This document shows, in pieces, positions 1 through 64,000 of a stretch of DNA of 64,000 nucleotides. Position 1 is the first letter of the stretch; each line of letters begins with the position of its first letter. Location: assembly GCF_000566685.1 (NCBI RefSeq), contig NZ_AZQN01000009.1, positions 62,001-126,000 of the forward strand. Direction: 5' to 3'. Under the pieces are notes generated by a model. It did not search any database. It worked only from the letters and a program-made list of their open reading frames with translations, and was not told the DNA's origin. The position numbers were made by a program, and so were the translations under genes. The stretch comes from Dyadobacter tibetensis Y620-1 (GTDB taxonomy: Bacteria > Bacteroidota > Bacteroidia > Cytophagales > Spirosomataceae).

Positions 1-472
1 ACTTTGCATCTCCCGTACGGGCTGCTTTTTCCAGTTTTTGCATTTTTTTCTCTACCGATTCCAAGTCTTTCAATTGAAGTTCGGCGTCGATAATTTCTTT
101 GTCAAAAACTGGGTCCACCCGCCCTTCTACATGGACAACATTCTCATCCTGAAAACAGCGTACTACATGAACGATGGCATCTACTTCTCGAATATTGGCA
201 AGAAATTTATTTCCTAATCCCGCACCCTGACTAGCACCTTTAACCAATCCAGCGATATCTACGAATTCCATTATGGTTGGAATGACTTTCTGAGGCTTTA
301 CCAGGGTCGTCAAAATTTCTAAACGTTCATCCGGAACGGTTACCACCCCTACGTTAGGCTCGATGGTACAAAAAGGATAGTTAGCAGCTTCGGCTATACC
401 CGTTGAAATCGCATTAAATAGTGTTGACTTACCTACATTGGGTAGTCCAACAATCCCACATTGAAGACTCAT
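1..472 (-). CDS. ychF: Redox-regulated ATPase/GTPase YchF, N-terminal part (runs off the left edge)
   Basis: Reading the minus strand from an ATG at 472 gives an open frame of about 157 codons with no stop before the window edge. It starts [17 protein letters not shown], which carries the P-loop GLPNVGKST at residues 9-17, followed by the [20 protein letters not shown] switch region and an HVVRCF strand. These are the signatures of the Obg-related YchF/OLA1 family, a universally conserved P-loop ATPase that binds ribosomes and is linked to stress responses. The C-terminal half, with the coiled coil and TGS domain, lies outside the window. The family call is firm; only the N-terminus can be judged. 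Confidence 0.95.
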
Positions 473-596
473 TTATTGAAGCAAAAGATATTACAATTTA
501 TTTTATTGGTATGAAATACCATACCGAAAGGCAAAATTAATCAAAGTCGGGCAGTAATCCCCAGAATAATAAAGCTAAATGCAGGGGCAAAACCAA

Positions 597-622
597 AAGC
601 CTTCGGAGACTCTTCCAAAGGC
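597..622 (-). terminator. Probable terminator after the PUR-family gene
   Basis: GCCTTCGG (599-606) pairs with CCAAAGGC (615-622) with one mismatch around an 8-nt loop. Read on the minus strand the hairpin is followed by a T-rich stretch. It lies about 30 nt after the stop of the minus-strand gene ending at 652, so it fits intrinsic termination. Confidence 0.5.
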
Positions 623-651
623 CAATATTAGTCCGTAATTAAGCTAAATGA

Positions 652-972
652 TTAGTCCCATTTAAGGTCGGACTCTCCAATTATATTATATTCTTCCGGC
701 TTCGATTCGAACTGAGTAAAGTCTACTTCCGGCATGAGCTCAGTCTTAACATGATCTACAGCATCCTTTAAAGCCTCTGCAAACTTATCGAAGTCCTCTT
801 TATACAAAAACATTTTATGCTTTTCGTAAGTGAAGCCGTCTCCCTGAGGATGGCGTCGACTTTCGGTTATCGTCAAATAGTAATCATTTGACCTTGTCGA
901 CCGAACGTCAAAGAAGTAGGTCCGTTTTCCTGCCCTTACTCTTTTGGAGTAGATTTGCTCTCTGTCTTCCAC
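652..972 (-). CDS. PUR family DNA/RNA-binding protein (DUF3276)
   Basis: This 106-residue protein has the look of the single-PUR-repeat proteins of Bacteroidota and spirochaetes: a basic start with KRVRAGKRTYFFDVR, a beta-rich core with DYYLTITESRR and a helix around KMFLYKEDFDKFAEAL. Members related to Borrelia BpuR bind single-stranded DNA and RNA through this fold. No signal peptide or membrane segment is present, so it should be cytosolic. It is monocistronic, with a recognisable promoter just upstream and a hairpin downstream. Whether it acts on transcription or translation here cannot be told from sequence. Confidence 0.88.
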   Translation of the reverse strand: MEDREQIYSKRVRAGKRTYFFDVRSTRSNDYYLTITESRRHPQGDGFTYEKHKMFLYKEDFDKFAEALKDAVDHVKTELMPEVDFTQFESKPEEYNIIGESDLKWD

Positions 973-1003
973 TATTCTGGTTTTTTAAATAGGTTTTCGA
1001 ACG

Positions 1004-1033
1004 CTAAAATATAAAGTTTATTGCTTTGAACAA
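1004..1033 (-). promoter_or_regulatory. Bacteroidota-type promoter of the PUR gene
   Basis: On the minus strand TTG (complement of 1031-1033) is followed by 19 nt and then TATTTTAG (complement of 1004-1011), one base off the TAnnTTTG -7 box. It lies about 31 nt upstream of the start codon at 972. Confidence 0.5.
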
Positions 1034-1352
1034 AAAAAGCCTTGGATATTAGGCATATAAATTACCGAATGGAGCCTAAAGATGATAAGCGGTTGAGCAC
1101 CCATTAAAAAACTGGATTTCTATCTCCTAAGCTCCATCATGCATAGCGGAGGCAGGGCTACTGAGGTCGGACACACCAGGTATTTACATTAAAATAGTAC
1201 CAAATCAAGAATTATATAATAAATTTGCAGGATAGCCAATAATTTAAAGTGTTTTAGAGTTATTCTGTTTCCATTATAGCAAGTACCTATTTGAGCCGTA
1301 CCAATGTATAAGCTCAAAGCATTTTAAAGATGTTTCACATAAATAGAACGCT
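1034..1352. other. Intergenic region between divergent genes, no gene seen
   Basis: About 320 nt between the PUR promoter and the RlpA-like gene. I see no open frame with coding character and no tRNA. TAAATTTG at 1220-1227 matches the -7 box TAnnTTTG on the plus strand and could start the RlpA/DUF58 transcript, but no TTG sits at the proper distance, so I do not call it a promoter. Confidence 0.45.
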
Positions 1353-1802
1353 ATGTTTAAATTTCGCTTGTTTCTCTGTGTAGGTATCCTTACGATCTGG
1401 TCGTTACAGGAATCATCGGCACAGGTAATGCTTGGAGCCATCCAGAAAGGCAGAGCCTCTTATTATGCTCCATCATTTCACGGCAAAAAAACCGCCTTTG
1501 GCGAAACCTTTAAAACAACGGAGCTTTCAGCAGCTCACCCCACCTATCCTCTCAATACCATGTTGGAAGTCACCAACTTGGACAATAATGAAAAAGTAGT
1601 CGTACGGGTTAATGATCGAGGTCCATTTGCTAAAAGCAGAATCATTGACTTAAGTAAAGAAGCCGCAAAGTTACTCGGTATCGTATCCAAAGGCGTGGCC
1701 AACGTGGCGGTTCGAGTAGTAGGTATGGAAGGCATGATTTTCTTAGGCATGCACGAAGATGCTGATGTAAAGACCGGCAAAATAATCTCCTTAGCTCCCT
1801 AA
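1353..1802 (+). CDS. Septal ring lytic transglycosylase RlpA family protein
   Basis: The 149-residue protein begins with a signal peptide (about residues 1-23, ending near SSAQ) followed by a single double-psi beta-barrel. Family hallmarks are GRASYY at about 33, the KTAFGE stretch and the paired motifs VRVNDRGPF and RIIDLSKEAAKLLG. RlpA-type barrels act on peptidoglycan glycan strands or bind them at division sites. The protein lacks the C-terminal SPOR domain of E. coli RlpA, which is common for short family members. The DUF58 gene starts 5 nt after its stop, so the two are probably co-transcribed. Enzymatic activity of this short form is uncertain. Confidence 0.9.
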   Translation: MFKFRLFLCVGILTIWSLQESSAQVMLGAIQKGRASYYAPSFHGKKTAFGETFKTTELSAAHPTYPLNTMLEVTNLDNNEKVVVRVNDRGPFAKSRIIDLSKEAAKLLGIVSKGVANVAVRVVGMEGMIFLGMHEDADVKTGKIISLAP

Positions 1803-1807
1803 AATAT

Positions 1808-2722
1808 ATGAAGCAGTTTAAGATGGATCTTAGCCAGATCAGAGCCTTTGGCAATCTGGAATTTCTGGCCCGACAGCTTGTCGAAGGATTCATCACGGGG
1901 TTGCACAAATCCCCTTTTCATGGATTTTCTGTGGAGTTTGCTGAGCATAAGCTATATAATGCAGGAGAGTCGACAAGATACATCGATTGGAAGGTATTGG
2001 CCAAAACGGACCGCTTGTATGTGAAGCGATACGAAGAGGAAACCAACTTGCGCTGTAACATTCTACTCGATGTTTCTTCGTCCATGTATTACCCTTTGGC
2101 CACCCACGGAAAATTAACCTTCAGTGTGATGGCAGCAGCAAGTCTTACCTACTTGCTTCAACGACAAAAGGATGCCGTGGGACTATGTACCTTCGCCGAA
2201 GATATACGGCTTCAAACTCCGGTGAAGTCTACTCCCTCCCATGCGCATACCCTGATGATGACCCTTGAAGAGCTGCTTAAAAATGAACCTGAACAACAAA
2301 AGACCTCAGTTGCAGCGGTCCTGCATCAGATTGCAGCAAAAATACATAAACGCTCGCTGGTAGTGATATTCAGTGATATGTTCGCCGATCCCAGCCAACA
2401 GGATGAGCTCTTTCCTGCCCTTCAGCACCTGCGTCACAAGCTTCATGAAGTACTACTGTTTCATGTAACGGACCGACGGACGGAGCGGAGCTTTGACTTT
2501 GAAAACCGCCCCTATGAGTTTGTAGATCTAGAAACCGGTGAGAAACTCAAACTACAGCCTCAGCAGATTCGACAACAATATCAGGAAACGGCCGATCGTT
2601 TTTATAACAACCTAAAACTCCGCTGTGGCCAATTTAAAATTGATTTTATAGAGGCGGACATCGCCGACGGCTTCGAACCGATCTTATCGGCCTACTTGGC
2701 GAAGCATGCCAAAATGCGCTAG
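1808..2722 (+). CDS. DUF58 domain-containing protein (vWA-like)
   Basis: The 304-residue protein has the DUF58 core: YNAGESTRYIDWKVLAKTD, then YVKRYEEETN, then the von Willebrand A strand LLDVSSSM, whose DxSxS is the metal-ion-dependent adhesion site. No membrane segment is evident. In Bacteroidota such proteins usually sit in MoxR ATPase/BatA gene sets and are thought to help MoxR-type chaperones; here no MoxR gene is adjacent and the partner is an RlpA-like gene 5 nt upstream. The start ATG at 1808 fits that spacing. A link to envelope or cell-wall assembly is only inferred from context. Confidence 0.9.
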   Translation: MKQFKMDLSQIRAFGNLEFLARQLVEGFITGLHKSPFHGFSVEFAEHKLYNAGESTRYIDWKVLAKTDRLYVKRYEEETNLRCNILLDVSSSMYYPLATHGKLTFSVMAAASLTYLLQRQKDAVGLCTFAEDIRLQTPVKSTPSHAHTLMMTLEELLKNEPEQQKTSVAAVLHQIAAKIHKRSLVVIFSDMFADPSQQDELFPALQHLRHKLHEVLLFHVTDRRTERSFDFENRPYEFVDLETGEKLKLQPQQIRQQYQETADRFYNNLKLRCGQFKIDFIEADIADGFEPILSAYLAKHAKMR

Positions 2723-2724
2723 TT

Positions 2725-4092
2725 TCAGCGAAATATCTCCATAAACAGCTGATCCAGATGAGCCACAGGTACGATTTCAATCTTGGCTCTTTTCAGATCT
2801 ATCCCCTTGCTGTTGTATTTTGAAATGTACATTTTTTCGAAGCCCAGCTTTTCCGCTTCCGATACCCTACTCTCAATACGACTTACGGCTCTCACCTCCC
2901 CCCCGAGCCCCACTTCAGCAGCAAAACATACCGATGATGGCAAAAAACGATCTTCGTAAGAAGACACCAGTGATGCCACCACGGCCAGATCAATCGCTGG
3001 ATCCTCTACCTTTAGTCCTCCGGCCACATTTAAGAATACATCTTGCATTCCCAAACGGAATCCCCCGCGCTTCTCCAGGACTGCCAGCAGCATCTGAAGC
3101 CGTTTGGCATCGAAACCAGTGCTGCTCCGCTGCGGTGTTCCATAATTGGCTACTGAAACAAGGGACTGGATTTCGATAAGCAGGGGACGGTTACCTTCCA
3201 TCATAGACCCGATGGTAATGCCACTGACAGGCTCATCGCGCTGAGAAATCAAGATTTCCGAAGGATTACTTACCTGCCGAAGCCCGTCGCTGTTCATCTC
3301 ATAAATTCCCAGTTCTGAGGTGCTACCAAACCTATTTTTCATAGTTCGTAAAATCCGGTAGGTCGTATGCCTATCCCCTTCAAATTGCAATACTGTATCG
3401 ACCATATGCTCCAGCACTTTGGGTCCGGCCAGGGAGCCCTCCTTGGTAATATGGCCAATCAGAAATACAGGAATCCCTGTCTCTTTGGCAAATTTCATGA
3501 ATTCGGCGGTACATTCCCTCACCTGAGAGACCGATCCTGCTCCCGATTCAATATAGGCCGATTGCATAGTTTGAATAGAATCTACAACCAGTACATCGGG
3601 TTTGAATTCTTCTATCTGTTTAAAAATGGACGCAGTCTGAGTTTCTGTGAGTATATAACAGTGATCGCTCTTAGAGGTCATTCTTTCGGCCCGCATCTTA
3701 ATCTGTTGTTCGGACTCCTCTCCGGAAACATACAAAACACGCTTTTGCCCCAGGGTAAGTGCGATCTGCAACATCAGGGTAGACTTCCCAATACCGGGCT
3801 CCCCGCCTATAAGCACCAAAGAACCTTGCACTATACCTCCGCCCAAAACCCTATTTAACTCCTGATCAACGGTGATAATTCTTGGCTCATTTTCATAAAT
3901 AATCTCGGCAATAGCCTTAGGCCTCCCCCCAAAACTGATGGACTTCCATGATACAGAAGTCAACTTATCTTCCTTTTCAATAACCTCCTGGACGAAGGTA
4001 TTCCATTCGCTGCAGGAAGGGCAACGCCCTATCCATTTGGGTGAGTTATAGCCACATTCTTGGCAAAAATAGGCAGTTTTGGCTTTAGCCAT
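2725..4092 (-). CDS. radA: DNA repair protein RadA
   Basis: RadA is a RecA-like hexameric helicase that promotes branch migration in homologous recombination. All diagnostic parts are visible in the 455 residues: an N-terminal zinc finger C-x2-C-x11-C-x2-C (CQECGYNSPKWIGRCPSC), Walker A GGEPGIGKST near residue 90, the RadA-specific KNRFG motif followed by STSELGIYEM, and a C-terminal Lon-protease-like domain with LFLNVAGG-type sequence. The length matches the family. It converges with the DUF58 gene with only 2 nt between stops. Confidence 0.97.
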   Translation of the reverse strand: MAKAKTAYFCQECGYNSPKWIGRCPSCSEWNTFVQEVIEKEDKLTSVSWKSISFGGRPKAIAEIIYENEPRIITVDQELNRVLGGGIVQGSLVLIGGEPGIGKSTLMLQIALTLGQKRVLYVSGEESEQQIKMRAERMTSKSDHCYILTETQTASIFKQIEEFKPDVLVVDSIQTMQSAYIESGAGSVSQVRECTAEFMKFAKETGIPVFLIGHITKEGSLAGPKVLEHMVDTVLQFEGDRHTTYRILRTMKNRFGSTSELGIYEMNSDGLRQVSNPSEILISQRDEPVSGITIGSMMEGNRPLLIEIQSLVSVANYGTPQRSSTGFDAKRLQMLLAVLEKRGGFRLGMQDVFLNVAGGLKVEDPAIDLAVVASLVSSYEDRFLPSSVCFAAEVGLGGEVRAVSRIESRVSEAEKLGFEKMYISKYNSKGIDLKRAKIEIVPVAHLDQLFMEIFR

Positions 4093-4248
4093 AAGGGGTA
4101 TTTGGTTTTGAGTTGTCTGAATAAAAGCGTGGATATCAAAAAAATGTTCAAATATGGAAAGCTTTTCGACGTTAACTCAATAAATATAGCCTTTTGGAAT
4201 AATTTTAGTAGGCTATCTATGCCAGCATATCACCATTATCTATTAGCC

Positions 4249-4965
4249 ATGAAAAAAAAACGTATTAACTTAACTGCTCTCCTACTTTTTCTGGCCCTTG
4301 CCCCGATGGCACAGGCACAAATGAAAGGATTTGCCTTTGGGATTAAAGGCGGTGTCAATCTGTCGCGGCTTACCATGGGCGATGTATTTACCACCAGATA
4401 CGACGACAACGGGAATCCTTATCTTGGCTTTGACGGAAAAGAAGTAAAAGATAATTTAAAACAAAGTTTCGATACCCGAACCGGAGGAGTAGGTGGAATT
4501 TACGTCCGTTTTGGTAAAACATTATTCGTTCAGCCGGAGCTTCTCGTTTCTACCAAAGGGGGAAGTTTCGATATTATTAGAAATGATAACGACAACCCTA
4601 CCACACAAAAGGTAAATATTAAATACAGCAATATTGATGTCCCATTACTTATAGGACTTAAAGGAGGCCCCTTTCGGGTATTGGCTGGACCCGTTACTTC
4701 CTTTCGTATTGGCGATAACCAAAAACTCTCTGAGGCTCTTCGGGAGTACTCTTCCAATTTTAATGATGCCCTCGCAGAGGCCACCTTTGGCTATCAGGTT
4801 GGAGTTGGGCTGGATATAGGTAATTTTAGCCTCGACGTCCGTAACGAAGGGTCCTTTACCAACCTTGCTTCATTTCAGGTAAATGGCGCCCCGGTCAATG
4901 GAGGCACCACTGTTAGGCAGAAGATCAATTCATGGCAGGTCACCTTAGGCATCAAACTATTGTAA
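4249..4965 (+). CDS. PorT-family outer membrane beta-barrel protein
   Basis: I place the start at ATG 4249, giving 238 residues that open with a clean signal peptide (MKKKRINLTALLLF to MAQAQ); the frame extends back to 4060, but that extension overlaps the radA start region and would destroy the signal. The mature part starts FAFGIKGGVNLSRL, the typical first strand of the small eight-stranded outer-membrane barrels of Bacteroidota, and shows alternating strands up to the last one, WQVTLGIKLL. Its specific role is unknown. It is followed by a terminator-like hairpin. Confidence 0.82.
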   Translation: MKKKRINLTALLLFLALAPMAQAQMKGFAFGIKGGVNLSRLTMGDVFTTRYDDNGNPYLGFDGKEVKDNLKQSFDTRTGGVGGIYVRFGKTLFVQPELLVSTKGGSFDIIRNDNDNPTTQKVNIKYSNIDVPLLIGLKGGPFRVLAGPVTSFRIGDNQKLSEALREYSSNFNDALAEATFGYQVGVGLDIGNFSLDVRNEGSFTNLASFQVNGAPVNGGTTVRQKINSWQVTLGIKLL

Positions 4966-4984
4966 AATACCGGGTTAAAAACGA

Positions 4985-5023
4985 AACAAGCAGCCTTCGA
5001 TCCAAGCGATGGCTGCTGTTTTA
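4985..5023 (+). terminator. Terminator between convergent genes
   Basis: AGCAGCC (4989-4995) pairs with GGCTGCT (5011-5017), and GTTTT follows. It lies 20 nt after the barrel gene stop and before the convergent LytTR gene, so it may work in both directions. Confidence 0.6.
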
Positions 5024-5061
5024 ATTAAATAACCCACTAATTTAATTTCACCCAAAAAAAA

Positions 5062-5460
5062 TTATGCACTAATCCGCCACACTTTCCGGTCGAGCCAAGA
5101 TGCAATTTCCTTGACTTTCCGACGGGCGACAATTACCTCCTTCCCCTCCACCAGTTTTAAGATGCGGTCATCGTCGGTGCGGCCAGTGATAAAGTTAGCG
5201 TTGACCACATATGATTTATGTACTCTCAAAAAATTGATTGCTAAGTTCTCGGAAAGGGCTTTCAATGTTTTGGAAACCAGAAACCGTTTCCCTCCGGTAG
5301 TATAGATAAACGAATAATTACCTTCTCCCTGAATAAAAATTATTGCCTCAGGAGAAATATACTGTGTATGCCCCATGATTTGAACCGCAATCGGTAACGA
5401 AGACTTACGGGAAGCTCTTGGAGCGACACGTCTATAAGCAGAAGTAGTATAATTTTCCAT
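5062..5460 (-). CDS. LytTR-type DNA-binding transcriptional regulator
   Basis: The 132 residues consist almost entirely of one LytTR domain: the beta-rich start IMGHTQYISPEAIIFIQGEGNY, the strand-helix SKTLKALSENL, and FLRVHKSYVVNANFI, the most conserved block of the family. No receiver domain is attached and no histidine kinase is next to it, so it is an orphan single-domain regulator. LytTR proteins bind short direct repeats upstream of target promoters. Its targets cannot be derived from the window. Confidence 0.9.
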   Translation of the reverse strand: MENYTTSAYRRVAPRASRKSSLPIAVQIMGHTQYISPEAIIFIQGEGNYSFIYTTGGKRFLVSKTLKALSENLAINFLRVHKSYVVNANFITGRTDDDRILKLVEGKEVIVARRKVKEIASWLDRKVWRISA

Positions 5461-5496
5461 AACGTAATAAGGTTTATATTAGGAAGTTCGACATGT

Positions 5497-5504
5497 CAAA
5501 TTTA
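5497..5504 (-). promoter_or_regulatory. Possible -7 box for the LytTR gene
   Basis: CAAATTTA on the plus strand reads TAAATTTG on the minus strand, matching TAnnTTTG, 36 nt upstream of the start codon. No good TTG box accompanies it. Confidence 0.35.
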
Positions 5505-5701
5505 ATCAGGTTTCTGCTCGAATAAAAGCTGCAGCAGAGACTACAAAAATCACAACTCCTTTACAATCAACATTTTAACGATTTATTGGGAAGCAAATGA
5601 GGTAAGCACACCCAGTAAATCACGTAATTTTACGTATATCTATTTTGGCTAATTCTCTACCTGATTTTCATATTTGGCCGGAGATACCACCAATATTTTC
5701 C

Positions 5702-5730
5702 TTGGCATCACTGAAGTTTATTTATCTTTG
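5702..5730 (+). promoter_or_regulatory. Bacteroidota-type promoter of pheS
   Basis: TTG (5702-5704), 18 nt spacer, TATCTTTG (5723-5730): an exact match to TTG-N17-20-TAnnTTTG. This predicts a 5' leader of about 85 nt before pheS, with no clear attenuator hairpin that I can see. Confidence 0.7.
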
Positions 5731-5820
5731 CCAGTAAAAATTACTCCTTATTTGCCCCTAACGGAAAGAACTATAGGGTCAACATTTCAAAGTCGCTAAA
5801 AGAAATTAAATATAATTACC

Positions 5821-6861
5821 ATGATTGCCGATCGCGTAAGAGAATACATCGTCGAAATAGAAAAGAGTAGTGTAAGTAATAAGGAAGAGCTCGAAGCTTT
5901 CCGGATGCGATTTATAAGCAAGAAAGGGGTTTTAACTGAACTATTTGATGGACTGAAATCGGCTCCTGCTGAAGACCGCCGTGCCTTGGGGCAGGAATTA
6001 AATGCCCTGAAAAACTTAGCGCAGGATAGGTTTAAGGAATTCAATGAGACCATCGAAAATGGTTCGGAAAAAGAATTAAGTGCAACCGTCGATTTATCTC
6101 TGCCAGTTACACCCGGAGAACAGGGGGCCCTTCACCCGCTTTCGATTGTTAAACGACGGATCATCGAAATATTCGAGCGCATGGGCTTTAATGTCTCTTA
6201 TGGGCCAGAAATTGAAAAGGATTGGTATAACTTCAGCGCATTGAATTTTGCCGACAACCACCCTGCCAGAGAAATGCAGGATACTTTTTTTATATCCAAA
6301 AGCGAGGTGGCTACCAGAGAGGACGTGCTCCTTCGAACACATACCTCTAACGTACAGGTCAGACTTATGGAAAGGCAGAAACCACCAATCCGCTCCATTA
6401 TGCCAGGAAGAGTGTTTCGAAATGAAGCAATCTCGGCCCGGGCCCATTGCGTTTTTCACCAGGTGGAAGGCCTATATATCGATCGTTCCGTTTCTTTTAA
6501 GGACCTAAAGGACACCCTTTATCATTTTGCCAAGGAAATGTTTGGAAAGGATACAAAGATAAGGCTGCGCCCCTCCTATTTTCCCTTCACGGAGCCTAGT
6601 GCGGAAATAGACGTATCCTGTTTCATTTGCGGGGGTTCTGGCTGTAATATCTGTAAGCATAGCGGTTGGGTAGAAATTGGTGGCTCGGGAATGGTAGATC
6701 CTAATGTACTGGAAAATTGCGGCATAGACAGCAATGAATATACAGGCTTCGCCTTTGGAATGGGTGTAGAACGTATCACCATGCTACGCTATGGCATTAA
6801 TGACCTAAGGCTATTCACGGAAAATGATATCCGATTTATAAGACAGTTTCAGGGAGCCTGA
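5821..6861 (+). CDS. pheS: Phenylalanine--tRNA ligase alpha subunit
   Basis: PheS is the catalytic subunit of the alpha2beta2 synthetase that charges tRNA-Phe. The 346 residues show an N-terminal coiled-coil arm (1-90), class II motif 2 (RVFRNEAISARAHCVFHQVE) and motif 3 (GFAFGMGVERITMLRYGI) near the C-terminus. Between them lies a cysteine-rich loop CFICGGSGCNICKHSGW, with spacing that could bind zinc, as in other Bacteroidota PheS. The beta subunit gene pheT is not adjacent; separation of pheS and pheT is common in this phylum. The start ATG 5821 matches the family N-terminus. Confidence 0.97.
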   Translation: MIADRVREYIVEIEKSSVSNKEELEAFRMRFISKKGVLTELFDGLKSAPAEDRRALGQELNALKNLAQDRFKEFNETIENGSEKELSATVDLSLPVTPGEQGALHPLSIVKRRIIEIFERMGFNVSYGPEIEKDWYNFSALNFADNHPAREMQDTFFISKSEVATREDVLLRTHTSNVQVRLMERQKPPIRSIMPGRVFRNEAISARAHCVFHQVEGLYIDRSVSFKDLKDTLYHFAKEMFGKDTKIRLRPSYFPFTEPSAEIDVSCFICGGSGCNICKHSGWVEIGGSGMVDPNVLENCGIDSNEYTGFAFGMGVERITMLRYGINDLRLFTENDIRFIRQFQGA

Positions 6862-6863
6862 TC

Positions 6864-6913
6864 TAAAAACAAAAAACGTTTCAGATAACCTGAAGCGTTT
6901 TTTGTTTTTTTAA
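6864..6913. terminator. Strong bidirectional terminator after pheS
   Basis: The arms AAAAACAAAAAACGTTTCAG and CTGAAGCGTTTTTTG pair around a 5-nt loop, with A-rich and T-rich flanks on either side. It serves pheS and, read the other way, the minus-strand esterase-like gene whose stop lies inside it. Confidence 0.85.
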
Positions 6914-7641
6914 AATCTGGTACTTAAATAATGGTTTAAGATTCTATGCCAAGCGCCCCATTCATGGGCAAAATCGGGACCCCAATCATCCATTTCATGT
7001 CCTACCATCTTACCATTTAATACCTCCGATAAGGCTCGGGTATACTCCGGATGCTCGTGAGCACCGGAGCCTGTTATCAGGTGAATATGTCGGCTACTGC
7101 GATATAAGTTAAGGTGCGATTCAACCTTCAAATTGGGTAGGTAATGTATGGGTGAATTGAAATAGACATTAGTGTCATAGTATCCGTTAGTATACAGACT
7201 TAGATCATAACAACCACTCATCCCAATCACTCCTCCAAAGATATCTGGATGTTTGAAATAGAGGTTAGCAGCATGTAAAGCTCCGAAGGCAGCGCCTCCC
7301 GTTACAATCAAATTCTGAGGACTGGTCGTGTTCCTAATAAATGGCACCACCTCCTGGTAAATATAATCGTTGAAGGCCTGATGCCTTACCCCTTGCTCCT
7401 CGCCACTCATGTATGGGTTAAGCCAGCTTTCGCCATTAATACTATTCACGCAATAAACCTTCACCTTTCCCTGGTCAATATGCTGGCTGATACTATTGAT
7501 AAGCCCCATCTGCTCATATTCCAGAAAGTGTGACTGCGCCGTAGGAATCAGCAAAAGCGCAAAACCATAATGACCATAAGTGGCAACTTCCATGTCCTTG
7601 TTCAGCAAGGGGCTAAACCAACTCGTTACCGTTTTTTCCAT
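6910..7641 (-). CDS. Alpha/beta-hydrolase esterase-family protein with a replaced nucleophile
   Basis: The 243-residue protein has the esterase family layout: MEVATYGHYGFALLLIPT at the N-terminus, the nucleophile-elbow strand LIVTGGAAFGALHAANLYF and the following GVIGMSGCYDLS, then a C-terminal HEWGAWH. In this family the elbow normally reads G-x-S-x-G; here it reads G-A-A-F-G, with alanine (GCC) at the serine position. It may therefore be a non-catalytic pseudoenzyme or use another chemistry. It starts 33 nt after the ATP-grasp gene and is probably co-transcribed with it. The fold is fairly sure; enzymatic activity is doubtful. Confidence 0.8.
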   Translation of the reverse strand: MEKTVTSWFSPLLNKDMEVATYGHYGFALLLIPTAQSHFLEYEQMGLINSISQHIDQGKVKVYCVNSINGESWLNPYMSGEEQGVRHQAFNDYIYQEVVPFIRNTTSPQNLIVTGGAAFGALHAANLYFKHPDIFGGVIGMSGCYDLSLYTNGYYDTNVYFNSPIHYLPNLKVESHLNLYRSSRHIHLITGSGAHEHPEYTRALSEVLNGKMVGHEMDDWGPDFAHEWGAWHRILNHYLSTRF

Positions 7642-7674
7642 ACTGTGTGTATATTTTTACATATTATTTAGCTC

Positions 7675-9105
7675 TTAGTACAAGACCCACGTATCCTTTC
7701 CTCCCCCTCCTTGTGATGAGTTCACCACTAGCGAACCCTTGGTCAGGGCCACACGGGTAAGTCCCCCCGGGATTACACTAATATTATCGCCATACAAAAT
7801 ATATGGACGCAAATCCACATGTCTGCCCTCGGCATGCCCATCGATCATACAAGGCACCCTAGAAAGGGAAATGGTGGGTTGAGCAATGTAGTTTCTAGGA
7901 TTATTTTTTATCTTTTCCCTAAACAGATTATGCTCCTCCGTTGACGCTTTCGGCCCGATTAACATGCCATAGCCTCCCGCTTCATTTGCTTCTTTTACCA
8001 CCAGCTGGTCAATATTTTCAAGAACGTAGTTAAGATCATCCTGTTCTCCACAAATGAATGTTTCCACATTCGGAATAATTGCCTCTTCTCCAAGATAATA
8101 CTTGATTATTCTGGGGACATAAGCGTACACCACCTTATCATCTGCAACTCCCGTGCCAGGCGCATTTGCCAAAGCCACTCTCCCCTTTTTATAAACTTCA
8201 AATATACCTGGGATACCGATTAAGGAGTCAGGATTGAAGGCATTTTTATCGAGAAAGGTATCGTCGATCCGTCGATATATTACATCCACAATCTGTAAGC
8301 CTTTCGTTGTTTTCATTTTTACATATCCGTCAGAAACGACCAGGTCCCGGGCATCAACGAGTTCTACACCCATTTGTTGGGCCAGATAAGAATGTTCGAA
8401 ATAGGCCGAATTGTATATACCCGGAGTCAGTACTGCTATTGTGGGGTTTGGGCGATCGGCTAAACTTTGCAACATTTGCAAAAGCCGTGTCGCATAGTCA
8501 GATACGGGTCTGACCCCAGTACGCGCAAGTACATCAGGGAATATCTGCTTGGAAAGCTCTCTGTTTTCCAGCATATAAGAAACCCCCGATGGGCAGCGCA
8601 AATTATCTTCCAGTACCATAAAGGTGCCATCGTTACCCTTAATCAGATCGGTACCGGTAATGTGACACCAGATTCCTTTTGGGGGCTTCAGCCCGACACA
8701 GGGCTTGAGAAAACACTTACTGGACTCAATTAAATCGCGAGGTACTATCCCGTCGTTAAGAATATTTTGGTCATTATAAACGTCATGGATAAACATATTC
8801 AGCGCTTTAATTCGCTGTTTGAGTCCTTTCTCTAGCCACTGCCACTCTGCATTAGCCAAAATACGCGGGATGATATCGATGGGCATAATGCGTTCGGTTC
8901 CCTCCCCTTCCGAATATACATTGAAGGTAATGCCCATAGACAAGAGCGCACGCTCAGTAGCCAGATGGCGGTTCGACAAATCTTCATGAGAAAGACTTTC
9001 GAACTTTTGCTTCAGATGTTCATAGCCTGGCCGGATGGCACCAGTTTCTGAAAACATTTCATCGTAAAAGCTGTCGGTATTATAGTCGCTAAATGAAAAA
9101 TTCAT
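7675..9105 (-). CDS. Circularly permuted type 2 ATP-grasp protein (DUF404/DUF407)
   Basis: The protein matches the circularly permuted ATP-grasp family associated with peptide-ligase-like gene sets: RHLATERALLSMGITFNVY, LIKGNDGTFMVLEDNLRCPSG, VDVIYRRIDDTFLD and a C-terminal GGLTRVAL followed by a glycine-rich tail with GGGGKDTWVL. I start it at ATG 9105 (476 residues); the frame runs to 9177, but a -7 promoter box sits 6 nt upstream of ATG 9105. Known relatives are usually next to alpha-E (DUF403) and transglutaminase genes; neither is here, the partner being an esterase-like protein. The substrate is unknown. Confidence 0.92.
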   Translation of the reverse strand: MNFSFSDYNTDSFYDEMFSETGAIRPGYEHLKQKFESLSHEDLSNRHLATERALLSMGITFNVYSEGEGTERIMPIDIIPRILANAEWQWLEKGLKQRIKALNMFIHDVYNDQNILNDGIVPRDLIESSKCFLKPCVGLKPPKGIWCHITGTDLIKGNDGTFMVLEDNLRCPSGVSYMLENRELSKQIFPDVLARTGVRPVSDYATRLLQMLQSLADRPNPTIAVLTPGIYNSAYFEHSYLAQQMGVELVDARDLVVSDGYVKMKTTKGLQIVDVIYRRIDDTFLDKNAFNPDSLIGIPGIFEVYKKGRVALANAPGTGVADDKVVYAYVPRIIKYYLGEEAIIPNVETFICGEQDDLNYVLENIDQLVVKEANEAGGYGMLIGPKASTEEHNLFREKIKNNPRNYIAQPTISLSRVPCMIDGHAEGRHVDLRPYILYGDNISVIPGGLTRVALTKGSLVVNSSQGGGGKDTWVLY

Positions 9106-9111
9106 ACTATA

Positions 9112-9119
9112 CAAAATTA
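9112..9119 (-). promoter_or_regulatory. -7 promoter box just upstream of the ATP-grasp gene
   Basis: CAAAATTA reads TAATTTTG on the minus strand and ends 6 nt before ATG 9105, so the transcript would be nearly leaderless. The -33 element is weak (TTA at 16 nt). Confidence 0.45.
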
Positions 9120-9424
9120 TTTTAATTATTAAGCTTAAACCTACAGAACAATATATGGCCAAAGTTTCGGAATACAAAATAAATTTACAGAACCCTGTAA
9201 AGACATTATTAATCCTATATAATATATAACAAAATTTAGCAAATAAAAAGTAGCTAGAATATTTAACAGGATCTCATTCCTTACAAACATCCTGAATAGG
9301 GGGAATCGATAAAATTTCCGTTTATTACCATGCTAATTTTGAAGGTATTTGTTATTTTCGCAATTAAAATATAAAAGATAGCAATATCATCATCGATTTA
9401 TTAACGACTTTTACAACAAGCCCC
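9120..9424. other. Intergenic region, no gene seen
   Basis: About 300 nt of A/T-rich sequence between the divergent ATP-grasp gene and the small membrane protein gene. TATTTTCG at 9353-9360 resembles a plus-strand -7 box (TAnnTTTG with one mismatch) but has no TTG partner. No hairpin or open frame stands out. Confidence 0.4.
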
Positions 9425-9586
9425 ATGAAATTACCTAGTTTCGCATATATCTTAACTTTTCTAATTCTGTTCCTTGTCCTAGTCGTATTTGCAGATACTT
9501 TTCTGTTTGTCCTAGGCACAATAGGGTTAATTGTAACTTTCGCAGCTCATTACAGAGAGGATGCACATGCTGCAGGGCATCACTGA
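9425..9586 (+). CDS. Small hydrophobic membrane protein (53 residues)
   Basis: An ATG at 9425 opens a 53-codon frame ending TGA at 9586. The product starts MKLPSFAYILTFLILFLVLV, continues with a second hydrophobic stretch FLFVLGTIGLIVTFAA, and ends in a charged, histidine-rich tail HYREDAHAAGHH. Two membrane helices with a short cytosolic or periplasmic tail are likely. I do not recognise a family. Support comes from the clean hydrophobic pattern and its fit in an otherwise empty gap; there is no homology evidence. Confidence 0.55.
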   Translation: MKLPSFAYILTFLILFLVLVVFADTFLFVLGTIGLIVTFAAHYREDAHAAGHH

Positions 9587-9608
9587 TACTGTGTCCTATT
9601 AAGATATA

Positions 9609-10838
9609 TTAATCGGCCAGACTGGATAGGGATTCAATAAATTCCCATTCGAGCTGGCCGTTTTGTGCATTCAACACCCATTGCTCTTTAGCTACTAACT
9701 TATCATCTAAGTCGATGTATTGGGCCTCAAGTTGAGAACCTTGCAGGTTCAATAATACAAAGCCATTATAGCCTAGTCGGTGGCGCTTCACTACCGTTCG
9801 CACCCGGGTATCGTAGAATTGTATTTTCTCCCTTTCCGCCTCTTTGCCAGGCCATTCGATCTCTACTGGCATACCTCCATGACCAATACAGCGTCCATAG
9901 ACTTCCGGGCCATTTTCTTGCTGGGTCTTATTATAGATAACCAACCGATGATCGTGCCCCCAAAACCAAATCAGCGGCCGGGCAGCATCACCCATCAATT
10001 CCTTAATTTGTTGGGCCGGTACAGGGTAAGCCTCCCTGAATGCGCTAAAGTATGGATGGTGGCTCAAAAGGACAATTCCCCGCCGGTCGGAAGCATCTCC
10101 TATACGCACTACATCTCTCAACCAATCTATCTGTTCCTTTCGCAAGTGGCAGTCTGGAGGTCTGATGATCTCAACGAAGGGGCGCTCAACGGAGGTATAG
10201 CCCGTGTCCAGACCTATGATACGCCAATACTGGTTTTCCAGACAGAAAAACCCGGCTTTTTGCGTATGCTTTACTTTTCCATCAGAAGCATACATCGCAG
10301 GCAATAGATGGCGAAAATAGGCCTTGCCATTGGAATACATCTCGTGATTACCAGGCAAAGCTAAACTTCCCGAACCCCCATAATACCAGGATGCATAGGG
10401 CGCTGTAAAATTTTCATACACCTCCTTCTCCGTCCCCACAAAATACACATCACCCAGGTGAATAGAATAATCGGGGCGTCGTTGGGCAACCAATTCAGCC
10501 ACCCTATCCGACTCAATTGTGTCACTGGCCCAATCAGAAAGAAGAGCCAAAGTTACCAGTTCCGTTTTTGGTAGGGCCGGCAAGAGTGGATAGCATCCAT
10601 TATCATCTCCTTTTGGATAACAAAGATAGGGGTGCCTTTGCCCGAATCGGCTGCGTAAATAATGCCAGGCAAAGCCGATAACATTAGTCTTAAAAAATTC
10701 TGATAATTTTCGGGTTACCGTACTCTCTTCTGAGGTTTTGCGGTCATAAATTTTTTGCTGGGCCTTTGCATGGTTTTCTACCTGATTGTGCCCTAGATCC
10801 AAATATGTTTCAACCTTCTCCTTAGCGTTTTTTTTCAT
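9609..10838 (-). CDS. Calcineurin-like metallophosphoesterase
   Basis: The 409-residue protein carries the metallophosphoesterase blocks in order: HLGDVYFVG (metal-binding GD), LPGNHEMYSNG (GNHE), LLSHHPYFSAF (second-metal histidines) and FWGHDHRLVIY (GHxH). The usual first block D-x-H is read as YSIHLGDVY. No signal peptide is evident, so it should be cytosolic. An N-terminal extension of about 80 residues and a C-terminal extension frame the domain. The substrate cannot be predicted: family members hydrolyse phosphomonoesters, diesters or nucleotides. It converges with the small membrane protein gene. Confidence 0.88.
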   Translation of the reverse strand: MKKNAKEKVETYLDLGHNQVENHAKAQQKIYDRKTSEESTVTRKLSEFFKTNVIGFAWHYLRSRFGQRHPYLCYPKGDDNGCYPLLPALPKTELVTLALLSDWASDTIESDRVAELVAQRRPDYSIHLGDVYFVGTEKEVYENFTAPYASWYYGGSGSLALPGNHEMYSNGKAYFRHLLPAMYASDGKVKHTQKAGFFCLENQYWRIIGLDTGYTSVERPFVEIIRPPDCHLRKEQIDWLRDVVRIGDASDRRGIVLLSHHPYFSAFREAYPVPAQQIKELMGDAARPLIWFWGHDHRLVIYNKTQQENGPEVYGRCIGHGGMPVEIEWPGKEAEREKIQFYDTRVRTVVKRHRLGYNGFVLLNLQGSQLEAQYIDLDDKLVAKEQWVLNAQNGQLEWEFIESLSSLAD

Positions 10839-10981
10839 AAAAGTTTTTATAATAAACAGAATCTACGACAGGTATCTACTCTTGTGAGGAATATACAGCT
10901 TTGTCTTTAATTCAACCATAGAACCTATTTTTTGACCCAGTTTTTCTGTAAATTAGCCTACCACACTAAAATCAAACCATC

Positions 10982-11497
10982 ATGAAAAGTATAACCCTTA
11001 TTTTACTTGCTGTGCTTTGGACTGGAACAAATATGGCCCAAAGTACTAAAGAGGCCCAAATAGCGAATTGGGAAAGAGCCAAAGCCTATACCATGGAATA
11101 CCTTCAAGCTATGCCGGAGGCGGGTTATGCGCTTAAACCGACTCCAGAAATAAGGTCTTTTGGGGAACAAATGGCGCATCTGGCCGACGCAAACTATGCC
11201 TTCGCTTCTGGCGCTTCAGGTATGCAAAACCCTTCAAAAACCTCTTTAGAGAAGCAGGGGGAACTCTCAAAGGCTGCCTTAACCCAAAGCGTAGCAGAAA
11301 GTTATGACTTTGTATTAAAGGCTATTGAAAGTATGAATGATGCCGATTTTGACAAAAGCATCAAGTTGTTCGGAATGGATATTAATGCTGGATCGGCACT
11401 GGATAAGGCCTTCGAGCATCAGTCTCATCACCGTGGACAGTGTACCGTATACTTACGCCTTAACGGCACAAAACCTCCGCAGGAGAAGTTATTTTAA
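10982..11497 (+). CDS. Secreted DinB-family protein
   Basis: The 171 residues start with a signal peptide (MKSITLILLAVLWTGTNMAQ) and continue with a DinB-like four-helix bundle. The metal-binding histidines of the fold are visible as QMAHLADANY and the C-terminal HQSHHRGQ. DinB/YfiT-type proteins bind a divalent metal and include thiol-dependent transferases; an exported form in the periplasm is frequent in Bacteroidota. The final stretch VYLRLNGTKPP is also typical. It stands alone, with a terminator immediately after it. Confidence 0.88.
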   Translation: MKSITLILLAVLWTGTNMAQSTKEAQIANWERAKAYTMEYLQAMPEAGYALKPTPEIRSFGEQMAHLADANYAFASGASGMQNPSKTSLEKQGELSKAALTQSVAESYDFVLKAIESMNDADFDKSIKLFGMDINAGSALDKAFEHQSHHRGQCTVYLRLNGTKPPQEKLF

Positions 11498-11507
11498 TAT
11501 TTAATAA

Positions 11508-11550
11508 GTGTCACGGGGGGGCAAATGTAAGTTACGCCCCCTCTTGACAC
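11508..11550. terminator. Bidirectional terminator between convergent genes
   Basis: GTGTCA (11508-11513) pairs perfectly with TGACAC (11545-11550), and the inner G-run pairs with the C-run of GCCCCCT. It lies between the DinB and glycosyltransferase stops. Confidence 0.7.
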
Positions 11551-11551
11551 A

Positions 11552-12538
11552 TTATTTGCTGGCCTTCTCTCGAAGTTGATATACTCCTATGGCCAAAAAG
11601 CTATAAAACTTCATTAAGAAAGGGGGTACGATATGATCTCTAATGATTTCCCGACGAACCTTGGAAGTAGGCTTTGCCAATTGAATATATTTGAGCGCAT
11701 ATTTAACCTTCGGCCAGTAGCGATCCTTATATTCTTTTGAAAAAAGCAATTTATAATAGTAAGTAGCAATATTTTTCTTCAAACGGTCATCAAAGCGGTA
11801 GTCCAATTCCTTATTAATATTGGAATACATCTGAATACGATTAAAAAGAAAGTCAGCACCATAATGATTATCGGCAAAGCTTGCCCCTCCTCTGTTCTTT
11901 CGGTAAACTGACATCACTTCGTCGATATAACCTATTGGCCCTCGCTTAGCGAACATAATATTTCTGGGAATATCTCCACTCGTGGATAAATTAGTCCATT
12001 CAGGATCTGGATGTTTAGCAAAATCCTCCCGTCTGAACATCACACTTGAAGTGGCTATAAAACACAGTTCATCTTCTCCAACCAGGTCATCTACATTAAA
12101 CTCGGATTTTTGAATCCAGTTGACCAGATGATTCGGAGCCGAAAAGTCGTCATATATTACTTCCGCATTATGAAAACAGGCTGAATAATGCGGATGGGCA
12201 TCGAGCAGCTCTACTTGCTTCTGTAATTTATGTGGGGAAGTGAGGTAGTCATCACCATCAAATTGGGCTATATATTCCCCTTTCGCAGCAGCAAAAGTGG
12301 CTAAGGCGTTAAATTTGCCATTGAGCCCTAAATTCCTGTCATGAAGCAGCAGTCTAATCTTATCAGGATGTCGCTGCTGATACGCTATCAAAACCTCTCT
12401 TGTATTATCCTGAGACAGATCGTCCCCTACAATAATTTCAAAATCAAATGTAGTCTCCTGCATCAGGATTGAATCCAGTGTTTTGGCAATAAATTTACCG
12501 TGGTTATAAGTAACTACACATACACTTACCTTTAACAT
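11552..12538 (-). CDS. Family 2 glycosyltransferase
   Basis: The 328-residue protein starts with the GT2 nucleotide-binding strand LKVSVCVVTYNHGKFIAKTL, followed by FEIIVGDDLSQDNT and the metal-binding AQFDGDDYL. These are the GT-A fold donor-site motifs. The family transfers sugars from nucleotide donors onto glycans or lipids. It lies outside the polysaccharide region at 17-28 kb and is monocistronic. Donor and acceptor are not predictable. Start ATG 12538 gives the standard N-terminus. Confidence 0.9.
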   Translation of the reverse strand: MLKVSVCVVTYNHGKFIAKTLDSILMQETTFDFEIIVGDDLSQDNTREVLIAYQQRHPDKIRLLLHDRNLGLNGKFNALATFAAAKGEYIAQFDGDDYLTSPHKLQKQVELLDAHPHYSACFHNAEVIYDDFSAPNHLVNWIQKSEFNVDDLVGEDELCFIATSSVMFRREDFAKHPDPEWTNLSTSGDIPRNIMFAKRGPIGYIDEVMSVYRKNRGGASFADNHYGADFLFNRIQMYSNINKELDYRFDDRLKKNIATYYYKLLFSKEYKDRYWPKVKYALKYIQLAKPTSKVRREIIRDHIVPPFLMKFYSFLAIGVYQLREKASK

Positions 12539-12649
12539 ATTTTATAATTCGATGGTATTTTTTTTATTAAAAAGTATCTCTTTTCAATAACCAGCATTAA
12601 TTTTGAGGTTGCTAGAAAAGGGAATACAACTTTTCAATATTTCGTGCTG

Positions 12650-12679
12650 CAAAGATACCGTATTTTAATAATTTGGCAG
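12650..12679 (-). promoter_or_regulatory. Probable promoter of the glycosyltransferase gene
   Basis: CAAAGATA (12650-12657) reads TATCTTTG on the minus strand, an exact -7 box. Nineteen nt away is CTG (complement of 12677-12679) in place of TTG. This predicts a leader of about 105 nt. Confidence 0.45.
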
Positions 12680-12777
12680 CTCCATTCCAAAGATCAACTT
12701 CGCTTTTCTGATGCCTGAAGTCAAGGTCTGCGATTGGAATAAATAAAATATCCCATCAAAAATTCTGAAAATATCAA

Positions 12778-13542
12778 ATGAGCCCACAGGAACGCCCCAT
12801 GTACCGAATTCCTAAAATTTTTCAGAATCAACCTGGGCTCATTGCGGCGGAGAGCACGCGGCATGGAGGTGTTAGCACCACTCCCTATAAGAGTCTGAAC
12901 CTGGGAGGGCAGGGCGCCGACACCACCGAAAATATAATTGAGAACAACCTTCGCTTTTTTGGGGCATTAGAAGTTCCATTCAAGCAGGTGGCCAAGACAC
13001 ACCAGGTACACGGAAATCTCGTACTTTCTGTTAATGAGCCAGGAAGATATGAAGGTTATGACGCTTTAATCACCAATTGTCCGGAGATTCAATTGGCAGT
13101 TACCATAGCCGATTGCACACCCATTCTCCTATACGATCCGGCAAGCCGGTCTGTAGCGGCCATTCATGCCGGATGGCGTGGCACAGTGGGCAATATAGCT
13201 CTTCATACTATTGAAAATATGAAACAGCTATTTGGAACCCAACCAGATACTTGTCTGGCTTATATTGGAACCTGTATAGACTTTGATTCTTTCGAAGTAG
13301 GCCCGGAAGTAGCGCAACATTTTGACTCTGCCTTCCAGAAACCTGCAGATATGGAGGGAAAGTTTCTTGTTGATTTGAAGGAAGCCAACCGGGCTCAATT
13401 GATGCAAGCCGGGCTTCATTCGTCCCATATTGAAATCTCCCCCTACTCCACAGCAAAGCATCTTTTCGACTATTTTAGCTATCGTTTCGAAAAGGGCCAA
13501 ACGGGCAGGATGTTGGCCACGATTGGTATGCGGACTTTGTAA
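12778..13542 (+). CDS. pgeF: Peptidoglycan editing factor PgeF (laccase-domain protein)
   Basis: The 254-residue protein has the YfiH/laccase-domain signature: LIAAESTRHGGVST, VAKTHQVHG, VTIADCTPILLYDP, VAAIHAGWRGTVGNI and a C-terminal YRFEKGQTGRMLATIG. The His and Cys of KTHQVHG, ADCTP and HAGWRG bind the metal. PgeF removes misincorporated amino acids (L-serine in place of L-alanine) from cell-wall precursors; the older polyphenol-oxidase label is less likely. An internal ATG at 12799 (MYRIPKIF) is an equally plausible start. The gene converges with the next one with only 3 nt between stops. Confidence 0.92.
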   Translation: MSPQERPMYRIPKIFQNQPGLIAAESTRHGGVSTTPYKSLNLGGQGADTTENIIENNLRFFGALEVPFKQVAKTHQVHGNLVLSVNEPGRYEGYDALITNCPEIQLAVTIADCTPILLYDPASRSVAAIHAGWRGTVGNIALHTIENMKQLFGTQPDTCLAYIGTCIDFDSFEVGPEVAQHFDSAFQKPADMEGKFLVDLKEANRAQLMQAGLHSSHIEISPYSTAKHLFDYFSYRFEKGQTGRMLATIGMRTL

Positions 13543-13545
13543 TCT

Positions 13546-15246
13546 CTAACGCCCCAAGACGAGCTTGCATTTGAAAGTCTGCCGATAGCCCGAAGCATTC
13601 CATACCTCAGAGACAATAAAATAGTAGCCGCCCGCCACTAGGTTACCCTGTTGATCGGTACCGTCCCAAACTAGGGTATCCTGACCACCTACCGAAAGGT
13701 TACTCGCTAAAATCTTGATTAATCTACCGTTTTGATTAAAAATTGAGACGTTTGCAAAATGACCTGGTCTCGTAAAACTAAAGCGTACCAGAGCAATATC
13801 ATCGATCCCATCGCCATTGGGGCTGAATCCCTCGGGTTCTACCACGACCAGGTCCAGGGCTTCGGCCAGATAACGCTGACTATTAGCGTAACCTGGCGTA
13901 CCAAATCCACTAGCACCGGAAGCAGACTGCCAGTTCCCGGGGGCGTTCGATGGTTTTTGTAGGTTTACTCTTTCCAGGGATACTCCCTTTTGTTTTGCCA
14001 GCAATGGATCATGCATAGACTGGGAATACAAGAGCCGATCTACAACTTTTCCCTGATCATTGAATAACACCACTCCTCCCGTATCGAGGGCATATGCAGG
14101 CAGCTGCGAAACATTCACATATCGCCTTCCCCCGACAAGGGGTTTTTCATCATAAGGATACTGCCGAAAAACCTTCAATCCATCGATACTGACGACCAGA
14201 TAACCATAGGGAGGTATCAATAATGGATGACTTGTAATTAGCTTTTCATTTTCATTCCTTCCATTTCTAACGTTCCCTAACTTCCATCCCGACAGATTAA
14301 CAAAATTGTTGGAATGATTGACCAGCTCCACATAATCGACTCCTTCAGCCAGAGAATTGAATAAAACCTCACTGATCAAGACCGCTCCTGAATCAACGAT
14401 GACCGGCAATCCCAGACGAATGCTGGTCTCTGGCATCAGGTTACCAGCACAATCGGAAACATTACGGATCCTGAATTCTTCACCGATGCCTATCTGCAAT
14501 TCCTTTGGCAGGCTAGCCTGCACAACTGAAAATTCAGGTCTTTGCAGGAGTATCGACCGTGCTGGCGATCCATCCATAACAAAAGAGCCATCAAATGATA
14601 GCTTTAGACTATCCAGCCTTTCGCTAAATACCATACGAACCGACTGCTGGTTGTAAAGGCCATAATATGCGAGCTGAGGCGATTGCCTATCGGAAAGCGA
14701 AACGACAATACTATTGATTTTTGAAGGAGTACCACCCAAAGGATCTACTGATGCCTGCCAATTCTCCCGATCAGTACAGGGGGCATGAATATCCTTAATT
14801 TCTAATGCATATCCACCCTGCCTCTTAGAAGGCTCCCACCAAGACGAAGAGTAGCTCACGGCGTATACCAGCTGATTTGTAGAAGAATATAATGCCAAGG
14901 AAGCCCCATCATTGGGAAGAGTCAGAGAAGACAATCCGCAAAGACGACCATAAGGAGTAAATAGAGACAAATTGTTTTTATGGCATAGTAGTATATAAGA
15001 ACCAGCCGGCAACAGTGTATCGGGGAGAAGGATTTGCGTCTGCCCTATGGTTAACTTCCAGTTTTTTAGAGAAAGATCCGTCGAGCCCGTATTCAGCAGT
15101 TCCAGGTATTCGGCATTAGGTAGTCCGACAGGAGGAGATGGATCGGACATTATCTCAGTGATAAGAATCTGCCCATAGTAGTTCTGAAAGGTCCGGCCTG
15201 GAACAGCCTGGAGAACTAGCCAATAAATTAGCAAAAGATGCGTCAT
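13546..15246 (-). CDS. Secreted lamin-tail-domain protein with CHU_C/FlgD-like C-terminus
   Basis: The 566-residue protein has a signal peptide followed by a lamin tail domain (ILITEIMSDPSPP and YLELLNTGSTDLSLKNWKLT) and a second copy near the middle (VLISEVLFNS, DYVELVNHSNNFVNLSGWKL). Between them lies an Ig-like region. The C-terminus has FSPNGDGIDD followed by an FlgD-like fold (LVWDGTDQQGNLVAGGYYF), a pattern found at the end of gliding-motility-associated, type IX-secreted proteins. It is probably surface exposed. Lamin tail domains in such proteins bind nucleic acids or the envelope; no enzymatic domain is seen. Confidence 0.85.
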   Translation of the reverse strand: MTHLLLIYWLVLQAVPGRTFQNYYGQILITEIMSDPSPPVGLPNAEYLELLNTGSTDLSLKNWKLTIGQTQILLPDTLLPAGSYILLCHKNNLSLFTPYGRLCGLSSLTLPNDGASLALYSSTNQLVYAVSYSSSWWEPSKRQGGYALEIKDIHAPCTDRENWQASVDPLGGTPSKINSIVVSLSDRQSPQLAYYGLYNQQSVRMVFSERLDSLKLSFDGSFVMDGSPARSILLQRPEFSVVQASLPKELQIGIGEEFRIRNVSDCAGNLMPETSIRLGLPVIVDSGAVLISEVLFNSLAEGVDYVELVNHSNNFVNLSGWKLGNVRNGRNENEKLITSHPLLIPPYGYLVVSIDGLKVFRQYPYDEKPLVGGRRYVNVSQLPAYALDTGGVVLFNDQGKVVDRLLYSQSMHDPLLAKQKGVSLERVNLQKPSNAPGNWQSASGASGFGTPGYANSQRYLAEALDLVVVEPEGFSPNGDGIDDIALVRFSFTRPGHFANVSIFNQNGRLIKILASNLSVGGQDTLVWDGTDQQGNLVAGGYYFIVSEVWNASGYRQTFKCKLVLGR

Positions 15247-15295
15247 ACCCTATAAGCTTTACGCCTAGCATACGCAGAAGTCCGCTAATAGGTAA

Positions 15296-15345
15296 CGAAA
15301 AACCAGATATAGTTTACTGAAAGAGCCAGTGAGCTATATCTGGTT
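15296..15345 (-). terminator. Terminator after the histone-H1-like gene
   Basis: AACCAGATATAG (15301-15312) and CTATATCTGGTT (15334-15345) are perfectly complementary, with a further inner ACTG/CAGT pair. On the minus strand five T follow. It lies just after the stop at 15355. Confidence 0.8.
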
Positions 15346-15354
15346 GTATCATAT

Positions 15355-15876
15355 TTATGCTTGTCCTTCCTGCGCCTGATCGACAGTGGGTTCAGCAGGT
15401 GCCTGAGTCTCGGTAGCAGGAGTTTCTACTGGCTTGCGCACCGTACGAGGACGACCCACCCGCTTTTTGGCTACGGTTGTAGAGGCAGAAGTCGATCTCG
15501 GAGCACGGGGCTTACGGGGAGCTCTAGGCTTGGGAGCTGCTGCTGGCTTATCAGCCGTAATGCCCGTTTCCTGAGTCTTGGTTTCAGGAGCGGTTTGGAC
15601 AGCCGGCGCTTTGTCCTTTACTGGCTGTTTGTCAGCTTTTTTTGCCTTTTCCTTTTTGGCTTTTACCTTTGACTTTACCGGCTTTACTTTTTTTTTTGAT
15701 TTGGATTCCTTCTTTTTAACCTCATCCTTCTCAAGCTTGGCCACCTTTTTAGCCAATTTTTCTGCGGCTTTTTCTACAGACTTTTTAATCTTTTTAGAAG
15801 AAGTAGTGGCAGCAGATATTTTTTCAGATATCGAAGAAGCAATTTCGCTGGATAGTTTTTTAATTTTGGATTTCAT
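15355..15876 (-). CDS. Lysine/alanine/proline-rich histone-H1-like protein
   Basis: From ATG 15876 the frame gives 173 residues (a longer frame to 15912 adds an unlikely cysteine-containing start). The first half is a lysine-alanine helix-forming tract (KKIKKSVEKAAEKLAKKVAK), the second half is rich in Lys-Pro-Ala-Arg with PKPRAPRKPRAPRS and VGRPRTVRKP, close to AT-hook cores (GRP). Such low-complexity basic tails resemble eukaryotic H1 and bacterial H1-like proteins that coat DNA. A nucleoid role is inferred from composition only. A strong terminator follows. Confidence 0.75.
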   Translation of the reverse strand: MKSKIKKLSSEIASSISEKISAATTSSKKIKKSVEKAAEKLAKKVAKLEKDEVKKKESKSKKKVKPVKSKVKAKKEKAKKADKQPVKDKAPAVQTAPETKTQETGITADKPAAAPKPRAPRKPRAPRSTSASTTVAKKRVGRPRTVRKPVETPATETQAPAEPTVDQAQEGQA

Positions 15877-15999
15877 AGGATTTTTATTGGTGAACGTACA
15901 CAAGATACACAACTAAAGCTTGCCGGAAAACTTGAGTCCTTAGTTTAACCCACAAATTCCCGTCATTATTTCCAATATACCAAATATCTTGTATTATAT

Positions 16000-16530
16000 T
16001 TATGTTATATTTTTTGAAACAAAACTCCACAAGACTATTCCTGCGCTAACTGAAACATTCAGAGAATGTTTGGTTCCAAATTGAGGAATTTCGAGACAAC
16101 CATCACAGAGATCCATGATCTCATCCCTAACTCCTTCGACTTCATTTCCAAAAATGAAGGCGTATCGGTCACCAGGCCTGGGGTCGAATTGCTCCAGGGA
16201 CAGACTGCCTTCTGCTTGTTCAATAGCGAATACGCGATATCCGGCATCCTTCAATTCCAAAATATATGGGGTAATATCGTTAATTTTTTCCCAATTTACG
16301 GCGTTTTCGGCCCCCAAGGCACTCCGGGTAATCTCGCGGTGAGGCGGATGCGGCGTATACCCACCCAGGATCAACTTCTCAGTACGAAAAGCATCACCAG
16401 TTCTAAAGAATGACCCCACATTGTTGAAACTGCGGATATTGTCTAATATTATCTGAAAAGGAAATTTAGTAACATCCTTAAAGTCCTCGACCGTAAGTCG
16501 ATTCATCTCCTCCACCATCAATTTCCGCAT
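16000..16530 (-). CDS. TrmH/SpoU-family RNA 2'-O-methyltransferase
   Basis: Starting at ATG 16530 the protein has 176 residues (the frame extends to 16614 without the family character). SPOUT knot motifs are clear: motif 1 LDNIRSFNNVGSFFRT, motif 2 FIFGNEVEGV and motif 3 IPQFGTKHSLNVSVSAGI. The family transfers a methyl group from S-adenosylmethionine to the 2'-OH of tRNA or rRNA. There is no N-terminal RNA-binding domain, as in the small TrmL/TrmH-like members. The exact target nucleotide is not predictable. Confidence 0.92.
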   Translation of the reverse strand: MRKLMVEEMNRLTVEDFKDVTKFPFQIILDNIRSFNNVGSFFRTGDAFRTEKLILGGYTPHPPHREITRSALGAENAVNWEKINDITPYILELKDAGYRVFAIEQAEGSLSLEQFDPRPGDRYAFIFGNEVEGVRDEIMDLCDGCLEIPQFGTKHSLNVSVSAGIVLWSFVSKNIT

Positions 16531-16603
16531 ATTAATAATATTTAAGCTAGTACTGCGATCAAGTATTTCCTTCCATATCAAAATGAAACGAAAGTATATA
16601 AAG

Positions 16604-16636
16604 ATACCTGGCATGCGAACATAGCAAGCCAGGTAT
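16604..16636 (-). terminator. Terminator after the orphan response regulator
   Basis: ATACCTGGC (16604-16612) pairs perfectly with GCCAGGTAT (16628-16636); on the minus strand a T-rich stretch follows. A second short hairpin, ACCGAAA-TGG-TTTCGGT, overlaps the stop codon at 16646-16662. Confidence 0.65.
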
Positions 16637-16661
16637 AAACTAAGTACCGAAATGGTTTCGG

Positions 16662-17282
16662 TTATTTGATTTTCGTAATCAATTCTACAATATTCTTTAC
16701 TCCTAATTTTTCGAAAATTCGAGCTTTATAAGTACTTACTGTTGACAATTGAAGATTCAGTTTTTCCGCAATTTTGGCAGTTCCCAATCCTTCTTTAAGA
16801 AGATTCATCACATCTGTTTCGCGAGGCGATAAGGATACCACGGGGTCGGGCTGAAACTCCTTCGGATTGATAAGCCGATTGATGTTGATCTGCTGCATCT
16901 CTTCGCTCATATATTTCCGATTGGCCAGAACGCTTAGAACAGCCGCCTTAAATTCTTCCTCCGGAGCATCTTTGGACAGATAACCATCTGCACCGGCCTG
17001 AAGATACAGTAAGCCATATAATTGCTCGTCATAACTAGAGAACATCAAGATTTTTGTCTCTGGAGATTTTTGGCGTATGACTTCTACCATCTTGGTATTA
17101 TTTCCGCCAGGGATATTAATATCCAAAATTAATAGATCGTAGAATCGACCTTCCATTGCTTGAAGGATGCCATCAAAATCGTTTACTCCTGTAATTTCGG
17201 CGTCTGGTATAAGAGACTGTAATAAGTGTTTGGTGCCGATGCGAACAACCGCATGATCTTCGGCAATTATAATGTGTTTCAT
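16662..17282 (-). CDS. Orphan NarL/LuxR-family response regulator
   Basis: The 206-residue protein has a receiver domain (KHIIIAEDHAVVRIG, phospho-acceptor strand YDLLILDINIPGG, LMFSSYDEQ) and a C-terminal LuxR helix-turn-helix (LSPRETDVMNLLKEGLGTAK, STVSTYKARIFEKL). No histidine kinase lies beside it. The target genes are unknown; its nearest neighbours are an RNA methyltransferase and a polysaccharide region, neither a compelling partner. Its promoter matches the Bacteroidota consensus. Confidence 0.93.
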   Translation of the reverse strand: MKHIIIAEDHAVVRIGTKHLLQSLIPDAEITGVNDFDGILQAMEGRFYDLLILDINIPGGNNTKMVEVIRQKSPETKILMFSSYDEQLYGLLYLQAGADGYLSKDAPEEEFKAAVLSVLANRKYMSEEMQQININRLINPKEFQPDPVVSLSPRETDVMNLLKEGLGTAKIAEKLNLQLSTVSTYKARIFEKLGVKNIVELITKIK

Positions 17283-17298
17283 GAAGTACTATTTAGTC

Positions 17299-17326
17299 CA
17301 AAATTAGGGAATACGGCAAATATCAA
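17299..17326 (-). promoter_or_regulatory. Bacteroidota-type promoter of the orphan regulator
   Basis: On the minus strand TTG (complement of 17324-17326), 17 nt, then TAATTTTG (complement of 17299-17306), ending 16 nt before the start codon; the transcript leader would be very short. Confidence 0.6.
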
Positions 17327-17683
17327 GTCAGATTCTTATTCTTCAGTTTTAAGAGCTAATTTAAAATAGCCCTGTATTCAAATTTCATTTTATAAAATTT
17401 CTGCCATATAATAATATCTTTCCCGACATTATTATTTAATATTCGCAAATATAACGATCAAAGTATGAATTGTAATTAGTCTGAGCGAATAAGTTCTAAC
17501 GTGATCAAGAAATATACAAAAAACTTTCTGACGAAAAAACTCGTACAAAATCCAGAAATACCATTTTTATCTACCTGGTACCATAGACGAAAAAAATCAT
17601 ACTAAAGTAACTAATTAGCTATTAAAACCATTAAAAAAAAACTATACAATCCTGAGAAATGGAAAATTCATTATAAAAATGAG
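17327..17683. other. A/T-rich intergenic region with possible upstream coding extension
   Basis: About 350 nt between divergent genes. Up to 17614 I see nothing coding. From 17615 to 17683 the frame of the downstream acyltransferase stays open and reads like protein (IKKKLYNPEKWKIHYKNELE) but contains no ATG, GTG or TTG before 17684. Confidence 0.45.
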
Positions 17684-18601
17684 TTGGAGAAAGAACGTTT
17701 GCCTGCAAGTTTTGAACCTATCTTCTATCAGGAGTCCTATAAAATCCCCCAACAATTTAAGCACAAATTGTTTACTATTTCTCTTTTGCACCGAATAACC
17801 AATCGTATCCATGCGCGTATAAAGATCCAGGAAATGGAAGATGGAATATGGATATCTTTACCCGGTTTACCGTTTGGGGGACTAGAGAGCCAGTCAGTAG
17901 TCCCTTCGGAGGCCTTAAATTTTCTTATGGTTTCAGTTGAAAAATGGATTAAAGGTCAAGGTGGAAAAGCCATCGTTATTCGAATGCCCTCAAAGATTTA
18001 TCCTACGGCCCCTTCTTTGAGACGAGTTGACTGGCCCATACTGGGATATGAAGCATCAGCACGGCTGGTTAATATACACATTCCCTTATCCAATTTTCCT
18101 TTCGAAGCAAGACTACACAAATCCGAACGGAGGAGGTTGCGTAAATGTTTAGCCTCAGGCTTTACTGCAAATATTCTACAGGATGTAGACATTGAATCCT
18201 GGTACAATTGGCTGGCTAAGCAGTGGGAAATCAAAGGGTATGCTCCTTCTGTTTCCTGTCAAAAACTCTGTAGTATCCTTAGCGAAGACCCAGATCGTTA
18301 TTATTTTCACGAGATTGTACATAATAAGCAGCGCATCGCAACCGGACTACTGGTAAAAGCGCATGCCCAGGTATTTTACACCTTTCTTATGGCCGATCGA
18401 GCCGACTACCGGTCCTATAGCCCAATGGTAATGTTGTATGCCAGTATGTTTGAAACGGCTCGATTAGCGGGTGCAGCTTTTCTGGATTTAGGAACGAGTC
18501 TCGATCAGACTGGCCAATTCAAGGAATCTCTAGGGCATTTCAAAATGAACCTTGGAGGCCAGGTAACCCATAAAATAGAATGGAGAAAAATGCTGCTATA
18601 A
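17684..18601 (+). CDS. FemAB/GNAT-like acyltransferase
   Basis: The 305-residue product from TTG 17684 resembles the BioF2/FemAB-like acyltransferases found in polysaccharide clusters: an N-terminal domain, a basic helix KSERRRLRKCLASGF, then YYFHEIVHNKQRIATGLLVK and a C-terminal DLGTSLDQTGQFKESLGHFK, the characteristic GNAT-type end. Members acylate sugars or cell-wall peptides. The frame is open upstream to 17615 without a standard start, so the true N-terminus may lie further upstream at an unusual codon. It converges with the flippase gene. Confidence 0.75.
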   Translation: MEKERLPASFEPIFYQESYKIPQQFKHKLFTISLLHRITNRIHARIKIQEMEDGIWISLPGLPFGGLESQSVVPSEALNFLMVSVEKWIKGQGGKAIVIRMPSKIYPTAPSLRRVDWPILGYEASARLVNIHIPLSNFPFEARLHKSERRRLRKCLASGFTANILQDVDIESWYNWLAKQWEIKGYAPSVSCQKLCSILSEDPDRYYFHEIVHNKQRIATGLLVKAHAQVFYTFLMADRADYRSYSPMVMLYASMFETARLAGAAFLDLGTSLDQTGQFKESLGHFKMNLGGQVTHKIEWRKMLL

Positions 18602-18659
18602 ATCAGAAAGTAGGTCCATACTATTTTGGAGCAACTAAAATCAGCATCCTATTAGCGGC

Positions 18660-20168
18660 TTATCGGAACCGTTTCGCCCATTTGTCTTGCACCACACCGA
18701 CCAGCCCATTGATCTCCTCAGAAACTTGTAAGAGAATAATCAGAGTTGCGAAAACCAAGAGTATGATTATCGATTTCAAAAAAAGCACCAGCATGGCTAA
18801 TCCTATGCTTTTTTCATAACTAGGTATCAACTGAGTCAGCCCAAACAGTACCAGCAAAATAACCAGAACCTGCATGGTCTTCCATGAAAAGGGTAGCACC
18901 TGAAATTTAAACCATACAAAACTCATTCTGGACAGGGAGTAAATTAGTGTGGTAACAGCGGTGGCTATGGCGGCACCGGTAAATCCATGTAATGGTATCA
19001 ACCACAGGTTCAGGCCAAACCCGATCAAAGCAGAAATCACGATAAATAGGGTGGCAAATTTGTAATGCTTAGAATACAGAATGATTTCCGTATTAAGCCC
19101 AGTAGCAATATCGAATACTTTTACCAATGCTATGAACAGCACCACAAACTTCCCCTCTCCATAGGTATCTCCTTTGGGTATCAGGTAGAATATTTCATCG
19201 ATACTGCTCCAGATCAAAAGAAAAAACAGCCCTCCTGCTATGAGCTGGTTTAAAGCGGATTTCCTGTTCATAATCCGCACCTGACCATAATCCCCTTTGA
19301 GCAGGGCTGAGGACAATAAGGGTATAGAGATTTGAGCAATTGCCTTCCTAGGTATTTCTATTACCCCTGCCATATATGTTGCAATGATAAATATCCCGGT
19401 GCTTATTAATCCTCTTTCCCCTGCTAACATGGAGCGATCGATAAATAGCATTAGATTAACGCCTAGTCCCCCTAGCAGTGTAAAGCTGCCATATCCTAAT
19501 ATTTGCTTTATCAGGGTTGAATTAAGGATTTTTCTGTCGGGGAAACGCCAATACCATTTACCCAATTTTTTAATATAAATACAAAGGAACACCACCGCAG
19601 CCCCATAGGAGGCTACCATTAAGTACATGAGTATATCAAAACTTAACCATCCCAAGCCGAAAATAAGGATCAGTAGCATATTAGCCATACGTAGATATAC
19701 CTCCCGAATAAAACCTGGAACGGCAATCCTGGCATTATTTCTGCAATATGCCTCAAGGACGGCAATGTAGATCCAGAAGAAAGTCAGTGGAATCACCAGG
19801 ATATGATACTTCAAAATCATTGGAGAACGGGCGGCATAATATGCCTGTATGGCATCCGAACATGCCAGGTAAATCCCCGCAAACAGAAATGCACCCACAA
19901 AGGGCAGGAATAATAACAGCGGTAGTATCCCGTGATGCTCCTGCTCATCATCCCGGAACAGCCCAAAAAATTTATCTGCGATGAAGGGAGTTCCTAAATG
20001 GGCAAACGCGGAAAAGAGAAGACTATTTTCGAAAAGTAGTCTGGACAAGGCCAATTGCTCAACCGATAAATACTTAGTGGAAACATACATCTGATTGATG
20101 ATGCCTATACCAACGCCAATATAGGAACCCAACCCTGCCTTTAAACTTTGACGTACAACTATACCCAC
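18660..20168 (-). CDS. Wzx-like oligosaccharide flippase
   Basis: The 502-residue protein is almost entirely hydrophobic, with about 12 to 14 predicted membrane helices, and starts with LKAGLGSYIGVGIGIINQMY, the typical first helix of the polysaccharide transporter (PST/MOP) superfamily. Internal features such as LGGLGVNLMLFIDRSMLAG and GLNLWLIPLHGFTGAAIATA are also usual there. It would move lipid-linked sugar repeats across the inner membrane for the surrounding glycan cluster. No Wzy polymerase is visible in the window. Confidence 0.88.
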   Translation of the reverse strand: MGIVVRQSLKAGLGSYIGVGIGIINQMYVSTKYLSVEQLALSRLLFENSLLFSAFAHLGTPFIADKFFGLFRDDEQEHHGILPLLLFLPFVGAFLFAGIYLACSDAIQAYYAARSPMILKYHILVIPLTFFWIYIAVLEAYCRNNARIAVPGFIREVYLRMANMLLILIFGLGWLSFDILMYLMVASYGAAVVFLCIYIKKLGKWYWRFPDRKILNSTLIKQILGYGSFTLLGGLGVNLMLFIDRSMLAGERGLISTGIFIIATYMAGVIEIPRKAIAQISIPLLSSALLKGDYGQVRIMNRKSALNQLIAGGLFFLLIWSSIDEIFYLIPKGDTYGEGKFVVLFIALVKVFDIATGLNTEIILYSKHYKFATLFIVISALIGFGLNLWLIPLHGFTGAAIATAVTTLIYSLSRMSFVWFKFQVLPFSWKTMQVLVILLVLFGLTQLIPSYEKSIGLAMLVLFLKSIIILLVFATLIILLQVSEEINGLVGVVQDKWAKRFR

Positions 20169-20269
20169 TATCGAGAAAAACTTTAAAAAAATATTATCGA
20201 ATTCAGAAGCCCAAGCCCCTCTTATACTTAATTAATTCAGCAAATGTAATCTACATTAGCGGCATTCCC

Positions 20270-21379
20270 CTAATCTTTGTGATAGTGTTCAACAAGAATA
20301 GCTGCAATACGACCCGCTGCCTTCCCATCCCATAGAGGTGGTATACCTCCCTGTTTCACTTTACCAGACAAAATTTCACCCAGCAAAAAATCTAATGAAT
20401 GCGGATCTAAATCTTCTAACAAATGATTGGTTCCCAACAAAATGGTAGCTGGCCGTTCTGTGTTGGACCTAAAAGTAATGCATGGAATTTTCAGATAGGT
20501 GGTTTCCTCCTGGATTCCTCCTGAATCAGTAATCACTGCCGCAGCATGATACATCAAATTCAGGCATTGCAGGTAGCCCTGAGGCTCCAGTATAACAAGG
20601 TCGGGAAGCGACTCTAATACTTCTAACAACCCAAATCTATTCAGATTCCCCCTCGTTCGTGGATGAATGGAGAAGATCACTGGTCTATGGCGAAGGGCCG
20701 TCTTTATGACTTCGATCAGGAGCAATAAGCTTTTGTAAATATCAACGTTTCCTGGCCGATGCATGGTGCAAAAAATATAGCCTTTGCTTTTGAGATCATA
20801 TTGATCTATTAAATTCAGTTTAAGCGCCTGCTCCTGATAATGCATTAAGGTATCAATCATTACATTACCTACAAAATGTATTTTGTCTTTAGATATGCCT
20901 TCTACAGTCAAATTCGCTATAGCAGAGGTTTCGGATACGAATAGATGCTCCGCTACTCGATCGGTAAGGATTCTATTGATCTCTTCAGGCATCTTCCGAT
21001 CTCCACTTCGTAACCCGGCTTCCACATGCACCACTGCAATTTGCTCCTTGGCTGCTACCAGAGCGCATGCTAAGGTAGAATTCACATCCCCTACCACGAC
21101 CACAACGTCTGGCTTTTCGGCAAGCAAAACGCCCTCAAAGGCTATCATGATATTGGCGGTTTGAACTGCGTGGGAAGGACCTGAGACACCTAAATAATGG
21201 TCGGGACTGGGTAGGTCGAGCTGGTCAAAAAACACCTCCGACATCTGAACATCACTATGTTGCCCGGTATGTACGATTCTTGACTCCACGTGCTTATTTT
21301 GCAGAAAGGCCTTATGCAAAGGCGCTACCTTCATAAAATTAGGACGTGCCCCTATTACGGTTAAAATTTTCAATGTCAT
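20270..21379 (-). CDS. wecB: UDP-N-acetylglucosamine 2-epimerase (non-hydrolysing)
   Basis: WecB interconverts UDP-GlcNAc and UDP-ManNAc. The 369 residues start TVIGARPNFMKVAPL, the family signature, followed by IVHTGQHSDVQMSEVFF, VVVVGDVNSTLACAL, VHVEAGLRSGDRKMPEEINR and the C-terminal GIQEETTYLKIPCITFR. All catalytic-region motifs are intact. With the nucleotide-sugar dehydrogenase at 23.7 kb it could supply UDP-ManNAc or, after oxidation, UDP-ManNAcA for the surface glycan. Confidence 0.95.
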   Translation of the reverse strand: MTLKILTVIGARPNFMKVAPLHKAFLQNKHVESRIVHTGQHSDVQMSEVFFDQLDLPSPDHYLGVSGPSHAVQTANIMIAFEGVLLAEKPDVVVVVGDVNSTLACALVAAKEQIAVVHVEAGLRSGDRKMPEEINRILTDRVAEHLFVSETSAIANLTVEGISKDKIHFVGNVMIDTLMHYQEQALKLNLIDQYDLKSKGYIFCTMHRPGNVDIYKSLLLLIEVIKTALRHRPVIFSIHPRTRGNLNRFGLLEVLESLPDLVILEPQGYLQCLNLMYHAAAVITDSGGIQEETTYLKIPCITFRSNTERPATILLGTNHLLEDLDPHSLDFLLGEILSGKVKQGGIPPLWDGKAAGRIAAILVEHYHKD

Positions 21380-21781
21380 AGACCTTAAACCCTCATGCGG
21401 CAGTTCACATTATCCCGTAAACCAAAGCAACAGGTATGGTTGAATATGAAATATAGATTAAATATAAGAAACTAAGGTCATAATGCTACACTCTTCTTGT
21501 GGTTGACCTCCCCAAAGATTTATGGAAATAGCTTCGGACAGAATGTCTAGGAATAATTTATTCCTGATTTTTCCAGAATTAAAACAAACAACTTAGTGAT
21601 GACTGAACTACTTTTGTAGCGAGCACAAAAAGTTGGATCCTTCTTGGAAAGATAACTAAATCGTCACCTACGTTTAGGCCTATTTTTCCATACTTCCCTG
21701 AAGGAAACTTAAAACCTAACCTGCTTAAAGGTAGGCTTCGGTTTCCGGGTGCTGGTAATTATAATTAAACGATTAATACCA
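21380..21781. other. Intergenic region between divergent glycan genes
   Basis: About 400 nt, upstream of both wecB and the first FkbM gene. I see no convincing gene, no exact TAnnTTTG box with partner, and only a weak hairpin near 21712-21735 (ACCT/AGGT). The frame of the following gene is open from 21749 but the better ATG is 21782. Confidence 0.4.
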
Positions 21782-22663
21782 ATGAAATTAAAGACGATCA
21801 AAACGATTCTGAGCCACCCCTTTAATAGGAATCGAAAAATCCATGCACTGTTTACCTTTTTTAAAAGAGGAGTAGCGATCCGTCTTCATCAGGATGCTAT
21901 GGTGTATCCCTTTATTTCAGGAACCAGATTAGTCGTTGAAAAGGGTATGTCCAGTGCCGAACTACAAATATACACCGGTCTCTATGACCACGAAGAAATG
22001 CTTTTTCTTATGCATTTTTTAAGGCCTGAAGACACATTTGTCGATATAGGAGCCAATGTTGGGGTTTATTCCGTGCTCGCTGCTGGTGTCGCAGGAGCTC
22101 ATGTCATCTCCTTCGAGCCTATTCCTTCTACTTTCGCAAACCTAAAACGGAATATAGTTTATAACCAATTGCAGGACCGCTCGCAGTTGTTTAATATGGG
22201 AGTAGGTGATAAACCAGAAACTTTGGTTTTTTCCAATGCCCTAGATGCCGTCAATCACGTGATCACCGACAGTAACTATTCAGGCCCTGTGTCCAGGATT
22301 CCTGTTGATTCCTTAGATAATATGATGGTTACAGAATCTCCCAACTTCCTTAAGATTGATGTAGAAGGTTTTGAGGCAAACGTGATAAATGGAGCCATTC
22401 AAACGCTTCAGCGTCCAGAATTGCGGGTGATAATTATGGAGACCAACGGGCTTTCTGACCAGTACGAATACGGCCAAAACTATATTCATAACAAATTATT
22501 ATCCTATGGTTTCAGACCATTTAATTATAATCCGTCCACAAGGGATATTATTCCTATAGAAACCCCCAACCCGGCTAACACCATCTATATTAAAGATCTT
22601 GATTTTGCTAAAGAACGTATTAAAACGGCTGTAAAAATCCCTGTAATAGGTAAAATGTTTTAA
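21782..22663 (+). CDS. FkbM-family methyltransferase
   Basis: From ATG 21782 the product has 293 residues. The S-adenosylmethionine-binding block is DTFVDIGANVGVYSVLAA, followed by VISFEPIPSTFANLKRNI and FLKIDVEGFEANVINGA, the three typical FkbM motifs. FkbM enzymes O-methylate sugars or polyketides; in a glycan cluster a sugar methylation is likely. The first 30 residues are basic with no signal peptide. It is followed 92 nt later by a glycosyltransferase gene in the same direction. Confidence 0.92.
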   Translation: MKLKTIKTILSHPFNRNRKIHALFTFFKRGVAIRLHQDAMVYPFISGTRLVVEKGMSSAELQIYTGLYDHEEMLFLMHFLRPEDTFVDIGANVGVYSVLAAGVAGAHVISFEPIPSTFANLKRNIVYNQLQDRSQLFNMGVGDKPETLVFSNALDAVNHVITDSNYSGPVSRIPVDSLDNMMVTESPNFLKIDVEGFEANVINGAIQTLQRPELRVIIMETNGLSDQYEYGQNYIHNKLLSYGFRPFNYNPSTRDIIPIETPNPANTIYIKDLDFAKERIKTAVKIPVIGKMF

Positions 22664-22755
22664 ATAAATGCAAGCCGTCAATCCGGCAATAAACTATCGG
22701 CAGCATATGCCTCCATTTCCTGAGGGTGCTGTTGGATATTTCTAAATTCTTATTC

Positions 22756-23661
22756 ATGACTATAGCATCAGATCTTGCCCCCATCCTACTATTCTGCTAT
22801 AACCGTCCGCTGCATCTGGAAAAGACTCTGGAATCCTTGCAACAGAACACACTCGCTACCGGCTCTGATCTTATCATTTATTCGGACGGGCCAAAGCATG
22901 AAAAGGATAAGCCTCTGGTTGAGCAGGTAAGGCAAATACTCAGGCAGATCTCAGGTTTTAAGACGGTCGTGATTCATGAATCACCCGGCAATAACGGATT
23001 AGCGAATTCTGTGGTTCAGGGTGTTAGTGACACCATCTATCGATACAAAAAAGTAATCGTACTTGAAGACGATCTGATACTTTCTTCTGATTTCTTAAGT
23101 TTCATGAATCAAGCACTAAAGATCTACCAAGGAAGAAATGACATCTTCTCCGTAACGGGGTACTGCCCGCCCCTATCGCTTCCTTCCAGGTATAGTGCCG
23201 ACCTGTTTATGGCCCCCCGAGCCAGCTCCTGGGGATGGGGAACCTGGCTCAACAGATGGGAAAAAGCCGACTGGAAGATGTCTGACTTTTCAAATTTTAA
23301 AAAAGACAAAAAAGCCATTAACAGATTTATCCAAGGTGGCGATGACCTCTGGCCCATGCTGATTAAGCAACAGAGCGGAGTAATTGATTCCTGGGCTATC
23401 CGGTGGACCTATGCCCAGTTTAAAAATGAGGCCTATGGCCTTTACCCTGTAAAATCAAAATTAAAAAACATTGGGACGGACGGTAGCGGAACCAACTTTA
23501 GTTATAAAACGGACTATTATGACAGTGAAATTAATCCGGAGCCGATCGGAATAGACCCTTTCCTGCTACCTGATCCTAGCGTAATTAAGGCCTTTAAAAA
23601 ATATTACCAAGTGCCACTTTTACTCAAAATAAAGAATTTTATAAAATACAGAATTCTCTAG
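22756..23661 (+). CDS. Glycosyltransferase (GT-A fold)
   Basis: Started at ATG 22756 (301 residues; the frame runs back to 22726). It opens with APILLFCYNRPLHLEKTLES, then DLIIYSDGPK and a VIVLEDDLI metal-binding motif, followed by the conserved APRASSWGWGTW. This combination is typical of bacterial GT-A sugar transferases in O-antigen and capsule loci. Donor and acceptor unknown. It lies downstream of an FkbM methyltransferase and converges with the nucleotide-sugar dehydrogenase. Confidence 0.85.
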   Translation: MTIASDLAPILLFCYNRPLHLEKTLESLQQNTLATGSDLIIYSDGPKHEKDKPLVEQVRQILRQISGFKTVVIHESPGNNGLANSVVQGVSDTIYRYKKVIVLEDDLILSSDFLSFMNQALKIYQGRNDIFSVTGYCPPLSLPSRYSADLFMAPRASSWGWGTWLNRWEKADWKMSDFSNFKKDKKAINRFIQGGDDLWPMLIKQQSGVIDSWAIRWTYAQFKNEAYGLYPVKSKLKNIGTDGSGTNFSYKTDYYDSEINPEPIGIDPFLLPDPSVIKAFKKYYQVPLLLKIKNFIKYRIL

Positions 23662-23722
23662 CCAAAACTCATTTGGAATATATATAGGCAATTCTCAATT
23701 AATTTTAATACCTAGATACCCC

Positions 23723-24985
23723 TTACAGCCTTGAGTCTACCATTTCTTTTGGAAGAATCGATTTAAGGTCAAATATTACAGAATTCGGATTGGTAAAAAG
23801 GGGGATTTCTAACTCCTGAAAAGCCTGATGAGATACGGCAAGGACAACGGCTTCATATTTCCCTTCTGGTCTTTCAATAAGCGAAAACCCGTATTCCTTC
23901 TGAACCTGTTCGGTGGACGCCCACGGATCATAGACTACCGCCTTCATTCCAAAATCTGTAAGTTCCCTGTATACGTCAACCACCCGCGTATTCCGAATGT
24001 CCGGGCAATTTTCTTTAAAGGTTATTCCCAGAATCAACACCCTGCTGCCTTCAATTCTATGGCCCTTTTTAATGAGGAGCTTCACAAGTTTATTGGCAAC
24101 AAATACACCCATCAGGTCATTCACTCTACGCCCCGAAAGTATTACCTGGGGCGAATAGCCTAAAGACTCGGCCTTATAGGCCAGATAGTAGGGATCCACC
24201 CCTATGCAATGCCCCCCCACAAGGCCCGGCTTATATTTAAGAAAGTTCCATTTGGTAGCGGCTGCTTCCAATACTTCTGTAGTATCGATACCCATTCTAT
24301 CGAAAATGAGCGCTAGTTCATTCATAAATGATATATTGACATCGCGCTGGGCATTTTCAATGGCTTTTGAGGCTTCAGCAACTTTGATGCTGGAAGCTAA
24401 ATGAGTACCAGCCGTAATAATACTACCATAGAGGGCATCGACAAACAGTGCAATTTCTGGAGTGGAACCGGAGGTGACTTTTTTAATTTTGGTAAGGGTG
24501 TTGATCTTATCACCCGGGTTGATCCGTTCCGGAGAATATCCACAATAAAAATCTACATTAAAGCGCAAGCCACTATGATTCTCTAAAACCGGCACACAGT
24601 CTTCTTCTGTGCAGCCTGGGTATACGGTAGATTCATAAATCACTACATCGCCCTTCTTTAATACCAGCCCAATGGTCTGGCTCGCCTTAAGCAAGGGACC
24701 CAAATCTGGCTTTTTGTAGTTATCAATTGGGGTAGGCACGGTAACTATATAGACGTTACAAGCCTGCAAATCCCGAAGTTGACAGGTAAAGTGGAGCCGC
24801 GAAGCCGCAAGGTCTTCGGAAAGCACCTCCTGGGTCCTATCGTAATGACCACGGAGTTCCTCAACTCGTTCCTTATTGATGTCGAACCCAATAACGGGAT
24901 AATATTTACTAAAGGCTACGGCAAGGGGGAGCCCCACATAGCCTAGTCCGATAATGGCTATTTTGGCTGATTCGGTTTCCGGCAT
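23723..24985 (-). CDS. Nucleotide-sugar dehydrogenase (TviB/WecC-like)
   Basis: The 420-residue protein is a UDP-sugar 6-dehydrogenase: NAD-binding IAIIGLGYVGLPLAVAF near the N-terminus, VPTPID, ESTVYPGCTEE, and the catalytic cysteine block VGGHCIGVDPYYLAYKA, with the C-terminal ILGITFKENCPDIRNTR. It oxidises the C6 hydroxyl to a uronic acid in two NAD-dependent steps. Sequence around FDINKERVEELRGHYDRTQE fits the VipA/TviB branch (UDP-GlcNAc), but a WecC-like role on UDP-ManNAc is possible because wecB is nearby. Confidence 0.9.
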   Translation of the reverse strand: MPETESAKIAIIGLGYVGLPLAVAFSKYYPVIGFDINKERVEELRGHYDRTQEVLSEDLAASRLHFTCQLRDLQACNVYIVTVPTPIDNYKKPDLGPLLKASQTIGLVLKKGDVVIYESTVYPGCTEEDCVPVLENHSGLRFNVDFYCGYSPERINPGDKINTLTKIKKVTSGSTPEIALFVDALYGSIITAGTHLASSIKVAEASKAIENAQRDVNISFMNELALIFDRMGIDTTEVLEAAATKWNFLKYKPGLVGGHCIGVDPYYLAYKAESLGYSPQVILSGRRVNDLMGVFVANKLVKLLIKKGHRIEGSRVLILGITFKENCPDIRNTRVVDVYRELTDFGMKAVVYDPWASTEQVQKEYGFSLIERPEGKYEAVVLAVSHQAFQELEIPLFTNPNSVIFDLKSILPKEMVDSRL

Positions 24986-25131
24986 GAATTTATTTTTTTC
25001 GGGCCTTAAAGCTAGACATATTAATTAGCAAGACAAAAATGCGCGTGAGTGAAGACCCTAGCCCGGCAGTAACTAAACCCGGCAAATGTATTAAATGCCT
25101 CTATTATCCAATAATTATGTCACATAAGAAT

Positions 25132-25139
25132 TACCTTTG
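25132..25139 (+). promoter_or_regulatory. -7 promoter box for the FkbM-GT4-GT2 operon
   Basis: TACCTTTG matches TAnnTTTG exactly and lies 34 nt before the ATG at 25174. The -33 region has no clear TTG. Confidence 0.45.
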
Positions 25140-25173
25140 ACCTCGGAAATTTATCTTGATGTAAAAATAAATT

Positions 25174-25998
25174 ATGTATTGGCTGCGCTATTTACTCAAA
25201 GAACCATTTTATACCCTACAATCCAAAACTCACAGGCAGTTTTTGAAGCTCTGTTGGGCCTATGGAGACAAACCACGGTTTGCCGAAACGGAAGTAAAAT
25301 TCGGTAGCTACAGCCTAAAGGTACCAGATACCATGTCCTTTTTATGGCAGTATAAGGAGATATTTGCAGATGAAAGTTATCGTTTTGATTCTGGGAACAA
25401 GCATCCTGTAATAATTGACTGTGGTGCCAATATAGGCATGAGTCTGTTATACTACCAGCGTCAGTTTCCCGATGCGGTGGTTACGGCTTTCGAGGCTTCA
25501 CCCGCCATAGCGCAGTTACTTCGGGGCAACCTGGAACGTAACGGCATAAAAAATGTAAACCTGATTGAAAAGGCGGTCTGGACCGACACCGATGGGATTT
25601 GGTTCGCGAATGAGGCGGCCGATTCATCTTCCATGTTTTTAGGTGGCAATAAAATCCTGGTTCCCTCTCTTCGTCTAGCGGATTTTCTGAGCAGCCAGGA
25701 AAGAGTGGATTTCCTTAAAATGGATATTGAAGGCGCTGAGACTGAGGTCCTGAAAGATTGCCGATTCCAGCTGGGAAAGGTGGAGAATATTTTCGTGGAA
25801 TTTCATTCCTATATCGGACAGACACAGTCCTTATCTACCATATTACAAATATTAGAAGAAAACGGATTTCGTTACCATATCGATACTGAACAGCACCGTA
25901 AAAGCCCCTTCGTCAATCACCGATACCGTAATAACGAGGTTATGGACTTACAGCTGAATATCTTTGGTTACAAGCCTAAATCATCCAGAAAAAATTGA
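25174..25998 (+). CDS. FkbM-family methyltransferase
   Basis: A second FkbM enzyme of 274 residues: VIIDCGANIGMSLLYYQRQF binds S-adenosylmethionine, VTAFEASPAIAQLLRGNLE and FLKMDIEGAETEVLKDC complete the motif set. It is only distantly similar to the copy at 21.8 kb, so it is not a recent duplicate. It leads an operon with two glycosyltransferases whose reading frames overlap by a few nucleotides. Sugar O-methylation in the surface glycan is the likely role. Confidence 0.92.
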   Translation: MYWLRYLLKEPFYTLQSKTHRQFLKLCWAYGDKPRFAETEVKFGSYSLKVPDTMSFLWQYKEIFADESYRFDSGNKHPVIIDCGANIGMSLLYYQRQFPDAVVTAFEASPAIAQLLRGNLERNGIKNVNLIEKAVWTDTDGIWFANEAADSSSMFLGGNKILVPSLRLADFLSSQERVDFLKMDIEGAETEVLKDCRFQLGKVENIFVEFHSYIGQTQSLSTILQILEENGFRYHIDTEQHRKSPFVNHRYRNNEVMDLQLNIFGYKPKSSRKN

Positions 25999-27239
25999 TA
26001 AATGTAGTTCATATAAGTACATTCCACCGGGAAGGTGGGGCAGCCATTGCCGCCTTAAGACTTAACCATGCCTTGGCCAAATTGGGCGTTAAATCTGATA
26101 TGCTCGTTCACCAGTCCGATAAGGAGGAAGAGGGAGTGACTCCTTTTGCCCAGACAAATTTGGAAAAAAAATGGCGCTGGCTGCACTTTGTAGGGGAGCG
26201 ACTGGCATACTTGCCCCACGAAAAAGACAAGACTGTGCGCTTTGCTTTTTCCCCTGCCCTCATCGGCACCGATATTAGCCAGCATCCCCTCATCCAAACT
26301 GCCGACATCATCCATCTGCACTGGTTCAATTTTGGTTTTCTGAGCCTGAATGGCATGAAAAAATTATTTGAACTGAACAAGCCTATCGTCTGGACCTTGC
26401 ATGATATGTGGGCATTTACCGGTGGCTGTCATTATAGCCGAGGCTGTGAGCGGTTTACAACACATTGCAGCGACTGCCCTTATCTGTCAGACCCCGGAAA
26501 ATACGATCTATCTTTTAGTCAGTTCGAATTTAAGCGAAAGCTATATGGAACCACTCCATTGACTTTTATAACACCCAGTAAATGGCTGGGACAACTGGTT
26601 CAAACTTCCATGCTTAGCCAGTCAAAAAGATGTGAGGTGATACCCAATTGTATAGACACATCCCAATTTATACCCCTCGACAAACGTCAGGTTAGAATAC
26701 AGCTAGGCCTGCCCGACACTCAAAAATACCTGCTATTTTCGGGTGCGAATACGGCGGATCCTCGTAAAGGCTTTCGCTTTCTTAAGGAGGCAATTCAGCA
26801 AATTAAAAGACGGGACTTATCTTTACTTATTTTTGGCAAGGGAAGTCAGGAAGACTTTCATGACCTGGACTTACCGGTTCATTTTTTAGGAAAAATCAGC
26901 TCGGTGGCCACCATGGTGCAAGCCTATAATGCTGCAGACCTTATTGTGGTGCCATCTCTGGAAGACAATTTGCCTAATACTATTATGGAAGGAATGTCCT
27001 GTGGCACTCCTACGGTAGGGTTTAACACAGGAGGCATTTCAGATATGATCGACCATTTGCAAAATGGATATCTTGCCACAAGCCGATCCGCAAAAGACCT
27101 GGCCCTTGGAATAGAGGCCGTTTTGGAAGGGAATGTTACCGGAATCATGGGTCAGAATGCCCGCAAGAAAGTAGTTGAGAATTATGCAGAAAACCAAATA
27201 GCCGGGCAACATCTGAACTTATACCAGACGCTGTTATGA
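25995..27239 (+). CDS. Family 4 glycosyltransferase
   Basis: The 414-residue protein has the GT-B layout of family 4: an N-terminal donor-independent domain with HISTFHREGGAAIAALRLNH, WTLHDMWAFTGGCHYS, and a C-terminal nucleotide-sugar domain with FSGANTADPRKGF and the EGMSCGTPTVGFNTGG loop containing the family EX7E-like acid. The start is a TTG at 25995 that overlaps the previous stop (TTGA), an unusual form of the common overlap. It is translationally linked to its neighbours on both sides. Sugar specificity unknown. Confidence 0.92.
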   Translation: MINVVHISTFHREGGAAIAALRLNHALAKLGVKSDMLVHQSDKEEEGVTPFAQTNLEKKWRWLHFVGERLAYLPHEKDKTVRFAFSPALIGTDISQHPLIQTADIIHLHWFNFGFLSLNGMKKLFELNKPIVWTLHDMWAFTGGCHYSRGCERFTTHCSDCPYLSDPGKYDLSFSQFEFKRKLYGTTPLTFITPSKWLGQLVQTSMLSQSKRCEVIPNCIDTSQFIPLDKRQVRIQLGLPDTQKYLLFSGANTADPRKGFRFLKEAIQQIKRRDLSLLIFGKGSQEDFHDLDLPVHFLGKISSVATMVQAYNAADLIVVPSLEDNLPNTIMEGMSCGTPTVGFNTGGISDMIDHLQNGYLATSRSAKDLALGIEAVLEGNVTGIMGQNARKKVVENYAENQIAGQHLNLYQTLL

Positions 27240-28030
27240 AACAAACAGAAGCACCGCCCCGACCCATACTGACCATTATTACCATTACTTATCAGGCGGA
27301 AAGATTCCTGGAGCGTACCTTAAAAAGCATAGACGCATCCATGGAAATGGTACAGAATAAGGGGGCAATTGAATATTTAATTATAGACGGAGGCTCTACA
27401 GATGGCACCTTGTCCATCGCCCAGCGTTACAGTCATCTGATAACTACCCTATGTTCTGAACCCGACCGTGGACTATACGATGCAATGAATAAGGGCCAGG
27501 AAAGGGCCGTTGGGACCTACCTTTGGTTTATGAATGCTGGAGATGAGATTTTCGACAGCCATACGCTGGCACGTTTAATGACGACTCTGGAATCAGAAGC
27601 TGATGTATATTACAGCGACGCTATGTTTGTAAGAGAAAACGGAAGCGAGGTTGGTCTACGCAGTGAATGCACCCCCCATAAGCTGCCTACTGACCTTAAC
27701 TGGCGGGACTTTACGCTGGGGATGAAGGTATGCCATCAGGCTTTTATCGCACGGAAGCGAGTCACCAGCACCTATCCTATTGATAATTTGAGCGCCGACA
27801 TAGATTGGGAGATCAAATGTCTGAAAAGATCAAAAAAAACAGAATATATCCCTCAGCCTTTATGCCGTTATCTGATCGGGGGGCTGTCGGTACAGAATCA
27901 CCGTCGCTCGCTGGTCGATCGCTTTTATGTGCTTACCCGACATTTCGGACTACTCCCTACCCTATGGAATCATGTGCGAATCCTGGTTCGGGGGATCATA
28001 TTTTCCAATAAAAAAAGAAAGTATTGGTAA
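27236..28030 (+). CDS. Family 2 glycosyltransferase
   Basis: The 264-residue protein begins PILTIITITYQAERFLERTL and has YLIIDGGSTDGTLSIAQRY and SEPDRGLYDAMNKG, the WcaE-like GT2 motif set with the metal-binding region MNAGDEIF. The ATG overlaps the stop of the family 4 enzyme by four nucleotides (ATGA), so coupled translation is likely. It is the last gene of the polysaccharide region on this strand. Confidence 0.92.
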   Translation: MKQTEAPPRPILTIITITYQAERFLERTLKSIDASMEMVQNKGAIEYLIIDGGSTDGTLSIAQRYSHLITTLCSEPDRGLYDAMNKGQERAVGTYLWFMNAGDEIFDSHTLARLMTTLESEADVYYSDAMFVRENGSEVGLRSECTPHKLPTDLNWRDFTLGMKVCHQAFIARKRVTSTYPIDNLSADIDWEIKCLKRSKKTEYIPQPLCRYLIGGLSVQNHRRSLVDRFYVLTRHFGLLPTLWNHVRILVRGIIFSNKKRKYW

Positions 28031-28037
28031 CAAAAAG

Positions 28038-28060
28038 GGGTCAGGTTTTTTTCCCGACCC
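28038..28060. terminator. Hairpin between convergent operons
   Basis: GGGTCAGG (28038-28045) pairs with CCCGACCC (28053-28060), one mismatch, around a T7 loop. It lies between the GT2 stop (28030) and the DUF4302 stop (28081). No T-tract follows on the plus strand, so strength is uncertain. Confidence 0.5.
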
Positions 28061-28080
28061 AATCCCAATATATTTTACAT

Positions 28081-29391
28081 TTAGCGAACCCAACTGATCC
28101 ATCCTTTGGCATCCTTGGCACTCACCATATCGTAACGATCAGCAGAGAGTTCGATCAGATAGAAACCACTGGTATCGTAAAGATAATTGCGCGAGTCCAC
28201 AGCAGGTCCGTTCGTGGGATAGGTTCCGGCTACTCCCAGTCCGGAAAACACTACTCGACCGTCAGACGTAAATGTTGGCGTTTTTACTGCATCCAAATAG
28301 GCCAGTGAGAGGCCTGTTTCACCTGAGAATACGGGGGCAAACCCATCATAGTTTGATCCATATCCAGGCCAATACAAATAAAAGTAATAAGTAGCGGCAC
28401 CACTTGTCAGACTTTTAACCTTCAGTGCATCGTCAACTCCATTTATATGAAACCCCTCCTCCGACACCCAATAGGTATCTTCACTCAAGGCAGTATTATA
28501 CCAACGTTTGGCCGCATCAACATCTACCTTCAGTGGCTTGGTAGCATCACGAATCACCGTCTTAGAACCTCCAGCCGTGAGCCCCAAACTCAGGGTGGCC
28601 GGGTCCCAGGTAATTCCTGAAAATCCATCAATAGTTGTAGACCCCTGTACAAAGGCCGAAAGAAAAGAAACTCCTGTGGAGCTATAATAATACTCTGTCG
28701 TAAAGGATTTTACATTGGTTCCATCGAGCCAGCTTAAGGTTACCGTTCGCGCGGTCTGGTTTACTGCTATTTCGTATTCAATTCCACCAACCGTCATCCG
28801 TTTGAAATAGGTTAGGTATTTTCCAATATTGCTAAAAATAAAACTCTTAGCCAGTTCACCCTTCTCATAGGCCACCGCTTCTTCCTGGCTGGCTTTTACC
28901 AAAACTAATCGGGTTTTATTCTTTGTCCCGATCAACAACATCTGGTCAGGATTATCAGGATTGGGCTGAAACGAAAATTCGTAGTCAGAGATTAAACCTT
29001 CCCCATTATTGCCTCCATTGACACTCCCCGAGGGGTCGGCTAACAGATGCAGATAGGAATAAGTATCGAAGATCAGGGAGGGGCTTTGCATAGCCTTTAG
29101 ACGAAAACTGCTCTCTTTCATTACTGAGGCAGTTTCCATGTTAAAATCGGAATACATCTGAACCCGATTTTGATCATTAAATTTAAAATAAAAACTATAT
29201 ACGCCTCCAGCTCCAGGATAAATAATTCCCTTCCACCCATTGGCAGCACCCGACAACTGCTTCTGATAATCGGCCAAGGCAGCATTCACTCTTTCGTCGG
29301 CTGTTTGTTCGAATACCGATTCCTCTTCAGCACAGGACCATAGCCCAAATGCCAGAAGAAAGATAAGATAATGGAGATAAGAAATTTTCAT
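28081..29391 (-). CDS. DUF4302 lipoprotein
   Basis: The 436-residue protein has a lipoprotein signal with lipobox FGLWSC (cysteine about residue 20) and matches the DUF4302 family in layout: RVNAALADYQKQLSGAANGW, GVYSFYFKFNDQNRV, and later SDYEFSF. DUF4302 proteins are found at the end of SusC/SusD operons with a zinc metallohydrolase, as here. It should be anchored on the outer membrane, possibly the outer face. Function is unknown; a substrate-binding role is only guessed from context. Confidence 0.85.
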   Translation of the reverse strand: MKISYLHYLIFLLAFGLWSCAEEESVFEQTADERVNAALADYQKQLSGAANGWKGIIYPGAGGVYSFYFKFNDQNRVQMYSDFNMETASVMKESSFRLKAMQSPSLIFDTYSYLHLLADPSGSVNGGNNGEGLISDYEFSFQPNPDNPDQMLLIGTKNKTRLVLVKASQEEAVAYEKGELAKSFIFSNIGKYLTYFKRMTVGGIEYEIAVNQTARTVTLSWLDGTNVKSFTTEYYYSSTGVSFLSAFVQGSTTIDGFSGITWDPATLSLGLTAGGSKTVIRDATKPLKVDVDAAKRWYNTALSEDTYWVSEEGFHINGVDDALKVKSLTSGAATYYFYLYWPGYGSNYDGFAPVFSGETGLSLAYLDAVKTPTFTSDGRVVFSGLGVAGTYPTNGPAVDSRNYLYDTSGFYLIELSADRYDMVSAKDAKGWISWVR

Positions 29392-29418
29392 AAATAAATA
29401 TTTTTAAACAGGTTGAGT

Positions 29419-30378
29419 TTACAAAAGAGGTTTCAATGCCGCCCTTGTTCTGACCTGCAAAGCGTAAAAATCGATTCCCCAAGCCGTTTTGAAATAACTT
29501 ACCACCAGGGCTTCCTTCCGTCTGAGACTTGCCTGGGCTTGGGCCTTAGTGGTGCCATTTTCACTAGTCCCTTCCGGAATAGAATTAATGATATTTTCCC
29601 ATCCGCTTTTGCCCTCTACCAACATAATAGAGACCGTTTCTACGAAATCCTCATCGAAGGCGGAGCTTGCATAGGAAGTGATAAAACCATCGCGTCTGGC
29701 GTCAGCATTGCTGACATTGATCCAGTTTTCTCCTTGATACAGGCCCTTGGTAACAGTTTTAAACTCTACAGGATATAAAATATTCTGATGGAAAATATGG
29801 GCAAATTCATGATGAAGGGTATGAACAAATTCCTTGACCACCACCGAATCCCGAGCGGGAATATAGGTAGGATCACCCTTTGTGCGGAAGTTATTCACAT
29901 CGAATACAACAATCTTCCGCCCTCCTTCCGCCTGTCCGAGAACCACGGCGCCATTGGACAAATATTGTACACTACCCGACAGCACAAAAAGCTTTGGGGA
30001 ATATTTATTGAAGAAAACTAGTCCCGCCTGGTCGATATAGGGCTTTATCCAAGCGCTCCTTATCACCTTCGACAGAGGTAGTATCTTAAGCTCATCGGGA
30101 GGAACCAATTTCTTGGATACATCATTAAATTCAAACTGATCCCATCTATATTTTACAGCAATATTATAAGGGACAGTCAGACTATCGAACAGCCAATTAT
30201 CGATGGCAGTGGGCACCACCACATCGCCACCCAGTCCCGAGATCGCCTCTACATCGCCTAAGCTTTCTTCCTTGCAGGCATTTAAAGTGCCCAAGGAAAC
30301 AGCCAATGTTAGTAGCATTAATACCTTGTTGATTCCTGGATTAAAGAACATATCTTTTATATTTGATTTCAGAAACAT
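29419..30378 (-). CDS. Substrate import-associated zinc metallohydrolase lipoprotein
   Basis: The 319-residue protein has a lipobox (SLGTLNAC) and a gluzincin/metallopeptidase zinc motif HHEFAH, inside TLHHEFAHIFHQN, with downstream YASSAFDEDFVETV that could give the third ligand. It belongs to the lipoproteins that accompany SusC/SusD pairs in Bacteroidota. The start could also be ATG 30351, which gives a more usual signal length. It starts 3 nt after the SusD stop. It probably processes a peptide or glycopeptide at the cell surface before import. Confidence 0.88.
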   Translation of the reverse strand: MFLKSNIKDMFFNPGINKVLMLLTLAVSLGTLNACKEESLGDVEAISGLGGDVVVPTAIDNWLFDSLTVPYNIAVKYRWDQFEFNDVSKKLVPPDELKILPLSKVIRSAWIKPYIDQAGLVFFNKYSPKLFVLSGSVQYLSNGAVVLGQAEGGRKIVVFDVNNFRTKGDPTYIPARDSVVVKEFVHTLHHEFAHIFHQNILYPVEFKTVTKGLYQGENWINVSNADARRDGFITSYASSAFDEDFVETVSIMLVEGKSGWENIINSIPEGTSENGTTKAQAQASLRRKEALVVSYFKTAWGIDFYALQVRTRAALKPLL

Positions 30379-30381
30379 CTC

Positions 30382-31866
30382 CTACCGTTCATTTTGTTTA
30401 ATACCCGACTGAACTACAGATTGTGGCAATTGTAACTGACGCCTTGGATCGTCTACGCCTACGGAAATCAGCTGCCCCTCAAAGGTGGCGTGTTCTACCG
30501 GAATACCGTAGCGTAACATATCGAACCAGCGCATGCCTTCCTGAACAAATTCCAGCCTACGCAAATCGACGATACTATAGAACAATCCGGCCAGGTTATT
30601 TTGAGTATTATTACTTAAACCATAATAGGCTCTCACCTTGGCAAGGGTAACCGCATGAGTGGTCGCATTATAATTACGAATACGTTTGCTGAGGTACAAA
30701 TTGATGTCGGCAAGCGCGGCTGCGCTATTATTTTGGAAGAGATAGGCCTCTGCCCTGTTAAAAAGAACCTCTTCGGCCGTGAACAAAGGGACCATAACAT
30801 ATACATCTCCAATTTCAGCATTCACCGACTGCTTTACAAAATACTCGGACAACTTAGGGATTAGTAAATTGCCGTCACCTTGTGTATATAATGGAAATGC
30901 CCAGGCAGCGGAGGTCCCAGTTAGTCCGCTAACGGCCGATATTTCATTCCATTTCGCATTGGTAAGACCATAACGATAGCGTGCGACGAAACGTCCATAA
31001 ATTGAATTCGTTTCGACGAGCAACAGATTGGCATTTTCAGATGCTTTGGCATAGCGCTTGTACAGAGCCTCTGGCGAAAGTGGTAAATACTCGGTGTTCC
31101 AAGGACGTAAGTTTGCCCCTATATCTCCGGAAGGAAAAACGGCGTTGGCATATTGTATTACCTTGGCATGGTCACCTTTTACCAAATAAAACCGACAGGC
31201 AAAAGCATTGGCTGCAGCTATATTGAAATGGTATTTAGGAACGGTATAGGCATAATCCCGAATTAAAGGGAGCCCTTCCAACAAATCTTTTTCGATCATC
31301 TCATATACATAGGCTACCGTTTTCCGGTCATATTGCTTATTTACCTCTTCCTCAGGCTCGGTAACATAGGGAATACCGATATCGGTACTGGCAGTTTGAG
31401 GATCGTAAAATTTAGAATAAAAACTTACCAGCATAAAATGAGCATAGGCACGAGCCAGCAGGGCTTCGCCTTTCTGAGTATTGAACTCCTCAGGATTCGG
31501 AGCCTCCCGGCAGATTTGAAGGGCCAGATTGGCCGCAGCAATCGCGCGGTACGCCTTAGACCAGTACATATCTGGAGAGTCTTCCTTATCAACTGAAGCG
31601 TTGACTACTTCGAACAAATACGACCCCCTATTCACACGATCATCCTCTCCTACCCCTTTGTCGGAAGCATTGTCGCTCATAGCCTCGCTAAAGGCTACAT
31701 AGCTACCCTGAGGATAGGCCGTGGTGAGAAGCTGGGCTACCTGATCCGGAGTCTTCAGAGTCGCCCGGGTACTATCCGGTTCGGTGCCTAAGAAATCATT
31801 GCATCCACACAGAATCACTAGCGAAAGCAGGGGAAACAGTTTCTGAAAATATTTTTTCTTCTTCAT
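30382..31866 (-). CDS. RagB/SusD family nutrient-binding lipoprotein
   Basis: From ATG 31866 the product has 494 residues with lipobox LVILCGC followed by NDFLGTEPDS, the usual SusD start. SusD proteins are the lids of SusC transporters: internal TPR helices (ARAYAHFMLVSFYSKFY) and the C-terminal DLRRLEFVQEGMRWFDMLRY are characteristic. The gene begins 21 nt after the SusC stop. Its ligand cannot be read from sequence, but the metallohydrolase next door suggests peptides rather than simple glycans. Confidence 0.94.
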   Translation of the reverse strand: MKKKKYFQKLFPLLSLVILCGCNDFLGTEPDSTRATLKTPDQVAQLLTTAYPQGSYVAFSEAMSDNASDKGVGEDDRVNRGSYLFEVVNASVDKEDSPDMYWSKAYRAIAAANLALQICREAPNPEEFNTQKGEALLARAYAHFMLVSFYSKFYDPQTASTDIGIPYVTEPEEEVNKQYDRKTVAYVYEMIEKDLLEGLPLIRDYAYTVPKYHFNIAAANAFACRFYLVKGDHAKVIQYANAVFPSGDIGANLRPWNTEYLPLSPEALYKRYAKASENANLLLVETNSIYGRFVARYRYGLTNAKWNEISAVSGLTGTSAAWAFPLYTQGDGNLLIPKLSEYFVKQSVNAEIGDVYVMVPLFTAEEVLFNRAEAYLFQNNSAAALADINLYLSKRIRNYNATTHAVTLAKVRAYYGLSNNTQNNLAGLFYSIVDLRRLEFVQEGMRWFDMLRYGIPVEHATFEGQLISVGVDDPRRQLQLPQSVVQSGIKQNER

Positions 31867-31887
31867 TTGTAGTACTATCATCATCGA

Positions 31888-34800
31888 TTACAGGGTAAAC
31901 TTAATGGCTACAGTGAATTGTTTTTGTATAGGCTGTGCTACACCTCCGGTATTAAAAAACTCGGGATCCTGCCCCTTGAGTTTTTTATCGGAATAGATCA
32001 GCCACGGATTGATTGCCGAAATTTGTACAGAAGCAGCTTTCATCCCGAATCGCTGTACTGTAGCCAGAGGTATTTTATAAGCTAATGATACCGATTTCAG
32101 CCGAACAAAATCTCCCCGAGCCACGCGTTCTGTAGAGTAGTTATAAGTAGTATAGGGATAGGTACCGGCCAGGAATTGATTTTGCAAGATATCGGAGATG
32201 GCGGGAATATTAGTAAACTGCTCGTCTCCGGGAGTCTCCCACCGATCGTTAAATTCCCTTGGCATACCGTCCAAATCGCTATAGGCCGACCTGGAATTGC
32301 TACCTGGTTTATAGAGGTTATTCAACCGGATCTTATTGCCATATTGTCCCGTCAAAAAGACCGTTGCTGTAAAATCTCTAAAGGTCAAACTATTGCTCAA
32401 ACCACCTGTCAACGGTGGGTCCACTGGGCCCTCATATTTTAGATAGGCTATGCTCTGATCCTGCAGATATACGTCAGTGCTTACTTCTCCATCTTCGTTC
32501 AGGAAGGCCGGAACTCCTGTTCTGGGATCTAAACCTTTAAACTGAACGGAATAGAGCCCACGAACTGGTCGGCCTTGGAGATTGGCCCCTTCAGCTTGCA
32601 CTACTTCATAAATATTTGGCTCATTATCGACACGGGTGATGAGCGTGTGCGCATAACCCGCAGTAAGTCTCGATTTTAATGACCAGTCTCTAGTTTTAAA
32701 AAGTACCGCATCCAAACTCAGGTCGATTCCCTTAGACTCCATATCGGCATAATTGGCTACCTTAAATGTCTGACCGCCAATACCAGAAGTACGAATTTTA
32801 TCAATCAGATCGAAGCTCTTACGTTGATACAAGTCCAGGCTCATATTGAAACGGTTGGCTAAGAAGCCTACATCTATTCCCAGATTGGCACTGTAAAGTT
32901 TTTCCCAGGTGAGCTCCAGATTGGCCAGGGACTCCAGGTCAATGGCCGACTCCTTTTCATCCAGGAAGGGTCGATTGGTGATCAAACTACGAAGAAGTAC
33001 CGCTGAATTGGTCGCCGGTCCTGTGCTGGCGGTAAGTCCATAGCTACCTCTGATTTTGGCATAGCTGATCCAAGCCAAATCTTTAATAAATTCCTCCCGA
33101 TCCAGATTCCATGATCCGGCCACGGTCCAGGTAGGTAGCCACCGGCCTATTGACGATTTCCCAAAACGGTTGGAGCCATCGTAACGGGTGTAGGCTGTAA
33201 AATTGTACTTGTCGTTATAAGTATAGCCCAAACTAGCATAGAAGGCGGCGAAGCGGTCATACTCCTGGGACATTCCATAATACTGAAAATTACTCTCTAT
33301 AGTCTGTTTCAGAATTTGGTAGTCCACAAAGGGCACACCGCCCTGATCGTATTGATATCCATATCCCGTAAAATTGGAATTTTTCCGATCCGTAAATTTT
33401 ATCTCCTGCCCTAACAATGCGTTTACAGCATGTTTTTCACCATATACGTTATTATAGCGCAAATTATTCCGGACATTATAAAAGGTCAACTCATCGTTTT
33501 TGGTATTATAAAATCCTCCCCTAGGCAATACCACCACCGGGTAGGCATCGGGATCATCTGGATCGCTGTATAAGAATTTATTCTTCAGCGCTATAGTGGA
33601 ATTTCCTGCTGCACGGTAAGCGTTGGCCATATTAGAATTTTCGGTAATCTGATGCTCCTGCCCCGTCTTGATATAGCGTAATGCGCCAATAAAGTCATAT
33701 TCAATATGAGGGGTAATTTTATAGTTCAGATCCCCTTGAAGTCGGATGTCCACCAGATTGATATCAATGGTATTGTTTCTCAGCTCATCAATGATATTAA
33801 ATGGGGCATAATTCCTTCGGAAATATTCTAACTCTCCCTTATCGTCATAAGCCGTGAGCGTACGACTGGTATTGAGTGCGTAACTGAAGGGATTGATATC
33901 AAAATCTCTGCTCTGAGTACCCTCGACAGGGTTGCTCTGCCGGCTCAGTGAACCGGGGGCCTTTTGCTTCCGAACGGACGATAAGGTGGAAAAACCTACC
34001 GAAACCTTGTCCGATAACTTATAATTGTTCCTAAAATTGAGCGTATAACGACTTACCTTATCGGCAATGGTCCATCCATTATCATTCAGAAAACTCGTAG
34101 AAAAATATGATCGGGATCGATCGGAGCCAAAGGAAATGCTTAGAGAATGCTCCTGCAGGAAATTATTGCGAAATAGCAGATCATACCAATCGGTATTGGC
34201 ATTGGCAAAGCGAAGCAGGTATTTGTTCTTGGCTTCTACGGTATTGGGGATTCCAAAACTACCATCGTCCGTACCATTTAGCAAGCTATAATATTTGCCA
34301 TAGACCCCATAATCAGAGTTGTCAAGAATGTTGGAATTGAGGTACCCCTTCCGTTCCAGCTCTCCCAGCACGGACATTTGCTGGGCGGAATTCATAATAT
34401 TAAAGTTTCGGTATGAAGGCTTTAGCTGGGTGCTGAAATTGCCCGAATAACTTATTTCTGGCTTTCCTGCCTTCCCTTGTTTTGTGGTAATGACGATTAC
34501 TCCATTCATAGCCCTTGCTCCATACAAAGCCGCCGCTGCTGCATCTTTAAGGATGTCGAATGTTTCAATATCATTGGGATTAAGTCCCGCAACAGATGAG
34601 CCTAATAAGGTGGTTGGATCTCCACTCGAAAGTTGCTCATTAGATATGTTGACAATATCTTCCAAGACCACCCCATCCACTACCCATAATGGTTTGTTAT
34701 CTCCGTTAAGGGAAGTGGCTCCCCGGATACGCACCTTAGGAGCAGCTCCGAATGTACCGGAGACATTCTGAACAGAGACGCCGGCAGCCCGCCCCTCTAA

Positions 34801-35262
34801 CATACGACTAACGTCAGGCAGGCCTTCTATCTTTACATCTTCTGACTTCAGGGTAACGGCCGATCCTGTGAATTTGTCCTTATCGATTTGTTGAAAACCC
34901 GTAATGACCACATCCTGCAGGCCTACGGCATCTTCTTTTAACACGATTGTAATCGTATTGCTGGCCCTCACCTCCTGGGTAACAAAGCCTACCATGGATA
35001 TTACCAGAGTCGATCCCGGATTTACATTTGGAAGTACGAACTCTCCATTTGGGTCTGTAACAGTACCGGTCTTAGTCCCTTTTACCTGGACCGTAGCCCC
35101 GATCAGCGCCTCTCCAGCGACTGTCTGTACTTTACCCCGAACCTCTACAATCCCTCCGACGCCCGCCACCTGGATGGAAAATAATAGAAAAATTAAAAAT
35201 AAAGCAGGGAAAAGAGCCCTCAGCGTTGCAAACCAAGCGCGAACACGATAATAATCCTTCAT
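31888..35262 (-). CDS. SusC/RagA family TonB-linked outer membrane transporter
   Basis: The 1124-residue protein starts with a signal peptide, a carboxypeptidase-like domain (VRGKVQTVAGEALIGATVQV to STLVISMVGF), then a plug domain with VTGFQQIDKDKFTGSA and a SusC-type VWVVDGV-like segment (PLWVVDGVVLEDIV), and a long TonB-dependent barrel. It lacks the N-terminal STN domain, so unlike the copy at 53-56 kb it is not expected to signal through FecR. It is the first gene of a four-gene operon. Import substrate is not predictable, but see the metallohydrolase. Confidence 0.95.
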   Translation of the reverse strand: MKDYYRVRAWFATLRALFPALFLIFLLFSIQVAGVGGIVEVRGKVQTVAGEALIGATVQVKGTKTGTVTDPNGEFVLPNVNPGSTLVISMVGFVTQEVRASNTITIVLKEDAVGLQDVVITGFQQIDKDKFTGSAVTLKSEDVKIEGLPDVSRMLEGRAAGVSVQNVSGTFGAAPKVRIRGATSLNGDNKPLWVVDGVVLEDIVNISNEQLSSGDPTTLLGSSVAGLNPNDIETFDILKDAAAAALYGARAMNGVIVITTKQGKAGKPEISYSGNFSTQLKPSYRNFNIMNSAQQMSVLGELERKGYLNSNILDNSDYGVYGKYYSLLNGTDDGSFGIPNTVEAKNKYLLRFANANTDWYDLLFRNNFLQEHSLSISFGSDRSRSYFSTSFLNDNGWTIADKVSRYTLNFRNNYKLSDKVSVGFSTLSSVRKQKAPGSLSRQSNPVEGTQSRDFDINPFSYALNTSRTLTAYDDKGELEYFRRNYAPFNIIDELRNNTIDINLVDIRLQGDLNYKITPHIEYDFIGALRYIKTGQEHQITENSNMANAYRAAGNSTIALKNKFLYSDPDDPDAYPVVVLPRGGFYNTKNDELTFYNVRNNLRYNNVYGEKHAVNALLGQEIKFTDRKNSNFTGYGYQYDQGGVPFVDYQILKQTIESNFQYYGMSQEYDRFAAFYASLGYTYNDKYNFTAYTRYDGSNRFGKSSIGRWLPTWTVAGSWNLDREEFIKDLAWISYAKIRGSYGLTASTGPATNSAVLLRSLITNRPFLDEKESAIDLESLANLELTWEKLYSANLGIDVGFLANRFNMSLDLYQRKSFDLIDKIRTSGIGGQTFKVANYADMESKGIDLSLDAVLFKTRDWSLKSRLTAGYAHTLITRVDNEPNIYEVVQAEGANLQGRPVRGLYSVQFKGLDPRTGVPAFLNEDGEVSTDVYLQDQSIAYLKYEGPVDPPLTGGLSNSLTFRDFTATVFLTGQYGNKIRLNNLYKPGSNSRSAYSDLDGMPREFNDRWETPGDEQFTNIPAISDILQNQFLAGTYPYTTYNYSTERVARGDFVRLKSVSLAYKIPLATVQRFGMKAASVQISAINPWLIYSDKKLKGQDPEFFNTGGVAQPIQKQFTVAIKFTL

Positions 35263-35466
35263 AGGTTAGCGTAAATGTATGTCGTCAATGAAAAAAAGAA
35301 TATGCAGTTCCTGAAAGCATCACTACACAATATCTAAATAAAATCGGAAAATACCATTCACTTGTTTCGGAATTGAACTATAAAGGCAAAGAAATTATTG
35401 GTTACTTGAAAAATTACACCAAGCCGATCCCAGGCGAGACTATAAAATGTGAAGATTTTAGCGGAA

Positions 35467-36135
35467 CTAGGGTTTTTCTCGGAGTGCTAAAATTATTAAC
35501 TCGGCAGTGTTCTTTACCTCCGCCTTTTTCATAATGCTAGCCCGTTGGTTGGCAACTGTATTGACACTGATGTCGAAGCGAGCAGCTATTTCCTTGCTGC
35601 TCAATCCCTCTACTAAACATTCCAGAATTTGTCGTTCCCGGGCAGTAATTATCCCCCAAACATTTCTATGGTCGGAAATCGGAGGTGAATCCAGAGCCGT
35701 ACGATTAGAACTGGGCTGAACCAGGGTTTGAATGATAATGGAAGAGACATTAGGAGGGAAATATAATTCTCCAGCGGCTACCGATCGTACAGCCTTCAGT
35801 ATTTCTGCACGGCTGGTATCTTTTTGCAGATATCCGGCAGCTCCATTATGGACGGCAGCCAAAATATAATCGGCCTGATTATGCATGCTGAAAATTAAAA
35901 CTTTTACTTTTGGGTACCCAGGCATTATCTTTTGAAGCACATCTATTCCCGACATATGTGGCATGGTAAGATCCAGCAACATCACATCGGGTCGTAATTG
36001 CTGAAGGGCATCCTCTACCTCATCTCCATCGGCAGCCTCTCCTACGATCTCCAGATCGCTTTCATCTTCTAATAGGGTAATAATGCCCTGGCGCACCACA
36101 GCATGGTCATCTACTATTAATAAGCGTATCGCCAT
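35467..36135 (-). CDS. NarL-like response regulator
   Basis: The 222-residue protein has a receiver domain (IRLLIVDDHAVVRQGI, phospho-acceptor LRPDVMLLDLTMPHMSG near residue 55, LIFSMHNQADY) and a LuxR DNA-binding domain (ITARERQILECLVEGLSSKE, NTVANQRASIMKKAEV). It directly follows a NarX-like sensor kinase and the nirBD genes on the same strand, 71 nt apart. It is therefore probably the regulator that activates nitrite/nitrate assimilation in response to nitrate. Target sites were not identified. Confidence 0.93.
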   Translation of the reverse strand: MAIRLLIVDDHAVVRQGIITLLEDESDLEIVGEAADGDEVEDALQQLRPDVMLLDLTMPHMSGIDVLQKIMPGYPKVKVLIFSMHNQADYILAAVHNGAAGYLQKDTSRAEILKAVRSVAAGELYFPPNVSSIIIQTLVQPSSNRTALDSPPISDHRNVWGIITARERQILECLVEGLSSKEIAARFDISVNTVANQRASIMKKAEVKNTAELIILALREKP

Positions 36136-36206
36136 ATGGATAGTCCATTGAAAAGTGTTATAAAACTCCTAAAGTAAAATATACATTGTATTTCCAAAGG
36201 CAATCC

Positions 36207-37628
36207 CTATAAATTTATATTAATCATTATTTTACTTCCAATGCCAAGAGATGATTCAATCTGAATGATCCCGTTTATCAAATGGCTCCTCGTCTGCATG
36301 TTCTCAAGGCCATTGCGTCCAAGTCCATAGGGCCTATCAGGCATTGGAGCCTCCGTATCGAACCCCTGCCCATTATCCTGAATGGTAAGAGAAACTTCTT
36401 TTCCTATCTTCTGGAGTCTGACTATGATCTCAGAAGCTCTGGCATGTTTTACAGCATTATTCAATGCCTCCTGTGCAATTCGATAGAGGGCAATTTCCGT
36501 GTTTGCCGGAAGTTCGATACGTCCTTCTTCGCCTTGATAATCAATGGGTACTCCTGCTGAGTCCATCGTTTGTTTGCAAAGCACTTTTATGGCCGACCCT
36601 ATCCCGAAGTCACTCAATACGGAAGGCATTAAATTGAAGGATACCTGTCGAGTAGCCTGGATGGTTTCCTGGATGAGCTGTACAAGCTGCCCAAAGCGCT
36701 TTTGTTGTTTCTCATCATGAAATTGAAGTTCCTGCAAACGTTCTGAATGGAGCTTCAAGCCGGTCAGCATTTGCCCTATGCCGTCATGAAGTTCCAAAGC
36801 AAAACGCTTTCGCTCCTCTTCTTGTCCTTCGATTAGTGCTGCCGCCCGCACCCTTTCTTCATTCAGTTGCCACTGGTATTTTTCTTGCTCCACACGCGCC
36901 AGGTTCTCCTGCGCGCGTAAGAGCTCCAGATTAGTCGCCTTTAATTTTTGATTGGCAATATTTAAATTCTCCTCCGATTCGGTCAGCATTCTTATAACCC
37001 GGCGAGTAGTATTCACCACGGGTCTAAAAATCAATAAACCTTCCGCCAAAAGCACCAGAACGGTCATCAGATCCAAAATCCATTCGATCCGTTCCAAGTT
37101 ATTAAGGCGGGCAAAACTTTCCTGGTCAAACTGATAAACAATCTCATTCATCTTTGCCAGATAGACCGTCTCATTCTTCAGTATAGCGTCCAGGCTAGTG
37201 CCCCTACTTCCAGGAGTACCTTCCTGAATCTGCACAAAATGATAATATAAAGAATCGAATGCCGGCTGTAGCTCCCGAAACATACGATCCAAAGGTTCGC
37301 TTTTCCAGGTTACCAGCATTCCATCCACTTCCAATCTCCTATTGGCCAATTGTTCGTGACTATCCTTCCAGAGCTTCAGGGATTTTTCAAAGGCCACAGA
37401 ATCGGCAGTCGTCAGACCCTGATGCCTGGCTATGGTAAGCTTGGTAAGGCGTTGACTTAGCATCCGCTGCCTTCCCGCGACATTCACAATCCGCCCATCA
37501 TGATTGAGACTACTAATGGTTTTCCTTATCAAAAAAAGCCCACTAATGGTGAGAAATGCAATGACAAAAAGGGCAACAATATAAAACCGGGTCAGACTTT
37601 CAGCTACCCGTTTGTCAAGTTTTTCCAT
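36207..37628 (-). CDS. NarX-like nitrate/nitrite sensor histidine kinase
   Basis: The 473-residue kinase has two membrane helices (about 14-35 and 180-203) bounding a periplasmic type IV/PilJ sensor domain. Just after the first helix lies VNVAGRQRMLSQRLTKL, which closely resembles the NarX P-box that binds nitrate. A coiled-coil linker is followed by the HisKA_3 dimerisation helix with phospho-histidine in RFALELHDGIGQ (about 281) and an HATPase domain (DNGQGFD). It sits between nirD and the response regulator, so nitrate sensing is the natural reading. The NarX Q-linker cysteine cluster is absent. Confidence 0.9.
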   Translation of the reverse strand: MEKLDKRVAESLTRFYIVALFVIAFLTISGLFLIRKTISSLNHDGRIVNVAGRQRMLSQRLTKLTIARHQGLTTADSVAFEKSLKLWKDSHEQLANRRLEVDGMLVTWKSEPLDRMFRELQPAFDSLYYHFVQIQEGTPGSRGTSLDAILKNETVYLAKMNEIVYQFDQESFARLNNLERIEWILDLMTVLVLLAEGLLIFRPVVNTTRRVIRMLTESEENLNIANQKLKATNLELLRAQENLARVEQEKYQWQLNEERVRAAALIEGQEEERKRFALELHDGIGQMLTGLKLHSERLQELQFHDEKQQKRFGQLVQLIQETIQATRQVSFNLMPSVLSDFGIGSAIKVLCKQTMDSAGVPIDYQGEEGRIELPANTEIALYRIAQEALNNAVKHARASEIIVRLQKIGKEVSLTIQDNGQGFDTEAPMPDRPYGLGRNGLENMQTRSHLINGIIQIESSLGIGSKIMININL

Positions 37629-37683
37629 ATTCTAAAGATCCCAACGAGCCGCCTTACCGTGGAGCAACGGAATAGGGAAGCTC

Positions 37684-38043
37684 CTAATCCTGCATGCCTA
37701 TAAATACCTTTCCCTCTTGTACCTGCACCGGAAAGGTAGCTATTTGAAGGGTCCCATCATTAATTCCCGCTCCGGTTCTTAAAGAAAAGGTTTTTTTATG
37801 AAAGGGACAAGCTACCTTAGGTTCATCGTTTTCACAACCGGTCATGCCCCTCGATAATGCCATTTGTTGTTTGTGAGGACACTGGTTGTCCGTAGCGTAC
37901 CATTCGCCGCGGCGACTTAGATTGAAAATGGCGATCTGCTTACCGTTGATTAAGGCACAGGCTCCGCCTTCAGAGGGAACATCATCAATATGACAAGCAT
38001 AGTGCCATATAATTCGTTCGGTTACGTGAGATACATTATTCAT
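37684..38043 (-). CDS. nirD: Nitrite reductase [NAD(P)H] small subunit with complete Rieske site
   Basis: The 119-residue protein is a NirD-type Rieske-fold subunit. It keeps both ligand motifs, C-x-H in NQCPHKQQMALSRG and C-x2-H in ACPFHKKTF, so it should bind a [2Fe-2S] cluster, unlike E. coli NirD, which lacks them. It starts 54 nt after nirB and precedes the sensor kinase by 55 nt. It assists NirB in reducing nitrite to ammonium in the cytoplasm. Confidence 0.92.
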   Translation of the reverse strand: MNNVSHVTERIIWHYACHIDDVPSEGGACALINGKQIAIFNLSRRGEWYATDNQCPHKQQMALSRGMTGCENDEPKVACPFHKKTFSLRTGAGINDGTLQIATFPVQVQEGKVFIGMQD

Positions 38044-38097
38044 GATTCAAGGGAGTAAAGTAATTCAATATTTTTTTTACAATATGATATTTTCAGT

Positions 38098-40611
38098 TCA
38101 CTGCCAATCCTTCACCTTTATCTGTCCACGCATTTCCTCGAAGGCTACGCTAGGATCCTTTTGATCGGCATTGACGAAATGCGTAAAACGTTTTCGAAGT
38201 TCTGGGGTTTCGACCACCTCTTTCCATTCACAGTGAAACCGATTCACCAATTCCTGCATCTCTCGCTCCCATTGCTCCCCCATTTCGAGCAAGTCATCGA
38301 CAACGACGGCCCTGAGATAGTTAATACCGCCTTCCATCTTGTTAAGCCATGTAGCCGTACGTGTTAATGGATCGGCCGTCTGAATATAAAACATTAGAAA
38401 TCGATCGATGAGTCTCAAGCAGGTTTCCTTATCTACATCGGTTGCCAGTAGCTGTGCATGCTGGGGTTTTGACCCGCCATTACCACATACATATAGATTC
38501 CAGCCCTTTTCAGTGGCTATAATTCCAAAATCCTTACTCTGTGCTTCTGCACATTCCCTTACGCAACCCGACACGGCCGATTTTAACTTATGAGGAGAGC
38601 GTAAGCCCTTATAGCGCTCTTCCACTTCGATAGCAAACGATACCGAGTCCTGAACGCCAAACCTGCACCAGGTAGAACCTACGCAACTTTTAACTGTCCG
38701 CAAGGATTTTCCATAAGCGTGCCCACTCTCGAAACCTGCGTCTATTAATATTTCCCATATCTGGGGCAAATCACTCACATGGGCTCCGAATAAGTCGATA
38801 CGTTGCCCTCCGGTAATTTTGGTATACAGACCAAAACGTTGAGCAACCTGTCCGATTACGATAAGCTTTTCAGGAGTAATTTCTCCACCCGGAATTCGTG
38901 GCACTACGGAGTAAGTGCCTCCCTTTTGAATATTGGCAAGGAATCGGTCATTAGAATCCTGAATGGTAGCGCGATCACTATGGAGGATATTTTCGTTCCA
39001 TAAACTCGCCAGAATAGAACCCACCAATGGTTTACAAACCTCACAACCATGCCCTTTGCCAAAGAGATCTATGGTGGCTCCAAAGGTTTTTACCTGATTA
39101 ATTTTCATCAAATCCAGAAGCTCCTGGCGGGAATGACCAAAATGCTCACAAATGACCTTACGTAAATAAATACCTTGTTTCTTTAAGACGCCCTGAATCA
39201 AATCGTTGACCATAGGAACACAACCTCCACAACCCGTTCCTGCTTTACAACTTTTCTTGAGTGCGTCGATGGTCGTATTTCCATTTTCTACCTCACTACA
39301 AATCATTCCCTTGCTTACAGCTTCACAAGAGCAGATGAGTGCATCATCGGGAAAATTCATTACCCCAGCACCTGTTTCCTCCGAACCCCTGTTTCCTAAT
39401 ATCAGATCTTCAGGATCGGGAGGCAGAATGGTTTTGCTTTTGGTGGTCTGAAGGAGCATATTATACTGACTGGCGTCGCCTACCAAAATCCCACCAAGCA
39501 ATTCCCTACCATCACTAGAAATATTAATTCGCTTGTATATACCCTTGGCTTTATTTTCAAAGCGAACGGTTCTGCAGTCTGGCTCCTTCACAAAGGGGTC
39601 TCCAAAACTGGCCACATCTGTCCCTATTAACTTTAGCTTAGTAGACATATCGAATGGCAGGAAGGCTTTTTCAGCACCTAATAGCTGGCTTACGACGACC
39701 TCCGCCATCTCATAGCCCGGCGCAATAAGTCCATAGATCATCTGATGCACCAAAGCACATTCACCGATGGCAAAAATAGCGGGATCCGCCGTCCGCAATC
39801 GATCATCTACCAGAATGCCACCTCGAGGGTGGGTTTCCAAGCCAGCAATTTTGGCCAGCTCGTCACGAGGCCTAATCCCAGCCGAGATTACCAGCATATC
39901 GATTGGTAACTGACTACCGTCTTTAAATATCAGCCCCTCGATACTCTCCTGACCTAGAATGCTATCGGTAGCCATAGAGAGGTGAATCTGCAATCCGAGC
40001 GACTCAAGCTGGGCCTGTAGCACCTCCGAGCCTGCTTCGTCTATTTGCCGCGGCATCAGTCGAGGGGCGAACTCTACCACATGGGCCTCTTCCATGCCAA
40101 GATCAAGCAGTGCCTTGGCAGCCTCTAAGCCCAATAGTCCTCCTCCCAACACCGCTGCTTTCCGAGCATGATGTGCGTGTTCACTTATCAATTCCAGATC
40201 TTCAATGGTCCGGTAGACGAAAACACCCTTTTTTTCTACCCCTGGGATAGGAGGGACAAAGGCCGCTGACCCTGTTGCAAATATCAAATAATCGTAGCCA
40301 ACAACGATACCATGATGGGACCGTACCGTCTTCTGCACCCGATCTATATCTACTACAGGATCGGAAAGATAAAGGGTAATTCCTTGTTGGGCATACCATT
40401 CGACCGAAGCTAAAGAAAGATCGTCTGCCGATGCACCGTCAAAATAAGAACTCAGGTGTACCCGGTCATATGCCGGGCGGGGCTCCTCACCAAACACGGT
40501 TACCGTAAAATTCTGTTCCGTATGATTCTTGGAGAATAATTTTTCGCAGAATTTATAGCCAACCATCCCATTGCCTATAACTACGATTCTTGTATTTGCA
40601 CGTGCTTCCAT
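38098..40611 (-). CDS. nirB: Nitrite reductase [NAD(P)H] large subunit
   Basis: NirB reduces nitrite to ammonium with NAD(P)H. The 837 residues show an FAD motif (RIVVIGNGMVGYKFCEKL), a NAD motif (KAAVLGGGLLGLEAAKAL, about 147), BFD-like [2Fe-2S] cysteines in LICSCEAVSKGM and GTGCGGC (about 425-470), a ferredoxin-like half domain with VPRIPGGEITPEKL, and the siroheme/[4Fe-4S] ligands SCVGSTWC (643, 649) and SGCVREC (683, 687). All key residues are intact. It is the first gene of the leftward operon of the nitrate island and diverges from the cobA operon. Confidence 0.96.
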   Translation of the reverse strand: MEARANTRIVVIGNGMVGYKFCEKLFSKNHTEQNFTVTVFGEEPRPAYDRVHLSSYFDGASADDLSLASVEWYAQQGITLYLSDPVVDIDRVQKTVRSHHGIVVGYDYLIFATGSAAFVPPIPGVEKKGVFVYRTIEDLELISEHAHHARKAAVLGGGLLGLEAAKALLDLGMEEAHVVEFAPRLMPRQIDEAGSEVLQAQLESLGLQIHLSMATDSILGQESIEGLIFKDGSQLPIDMLVISAGIRPRDELAKIAGLETHPRGGILVDDRLRTADPAIFAIGECALVHQMIYGLIAPGYEMAEVVVSQLLGAEKAFLPFDMSTKLKLIGTDVASFGDPFVKEPDCRTVRFENKAKGIYKRINISSDGRELLGGILVGDASQYNMLLQTTKSKTILPPDPEDLILGNRGSEETGAGVMNFPDDALICSCEAVSKGMICSEVENGNTTIDALKKSCKAGTGCGGCVPMVNDLIQGVLKKQGIYLRKVICEHFGHSRQELLDLMKINQVKTFGATIDLFGKGHGCEVCKPLVGSILASLWNENILHSDRATIQDSNDRFLANIQKGGTYSVVPRIPGGEITPEKLIVIGQVAQRFGLYTKITGGQRIDLFGAHVSDLPQIWEILIDAGFESGHAYGKSLRTVKSCVGSTWCRFGVQDSVSFAIEVEERYKGLRSPHKLKSAVSGCVRECAEAQSKDFGIIATEKGWNLYVCGNGGSKPQHAQLLATDVDKETCLRLIDRFLMFYIQTADPLTRTATWLNKMEGGINYLRAVVVDDLLEMGEQWEREMQELVNRFHCEWKEVVETPELRKRFTHFVNADQKDPSVAFEEMRGQIKVKDWQ

Positions 40612-40784
40612 AGTTATTTGATACTATATGTTTTGTAAAACTAAAAGCAATATTATAACTTTTCTTATTTTATAGCCATTTAACACTACTAATCATCGAG
40701 CCAAAATTAAAACGTCTTTTTTGTAAAACCTAATTTATTATTTGTCTATTTCGTCATTTTAAAACATATTTTTCTGCAAAACCA
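40612..40784. other. Divergent control region of the nitrate island
   Basis: This A/T-rich stretch lies between nirB and the rightward promoter. On the minus strand TAATATTG (complement of CAATATTA near 40650) could be a weak -7 box of nirB. Otherwise I see no clear operator; palindromes around 40700-40760 are too short to call NarL or Fnr sites. Confidence 0.4.
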
Positions 40785-40814
40785 TTGTTTTAAAGAATTT
40801 TGCTATTAATTTTG
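40785..40814 (+). promoter_or_regulatory. Near-consensus promoter of the nitrate assimilation operon
   Basis: TTG (40785-40787), 19 nt, TAATTTTG (40807-40814): full match to the Bacteroidota consensus. It predicts a start about 70 nt before the cobA gene at 40890. Confidence 0.7.
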
Positions 40815-40889
40815 ACCACAGATAACAGATAGTTATAAATTACCATACATAGTACATTTCACAGATATCAACTATAACCTATAGTACCT

Positions 40890-41648
40890 ATGAAACCAAG
40901 ACTAACCCTGGTAGGAGCCGGTCCCGGCGATGCAACACTCATCACGCTTAAAGGTATTCAGGCCCTGGAGCAGGCTGATGTAGTACTCTATGATGAACTG
41001 GCCTCTAGCGAGCTGTTACAGTACGCTCCCAGGAACGCTTTTAAAATGTATGTCGGCAAAAAAATGGGCACAGAGGGATTCAGTCAGATAGAGATCAACC
41101 AACATATTGTACGTCTTGCAAAAAAACGTGGACATGTAGTACGGCTGAAAGGTGGAGATCCATTCGTATTTGGCAGGGGACACGAAGAGCTATCCTATGC
41201 CGAGCAGCATCAGATCCCTACAACGGTTGTTCCGGGTATTTCTAGTTGTATTTCAGTACCGGAAGCGGCAGGAATACCGGTTACCAGGAGGGGCTATAGC
41301 CGAAGTTTTTGGGTTATTACGGGCACAACCCAGGACGGAGAACTTTGCGATGATCTATATCTGGCCGCTCAATCGAAAGCCACCGTGGTGGTTCTGATGG
41401 GGCTTCATAAAATCAAGGAGATTTGTGCGATATACCAAAAATTCGGCAGAGGACATCTGCCGGTGGCTGTTATACAGAATGGCACCAAGGAAAGCCAGAA
41501 ATTGGCCATTGGGCAAGTCTGGGAAATCAACCGATTGGTACAGGAAAAAGGAATTGGCGCACCCGCCGTCATGATATTTGGAGAAGTAGTAACCTTACAG
41601 CCTAGCTACATGATCGAATATTTAAACCAGCAATCACTGCTGGCTTAG
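40890..41648 (+). CDS. cobA: Uroporphyrinogen-III C-methyltransferase
   Basis: The 252-residue enzyme uses S-adenosylmethionine to methylate uroporphyrinogen III twice, giving precorrin-2, the siroheme precursor. Family motifs: LTLVGAGPGDATLITLKG at the start, VVLYDELAS, VRLKGGDPFVFGRGHEEL and VPGISSCISVPEAAGIPVTRR. It stands alone as the SUMT domain; the oxidase/ferrochelatase half is a separate gene at 62.7 kb. Being first in the operon makes sense because NirB needs siroheme. Confidence 0.95.
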   Translation: MKPRLTLVGAGPGDATLITLKGIQALEQADVVLYDELASSELLQYAPRNAFKMYVGKKMGTEGFSQIEINQHIVRLAKKRGHVVRLKGGDPFVFGRGHEELSYAEQHQIPTTVVPGISSCISVPEAAGIPVTRRGYSRSFWVITGTTQDGELCDDLYLAAQSKATVVVLMGLHKIKEICAIYQKFGRGHLPVAVIQNGTKESQKLAIGQVWEINRLVQEKGIGAPAVMIFGEVVTLQPSYMIEYLNQQSLLA

Positions 41649-41755
41649 TCCTATTCGTCATTAGCCAGAATGAGCAAGGATATACTATACATATGCTCTA
41701 ATCACAAACAAGGGCCGCACCCCGGATTTTATTCTCACTCTAAAAAAGATGCCTT

Positions 41756-43090
41756 ATGAAATCAACTCTCCTACTATTAATTAGCATGCTACTAATGGCT
41801 AAAGGCTATGCTCAACTAAGTATCGATGGGCAACTGCGAACCCGTTCCGAACTACTAAATGGCCAGTCGGCTCCCTTGCCGAAAGGTAGTAAACCGGCAT
41901 TTTTTACCTCCCAACGCACACGCCTAAAAGTCGACTATATCAGTTCTCGTATACAATTCCGAGCAACACTTCAGGATGTGCGGGTATGGGGACAGGACGC
42001 CTCTACGAATAATAGAGTTTCCCCCAGCACCAGCAATGGACTTATGATGCATGAGGCCTGGGCCAGTGTGGGTTTCCTGGATACTACCCAAACGAAAAAA
42101 GGTCTCGATTTAAGACTAAAGATCGGACGTCAAGAGTTGATTTATGACGACAGCAGACTTTTGGGTAATCTGGACTGGTTGCAACAGGGGCGGCGCCATG
42201 ATGCAGCAGTGCTACAATATACTCAACCGGGACTCCAGCTCCACTTAGGTGCTGCGTATAACCAAAACCGTGAGAATCGATCAGGAAGCTTATATGACGG
42301 AATTCCCGTAGGATACGCGGCAGGAACCAATGGAATCGGCACCATGTATAAGTCCATGCAATTTATATATGTCAATCGGAAACTTCCGAGAGGCTACCTT
42401 TCATTTCTGGCCCTGAAGGACGATTTTCAGAAATACGAATTGACCAGCACCACTGATAAAATTTGGAAAGAAGGAACTTGGAGTCGAATAACCTTTGGCC
42501 CATACCTCCAAACCCACCTCACTAACACCTGGCAACTAAATGCCAGTGCAAACCTGCAAACGGGAAGAGACAAGACGGGCAAAGAACTCCTGGCTTACTT
42601 CTATTCCTTGAAGGCTACCGCTGCCCTTTCCAAGTATTTTAATATAGGTCCCGGGTTTGACTACAGCTCAGGCAGCACAGCAGGCAATAGTCGCAATCAT
42701 AGTTTCGACCCCCTATACGGGACACCACATAAATTCTGGGGGCATATGGACTACTTCTATACGGCTTCTTCCTTCGGCAACGGTGGGCTCTCGGACCTAT
42801 ACATTCATAGCAGTCTGAAAACTGGAAAAAAGTGGGGCTTAACCGCTGATATCCATCGTTTCAACAGTGCAGCTGTCGTGATGAATGAAACTGAACAGCG
42901 GCCCAGCCATTTGGGAACTGAACTGGATTTCACAGCGCAATTTGATCTGGCTAAAAACATAGGCATTCAGGCCGGCTATGCTACTTTTTTTTCCTCTTCC
43001 ACATTAGCCGAACTGAAGGGTATTTCCAACCCTAAAAAACGATCAGATTGGGCCTATATCATGATCAACATTAACCCGAGTTTCCTTTAA
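41756..43090 (+). CDS. Alginate-export-like outer membrane porin, probable anion porin
   Basis: The 444-residue protein has a signal peptide (MKSTLLLLISMLLMAKGYAQ) and a beta-barrel with the alginate export family pattern, for example LSIDGQLRTRSELLNG and LRLKIGRQELIYDDSRLLG. Nothing in the window makes alginate. Its place between cobA and narK, 48 nt before narK, suggests an outer-membrane channel for nitrate or nitrite; this is inference from context. The final residue is Leu after FNPS-like MININPSFL rather than the usual aromatic end. Confidence 0.8.
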   Translation: MKSTLLLLISMLLMAKGYAQLSIDGQLRTRSELLNGQSAPLPKGSKPAFFTSQRTRLKVDYISSRIQFRATLQDVRVWGQDASTNNRVSPSTSNGLMMHEAWASVGFLDTTQTKKGLDLRLKIGRQELIYDDSRLLGNLDWLQQGRRHDAAVLQYTQPGLQLHLGAAYNQNRENRSGSLYDGIPVGYAAGTNGIGTMYKSMQFIYVNRKLPRGYLSFLALKDDFQKYELTSTTDKIWKEGTWSRITFGPYLQTHLTNTWQLNASANLQTGRDKTGKELLAYFYSLKATAALSKYFNIGPGFDYSSGSTAGNSRNHSFDPLYGTPHKFWGHMDYFYTASSFGNGGLSDLYIHSSLKTGKKWGLTADIHRFNSAAVVMNETEQRPSHLGTELDFTAQFDLAKNIGIQAGYATFFSSSTLAELKGISNPKKRSDWAYIMININPSFL

Positions 43091-43138
43091 CAGCTTTCTA
43101 TTTTACTTATTCTTATTCACTCTATAAACGAAAACACC

Positions 43139-44449
43139 ATGAACAAGCCCCTTGAAAAATTAAACATCTTTAGTTTTAAAGGTGTTCAAATGCGCACCTT
43201 CCATCTTTCCTGGATGGCCTTTTTTCTATGCTTCTTTGGCTGGTTCGGTCTGGCTCCTCTCATGTCGGTAATTAAAGTCGACTTAGGTCTTACTAAAGAC
43301 CAGATTGGCAATATTATTATTGCTTCCGTTGCGGCCACGGTAGTCGCCAGAGTTTTGATTGGGAAACTATGCGACACCTGGGGCCCTCGCAAAACGTATT
43401 CAGCCTTAATGGCCTTTAGTGCCATACCTGTACTTGGAGTCGGCTTGGTACATACATATGAGAGTTTCTTGCTATTCAGGCTGGCCATAGGAGTAATAGG
43501 CGCCTCATTTGTCGTCACCCAATACCATACTTCAGTAATGTTCAGTAAAAATATCGTTGGTACAGCTAATGCAGTGGCAGGGGGCTGGGGCAATCTGGGA
43601 GGCGGCGTAACCAATATGGTCATGCCTTTGGTATTCGCAGGCTTTGTCGGCCTGGGCTATCTGCCTACTCAGGCATGGCGATTAGCTATGATCATACCCG
43701 GCCTGATGCTCCTCGTATTTGCTGTACTCTACTTTTATTATACGAAAGATACTCCAGAGGGCAATTTTGACGATTTAGAAATAGATCCGAAAGCATCACC
43801 CAAAACCAAAGGCAGCTTACTCACCGCAGCCAAGGATATCAGAACATGGGCTTTATTCCTAGCTTATGCTGCATGTTTTGGCATAGAAATTACCTTTGAC
43901 AATGTAGCAGCCCTATATTTCTTCGATCGATTCGATACCAGCCTGGCCATGGCGGGCATGTTAGCGGGAACATTCGGGCTAATGAACCTCTTTGCCAGAG
44001 CTTTAGGGGGTATTTTTGCCGATAAAATTGGCAGGAAATATGGTATGATTGGTAAGGGGCGATTGCTGGCGCTATTCCTTGCAATGGAAGGTATTGGCAT
44101 CGCTATGTTCGCCCAGAGCAACAGTCTGGTAGGTGCAGTGCTCATGATGCTCGGCTTTGCCATGTTTCTAAAAATGGCGAATGGTGTCACCTATGCCATT
44201 GTTCCTTTTATCAATCAAAAAGCGATCGGGTCGGTCAGTGGTATTGTCGGTGCAGGGGGTAATGTCGGTGCAGTAATGGCCGGATTTCTGTTTAAGTCCA
44301 GCAGCATCAGTTATGCCCAAGCCTTTATGTATATAGGAGCCGCCATAGCCGTAGTAGCCGCATTGGTAGCACTCATCGATTTCAATAAGACACGCAGCGA
44401 AATAGCAGTGGGTAGTGGTGAACTGGAAACAGTAAAAGTACCCCGTTAG
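43139..44449 (+). CDS. NarK-type nitrate/nitrite MFS transporter
   Basis: The 436-residue protein has about 12 membrane helices and the nitrate signature motifs, AVAGGWGNLGGGVTNMV in helix 5 and GIVGAGGNVGAVMAG in helix 11. RVLIGKLCDTWGPRKT is the MFS loop motif. NarK/NrtP family members import nitrate or exchange it for nitrite. It lies 41 nt before the nitrate reductase gene, so it feeds the cytoplasmic reductase. The closest class is assimilatory nitrate import. Confidence 0.94.
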   Translation: MNKPLEKLNIFSFKGVQMRTFHLSWMAFFLCFFGWFGLAPLMSVIKVDLGLTKDQIGNIIIASVAATVVARVLIGKLCDTWGPRKTYSALMAFSAIPVLGVGLVHTYESFLLFRLAIGVIGASFVVTQYHTSVMFSKNIVGTANAVAGGWGNLGGGVTNMVMPLVFAGFVGLGYLPTQAWRLAMIIPGLMLLVFAVLYFYYTKDTPEGNFDDLEIDPKASPKTKGSLLTAAKDIRTWALFLAYAACFGIEITFDNVAALYFFDRFDTSLAMAGMLAGTFGLMNLFARALGGIFADKIGRKYGMIGKGRLLALFLAMEGIGIAMFAQSNSLVGAVLMMLGFAMFLKMANGVTYAIVPFINQKAIGSVSGIVGAGGNVGAVMAGFLFKSSSISYAQAFMYIGAAIAVVAALVALIDFNKTRSEIAVGSGELETVKVPR

Positions 44450-44490
44450 TACGCACCAACAAGCTTTTTCAACTAAACCGTAAATTTCCT

Positions 44491-47400
44491 ATGAACTCAG
44501 CAAAACCTCAACCCTCGACCTGTTGCTATTGCGGCGTAGGCTGCGGAGTGCTCGTACAGCAAGAAGCTCAAGGTCAGCTATCCCTGAAGGGCGACGAAAG
44601 TCACCCTTCTAATAAGGGCATGCTTTGTTCAAAGGGAATGAATCTCCATTATACGGTAATGGATCAGTCGGACAGGATCTTATATCCCCGCATGCGCTAC
44701 CACCGGAGCTTACCTATGCAAAGAGTCTCCTGGGAAGATGCGCTTTCACGGACTGCGGCCGTTTTCAAAACCCTGATCAAAAAGCATGGTCCCGACAGCG
44801 TAGCGTTTTACGTGTCGGGACAGTGCCTGACCGAAGAATACTATCTGGTCAATAAGCTGATAAAAGGCTTTATTGGTTCTAATAATATAGATACCAATTC
44901 CAGATTATGCATGAGTTCGGCCGTGGTGGGCTACAAACTGTCATTGGGAGAAGATTCCGTACCTGTCTGCTACGACGATTTGGAGTTGGCCGATGTACTG
45001 TTGGTAACAGGGGCAAATCCGGCATGGTGCCACCCCATATTATGGAGGCGTATTGAGGCCCACAAGGCCGCCAACCCTCATGTGAAAATAATTTGTGTAG
45101 ATCCACGAACTACCGACACGGCACGCTCGGCAGACCTTCACCTTCCTATCAGGCCGGGTACTGACGTACTTTTCAACCATGCCATCGCCAAAATCTTAAT
45201 AGACCAGGGCTATGCAGACATGTCGTTTATCGACCGGCATACAGATGGTTTTGAGGCACTTCAACAAATTCTGGCAGACCTATCTGTGGCCTCTGCGGCC
45301 GAGGCTTGCGGCGTTACGGAGGCAGATCTTCGACAGACTGCCGAGTGGATAGGGCAGTCCACGGGCTTTATTTCATTATGGACGATGGGGCTCAATCAGT
45401 CTGTGGTTGGAGTGAATAAAAATCTATCCCTGATCAACTTGCATCTGATTACCGGACGGATAGGCACAGCCGGCAACGGCCCCTTTTCACTTACCGGGCA
45501 GCCAAATGCGATGGGGGGAAGGGAAACGGGCGGGCTTGCCAATATCCTGCCGGCACATCGAGATGTAACCAACCCCAGCCATCGCAAGCAAATGGAAGAT
45601 TTTTGGGAAAGCCCCGTAAAAATAAGTGATCGACCCGGGCTAACGGCCACCCAGATTATGGAAGCACTCCATGATGGTCGTTTGAAGGCCTTATGGGTAA
45701 TCAATACCAATCCGCTGGTAAGCATGCCCGACATTGGTTTCGTAGAAAAAGCCATGAATCATTCCAGCTTCGTGGTCGTACAGGATATTTCGGAACGGTC
45801 GGACACAGTCGCTTACGCCGATGTGGTGCTTCCGGCAGCAGGGTGGCTGGAGAAAGAAGGCACTATGACCAACGCAGAAAGGAGAATAACCTACCTTCCC
45901 AAAATTTTAAAAGCCCCGGGAGAAGCCCTTCCAGACGTAGAAATCATCTGGCGTTTTGCTCAAAAAATGGGTTTTGAAAAGGCATTTAGATATGAAAAAG
46001 CAGAGGAAGTGTATCTGGAATATGCCCGTACTACAAAAGGTACCAGCATAGATATTACGGGCGTAAATTATCAACTATTAAAGGAAAGAAGAAGTATACA
46101 ATGGCCATTTCCAGAAAGCGGTGCAAGCCTTCCCGTTCTGGGCACTGCCCGGCTATTTACTGACCATCAATTTTACACCGATAACAAAAGGGCCAAAATT
46201 CATGGCGTGCCGGTAGGGAATGCTTCAGAACCAACCGATGGCAATTTTCCTCTAGTATTAACGACCGGGCGTATCCGCGATCAGTGGCATACCATGACCA
46301 AAACGGGAAGGGTAGCCAGGCTTAACAGGCATATTTCGGAACCATTTTTACAGATTAACCCTATAGATGCAAAGCAACGTGGTATAGAAGAAGGTGCCCT
46401 GGTACTCATTACTGGTAGAAGGGGAAACGCACGAGTAAAGGCTCAGCTAACAGAGGACGTGCGTCCTGGACTTTGCTTTCTTCCCATGCATTGGGGTAAA
46501 ATGGCAGGAGGTAATTTTAGCAGGGCTAACAACCTAACCAACAGCCTGACGGACCCCCGATCGGGAGAGCCTGATTTTAAGTACACGGCTGTTGAGGTGG
46601 AATTGTACCAAAAACCTGTTGAAAAAATTGTAATCATAGGGGCAGGCTCGGGTGGATTAGGCTTTATCAATCACTACCGCAGCCTGAACCGTACGGACGA
46701 AATCGTAGTGTTTTCTAAGGAAATATATCCTTTTTACAATCGAGTTATGCTCCCGGACTATCTAAGCGGAGAACAAAGCTGGGATCAGCTTGTGAAGCTT
46801 CGGGAAGATCAGTTCCAACTGTCAGGAATCACCGTTTATAAAGGCAGAGAAGTTCGGCATATCGACAGACAGCGCAAGCTCATCTATGACAGCGAAGGCA
46901 TGGAACACAGCTATGATAAATTGATTCTAGCTACGGGGAGCAAGGCTTTTATACCTAAAGGAGTGCCCCGTATGCCCGGCATTTTTAATATGCGTTCGAG
47001 ACTGGACGCCGACACTTTATTGCCCTTTCTAAAAACAGAAAATCCACATGCGGTAATCGTTGGAGGAGGCATTCTAGGCCTGGAACTGGCGGCTTCCTTG
47101 AGTAAAACCCACTGTGCTGTAACCGTCATTCAACGCAGTGGGCGATTGATGGAACGGCAGCTAGACCCGGTAGCCAGCGAACTCCTCTATCAGGAGCTTA
47201 TTGAGAGAGGCATAGAAATATTTTTCAACGATGAAGTCGCCACTTTCCAGGGGACCAACAGACTGGAAGGATTACGTTTAAAATCGGGAAGAAAAATTTC
47301 CTGTCATGCGGCCATACTCGCTATTGGCACGGTGCCTGTTACCGATCTGGCCAGGCAAGCCGGTCTGGAAATCCAAAGAGGAGTCCTCGTCAACGATTAT

Positions 47401-48033
47401 CTGCAGACTTCGGATCCCAGCATCTTTGCCGTTGGAGAAATTGCCGAATGGAAAGGACAGATGTGGGGCATCACCCTCGCCGCCGAACAACAGGCAGAGG
47501 CAGCGTCATATTTTATCGCCGGAAATATGGCAAAACCTTACCAGGGCAGTACCTCTATGAATATCCTAAAAATAGAAGGTCTACAAGTATGCAGTATAGG
47601 TATGGTAGAAGTACCTGCCAACGACCCCACTTACGAAGAAATTATATTCATCGATAAATCGAAACGCTATTATAAAAAATGTCTCGTTCATGCCGACAAG
47701 CTAGTAGGCGCAACCCTGATCGGCGATAAAAATGAATTTTTGACCTTTAAGGAACTCATCTCTGAGGGGATAGAACTCTCCGAAAAGCGACTGCAGCTTT
47801 TGCGATCTAGTCAGAACGCGGAGGCAGTATTGGGGAAAATAGTATGCTCCTGTAATAATGTAGGAATGGGCAATCTGGAGAAGGCTATTGCCAGTGGCTG
47901 TCTGGATTTTAAGACCTTATGCACCACAACGGGAGCTGGCACCGGCTGTGGTTCCTGCCGCCCGGAAGTCAAATCTATTCTGGATAATATGTCGGAAAAA
48001 GAAATGGCAGAAATCACCCTTTCCAACCCTTAA
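44491..48033 (+). CDS. Single-chain assimilatory nitrate reductase: molybdopterin, flavin and [2Fe-2S] modules
   Basis: The 1180-residue protein joins two genes that are often separate. Residues 1-700 are a NasA/NarB-type catalytic subunit: [4Fe-4S] ligands C11, C14, C18, C46, a likely molybdenum-ligating cysteine in NSRLCMSSAVVGYK (about 140), and a C-terminal molybdopterin-binding domain. Residues about 705-1100 are an FAD/NAD oxidoreductase (VIIGAGSGGLGFINHY, AVIVGGGILGLELAASL). The tail is a BFD-like [2Fe-2S] domain (VCSCNNVG, GTGCGSC). Electrons would go from NAD(P)H through flavin and the clusters to molybdenum. No signal peptide, so cytoplasmic. Confidence 0.93.
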   Translation: MNSAKPQPSTCCYCGVGCGVLVQQEAQGQLSLKGDESHPSNKGMLCSKGMNLHYTVMDQSDRILYPRMRYHRSLPMQRVSWEDALSRTAAVFKTLIKKHGPDSVAFYVSGQCLTEEYYLVNKLIKGFIGSNNIDTNSRLCMSSAVVGYKLSLGEDSVPVCYDDLELADVLLVTGANPAWCHPILWRRIEAHKAANPHVKIICVDPRTTDTARSADLHLPIRPGTDVLFNHAIAKILIDQGYADMSFIDRHTDGFEALQQILADLSVASAAEACGVTEADLRQTAEWIGQSTGFISLWTMGLNQSVVGVNKNLSLINLHLITGRIGTAGNGPFSLTGQPNAMGGRETGGLANILPAHRDVTNPSHRKQMEDFWESPVKISDRPGLTATQIMEALHDGRLKALWVINTNPLVSMPDIGFVEKAMNHSSFVVVQDISERSDTVAYADVVLPAAGWLEKEGTMTNAERRITYLPKILKAPGEALPDVEIIWRFAQKMGFEKAFRYEKAEEVYLEYARTTKGTSIDITGVNYQLLKERRSIQWPFPESGASLPVLGTARLFTDHQFYTDNKRAKIHGVPVGNASEPTDGNFPLVLTTGRIRDQWHTMTKTGRVARLNRHISEPFLQINPIDAKQRGIEEGALVLITGRRGNARVKAQLTEDVRPGLCFLPMHWGKMAGGNFSRANNLTNSLTDPRSGEPDFKYTAVEVELYQKPVEKIVIIGAGSGGLGFINHYRSLNRTDEIVVFSKEIYPFYNRVMLPDYLSGEQSWDQLVKLREDQFQLSGITVYKGREVRHIDRQRKLIYDSEGMEHSYDKLILATGSKAFIPKGVPRMPGIFNMRSRLDADTLLPFLKTENPHAVIVGGGILGLELAASLSKTHCAVTVIQRSGRLMERQLDPVASELLYQELIERGIEIFFNDEVATFQGTNRLEGLRLKSGRKISCHAAILAIGTVPVTDLARQAGLEIQRGVLVNDYLQTSDPSIFAVGEIAEWKGQMWGITLAAEQQAEAASYFIAGNMAKPYQGSTSMNILKIEGLQVCSIGMVEVPANDPTYEEIIFIDKSKRYYKKCLVHADKLVGATLIGDKNEFLTFKELISEGIELSEKRLQLLRSSQNAEAVLGKIVCSCNNVGMGNLEKAIASGCLDFKTLCTTTGAGTGCGSCRPEVKSILDNMSEKEMAEITLSNP

Positions 48034-48044
48034 TTCATTTGCAT

Positions 48045-49511
48045 ATGCGCGACTACTTTATTTTTAAGATCAATCTTCCAGGAGGAATCGTATCGCCCGG
48101 CACTTTGTACCATATACTTAAACAGGCTTACCAGCTAGGCGTTCGGTATGTACGGGTGGGGTCCAGGCAAGAGCTGTATCTCGAAATTCATAATGACGAG
48201 GTACGACTTTTAGAAAAAGAACTAAAAAAAATGGATTTGCATTATGAAATAAATACCAACCGCACTCCAAACATCATCAGTTCATATTGTGGGGAGGAAG
48301 TTTTTAGAACAGGCCAATGGTTGGGTCCGCAGGAATACCATACCATACTGGACAGTCTGGACTATAGCCCGACTATGAAGATCAATATTTCGGATAGCAA
48401 CCAGAGTTTCACGCCCTTTTTCACTGGCAATCTCAATTTCATTTCCTCTCAAATTCCGCATTACTGGCATTTATATTTGCGAAAACGACAGCAAAATACC
48501 CTTCACAAATGGCCCGAACTGATTTATACCAATCATATTGGCCAGGTGGCGGCAGAGCTGGAAGAAATATTAAGTAAAAACCCTGACCTCACCCCAGAGA
48601 ATTTACAGCCCCTGGTGCAGCAGAGCAAACCCTATATCGCCCTTCCCCCGGGGGTAGATTTGCAACTTCCTGCCTTCTCACTTCCCTATTATGAGGGTTT
48701 TAATCGCTACGAGTCCCGTACCTGGCTAGGGCTCTATCAGCGCGACGAGCAGTTTCCTATCGCCTTCCTGATGGACCTCTGCGACCTGTGTCTGCGTAGC
48801 CGTATTGGGGAAATTTGCACTACACCCTGGCGTTCCTTGATTATTAAAGGTATAGAAGATCAATATAGGACTCAATGGAGTACGATTCTGGCAAAACACC
48901 ATATCAACATGAGGCATTCGGCCAGTGAGCTCGCCTGGCAGACAGAGGAATACGCACCCGAAGCTAATCTTCTCAAAAAACGGATTTTAAGATATATGGA
49001 ACGGGAAGACACCCGTACTTTCGGCCTGTGTTTCGGTATACAGACCCGCCCAAAATCTGAAGTCTTCGGCTCCGTTTTAATACGCAAGCGAATGAAAGTA
49101 CGGATTGGCCCCTGGGCTCTATTTCCCGTATATGATATTTTCCATACCGACCAGTTTAACCCGAACAATCGATCGTTGATCCCCTTTGAATTGGGGTTAT
49201 GGAAGGCCCAGCTTCCCGGTCAAATCGAGAAACTCTGCCGCCGATTTAACAATCAACGTTCTTATGACGAACAGAATAGGATGGTTCAGCAGCCTGCCAT
49301 GGAAGAAGTGCTTCCCATACATACGGTCTTCGAATGCCCTGAATGCCTCAGCCATTATGACCCTCTACATGGTGATCCTCTTCAAGGGATCGACCCCCAT
49401 ACTGCTTTTACAGATTTACCGGTAGAATATTCCTGTTTGCTTTGCGGCGGCTCGAAAGATGAAATGACCGTAAAGCAGATCGCAGCCAATAACTCTTACG
49501 GTTCTAATTAG
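48045..49511 (+). CDS. Degenerate sulfite/nitrite-reductase-like scaffold with C-terminal rubredoxin
   Basis: From ATG 48045 the protein has 488 residues. The N-terminus (INLPGGIVSPGTLYHILKQA) resembles the NIR_SIR ferredoxin-like half domain of NirB (IPGGEITPEKL), followed by a region where the cluster ligands should be: the second cysteine of C-x5-C is missing and SGC-x3-C is replaced by ISDSNQSF. A second half-domain-like part (IGEICTTPWRSLIIKGIED) follows. Residues 429-475 are a rubredoxin with four cysteines (431, 434, 464, 467) and YDPLHGDP, DLP. It should not bind siroheme but could carry one iron. It lies 11 nt after the nitrate reductase, pointing to electron transfer. Confidence 0.8.
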   Translation: MRDYFIFKINLPGGIVSPGTLYHILKQAYQLGVRYVRVGSRQELYLEIHNDEVRLLEKELKKMDLHYEINTNRTPNIISSYCGEEVFRTGQWLGPQEYHTILDSLDYSPTMKINISDSNQSFTPFFTGNLNFISSQIPHYWHLYLRKRQQNTLHKWPELIYTNHIGQVAAELEEILSKNPDLTPENLQPLVQQSKPYIALPPGVDLQLPAFSLPYYEGFNRYESRTWLGLYQRDEQFPIAFLMDLCDLCLRSRIGEICTTPWRSLIIKGIEDQYRTQWSTILAKHHINMRHSASELAWQTEEYAPEANLLKKRILRYMEREDTRTFGLCFGIQTRPKSEVFGSVLIRKRMKVRIGPWALFPVYDIFHTDQFNPNNRSLIPFELGLWKAQLPGQIEKLCRRFNNQRSYDEQNRMVQQPAMEEVLPIHTVFECPECLSHYDPLHGDPLQGIDPHTAFTDLPVEYSCLLCGGSKDEMTVKQIAANNSYGSN

Positions 49512-49551
49512 TTGCTACTACAACCCACTTCCATATTCAACTCCCCAGACC

Positions 49552-50016
49552 ATGCCCCAGCCTATTTACTTCGATTTTGAAACCGATTTTGTGAGTACCC
49601 TGCGCTGCATTCCTATGATTGTTCGGTACAAATTAGATCGATGTCTGATTAAACTTCAATTGTCTCATTGGGCAAAATTCAGCAGGGAAGACAAAGAACT
49701 GATGGCAGCCCTTCCTTGCGAATCAGCTATGGAGATCGGTCAGTATGCGGTTTTGGTTCAATCTCTTGTTACAAAAACGGGAGCACCCAAAGCCAATAGT
49801 CTAACGCATGTGGAGGCGAGCTGGGAAGACTTAAACCACATACCTACCAGCGTACGAAAAAAAGCAAAAGAATACAATAGCATCTGCCCTACCCTGGTTC
49901 AGTGGCAGAGCCTAACCGAATTAGAACGTTTCGCTTTAGTAAAATTAAGCCAATCGGGACATGAAGCTGCCAACTTCCCTAAGGCCCTTCAAGAGTTTGC
50001 TATCTATTGCAGGTAG
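49552..50016 (+). CDS. Nitrate reductase associated protein
   Basis: The 154-residue protein matches the nitrate reductase associated family found beside assimilatory nitrate reductases in cyanobacteria and others: FDFETDFVSTLRCIPMIVR, KLDRCLIKLQLSHWAKFS, then LPCESAMEIGQYAVLV and a helical C-terminus. No signal peptide or cofactor motif is present. Its job, perhaps maturation or assembly of the reductase, is unproven. It is the last gene of the operon, 40 nt after the rubredoxin hybrid. Confidence 0.88.
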   Translation: MPQPIYFDFETDFVSTLRCIPMIVRYKLDRCLIKLQLSHWAKFSREDKELMAALPCESAMEIGQYAVLVQSLVTKTGAPKANSLTHVEASWEDLNHIPTSVRKKAKEYNSICPTLVQWQSLTELERFALVKLSQSGHEAANFPKALQEFAIYCR

Positions 50017-50182
50017 AACAAATATCAGTCTAGAATTTTAGGAGGGAAGGATCTTCAGGCACAAATCAAAATATTTTCTACAAATATTTAGAACCAATAC
50101 TTACTCAATAGCGAAGTATATTCCTTACACTTCAATAATAATTACATTCACCCCATTTCTGCCGCAGGACACCCCATAAGTT

Positions 50183-50212
50183 TTATGACAGAGATCATGC
50201 TATCTATATTTG
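50183..50212 (+). promoter_or_regulatory. Promoter of the 61-residue gene
   Basis: TTA (50183-50185), 19 nt, TATATTTG (50205-50212) fits the Bacteroidota form with one mismatch in -33. The leader before ATG 50268 would be about 50 nt. Confidence 0.55.
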
Positions 50213-50267
50213 TAATGTTCAACAGACAAATAATTTGTCATTCCTTTACACATTAACTAATTAAAAA

Positions 50268-50453
50268 ATGAAGACCAGCGAAGATACGATTGAAGAACTA
50301 GAAAGATTACTAGCAGCATACATCGAGGAAATTGACCGGTCCAACCTGCAGTCTCTTTCCGCACAAATGTATACCACGCAATCTATTAATTTTGTAAGGT
50401 GGGTAAAAGGAGACTATGTGCCCAAAGGACGGGTAAGCAAAGCAATGGCATAA
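50268..50453 (+). CDS. Small hypothetical protein (61 residues)
   Basis: The frame has its own promoter and a strong terminator, supporting a real small gene. The product is an acidic amphipathic helix (EDTIEELERLLAAYIEEID) followed by a more basic tail with INFVRWVKGDYVPKGR. No signal, membrane segment or cysteine is present. I do not recognise a family. It lies just downstream of the nitrate operon, but with its own promoter, so a functional link is not shown. Confidence 0.6.
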   Translation: MKTSEDTIEELERLLAAYIEEIDRSNLQSLSAQMYTTQSINFVRWVKGDYVPKGRVSKAMA

Positions 50454-50485
50454 TCCCCCCTCATTTCTCAACGAAAGATATACGC

Positions 50486-50520
50486 AATAAGCCCACCGGA
50501 CAGAATCCAGTGGGCTTATT
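50486..50520. terminator. Strong bidirectional terminator
   Basis: AATAAGCCCAC (50486-50496) and GTGGGCTTATT (50510-50520) form an 11-bp perfect stem, followed by ATTTT. It separates the 61-residue gene from the convergent lipoprotein phosphatase gene. Confidence 0.85.
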
Positions 50521-50539
50521 ATTTTACCATTCTTTTCCC

Positions 50540-51559
50540 TTACAAGGATTTTTTCGAACGGAGGTCCTTTTTAGTGAAGCGGGCCATTACGGGCAGATGA
50601 TCACTGATCAGCCTCATGGTATCGGCATCGAAGAACGTTACCACTTTGGCCCCCCCATCCAATATTTCCGCCTGCATATTTCTATTCACTAAAATATAAT
50701 CCAGCCTTCTGCTAGGAGAGTTGGCCGGGTGCGAGAGAACTTCAGGGCTTATGGTATCGACAAAAATATTTTTCAAATCGGTTTTCGATGTCACCAAGCT
50801 TATTTCTTCGCTATCGGGAGTAGCATTCAAATCGCCTGCCAGCACCATATTCTTCTCAGGATCGAGCAGTAGGTGCTTATTAAAATTTTCTGTTAGCAAG
50901 GCCAGTTGTCCCTTTCGCATCGCAATATCGCGGGCAGACCGCCCAGCCTTCAGATGAACACCGGTAAGCAGGAAAGAATAATTGTCAGCCGGAAAGATAT
51001 CGATTGACCACATGCGGGTATTGAGTTGATTCTGTGTTTCCGGCTTTCCTTCCTCATTCAAATATCCGGGAAGAGCGGTAGTAGCGGAGCCATAACCATT
51101 GATGATACCCATTGGAAATCGACTCATTACCACCACATTCATATACCAGTTAGGACTGGGAATATCGGCAAAGTACCGGTAGCCCATTTCCGACAAGGAG
51201 TCCTTTGCTAGTTTCTGCAGAAATTTGGCGCTCTCAAATTCCTGAAAAACCAGCACGTCGGCGTTAGCCTTTCGTAGCGACTGCATGAGCAAACCTACCC
51301 GTTCCGGCATATTCTGAGGGGGGTTATTCTCTCTTTCATTATCAATATAGGGGTCATCAAACCCATCTACAAAATGCTCCACATTCCACGAGAGTATTTT
51401 GAACGTAGAATCGCCAGGATAAGAATAATCCAAGGGTTTAATAATAGCGCTACCTGTCCCTATAGCCTGAGCCTGTTGCTTCGATGGGATTTGGATCGTT
51501 TTTTGGGCACATGAAGCCCCTATTAAGCATAAGCAAAATGCTTGTATTAAATTCTTCAT
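50540..51559 (-). CDS. Lipoprotein of the endonuclease/exonuclease/phosphatase family
   Basis: The 339-residue protein has a lipobox (CLIGASC) and the complete EEP catalytic set: LSWNVEHF (Asn), VFQEFES (Glu), TGVHLKAG (His), LAGDLNATPDSEE (Asp/Asn), SRRLDYILVN (Asp) and LISDHLPVMA (Asp-His). The fold cleaves phosphodiester or phosphomonoester bonds with magnesium. Anchored to the membrane outside the cytoplasm, it could act on nucleic acids, phospholipid or inositol phosphates. It is the last gene of a SusC/SusD operon, so its product may be what the transporter imports. Confidence 0.9.
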   Translation of the reverse strand: MKNLIQAFCLCLIGASCAQKTIQIPSKQQAQAIGTGSAIIKPLDYSYPGDSTFKILSWNVEHFVDGFDDPYIDNERENNPPQNMPERVGLLMQSLRKANADVLVFQEFESAKFLQKLAKDSLSEMGYRYFADIPSPNWYMNVVVMSRFPMGIINGYGSATTALPGYLNEEGKPETQNQLNTRMWSIDIFPADNYSFLLTGVHLKAGRSARDIAMRKGQLALLTENFNKHLLLDPEKNMVLAGDLNATPDSEEISLVTSKTDLKNIFVDTISPEVLSHPANSPSRRLDYILVNRNMQAEILDGGAKVVTFFDADTMRLISDHLPVMARFTKKDLRSKKSL

Positions 51560-51632
51560 AACTAAAAATTACTCATTAAATTGAGGAGACAGAAAATGGC
51601 TAAGGTCCGAGGGCGAACCTTAGCCTCGTTAT

Positions 51633-53099
51633 TTATTTAAACCACCAGCTTCCAGAAAGTAATACGTCTCCCTGATCAAGATATACTTGAACGGCCTGCT
51701 TATAATTTACTGCGTTAATAGATTTTATGAGGGGCGGGTACACCATTCTTTTCATGATTTGATCGGTAGCCATAGCAGATCCTACATGAAAGACGGGGTA
51801 TTTTACCCTTTTATAATTGATCCATCCATCGTAGCCTTGATAGTAGAAATTTATGAATTGCTCGCGTAATACTTGCTTCAAAGCCGCATCATAGTCTTTT
51901 GCCAGCTGTACGGAGGGCTTGGCCAGATGAGTCTTAACCCCTGCTTCGTCCACACCCCACCACAAACAACTCGACCGGATTCCTGCTTCATAATGGGCCT
52001 CGGCATCGCCATCTACATAGCCCCTGAGTATAGCCTCAGCAATGAAGAGCTCGACCTCTGCCCGAGACAGGAGCACCGAAGGAGCACGCACGCCCCTTAA
52101 ACCGGTATAAGGGGCCGCCAGACCGCTGAATTCACGGATAATATCCGGGCTTTCTCCTGAAGGAACACCCATAAAGATGGGCTCTCCCTGAGCGTCTACA
52201 TTAACGGGATTTCCATTTTTATCCTTTCCCAGTGCTGCCATAAATGGACGACGGGGATCCAGGGTATTATGTAGCTCCTGAGCAAATGTTTCGGCCAAGG
52301 CCACCGATTCTGCCGTACCGGTAGCTATGGTACTTTGCAAACCAAAACGACCGTCATAGATAATAGCACAAGTCTCATCATCTTTTAATATCAACTCCCC
52401 CTCTTGGATCAGAGTTGCTATCTTGCTCTTAACTGAAGGATCAACGGCCACCATCTTCATATACATACGTAACTTTAGGCTATTGGCTAATTTTCTCCAC
52501 TTGCCCATATTGCCCATGTAAAAAGCATCTCCTCCCCGAACGAAATTCCCGGTAGGGCGCACCTGCATCAGGGATAAGGCCTGATCGAGTTTATCCAGAT
52601 TGGTACGGTACACTGATTCCTGATCGTCAAATTTGGGAGTAAAATTAAGCTGATCACCTTGCATGGCATCGGTATATGGTATCGGCCCGAAAACATCCGT
52701 TAAATAAGTAGTAAGATAGGCTTCCAAGACCAGGCCAGCACCTAAATAGTCGTCAAGCTGTTCGTTTTGGGCCCTTAACTTTAGATCGTGCAAATCGTAG
52801 AGCGTCCCATAGATATTATCGTAAACCTCCTCCGAGTCTGACCCTTTAAAATCGTAACGGTGACGTTGATCGATCAAGGAAGTATTGGTCCAGTATTGGC
52901 CGATATAATTGCCGATATCACCAAAACCCCGAGAACGAGTACCCGCGTCGTATATGGCCTGGGTTAGCAGGGATGCTGCATTGATATTGGTCATACGGGT
53001 GGGGTCGGTATTGATTTCCTGGAAATCGTTGCACGCACCCAGGCTTAGAGCCAGGATACTGAGTAGTGTCCAAACACCTTTTTTTGTATGATTTTTCAT
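51633..53099 (-). CDS. SusD/RagB-family lipoprotein
   Basis: The 488-residue protein has lipobox LSLGAC followed by NDFQEINTDPTRMTNI, typical of the SusD-like type 2 group. TPR-like helices and the C-terminal EQFINFYYQGYDGWINYKRV agree. It starts 10 nt after the SusC stop and forms the lid of that transporter. Ligand unknown; the EEP phosphatase downstream suggests a phosphate ester or nucleic-acid fragment. Confidence 0.92.
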   Translation of the reverse strand: MKNHTKKGVWTLLSILALSLGACNDFQEINTDPTRMTNINAASLLTQAIYDAGTRSRGFGDIGNYIGQYWTNTSLIDQRHRYDFKGSDSEEVYDNIYGTLYDLHDLKLRAQNEQLDDYLGAGLVLEAYLTTYLTDVFGPIPYTDAMQGDQLNFTPKFDDQESVYRTNLDKLDQALSLMQVRPTGNFVRGGDAFYMGNMGKWRKLANSLKLRMYMKMVAVDPSVKSKIATLIQEGELILKDDETCAIIYDGRFGLQSTIATGTAESVALAETFAQELHNTLDPRRPFMAALGKDKNGNPVNVDAQGEPIFMGVPSGESPDIIREFSGLAAPYTGLRGVRAPSVLLSRAEVELFIAEAILRGYVDGDAEAHYEAGIRSSCLWWGVDEAGVKTHLAKPSVQLAKDYDAALKQVLREQFINFYYQGYDGWINYKRVKYPVFHVGSAMATDQIMKRMVYPPLIKSINAVNYKQAVQVYLDQGDVLLSGSWWFK

Positions 53100-53109
53100 T
53101 TTCTAGGTC

Positions 53110-56100
53110 TTAAAAATTTATATTCAAATCGATTCCTATCGTACGCATGGAAGGAGAGCCTACTGCTTCTAAGCCAGGTGTTAAAGCTCCGTTATTAACT
53201 ACGGATAGTTCAGGGTCATAGGAAGGGAATTTGGTCCAGATAAACAGCTCATTACCATACACTCCCACCTGGGCACCTTTCATTCCCCAGAAAGATGGGA
53301 TATTATAGGCAATTCTGAGATTCCTTAATTTCAAAGAAGTGGTCTTATGGATATTCCCTTCTATCTGATCTCGCTCATACATGGCATTATAATAATATGG
53401 AGCCGGCGCAGAGCTGCGATTGGGAACATACTGGCCCGATTCCTTATCCAACATGACCCCATCTCCTATGACACCGAAGCGGCCATCCTGATTCTGCACC
53501 CAACTACCAGAGGCCATATCATACTCTGCTCCGGATGGAAAGGGTGCTCCACTTTGGCGACCGTAAATCGTCTTCTCTGACTTACCCGTGTAATTCATCA
53601 GAAAATGGGTGATGGAATAGGCATTTCCTCCGTGGGTGTAGTCGAACTGAAACGAAAGACTAAGATTTTTATAGCGAAGGTTATTCACAAGACCTGCTCG
53701 CCAATCTGGAAATACATTTCCAAGATAATCCTCTTCATTGTCCCGCTGAGCTAAACCATCTTTAAAGATAATCTGCCCCTCATGCCGATCGTAACCTTTG
53801 CCATAGATGCGCCCTAGTTGCTCTCCTGGCTCGGCCTTTACCAATACCCGCGAACCTACATATGAACCAATGACATATACATCGATAACGCCTGGAACGA
53901 GTTCCTCTACCCGCCCTCGATTGGTAGACCAATTGGCGGTCACATCCCAATTAAATGATTTAGATTTTATTGCTTTGGCATTTAACTGTACTTCAAAGCC
54001 ACGATTGGATACTGACCCTGCATTCATCAGTGCACTCTGGTACCCAGAAGCCGGATCTACAGGCAAAGAGAGTATCTGGTCCTTGGTAACGGCCTTATAA
54101 TAGGTCATATCCAAATTTAACCGGTGATTGAAAAGATGCGTATTAATTCCGAATTCCATAGAATTGGTGCGCTCTGGGCGCAAATCGGGATTGGGCAGTG
54201 TAGAAGGATTGCTATACCCCCCGTTGATGGCCGAGGATGAAACATAGTAGCGATTGAGCCGATAAGGATCGGTGTCGGAACCTACCTGTGCATAAGATGC
54301 TCGAAGTTTCAGATAGGACAGTACGGAACTTTCAATCCCAGACAATTCGGTCACATCCACGGCCAGGGCAGTAGAGGGATAAAAATAGGAATTATTGCTC
54401 TTGGACAATGTTGAGGTCCAGTCATTCCGCCCCGTAATATCCAGGAAAACAATGTCCTTCCACGACATGTTGGCGACCCCATATGCAGAAACCAGTTCTT
54501 TTTGTCTCCGACTGTTGCTCACACGAGGTAGTTCTTCTGAATTTTGCAGATTAAAAGCCCCAGGAATTTTCAGGCTGGTAGCTTCTGCATACATGCCATT
54601 TCCATTGGTATAGCGATGGTTAAAACCTAAGGTTCCACTGAAGTTAAAATCACCTAATTTCCCGGTTTGTGTCAATATCACGTCGGTATTTAGGAGGATA
54701 GTTTTCAGAGCCGTTTCATTATAATTCCCATAGGCATCCCGAGGCTCCGACCAGGCACGTTCGCGAGTACGGAGTTCAGTATAAAAATCGAGACCGGTAC
54801 GGGCGGTCAGTTGAAGCTGATCCGTAAAAGAATGGTCTAACTGAAGATTTCCAAATACCCGATCCTTATCCAGGGTATTGATCGAGTTATGTAATAACCA
54901 GTATGGATTGGCACTTAATGCCCCAATGGTATTCTGCTGTACATCCGTTTGTCCATCGAGCCAGTGTTTATCCTTATACCATTGCAATTGTTCGTTGGCA
55001 CTTAGCCAGAATACCTGGTAATGCGCATTGGTCCGATCATAGCCTTCGGCAGGTAAGTTTGCCGACGACTGGCGCACATAGTTCACTTTGGTGGCGAATT
55101 GGGTCTTACCCGTCTTAATTCCCGAAGAAAGGGATAAGTTTAGCCGGTTATAGCCCGTATTCTCCATGATGTATTTATTACTCAGATGATTGACAGACCC
55201 ACGGAAATATGCGATATTGTTCCCTGCAGAGACGGAGAGACCCGTCGAATGTGTATATCCGGTTTGGTAAAAATTCTGTTCTATCTCGTTTCCTATCCAC
55301 GGCGTCTGCCCTCCTGGTTCAAACTCCCAAATCTCATCGCGCCGGGCGGCATCGTAAACAGCCGTATGAGGAGAGTCATATTGATAAAACTTTTGCCCCA
55401 TAAATTTGGGACCCCAGGAATGTGAGTTCCGGTTCTGAACGCCATCGGGAGAATCCTTAAAGGCGTAATAATCGTTTTCTGAACGGTTTCCAGAGCCAAA
55501 CATCGTCTGACGGGGGAGCCAACGATTTACCTGCTGAAGGGATGAGGACTGGTTCAGGCTAACTTTTAACCCCTGGTTATATTTCCCAGCTTTGGTGGTA
55601 ATCATCAAAACTCCATTTACGGCTTGTGAACCGTAAAGAGCGGCGGCTGACGCTCCTCTAAGTACGGTTATATCTTCTATATCCTTGGGGTTTAAGGCAG
55701 ACAATCCATCTCCATAATCTACTGCTGCACCCAGATACGACTCCTGACCATCGCCATTCTGATCGTTGGTAACAGGAACCCCGTCGATTACTAAAAGGGC
55801 TCTATTTTTTTGCATATCTAAGGAAGCTTCTCCCCGAAGTACAATGCGGGAAGAACCCATGGGGCCCGATGAACGGGTGAGCTGCATTCCCGGCACTTTT
55901 CCTGCAAGAGAAGTAGCTAAATCAGTATTACCGCCTACATTGATGGCATCGCTTTTCAAATTGGAAACGGCATAACCTAGCGCCTTCGTTTCCCGCTCTA
56001 TACCAATGGCTGTCACCACTACTTCATTCAATCCGTTGGTGGCCATAACCAGTTGAACATTCAACTCTGAACGCCCTTTTATAGGGATTTCCAGGGTTTC

Positions 56101-56676
56101 GTAACCGATGAAAGAGAAAACTAATACGGCATTTTCATCCGGGACCGTGATTTGATAGCTGCCGCTTACATCAGAAACTGTACCGATGGTGGTAGACTTT
56201 AACAAGACGTTCACTCCTGGCAATGCTTCATTATTGGCCGCATCGGTAATGTTACCTTTAATTTTCAGGCTGGTTGTTTTCGATTCATTGGTGCGTGGAA
56301 CGACCACGATATTCTCCCCAACTTGCTTATAGGACAGGGTAGTACCGGCCAATAATCCGTCGAGCACCAGGGCGATCTCCTGATTGCGAATACCTTGCTT
56401 TTGTACGGTAAAAGGCTTCAACTGTTCTGGATTGTAGACAAACTTTTGTCCGGAAAGCTTTTCTATACGTTTTAAGGCCTCTTCCAGTGAACAGTGATCC
56501 AGATTTAATGTGATTTTTTGCCCCTCTACCAGGGTAGGTTCTTTCCCATACGCCGATATCGATGGACTATATAATGCAAGAAATAGTAGCACACCCAATC
56601 CTAAGAGAAGGCGTTGCCCTGGCAGCCAGGACGGTTGACCGTGGAGAATATACCGGTTTAGATAATATTTTTTCAT
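53110..56676 (-). CDS. SusC/RagA TonB-linked transporter with STN signalling domain
   Basis: The 1188-residue protein has, after a signal peptide, an STN domain (about 50-125: ITLNLDHCSLEEALKRIEKL), then a carboxypeptidase-like domain (IKGNITDAANNEALPGVNVL), a plug (VVVTAIGIERETKALGYAVS) and a TonB-dependent barrel ending in MRTIGIDLNINF. The STN domain contacts a FecR anti-sigma protein; fecR and sigma genes lie immediately upstream on the same strand. So transport substrate binding should induce the operon. Confidence 0.95.
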   Translation of the reverse strand: MKKYYLNRYILHGQPSWLPGQRLLLGLGVLLFLALYSPSISAYGKEPTLVEGQKITLNLDHCSLEEALKRIEKLSGQKFVYNPEQLKPFTVQKQGIRNQEIALVLDGLLAGTTLSYKQVGENIVVVPRTNESKTTSLKIKGNITDAANNEALPGVNVLLKSTTIGTVSDVSGSYQITVPDENAVLVFSFIGYETLEIPIKGRSELNVQLVMATNGLNEVVVTAIGIERETKALGYAVSNLKSDAINVGGNTDLATSLAGKVPGMQLTRSSGPMGSSRIVLRGEASLDMQKNRALLVIDGVPVTNDQNGDGQESYLGAAVDYGDGLSALNPKDIEDITVLRGASAAALYGSQAVNGVLMITTKAGKYNQGLKVSLNQSSSLQQVNRWLPRQTMFGSGNRSENDYYAFKDSPDGVQNRNSHSWGPKFMGQKFYQYDSPHTAVYDAARRDEIWEFEPGGQTPWIGNEIEQNFYQTGYTHSTGLSVSAGNNIAYFRGSVNHLSNKYIMENTGYNRLNLSLSSGIKTGKTQFATKVNYVRQSSANLPAEGYDRTNAHYQVFWLSANEQLQWYKDKHWLDGQTDVQQNTIGALSANPYWLLHNSINTLDKDRVFGNLQLDHSFTDQLQLTARTGLDFYTELRTRERAWSEPRDAYGNYNETALKTILLNTDVILTQTGKLGDFNFSGTLGFNHRYTNGNGMYAEATSLKIPGAFNLQNSEELPRVSNSRRQKELVSAYGVANMSWKDIVFLDITGRNDWTSTLSKSNNSYFYPSTALAVDVTELSGIESSVLSYLKLRASYAQVGSDTDPYRLNRYYVSSSAINGGYSNPSTLPNPDLRPERTNSMEFGINTHLFNHRLNLDMTYYKAVTKDQILSLPVDPASGYQSALMNAGSVSNRGFEVQLNAKAIKSKSFNWDVTANWSTNRGRVEELVPGVIDVYVIGSYVGSRVLVKAEPGEQLGRIYGKGYDRHEGQIIFKDGLAQRDNEEDYLGNVFPDWRAGLVNNLRYKNLSLSFQFDYTHGGNAYSITHFLMNYTGKSEKTIYGRQSGAPFPSGAEYDMASGSWVQNQDGRFGVIGDGVMLDKESGQYVPNRSSAPAPYYYNAMYERDQIEGNIHKTTSLKLRNLRIAYNIPSFWGMKGAQVGVYGNELFIWTKFPSYDPELSVVNNGALTPGLEAVGSPSMRTIGIDLNINF

Positions 56677-56799
56677 AAATTTGAATTGATTTAATAATTA
56701 TTGCAAATTGTTTCATCTTCCCTTGCTATTGACCGTAGCAAAGGAGACGGGGGCCAGGTCGCTCAGGTGAACCTGGCTCTTAGTTTATCCATAGGCATA

Positions 56800-57831
56800 T
56801 TATTGATTAGGTGAACGTATACATCCCTTACCGCTTATAAGCACTCTTTTCTCACTCTTGAATTCATGTTCAGACTCGGACACCAGACAGAGCATATATA
56901 AGATTTGCTCTAATGACTCTTGTCCATCAAACCGAGCCGTTACCGGACAACGCTTTATATCAATATTTTGAAAAGTAATTTCCACTTGAAACCGGCGTGC
57001 GAGTATTTGAGCTACATCCCCAAATGGCTCCGAATCAAAGATAAGCTGACCGTTTTTCCACTGCTGCATCTGTTGATTGGCTACTAACTGTCTGGTAGAG
57101 CGACCACTAGACTTTTGGTAGGCAATTTGTTGGTCCTTAATAAGCTCTCCTATCACCCCGGTCGAATCTGCCACCGACACCTTTCCACTGGCCACTGTAA
57201 CCTCTATATCGGCCTGCTCAGGGTATGCCCTAATATTGAAAGAGGTTCCTAATACCCGGGTAGAAATGCCTTCAGTATGCACTATAAAAGGCCTCTCTTC
57301 ATCACGCTGCACCTCAAAAAATGCCTCCCCTTCCAGATAAATTTCCCGTGTGTCACTCAGAAAGGTCTCGGGATATCTAATATTACTAGCGGCATTTAGC
57401 CACACCCTGCTACCATCTGGTAAGACGACTTCCCTAGGTGGGCCAATATTTTCAACGACCTTAGCCCTAACCATTTCTGCGTGTGTCCGCTCGTCTGATG
57501 CATACCAGTAAAAACCTATGGCGCATATGATTAAAGCTGCGGCTAGCTGTCCAAAATATTTAGCACGTATTTTCCATTTCGGATTATACCCGGCACTACC
57601 CTTCTCCCGTTTGTCATTAGCAATTTTTTCAAACACCCGATTTTTGCCCCTTATCAATAGCTCTGGACTTTCTTTTCTTTTTTTGTCAGACCAGTTTTGC
57701 TCGATTTCTTTGAACAATTGAAGATTATCCTTAGACTCCTGCATCCAGATCCTTAAGGCGCGCTCCTCTTCTTCCGTACTTTCGCCGGATAGGTATTTCG
57801 CTATATTTTCCCAGTTATATTCGTGCTTCAT
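56800..57831 (-). CDS. FecR-family anti-sigma factor
   Basis: From ATG 57831 (343 residues). The N-terminal cytoplasmic part (YNWENIAKYLSGESTEEEER) is the anti-sigma region, followed by one membrane helix (YFGQLAAALIICAIGFYWYA) and a periplasmic FecR domain (VVLPDGSRVWLNAASNIRYP, REIYLEGEAFFEV, VLGTSFNIRAYP). The C-terminal STN-interacting part follows. It inhibits or activates the sigma factor encoded just upstream depending on SusC ligand binding. Confidence 0.94.
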   Translation of the reverse strand: MKHEYNWENIAKYLSGESTEEEERALRIWMQESKDNLQLFKEIEQNWSDKKRKESPELLIRGKNRVFEKIANDKREKGSAGYNPKWKIRAKYFGQLAAALIICAIGFYWYASDERTHAEMVRAKVVENIGPPREVVLPDGSRVWLNAASNIRYPETFLSDTREIYLEGEAFFEVQRDEERPFIVHTEGISTRVLGTSFNIRAYPEQADIEVTVASGKVSVADSTGVIGELIKDQQIAYQKSSGRSTRQLVANQQMQQWKNGQLIFDSEPFGDVAQILARRFQVEITFQNIDIKRCPVTARFDGQESLEQILYMLCLVSESEHEFKSEKRVLISGKGCIRSPNQ

Positions 57832-57953
57832 CCTATGCGTTTTCAACACAAGGATCCATTTTAGGGGAAATCTTCCCGTCGAAATGAGTTAACAAATTGT
57901 TAAGAGATAAATGCCCAGGACCAAATCGGTGAAGGGGCCAATGGAAACGGTCT

Positions 57954-58517
57954 TCAGGAGAACCGGTTCTGGAAAGAATTACTGTAGTTACGGAGATATT
58001 TTATTGCCAAGCTCATTTGGTTAAGAACAGTCTTCTCAGAAATCTGAAGTAGCTCGGATATCTCTTTGTAAGTAAAAGATTCAAAACGATTTAACTCGAA
58101 AATAACCCGCCGCTTTTCAGGAAGGGTATGTACCAGATCTATGATATCCTGGTTCAGTTCCTTCAATATTATTTGCTCCAAAGCATTTGGCATTTCATTT
58201 GACTGTTCTTCTGCTTCCTCCAGACATATATAGGGAAGGCTATCTGCTCTACGTTTACATTGAAGGGCTTTATTCTTTACAGATACATACAGGTAAGATT
58301 TTAAACTGGTATGGATTTCTAACTCTGCACGTTTGCACCATATGGTATAAAATAGGTCTGCTACCAGCTCTTCCGTAAGGGACATTTCTTGCAAATAAAT
58401 ATTGCCAAAGTTACAGAGAGCAACATAGTATCGATCCATCAGACCAGATAAGGCCTCCTCTTGATTGGCTCTTAATCCTGCGAGCAGTTGTTCATCCGTA
58501 ACAGTTCGGCTATGCAT
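57954..58517 (-). CDS. ECF RNA polymerase sigma-70 factor (FecI-like)
   Basis: The 187-residue protein has region 2 (ALSGLMDRYYVALCNFGNIY and the helix VADLFYTIWCKR) and region 4 (LPEKRRVIFELNRFESFTYK, SEKTVLNQMSLAIKYLRNY). This is the usual Bacteroidota FecI-type sigma factor that recognises its own operon promoter. It precedes fecR by 122 nt and heads the sigma-FecR-SusC-SusD-phosphatase operon. Confidence 0.94.
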   Translation of the reverse strand: MHSRTVTDEQLLAGLRANQEEALSGLMDRYYVALCNFGNIYLQEMSLTEELVADLFYTIWCKRAELEIHTSLKSYLYVSVKNKALQCKRRADSLPYICLEEAEEQSNEMPNALEQIILKELNQDIIDLVHTLPEKRRVIFELNRFESFTYKEISELLQISEKTVLNQMSLAIKYLRNYSNSFQNRFS

Positions 58518-59458
58518 TTTTTTGAGAATATATAAATTTCAATTCCACCCCTCTACCTTTCTTTACTTTCATAGATTACAAAGAAATAAATAGAGACGAT
58601 ATTCGCTTTACAAAGCAAATCTGTTGAGAGGCAGAATAAAAATTTGGAGGATTAAGCTTTTGTTGTCATTCGAGTCTTTACTGCCGATTTAGATGGCTTG
58701 ATTTACTCAATCCAATAATTACGGAGATAGATAAATTATAGCAAAGTGAAAGTTTAATCGGATTCAAATTGGAGAAAAGTATATCCATCTTCATTAGCAT
58801 ATCAATTTGAAAACCACCTCATCCATCAGCCTTTCAAACTAATACTATACACTCATACTTTTTAAATAATCTATCCTATAATTTATAGTACTCAAATAGT
58901 TAATATATTTTACTATAACTACAATTAACTCATTGACAATACATATTAATTTTAATAGTCATTATACAGAATACTAAATAAAACATATACTTTTCAAATA
59001 TACATGAACATTACTAGTACATAAAATTTTAGATATAATTTAAGTAAAAAATAGAAATATTAGTTGAATATATAAATAAAACTCTAAACGTTCTCCCCAC
59101 TAAAGGCGATTTAAACCCCAGCAAAATAGATAATAGCCCCAAAATATCCTTTTTTGAATGAGTTAATCCTATATTTATTAAATCTCATATCAGGTATAGA
59201 TCTTAACCTTGTTATCTATATTTTTCTATATATAGATTATTTTATTTTGATATTTTCTTACAACTTTATACAAAGTTTTATTTCATTTTTTCAAAATACC
59301 TATAATACTTATTAATCACTTAGTATACCAAGTAGTATATATTAATTTAGTGGTAGAATTACTTATTTATAACATAGAATGGTTTTTAATTTCACCATTA
59401 TTATCCTTCAAGAAAAATCGAGTCAACCTAATCTATCAATTAATCAGTTTAAACACAG
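58518..59458. other. Long, very A/T-rich non-coding region
   Basis: About 940 nt without any credible gene. By eye A+T is far above the window average, particularly 58800-59450. I see a hairpin-like CTATATTTTTCTATATATAG near 59216-59235 and no exact TAnnTTTG promoter. It contains the upstream region of both the sigma factor gene and the secreted protein gene at 59459. Confidence 0.5.
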
Positions 59459-61759
59459 ATGATCATGAAAAACCGTTTTACAAATTGCTTTTCAAACCTA
59501 TATAAGTGGACAAATGGAATGTTACCTTGTTCATTATTAATTGCGCTACTTTCATTCACGTCCCTAGCTGCACGATCGCAAAATTGCCCTATTGGGGGTG
59601 TCCCCCTAGGTAACCTGACGGACTATTTATTTGTATTCACCGATGGTAACGACGATGCCAACTGGCAGGGAGCAACCAAAGGTTTTGCTGGTAAGGTGGC
59701 AGTCAACGGACTGATTGCTTCCGAAAGAACATCTGGCACGGTCCCTTTTAAGGGTGTTATATATACCAATGAATCAAGCTTGAACGCATGGCAGGACATC
59801 GTGGACGATAATTTGGGACAAGCCACCGTGGTGGCTAATCAAACTGCAAGGCTTACAAACCTTGATTCTACACTACAGGCAGCTTTCACTTATATCAATG
59901 CATTACCGGTAACCCCAGGTTATAATGGGATTAAACCAACTGACCTAGATGGTTTAAATACGACGGATGGCGTAGCACAAACAATTGTTATAAACGTCAC
60001 GAGTGGTTTTTCAGTGTCGTCCAAAATCAATATCACAGGTGATGCATCAGACGTATTCATTTTACGTTGGGATCAGGATGCCGATTATAGAAATGGATAT
60101 GATGGTCAGGTAAAGTTTCAAAGTGGAGGCGCCATCGTTCCCCTGGGAGGCCTAAATCCATCTAACTTTATTCATGTCGCTGGAGACCTCAACTCCAGTG
60201 GCGGAGGCAGCACCCCTAACAGTCCTTACCCCCAGGGACCCCGAGTAGACAATGGCTCTGGGGCTTTAATTTCTGGTGGGGATGATTTCAGTGGAGGAGG
60301 ATTCTTTACGGGCTATTGGCTAACAACAGGAAGCCCTTCTGATGGAAAAAACTCCAGTTTGAGCAACGGCATATTTGTCGGAGGTTGGTATACTACTGCC
60401 ACTAAATTTAGTATGACATCGGGAACAAGTGGTGTATATGTTTCGCCAAACCCATGCCCAGTATCCGTTAGCGGGAATGTTTTTAACGATCCTAATGCTG
60501 GCAATGTAAATAACAGCATCTTGCCCGTTGGCCCCAATATGATCACTGAGGGAATAAATGCTTATTTAGTAAAGAATGGCGTCATATTAGCTAAAACTAC
60601 AGTAGGGGTAGATGGAATATTTAAATTCACCAATGTTCCTAGCGCTACTGGATACACCGTGATGATAAGTAGCACCCCTGCAAATATTGGAGAACCAACT
60701 CCAGCGACAACCCTACCCTATCCATGGGTTATCACAGGTGAATATATTGGAACACCCAATACTGGAAATAGTGGCAATGATGGAATAAGTGAAACTTTTA
60801 ATGTTGCTAATACGGATATCACCCATGTCAATTTCGGAATAGAAAGGCCCTCCACTCCACTGGATGGATTATGTCCCTCTGTAACGAATCCAGGTGGGAC
60901 GGTACAGTCGGCTGATGCTTCTGAAAAATTCACTGGGACCGATTTCGATGGCGGATTTGTTACACATATTATTATTACGGGATTCCCTGTGCGAGCTAAG
61001 AGTCTAGTTGTAAATGGGACATTTTACTTGGCCGATGATCCTATCTGGGCTACTACCGGAATTAAGGTACCTACTACTGAATCAGGAATACCTTTACAAG
61101 TAATTACGGTAGATCCTGCAGAGGAAGGTGGAACCACTGTCATCATTCCCTATATCAATGTTGATAATGCCGGGGTTAACTCACCTACATCTGCCACCGT
61201 CACTTTGCCGTTTGAAGTACCACTACCCGTTAAATTAATTTCTTTCGAAGCACTGAAAGCTGAAGCAGATATCCTGCTAAACTGGTCAACCGCTGAAGAA
61301 AGCAATAGTAATTTCTTCGTGATTGAACGTAGCACAGATGGCCACCAATGGGCAGATCTGGGAATAATCTGGTCCTCAAAGAATAGCAAGGCTGTACAGC
61401 GTTACCAGTTCAGAGACACTAATCCAGCATTTGGTAAAAATTTATACCGACTAAAAATGGTGGATCAGGATGAGAGTTTTGCTTACAGTAGAATGGTAGT
61501 AGTAGATTCTCCTTTGCAGGTTACCTCACTAAAAGCATATCCCAGCCCGGCCTCAAGGTATGTTCAATTTGAGATTGACGATTGGAGTTCCGTAAACCGG
61601 ATTAGAGTATTCAATATGTTGGGACAGATTGTATTTACTTCTAAACCATCCACTACTCCCCAAATTAATATACAAACCTTGCCGGAAGGTCTTTATATGA
61701 TAGAACTTACTAAACAAGATTTCAGCATTTCAGCTGTAAAAATCTTAGTTCGACGATAA
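59459..61759 (+). CDS. Large secreted protein with type IX C-terminal sorting domain
   Basis: The 766-residue protein has a signal peptide (cut near ARSQ), an N-terminal domain that recalls choice-of-anchor A or ice-binding-like folds (YLFVFTDGNDDANWQGATKG, SKINITGDASDVFILRWD), an SdrD-B-like segment (VSGNVFNDPNAGNVNNSILP) and a C-terminal type IX secretion domain (LKAYPSPASRYVQFEI, RIRVFNMLGQIVFTS, LPEGLYMIEL). It should be exported to the surface. Glycine-rich loops and the repeat-like middle suggest adhesion or a matrix role; no catalytic motif is seen. Confidence 0.85.
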   Translation: MIMKNRFTNCFSNLYKWTNGMLPCSLLIALLSFTSLAARSQNCPIGGVPLGNLTDYLFVFTDGNDDANWQGATKGFAGKVAVNGLIASERTSGTVPFKGVIYTNESSLNAWQDIVDDNLGQATVVANQTARLTNLDSTLQAAFTYINALPVTPGYNGIKPTDLDGLNTTDGVAQTIVINVTSGFSVSSKINITGDASDVFILRWDQDADYRNGYDGQVKFQSGGAIVPLGGLNPSNFIHVAGDLNSSGGGSTPNSPYPQGPRVDNGSGALISGGDDFSGGGFFTGYWLTTGSPSDGKNSSLSNGIFVGGWYTTATKFSMTSGTSGVYVSPNPCPVSVSGNVFNDPNAGNVNNSILPVGPNMITEGINAYLVKNGVILAKTTVGVDGIFKFTNVPSATGYTVMISSTPANIGEPTPATTLPYPWVITGEYIGTPNTGNSGNDGISETFNVANTDITHVNFGIERPSTPLDGLCPSVTNPGGTVQSADASEKFTGTDFDGGFVTHIIITGFPVRAKSLVVNGTFYLADDPIWATTGIKVPTTESGIPLQVITVDPAEEGGTTVIIPYINVDNAGVNSPTSATVTLPFEVPLPVKLISFEALKAEADILLNWSTAEESNSNFFVIERSTDGHQWADLGIIWSSKNSKAVQRYQFRDTNPAFGKNLYRLKMVDQDESFAYSRMVVVDSPLQVTSLKAYPSPASRYVQFEIDDWSSVNRIRVFNMLGQIVFTSKPSTTPQINIQTLPEGLYMIELTKQDFSISAVKILVRR

Positions 61760-61781
61760 GATTTTCAAACCGATTTACCAC

Positions 61782-61844
61782 CATAAAAGTACAATTCCTA
61801 AAAGTTCTTTAAAGGGCACACTTTGAAGGAATTGTGCTTTTATG
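61782..61844 (+). terminator. Terminator after the secreted protein gene
   Basis: CATAAAAGTACAATTCCT (61782-61799) and AGGAATTGTGCTTTTATG (61827-61844) form an 18-bp stem with one mismatch and a 27-nt loop. There is no strong T-tract after it. Confidence 0.6.
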
Positions 61845-62021
61845 ATTTGGTACGTTATATTGTTATCGGTCTTTTATAATTATATTATTACCATTCCAAC
61901 CCCATTTATAATTTTTTCGATTAATTTAGATAGAAAAACTAATTCTCAAGTTCAGTTTATAAAATCTTTTAGAATAGAATTGAGAAACATAGGAATATGA
62001 TAGCTAAATAACAAACTAGTT

Positions 62022-62645
62022 ATGCAAAGTAGATTTTCCGCATTTATTGCTGCTGTAGCATGGTTTGCAGTAATTACCCAGTTTATCCTTATGCTTCAAA
62101 ACCGAATAGCTCCTGTACTTGAAACGACGCTACGGTTCTTTAGTTTTTTTACCATTCTAACCAATACGCTGGTAGCCATTTATTTTACTTATCAATCTTT
62201 TAAGAAACCGCTTAGTCCCAACGCTGTCCTGAATAAACCTGGCACCCTAACTGCACTTACCGTCTATATTACGGTGGTAGGCATTGTTTATCAAATAGTG
62301 CTTAGGCAAGTTTGGGAACCTACCGGACTCCAGAAATGGGTGGACGAATTATTACATAGCATCATCCCAATTCTGGTAGTCTCTTACTGGTATCGTTACG
62401 AAAACATAGCCCAGGTATCTATGAAGCGAATTCCTTATTGGCTAGTCTTCCCTCTTGTCTACTTACTTTATATCTTATTGAGAGGGCATTTATCAGATTT
62501 CTACCCCTATCCATTCGTGAATATAGTAGAAATTGGACTCCCTCAGGTTTTGATTAATTCTGCGATCCTTTTTGTCGTTTTTGCCACCCTGTCGGCCGCT
62601 TTTATCGGGTTGGGCCGTTTTTTCCAGAAAAGGTCAAGCGAATAA
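62022..62645 (+). CDS. Pr6Pr family membrane protein
   Basis: The 207-residue protein has about six membrane helices, beginning RFSAFIAAVAWFAVITQFIL, then FFSFFTILTNTLVAIYFTYQ and a third-helix LTVYITVVGIVYQIVL. The pattern with TNTLVAIYF and LLHSIIPILVVSYWYRY matches the Pr6Pr (FAR-17a/AIG1-like) family. Function is unknown for bacterial members; relatives include animal FAHFA-hydrolase-like proteins with a Thr and His pair, and HSIIP contributes the conserved histidine here. Confidence 0.85.
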   Translation: MQSRFSAFIAAVAWFAVITQFILMLQNRIAPVLETTLRFFSFFTILTNTLVAIYFTYQSFKKPLSPNAVLNKPGTLTALTVYITVVGIVYQIVLRQVWEPTGLQKWVDELLHSIIPILVVSYWYRYENIAQVSMKRIPYWLVFPLVYLLYILLRGHLSDFYPYPFVNIVEIGLPQVLINSAILFVVFATLSAAFIGLGRFFQKRSSE

Positions 62646-62720
62646 TTCCAATCCAACTTTTTGGCCTACCGTCTTAAGAAGAAAACTTTTCGTTTGAGAG
62701 TGAAATATCCCTTTCCTTTA

Positions 62721-63296
62721 TTATTTTTTATCTACTAAAACTGAAGTAATTCGGTTCAGCTCTTCTACCTTATAAGCGAAATCCCCACGCAGCATATCAC
62801 GAACTGCTTTTAGTTGTTCCATAGCTGTTTCTAAGTTATCGGGCAGGGCATCATTAAGCACCTCTTTCAGGCGTTTGGCCATAGTAGGAGACATTCCATT
62901 GGTTGAGATAGCCACCTTTAAATTGCCTTTTCGAACCACTGATGATAAATAAAAATCACATAATGCAGGGGTATCGGCCACATTACAAAGCAAATGTTTC
63001 TCAGCCGCCAGGGTCTTAATACGTCGATTTTCCTCCTTATCGTTTGTAGCCACCAGGATCAGATCCTTATGTTCAAAGTCCGAAGGGTCAAAACGTTTCG
63101 ATATCAGCTCTACACCAGGGTTTGCCTCTGCCAGAGCCACGATCTCGTCTCTTATTTGGGGTGCTACCAAGGTGATACGAGCGGTGGGAGCATTATCTAA
63201 TACGGCGGTAATCTTTTCAAGACCCACATAGCCCCCTCCCACGATTAGCGTATGCAGGTTCTCGAGCTTTAAAAATATAGGAAAAAGATGATTCAT
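62721..63296 (-). CDS. Siroheme synthase N-domain: precorrin-2 dehydrogenase/sirohydrochlorin ferrochelatase
   Basis: From ATG 63296 (191 residues). The Rossmann start NLHTLIVGGGYVGLEKI, followed by LILVATNDKEENRRI and VADTPALCDFYLSSVVRKGN, is that of the CysG N-terminal/MET8 enzymes, which oxidise precorrin-2 with NAD and insert iron to form siroheme. A serine-asparagine-glycine stretch (AISTNGMSPTMAKRLKEVL) is the conserved signature. The partner SUMT gene is 21 kb away at 40.9 kb. It lies in no operon here. It supplies the cofactor of NirB. Confidence 0.93.
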   Translation of the reverse strand: MNHLFPIFLKLENLHTLIVGGGYVGLEKITAVLDNAPTARITLVAPQIRDEIVALAEANPGVELISKRFDPSDFEHKDLILVATNDKEENRRIKTLAAEKHLLCNVADTPALCDFYLSSVVRKGNLKVAISTNGMSPTMAKRLKEVLNDALPDNLETAMEQLKAVRDMLRGDFAYKVEELNRITSVLVDKK

Positions 63297-63479
63297 AATC
63301 AATTGCTAAAATGGTAAGGAGAGTCATCGCTGATACAGGGATCATATGTACTCCCGGTTAGAACCCATAATTTAAACAAAAAAGTGCCCATAAATAGCAA
63401 TTTATCCGCATTTGGTCCTTAATTCATCAGATCCCCTGAATGGCTGATTTACTATTATAACTATTCCAACAAGCAGTCC

Positions 63480-63510
63480 TTCAAATTCTGATACATTCGG
63501 TGTACCTTTG
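63480..63510 (+). promoter_or_regulatory. Promoter of the ABC-F gene with predicted leaderless start
   Basis: TTC (63480-63482), 20 nt, TACCTTTG (63503-63510). The -7 box ends only 4 nt before ATG 63515, so transcription should begin at or next to the start codon. Confidence 0.55.
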
Positions 63511-63514
63511 TGGC

Positions 63515-64000
63515 ATGATCGCGATTACGAACCTCAGTTATTTTCTCGGCGACCGAGCACTTTATGATAGTGCGTCGCTACATATTAAGCCCAAACAAAA
63601 AATAGGCCTGATTGGCCTGAATGGTACGGGCAAATCCACCCTTCTTCGGATGATCAACGGCGAGTTTCAGCCAGATGAAGGTAATATTTCTATGTCGGGA
63701 GACTGTACCATCGGTTTCCTTAACCAGGACTTATTGTCCTATCAGACAGATGATTCCATCTTATCGGTTGCCATGCAGGCCTTCGAGCGCCAGAATGAGC
63801 TACAAGCCCAGATAGACAACATCCTCCATGAAATGGAGGAAAACTATCGGGACGAACTGGTAGACCGGCTGGCACGTGTACAAGACGAATTCGATGCCTT
63901 AGATGGATATAGCGTTCAATCCAAGGCAGAAGCTATATTGGAAGGACTTGGATTTGCTACGGCAGATCTAGAGCGCCCCCTTCGCCTATTTTCCGGTGGT
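63515..64000 (+). CDS. ABC-F family ATPase, N-terminal part (runs off the right edge)
   Basis: ATG 63515 opens a frame that stays open for 162 codons to the window edge. It starts MIAITNLSYFLGDRALYDSA and carries Walker A GLIGLNGTGKST, the Q-loop GFLNQDLL and the signature start LFSGG at the very end. ABC-F proteins act on the ribosome rather than as transporters; no membrane segment is present. A long helical insertion (residues about 85-140) lies before the signature. The subclass (Uup, EttA, or resistance type) cannot be assigned from this part. Confidence 0.93.
   Translation, partial: MIAITNLSYFLGDRALYDSASLHIKPKQKIGLIGLNGTGKSTLLRMINGEFQPDEGNISMSGDCTIGFLNQDLLSYQTDDSILSVAMQAFERQNELQAQIDNILHEMEENYRDELVDRLARVQDEFDALDGYSVQSKAEAILEGLGFATADLERPLRLFSGG

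Follow-up and report, generated by a model that had tools for sequence, protein, structure and literature searches.

A sulfite/nitrite reductase-like protein with a C-terminal rubredoxin encoded behind nasA in Bacteroidota, and its possible role in nitrate assimilation

Described nitrate reductase partners and the present locus

In Paracoccus, the ferredoxin NasG is reported to serve both reductases (PMC6618116, PMC4724949, PMC5424462). Two of these papers report that NasC and NasB both receive electrons from NasG and that the three proteins may associate in a complex (PMC6618116, PMC4724949). The first also reports that NarJ is needed for NasC activity in Paracoccus denitrificans (PMC6618116). 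The present study deals with a gene of Dyadobacter tibetensis Y620-1 which lies directly behind a nitrate reductase gene and whose product, here called P, resembles neither NasG nor NarJ in its domains. The window, that is the whole stretch of 64,000 nucleotides that was analysed (contig NZ_AZQN01000009.1), comes from a genome of 5.3 Mb. The minus strand carries nirD and nirB, and the plus strand carries, in this order, cobA, a porin-like gene, narK, nasA, the gene for P and narM.

Domain matches and the cysteine pattern identify NirB (38098..40611, minus strand) as the large subunit of an NADH nitrite reductase with an intact cysteine signature, and Pfam identifies NirD (37684..38043, minus strand) as the Rieske-type small subunit. 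On the plus strand, the CobA-like methyltransferase of siroheme synthesis (40890..41648) was named from gene order and from its likeness to annotated plasmid operons. The porin-like protein (41756..43090) corresponds in place to a Spirosoma oryzicola gene annotated 'alginate export family', and the NarK-type nitrate/nitrite transporter (43139..44449) was recognised from its open reading frame and the annotated plasmid operons. NasA (44491..48033, plus strand) has 1180 residues, and its domain matches show a molybdopterin nitrate reductase fused to NADH/FAD (Pyr_redox_2 and Rubredoxin_C) and BFD [2Fe-2S] modules. Rubredoxin_C, which is matched by the FAD part of NasA, is a domain of rubredoxin reductases. 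The gene for P runs on the plus strand from an ATG at 48045 to a stop at 49511. Its 488-residue product is classed as a pseudo sulfite/nitrite reductase with a C-terminal rubredoxin on the open reading frame, Pfam matches, an AF2 model and Foldseek. Its start lies 11 nt downstream of the end of nasA at 48033, the distance given in the first-pass annotation. NarM (49552..50016, plus strand), assigned by its match to PF09655/TIGR02664, follows and is patchy in Bacteroidota. Among 14 control genomes, Synechococcus elongatus alone was positive for the NarM-type family PF09655. On plasmids, nasA and the gene for P stand in operons of the order nirB-cobA-porin-narK-nasA-P (L220, Spirosoma oryzicola) and nirD-transporter-nasA-P-cobA (L183, Hymenobacter volaticus).

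No description of the P family was found by title or abstract start in the open-access literature. Many Bacteroidota thus seem to include in their nitrate assimilation a component which is undescribed in that literature and is annotated as 'rubredoxin'. P is probably a helper part of the nitrate reductase system because its gene sits beside the nitrate reductase gene, and would count as a pseudoenzyme that combines the siroheme reductase fold with a rubredoxin tail. It bears on the question of how cells balance the 2-electron and 6-electron steps.

Fold, pocket and rubredoxin tail of P

The family was studied in an alignment of 49 rows, made up of P, 20 family loci, 15 P-bearing loci out of 20 further ones, and 13 of 80 that were picked for spread. 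Pfam places NIR_SIR_ferr on P in two stretches. Half domain 1 (residues 4-62; 48051..48230, plus strand) reaches 33.4 bits against a cut-off of 24. Half domain 2 (about 48765..48890, plus strand) taken alone has 15.7 bits, which is under the cut-off, and is supported by the model. NIR_SIR_ferr is found in every one of the 49 members when E up to 1 is allowed, and a chance half-domain match was rejected on this count.

The AF2 model of P, computed from the 49 sequences, has a pLDDT of 91.8 and a pTM of 0.81. Compared with solved structures by Foldseek, its best match is NirA (1zj8, E 7.7e-18), and the first 31 rows are all NirA, sulfite reductase hemoprotein or plant nitrite/sulfite reductase chains with E from 7.7e-18 to 1.8e-13. 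These rows cover 455-541 columns at 10-13% identity with TM-scores by query length of 0.54-0.65; the superposition is loose (rmsd 4.7-10.5 Å). The tail was matched to classical rubredoxins. A second model, made for the member L051 which is 28% identical, finds the same sulfite and nitrite reductase chains with a best E of 3.2e-16, and its global rmsd of 15-19 Å in the first 31 rows makes the placement of its halves unreliable. Profile alignment with CysI/NirA pairs P 3-413 with CysI 78-550 over 402 columns (13% identity, probability 89.9, E 1.7e-6). Taken singly, NirA (E 5.3e-4, 68 columns), the organism's own CysI (E 1.4e-4, 131 columns) and NirB (E 0.022) gave comparisons too weak to rank the possible ancestors of P, among them NirA, CysI and CobG. 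On the predicted structure, the body of P is most likely a complete two-half sulfite/nitrite reductase fold. The reductase scaffold and the second half-domain-like part that the first-pass annotation had proposed are therefore upheld by the model, which matches whole reductase chains. Its N-terminal alignment of P with NirB (KLKSAVSGCVREC against TMKINISDSNQSF) was reproduced by profile comparison, weakly (E 0.022, probability 2.2%).

The cysteines which ligate the cluster and siroheme were sought with the pattern C-x(4-6)-C-x(20-70)-C-x3-C. It occurs in 34/34 NirB, in 4/4 NirA tested, in E. coli CysI and in the organism's own CysI, and in none of the 49 P rows. NirB of the window does carry cysteines 643, 649, 683 and 687. 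NIR_SIR_ferr and rubredoxin profiles stand above cut-off in P, and PF01077, the Pfam NIR_SIR 4Fe-4S family, has no match in P at E up to 10. It should be noted here that the two-half CysI of the same organism has the signature in its C-half only (residues 420-468), so that setting the N-half of P against the single catalytic half of NirB, as in the first-pass annotation, is not diagnostic. The cysteine loss first noticed is real for the signature as a whole, and the region in which it had been read off has no signature even in CysI. Judged from the sequences, the telling loss in P is that in the C-half.

Several basic positions of the presumed pocket are kept. The pocket positions were read off the distant alignment (13% identity), in which those aligned to CysI R83, R117, K217 and Q396 hold Arg or Lys in 47, 49, 48 and 49 of the 49 rows; at the position of K215 at least 24 rows do so, and at those of R153 and R214 none. 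Asn114, Gln120 and Asn131 are invariant (N114, Q120, N131; 49 rows). We take R83, R153, K215 and K217 of CysI to be the substrate-holding residues. In half domain 2 there is also a motif C246xxC249 (48780..48791, plus strand), with C246 in 49/49 rows and C249 in 48/49. This pair had been missed in the earlier reading, whose domain parts are themselves confirmed. No His or Met was found among the invariant or nearly invariant columns of P beyond the start Met. The site of P looks dead for the known chemistry. An anionic ligand may still bind, because basic pocket positions are conserved, and the term 'ligand-free' used for P in the first-pass annotation is not established, given these positions and C246xxC249.

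The C-terminus of P is a rubredoxin domain (49329..49463, plus strand) with C431, C434, C464 and C467, as had been proposed. PF00301 matches residues 429-473 with 44.4 bits against a cut-off of 23, the spacing is CxxC-x29-CxxC, and at E up to 0.001 PF00301 has no second match in the genome. Within the family, the Pfam rubredoxin model is matched by 45/49 members and the four cysteines are present in 48/49 rows. The row without a rubredoxin (L180:63-1556, genome G275) lies at a contig start, in a genome where NirB is absent at E 1e-60 and NasA has no better than a 32% partial match, and it is apparently a relic. The two cysteine pairs are 28-29 residues apart in 30 of 33 genomes compared. Three genomes keep the cysteines with loops shortened to 15, 15 and 8 residues (G031 and G075, of one genus, and G537). 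Since the loop has shrunk in two lineages, the tail may not be a classical rubredoxin in every member.

Distribution and linkage of P

In the family sample of 150 genomes, fused NasA was scored at E up to 1e-100 and NirB at E up to 1e-150, and the searches scored the best 2-4 candidates per genome, so that single misses are possible. P was matched in 115 genomes, fused NasA in 111 and NirB in 112. Every genome with fused NasA (111/111) has a P match, some of them partial. NasA and P share a contig in 107 genomes, and in every one of these P follows NasA on the same strand, at a gap of 2-1962 nt (median 92) which is within 150 nt in 71. In the other four (G065, G105, G113 and G119) they are on separate contigs. 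P is likewise kept next to nasA in 28/28 genomes of the phylum sample that have both on one contig, so homologues of P do keep company with nitrate genes. The two reading frames overlap by 1-11 nt in 7/19 loci, which is not a rate since the 19 were close pairs chosen by hand out of 35. Some gaps of about 0.9-2 kb hold other open reading frames. In one genus nasA and P are separated by a gene of about 261 residues (L048:7571-8356, L051:7648-8436), of which the copy in L048 weakly matches a nucleotidyltransferase-like Pfam family, under the cut-off. Three loci have look-alike small opposite-strand frames at this place (L037:10231-10641, L039:6928-7329, L040:7289-7717) with N-termini that look signal-like by eye.

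Four genomes with P have no NasA at E 1e-100. Three of them (G033, G067 and G129) contain NasA pieces at weaker E, adjoining P in G067, and in the fourth, G056, P is a fragment of 36 residues only. The match with NirB is less close. Among the 115 P genomes, which include fragmented assemblies, NirB went unmatched in G010, G056, G119 and G129, and G025, which is 66% complete, contains a piece of NirB and no P; the assemblies behind such mismatches consist of 70 to 700 contigs. Moreover, in 10/14 divergent family members compared, P stays by NasA although NirB lies 66 kb or more off, or on a different contig. NarM was found in 2/42 genomes searched and, by BLAST, beside P in three more (G029, G044 and G041), and a role of P tied to NarM was rejected on these counts.

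In 395 genomes of the phylum, again with the best 2-4 candidates per genome scored, the P profile matched 123 at E 1e-5. Full-length P, over at least 416 of 479 positions, accounts for 29 of them; the remaining ones, among those listed, match at the rubredoxin end from position 369 onward. NasA was found in 44/395 genomes, fused in 33 and as the catalytic part only in 11. None of these 11 has full-length P, and they are possibly other molybdoenzymes. NirB occurs in 28/395 genomes, exactly those with fused NasA and P, and P accompanies the NADH nitrate and nitrite reductases over eight family groups. P as a replacement of NirB is unsupported, since NirB is present in all 28.

The remaining five genomes with fused NasA have no P (G157, G199, G304, G328 and G367). 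No separate NirB was found in them beyond the FAD part of NasA. They have NirA instead, with a Pfam NIR_SIR match in four and, in G199 (L163), as an open frame with the cysteine motifs. An FAD/NADPH-reductase-like protein is present in 5/5 and a flavodoxin in 3 by Pfam, and G328 has a flavodoxin-like frame by eye, while none was noticed in G157. In these NirA-type loci (L162-L166; G367, G199, G157, G304 and G328 respectively) it was observed that NirA, the flavodoxin and the FAD reductase share an N-terminal tag of the form PF(S/T)xxQ(R/K)x(W/Y)L(N/Q)(G/D)F, which is perhaps a docking peptide. One of the loci has a single-domain globin (PF00042, L164:7787-8233) just upstream of nasA, which recalls the globin that detoxifies NO and is encoded in the nas operon of Bradyrhizobium. 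The first-pass annotation had tied P to nitrate reductase. The gene linkage is indeed very strong, and the partner set looks like NasA and NirB together and not NasA alone, because the five fused-NasA genomes without NirB are also without P.

In a NasA tree with the unfused enzymes as outgroup, the five P-less sequences form one clade (98/96) which is sister to all 34 P-bearing NasA (97/94); their placing needs some caution as 4/5 of these rows have an unusual letter make-up. The split between genomes with and without P is thus one event on the NasA tree and the 28/28 co-occurrence is not a set of independent cases. The association of P, NasA and NirB is one evolutionary event that has been retained for long. 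Distances among 34 genomes, with the P row of G240 shortened to 375 residues, give a partial correlation of 0.41 for P and NasA given NirB and of 0.16 for P and NirB given NasA, values reached in 0/2000 and 47/2000 permutations. The best 80 of 406 relatives in a scan of named genomes all carry Bacteroidota names. Among plasmids no full-length P was found outside Bacteroidota: the seven records are four full-length ones, all Bacteroidota by name or taxonomy line, and three with the rubredoxin only.

Possible roles of P and comparison with known systems

The reading that we tentatively prefer, and which is quite possible and short of probable, is that P is a non-catalytic partner of NasA which couples it to NirB by docking and electron sharing. 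P would then be a subunit without catalysis in the NADH-dependent nitrate assimilation of Bacteroidota. Its body, having lost the [4Fe-4S]/siroheme site, could serve as a platform that is made from the gene directly behind nasA, binds to NasA and brings NasA together with the NirB(D) nitrite reductase. Through the rubredoxin tail, electrons could be passed one at a time between the two related NADH/FAD modules, or from them. In this way nitrate reduction, which takes 2 electrons, and nitrite reduction, which takes 6, would be kept balanced and a build-up of nitrite avoided. The complex, the electron flow and the hand-over of nitrite are what we infer from the place of P beside NasA, its retention in the phylum sample only together with NirB, its one-electron tail and its reductase-shaped body, which make a coupling subunit the best reading. 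As NasA has NADH/FAD, [2Fe-2S] and Mo domains of its own, along which the electrons presumably run in order, P need not be the sole donor. The same modules also count against coupling, since an outside donor should be unnecessary. So do the sister NasA clade that manages without P, the presence of NirD as a carrier, the five exceptions to the match with NirB in the family sample, and the short loops of some tails, which would suit a structural metal site no less than a carrier.

The main rival is that P is a maturation factor of NasA (a REMP), which like NarJ would hold the immature enzyme during insertion of the Mo cofactor and Fe-S clusters. We consider this unlikely, and yet it deserves to be taken seriously. 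P tracks NasA more than NirB, both in linkage and in the partial correlations. The NarJ family PF02613 is absent in 28/28 phylum genomes with fused NasA and P, NarM is rare as counted above, and a rubredoxin that shrinks while its cysteines stay would fit a structural metal site. The need of Paracoccus NasC for NarJ points the same way. Known REMPs of the NarJ kind are, however, small all-helical proteins, unlike the 488-residue reductase fold of P. In addition, the five P-less genomes with fused NasA should need such a factor too and only 2/5 have a PF02613 match, and the co-presence of NirB in the phylum sample is left unexplained.

A more special view of coupling, which we hold to be rather unlikely, concerns the origin of P. 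A two-half nitrite reductase that had been replaced would have been kept as a dead 'pseudo-NirA', stripped of siroheme and cluster and with a rubredoxin added, still holding its docking place on NasA and coupling NasA to NirB. The change would go back to an ancestor of these Bacteroidota in which nitrite reduction passed to NirB.

It is improbable that P binds or moves nitrite or another small anion in its left-over basic pocket, as a hand-over or sensing device with no redox catalysis. The basic residues at the positions of R83, R117, K217 and Q396 (and in part K215) and the invariant N114, Q120 and N131 would suit this role, and in the phylum sample P is confined to genomes in which nitrite has to be shared between NasA and a separate NirB. 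Against this, the positions of R153 and R214 are without Arg or Lys in all 49 rows of an alignment that is itself distant, and the rubredoxin is unexplained.

Still more doubtful is that P is a tetrapyrrole protein which binds siroheme, or a precursor, without the cluster, acting as a carrier or, supplied by its rubredoxin, as an unusual enzyme. The sulfite reductase fold with its retained basic residues is consistent with it, cobA lies within the examined stretch in 7/20 family loci, and CobG, a tetrapyrrole enzyme, is matched by 17/49 members at E up to 0.1 (best 1.4e-8). The P of the window itself has 16.2 bits to the CobG model TIGR02435 against a cut-off of 234.8. The ligating cysteine signature is missing, the conserved columns offer no His or Met, and the P-less genomes with NirA would need siroheme as well. 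That P is just a common rubredoxin protein, with no kinship to the reductases and a half-domain match due to chance, has in its favour the name 'rubredoxin' which NCBI gives to two plasmid-borne homologues in nitrate operons, and is hardly credible. NIR_SIR_ferr is matched throughout the family, and the fold match refutes this view, since the models of two members, which are 28% identical to each other, both match sulfite/nitrite reductase chains.

Among known systems, P shares its whole predicted fold, besides the half-domain match, with two-half NirA, CysI and plant nitrite and sulfite reductases. It differs from NirA and CysI in its low identity, the missing cysteine signature and the extra C-terminal rubredoxin, and NirA has two PF01077 stretches where P has none. 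With NirB of the same operon it has one NIR_SIR_ferr half domain in common, whereas NirB, which has a single half, carries NADH/FAD and BFD modules and keeps its signature intact. The precorrin-3B synthase CobG belongs to a family related to sulfite reductases; it is weakly matched by part of the P family, with the P of the window under the cut-off. The flavorubredoxin model is matched by 45/49 members, in the P of the window by its rubredoxin end, but P has no flavodiiron domain match and its body is like that of sulfite reductase. The maturation proteins NarJ and NarM resemble P in having a gene that adjoins, or is needed for, nitrate reductase and in having no catalysis of their own, as is proposed for P, which has no Pfam match to either (PF02613 included). 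Compared with NasG/NirD, the Rieske ferredoxin that serves NasB and NasC in Paracoccus, P has no Rieske [2Fe-2S] match in Pfam and its operon has a NirD of its own; the role proposed for P is nevertheless alike, that of a carrier within a pair of reductases.
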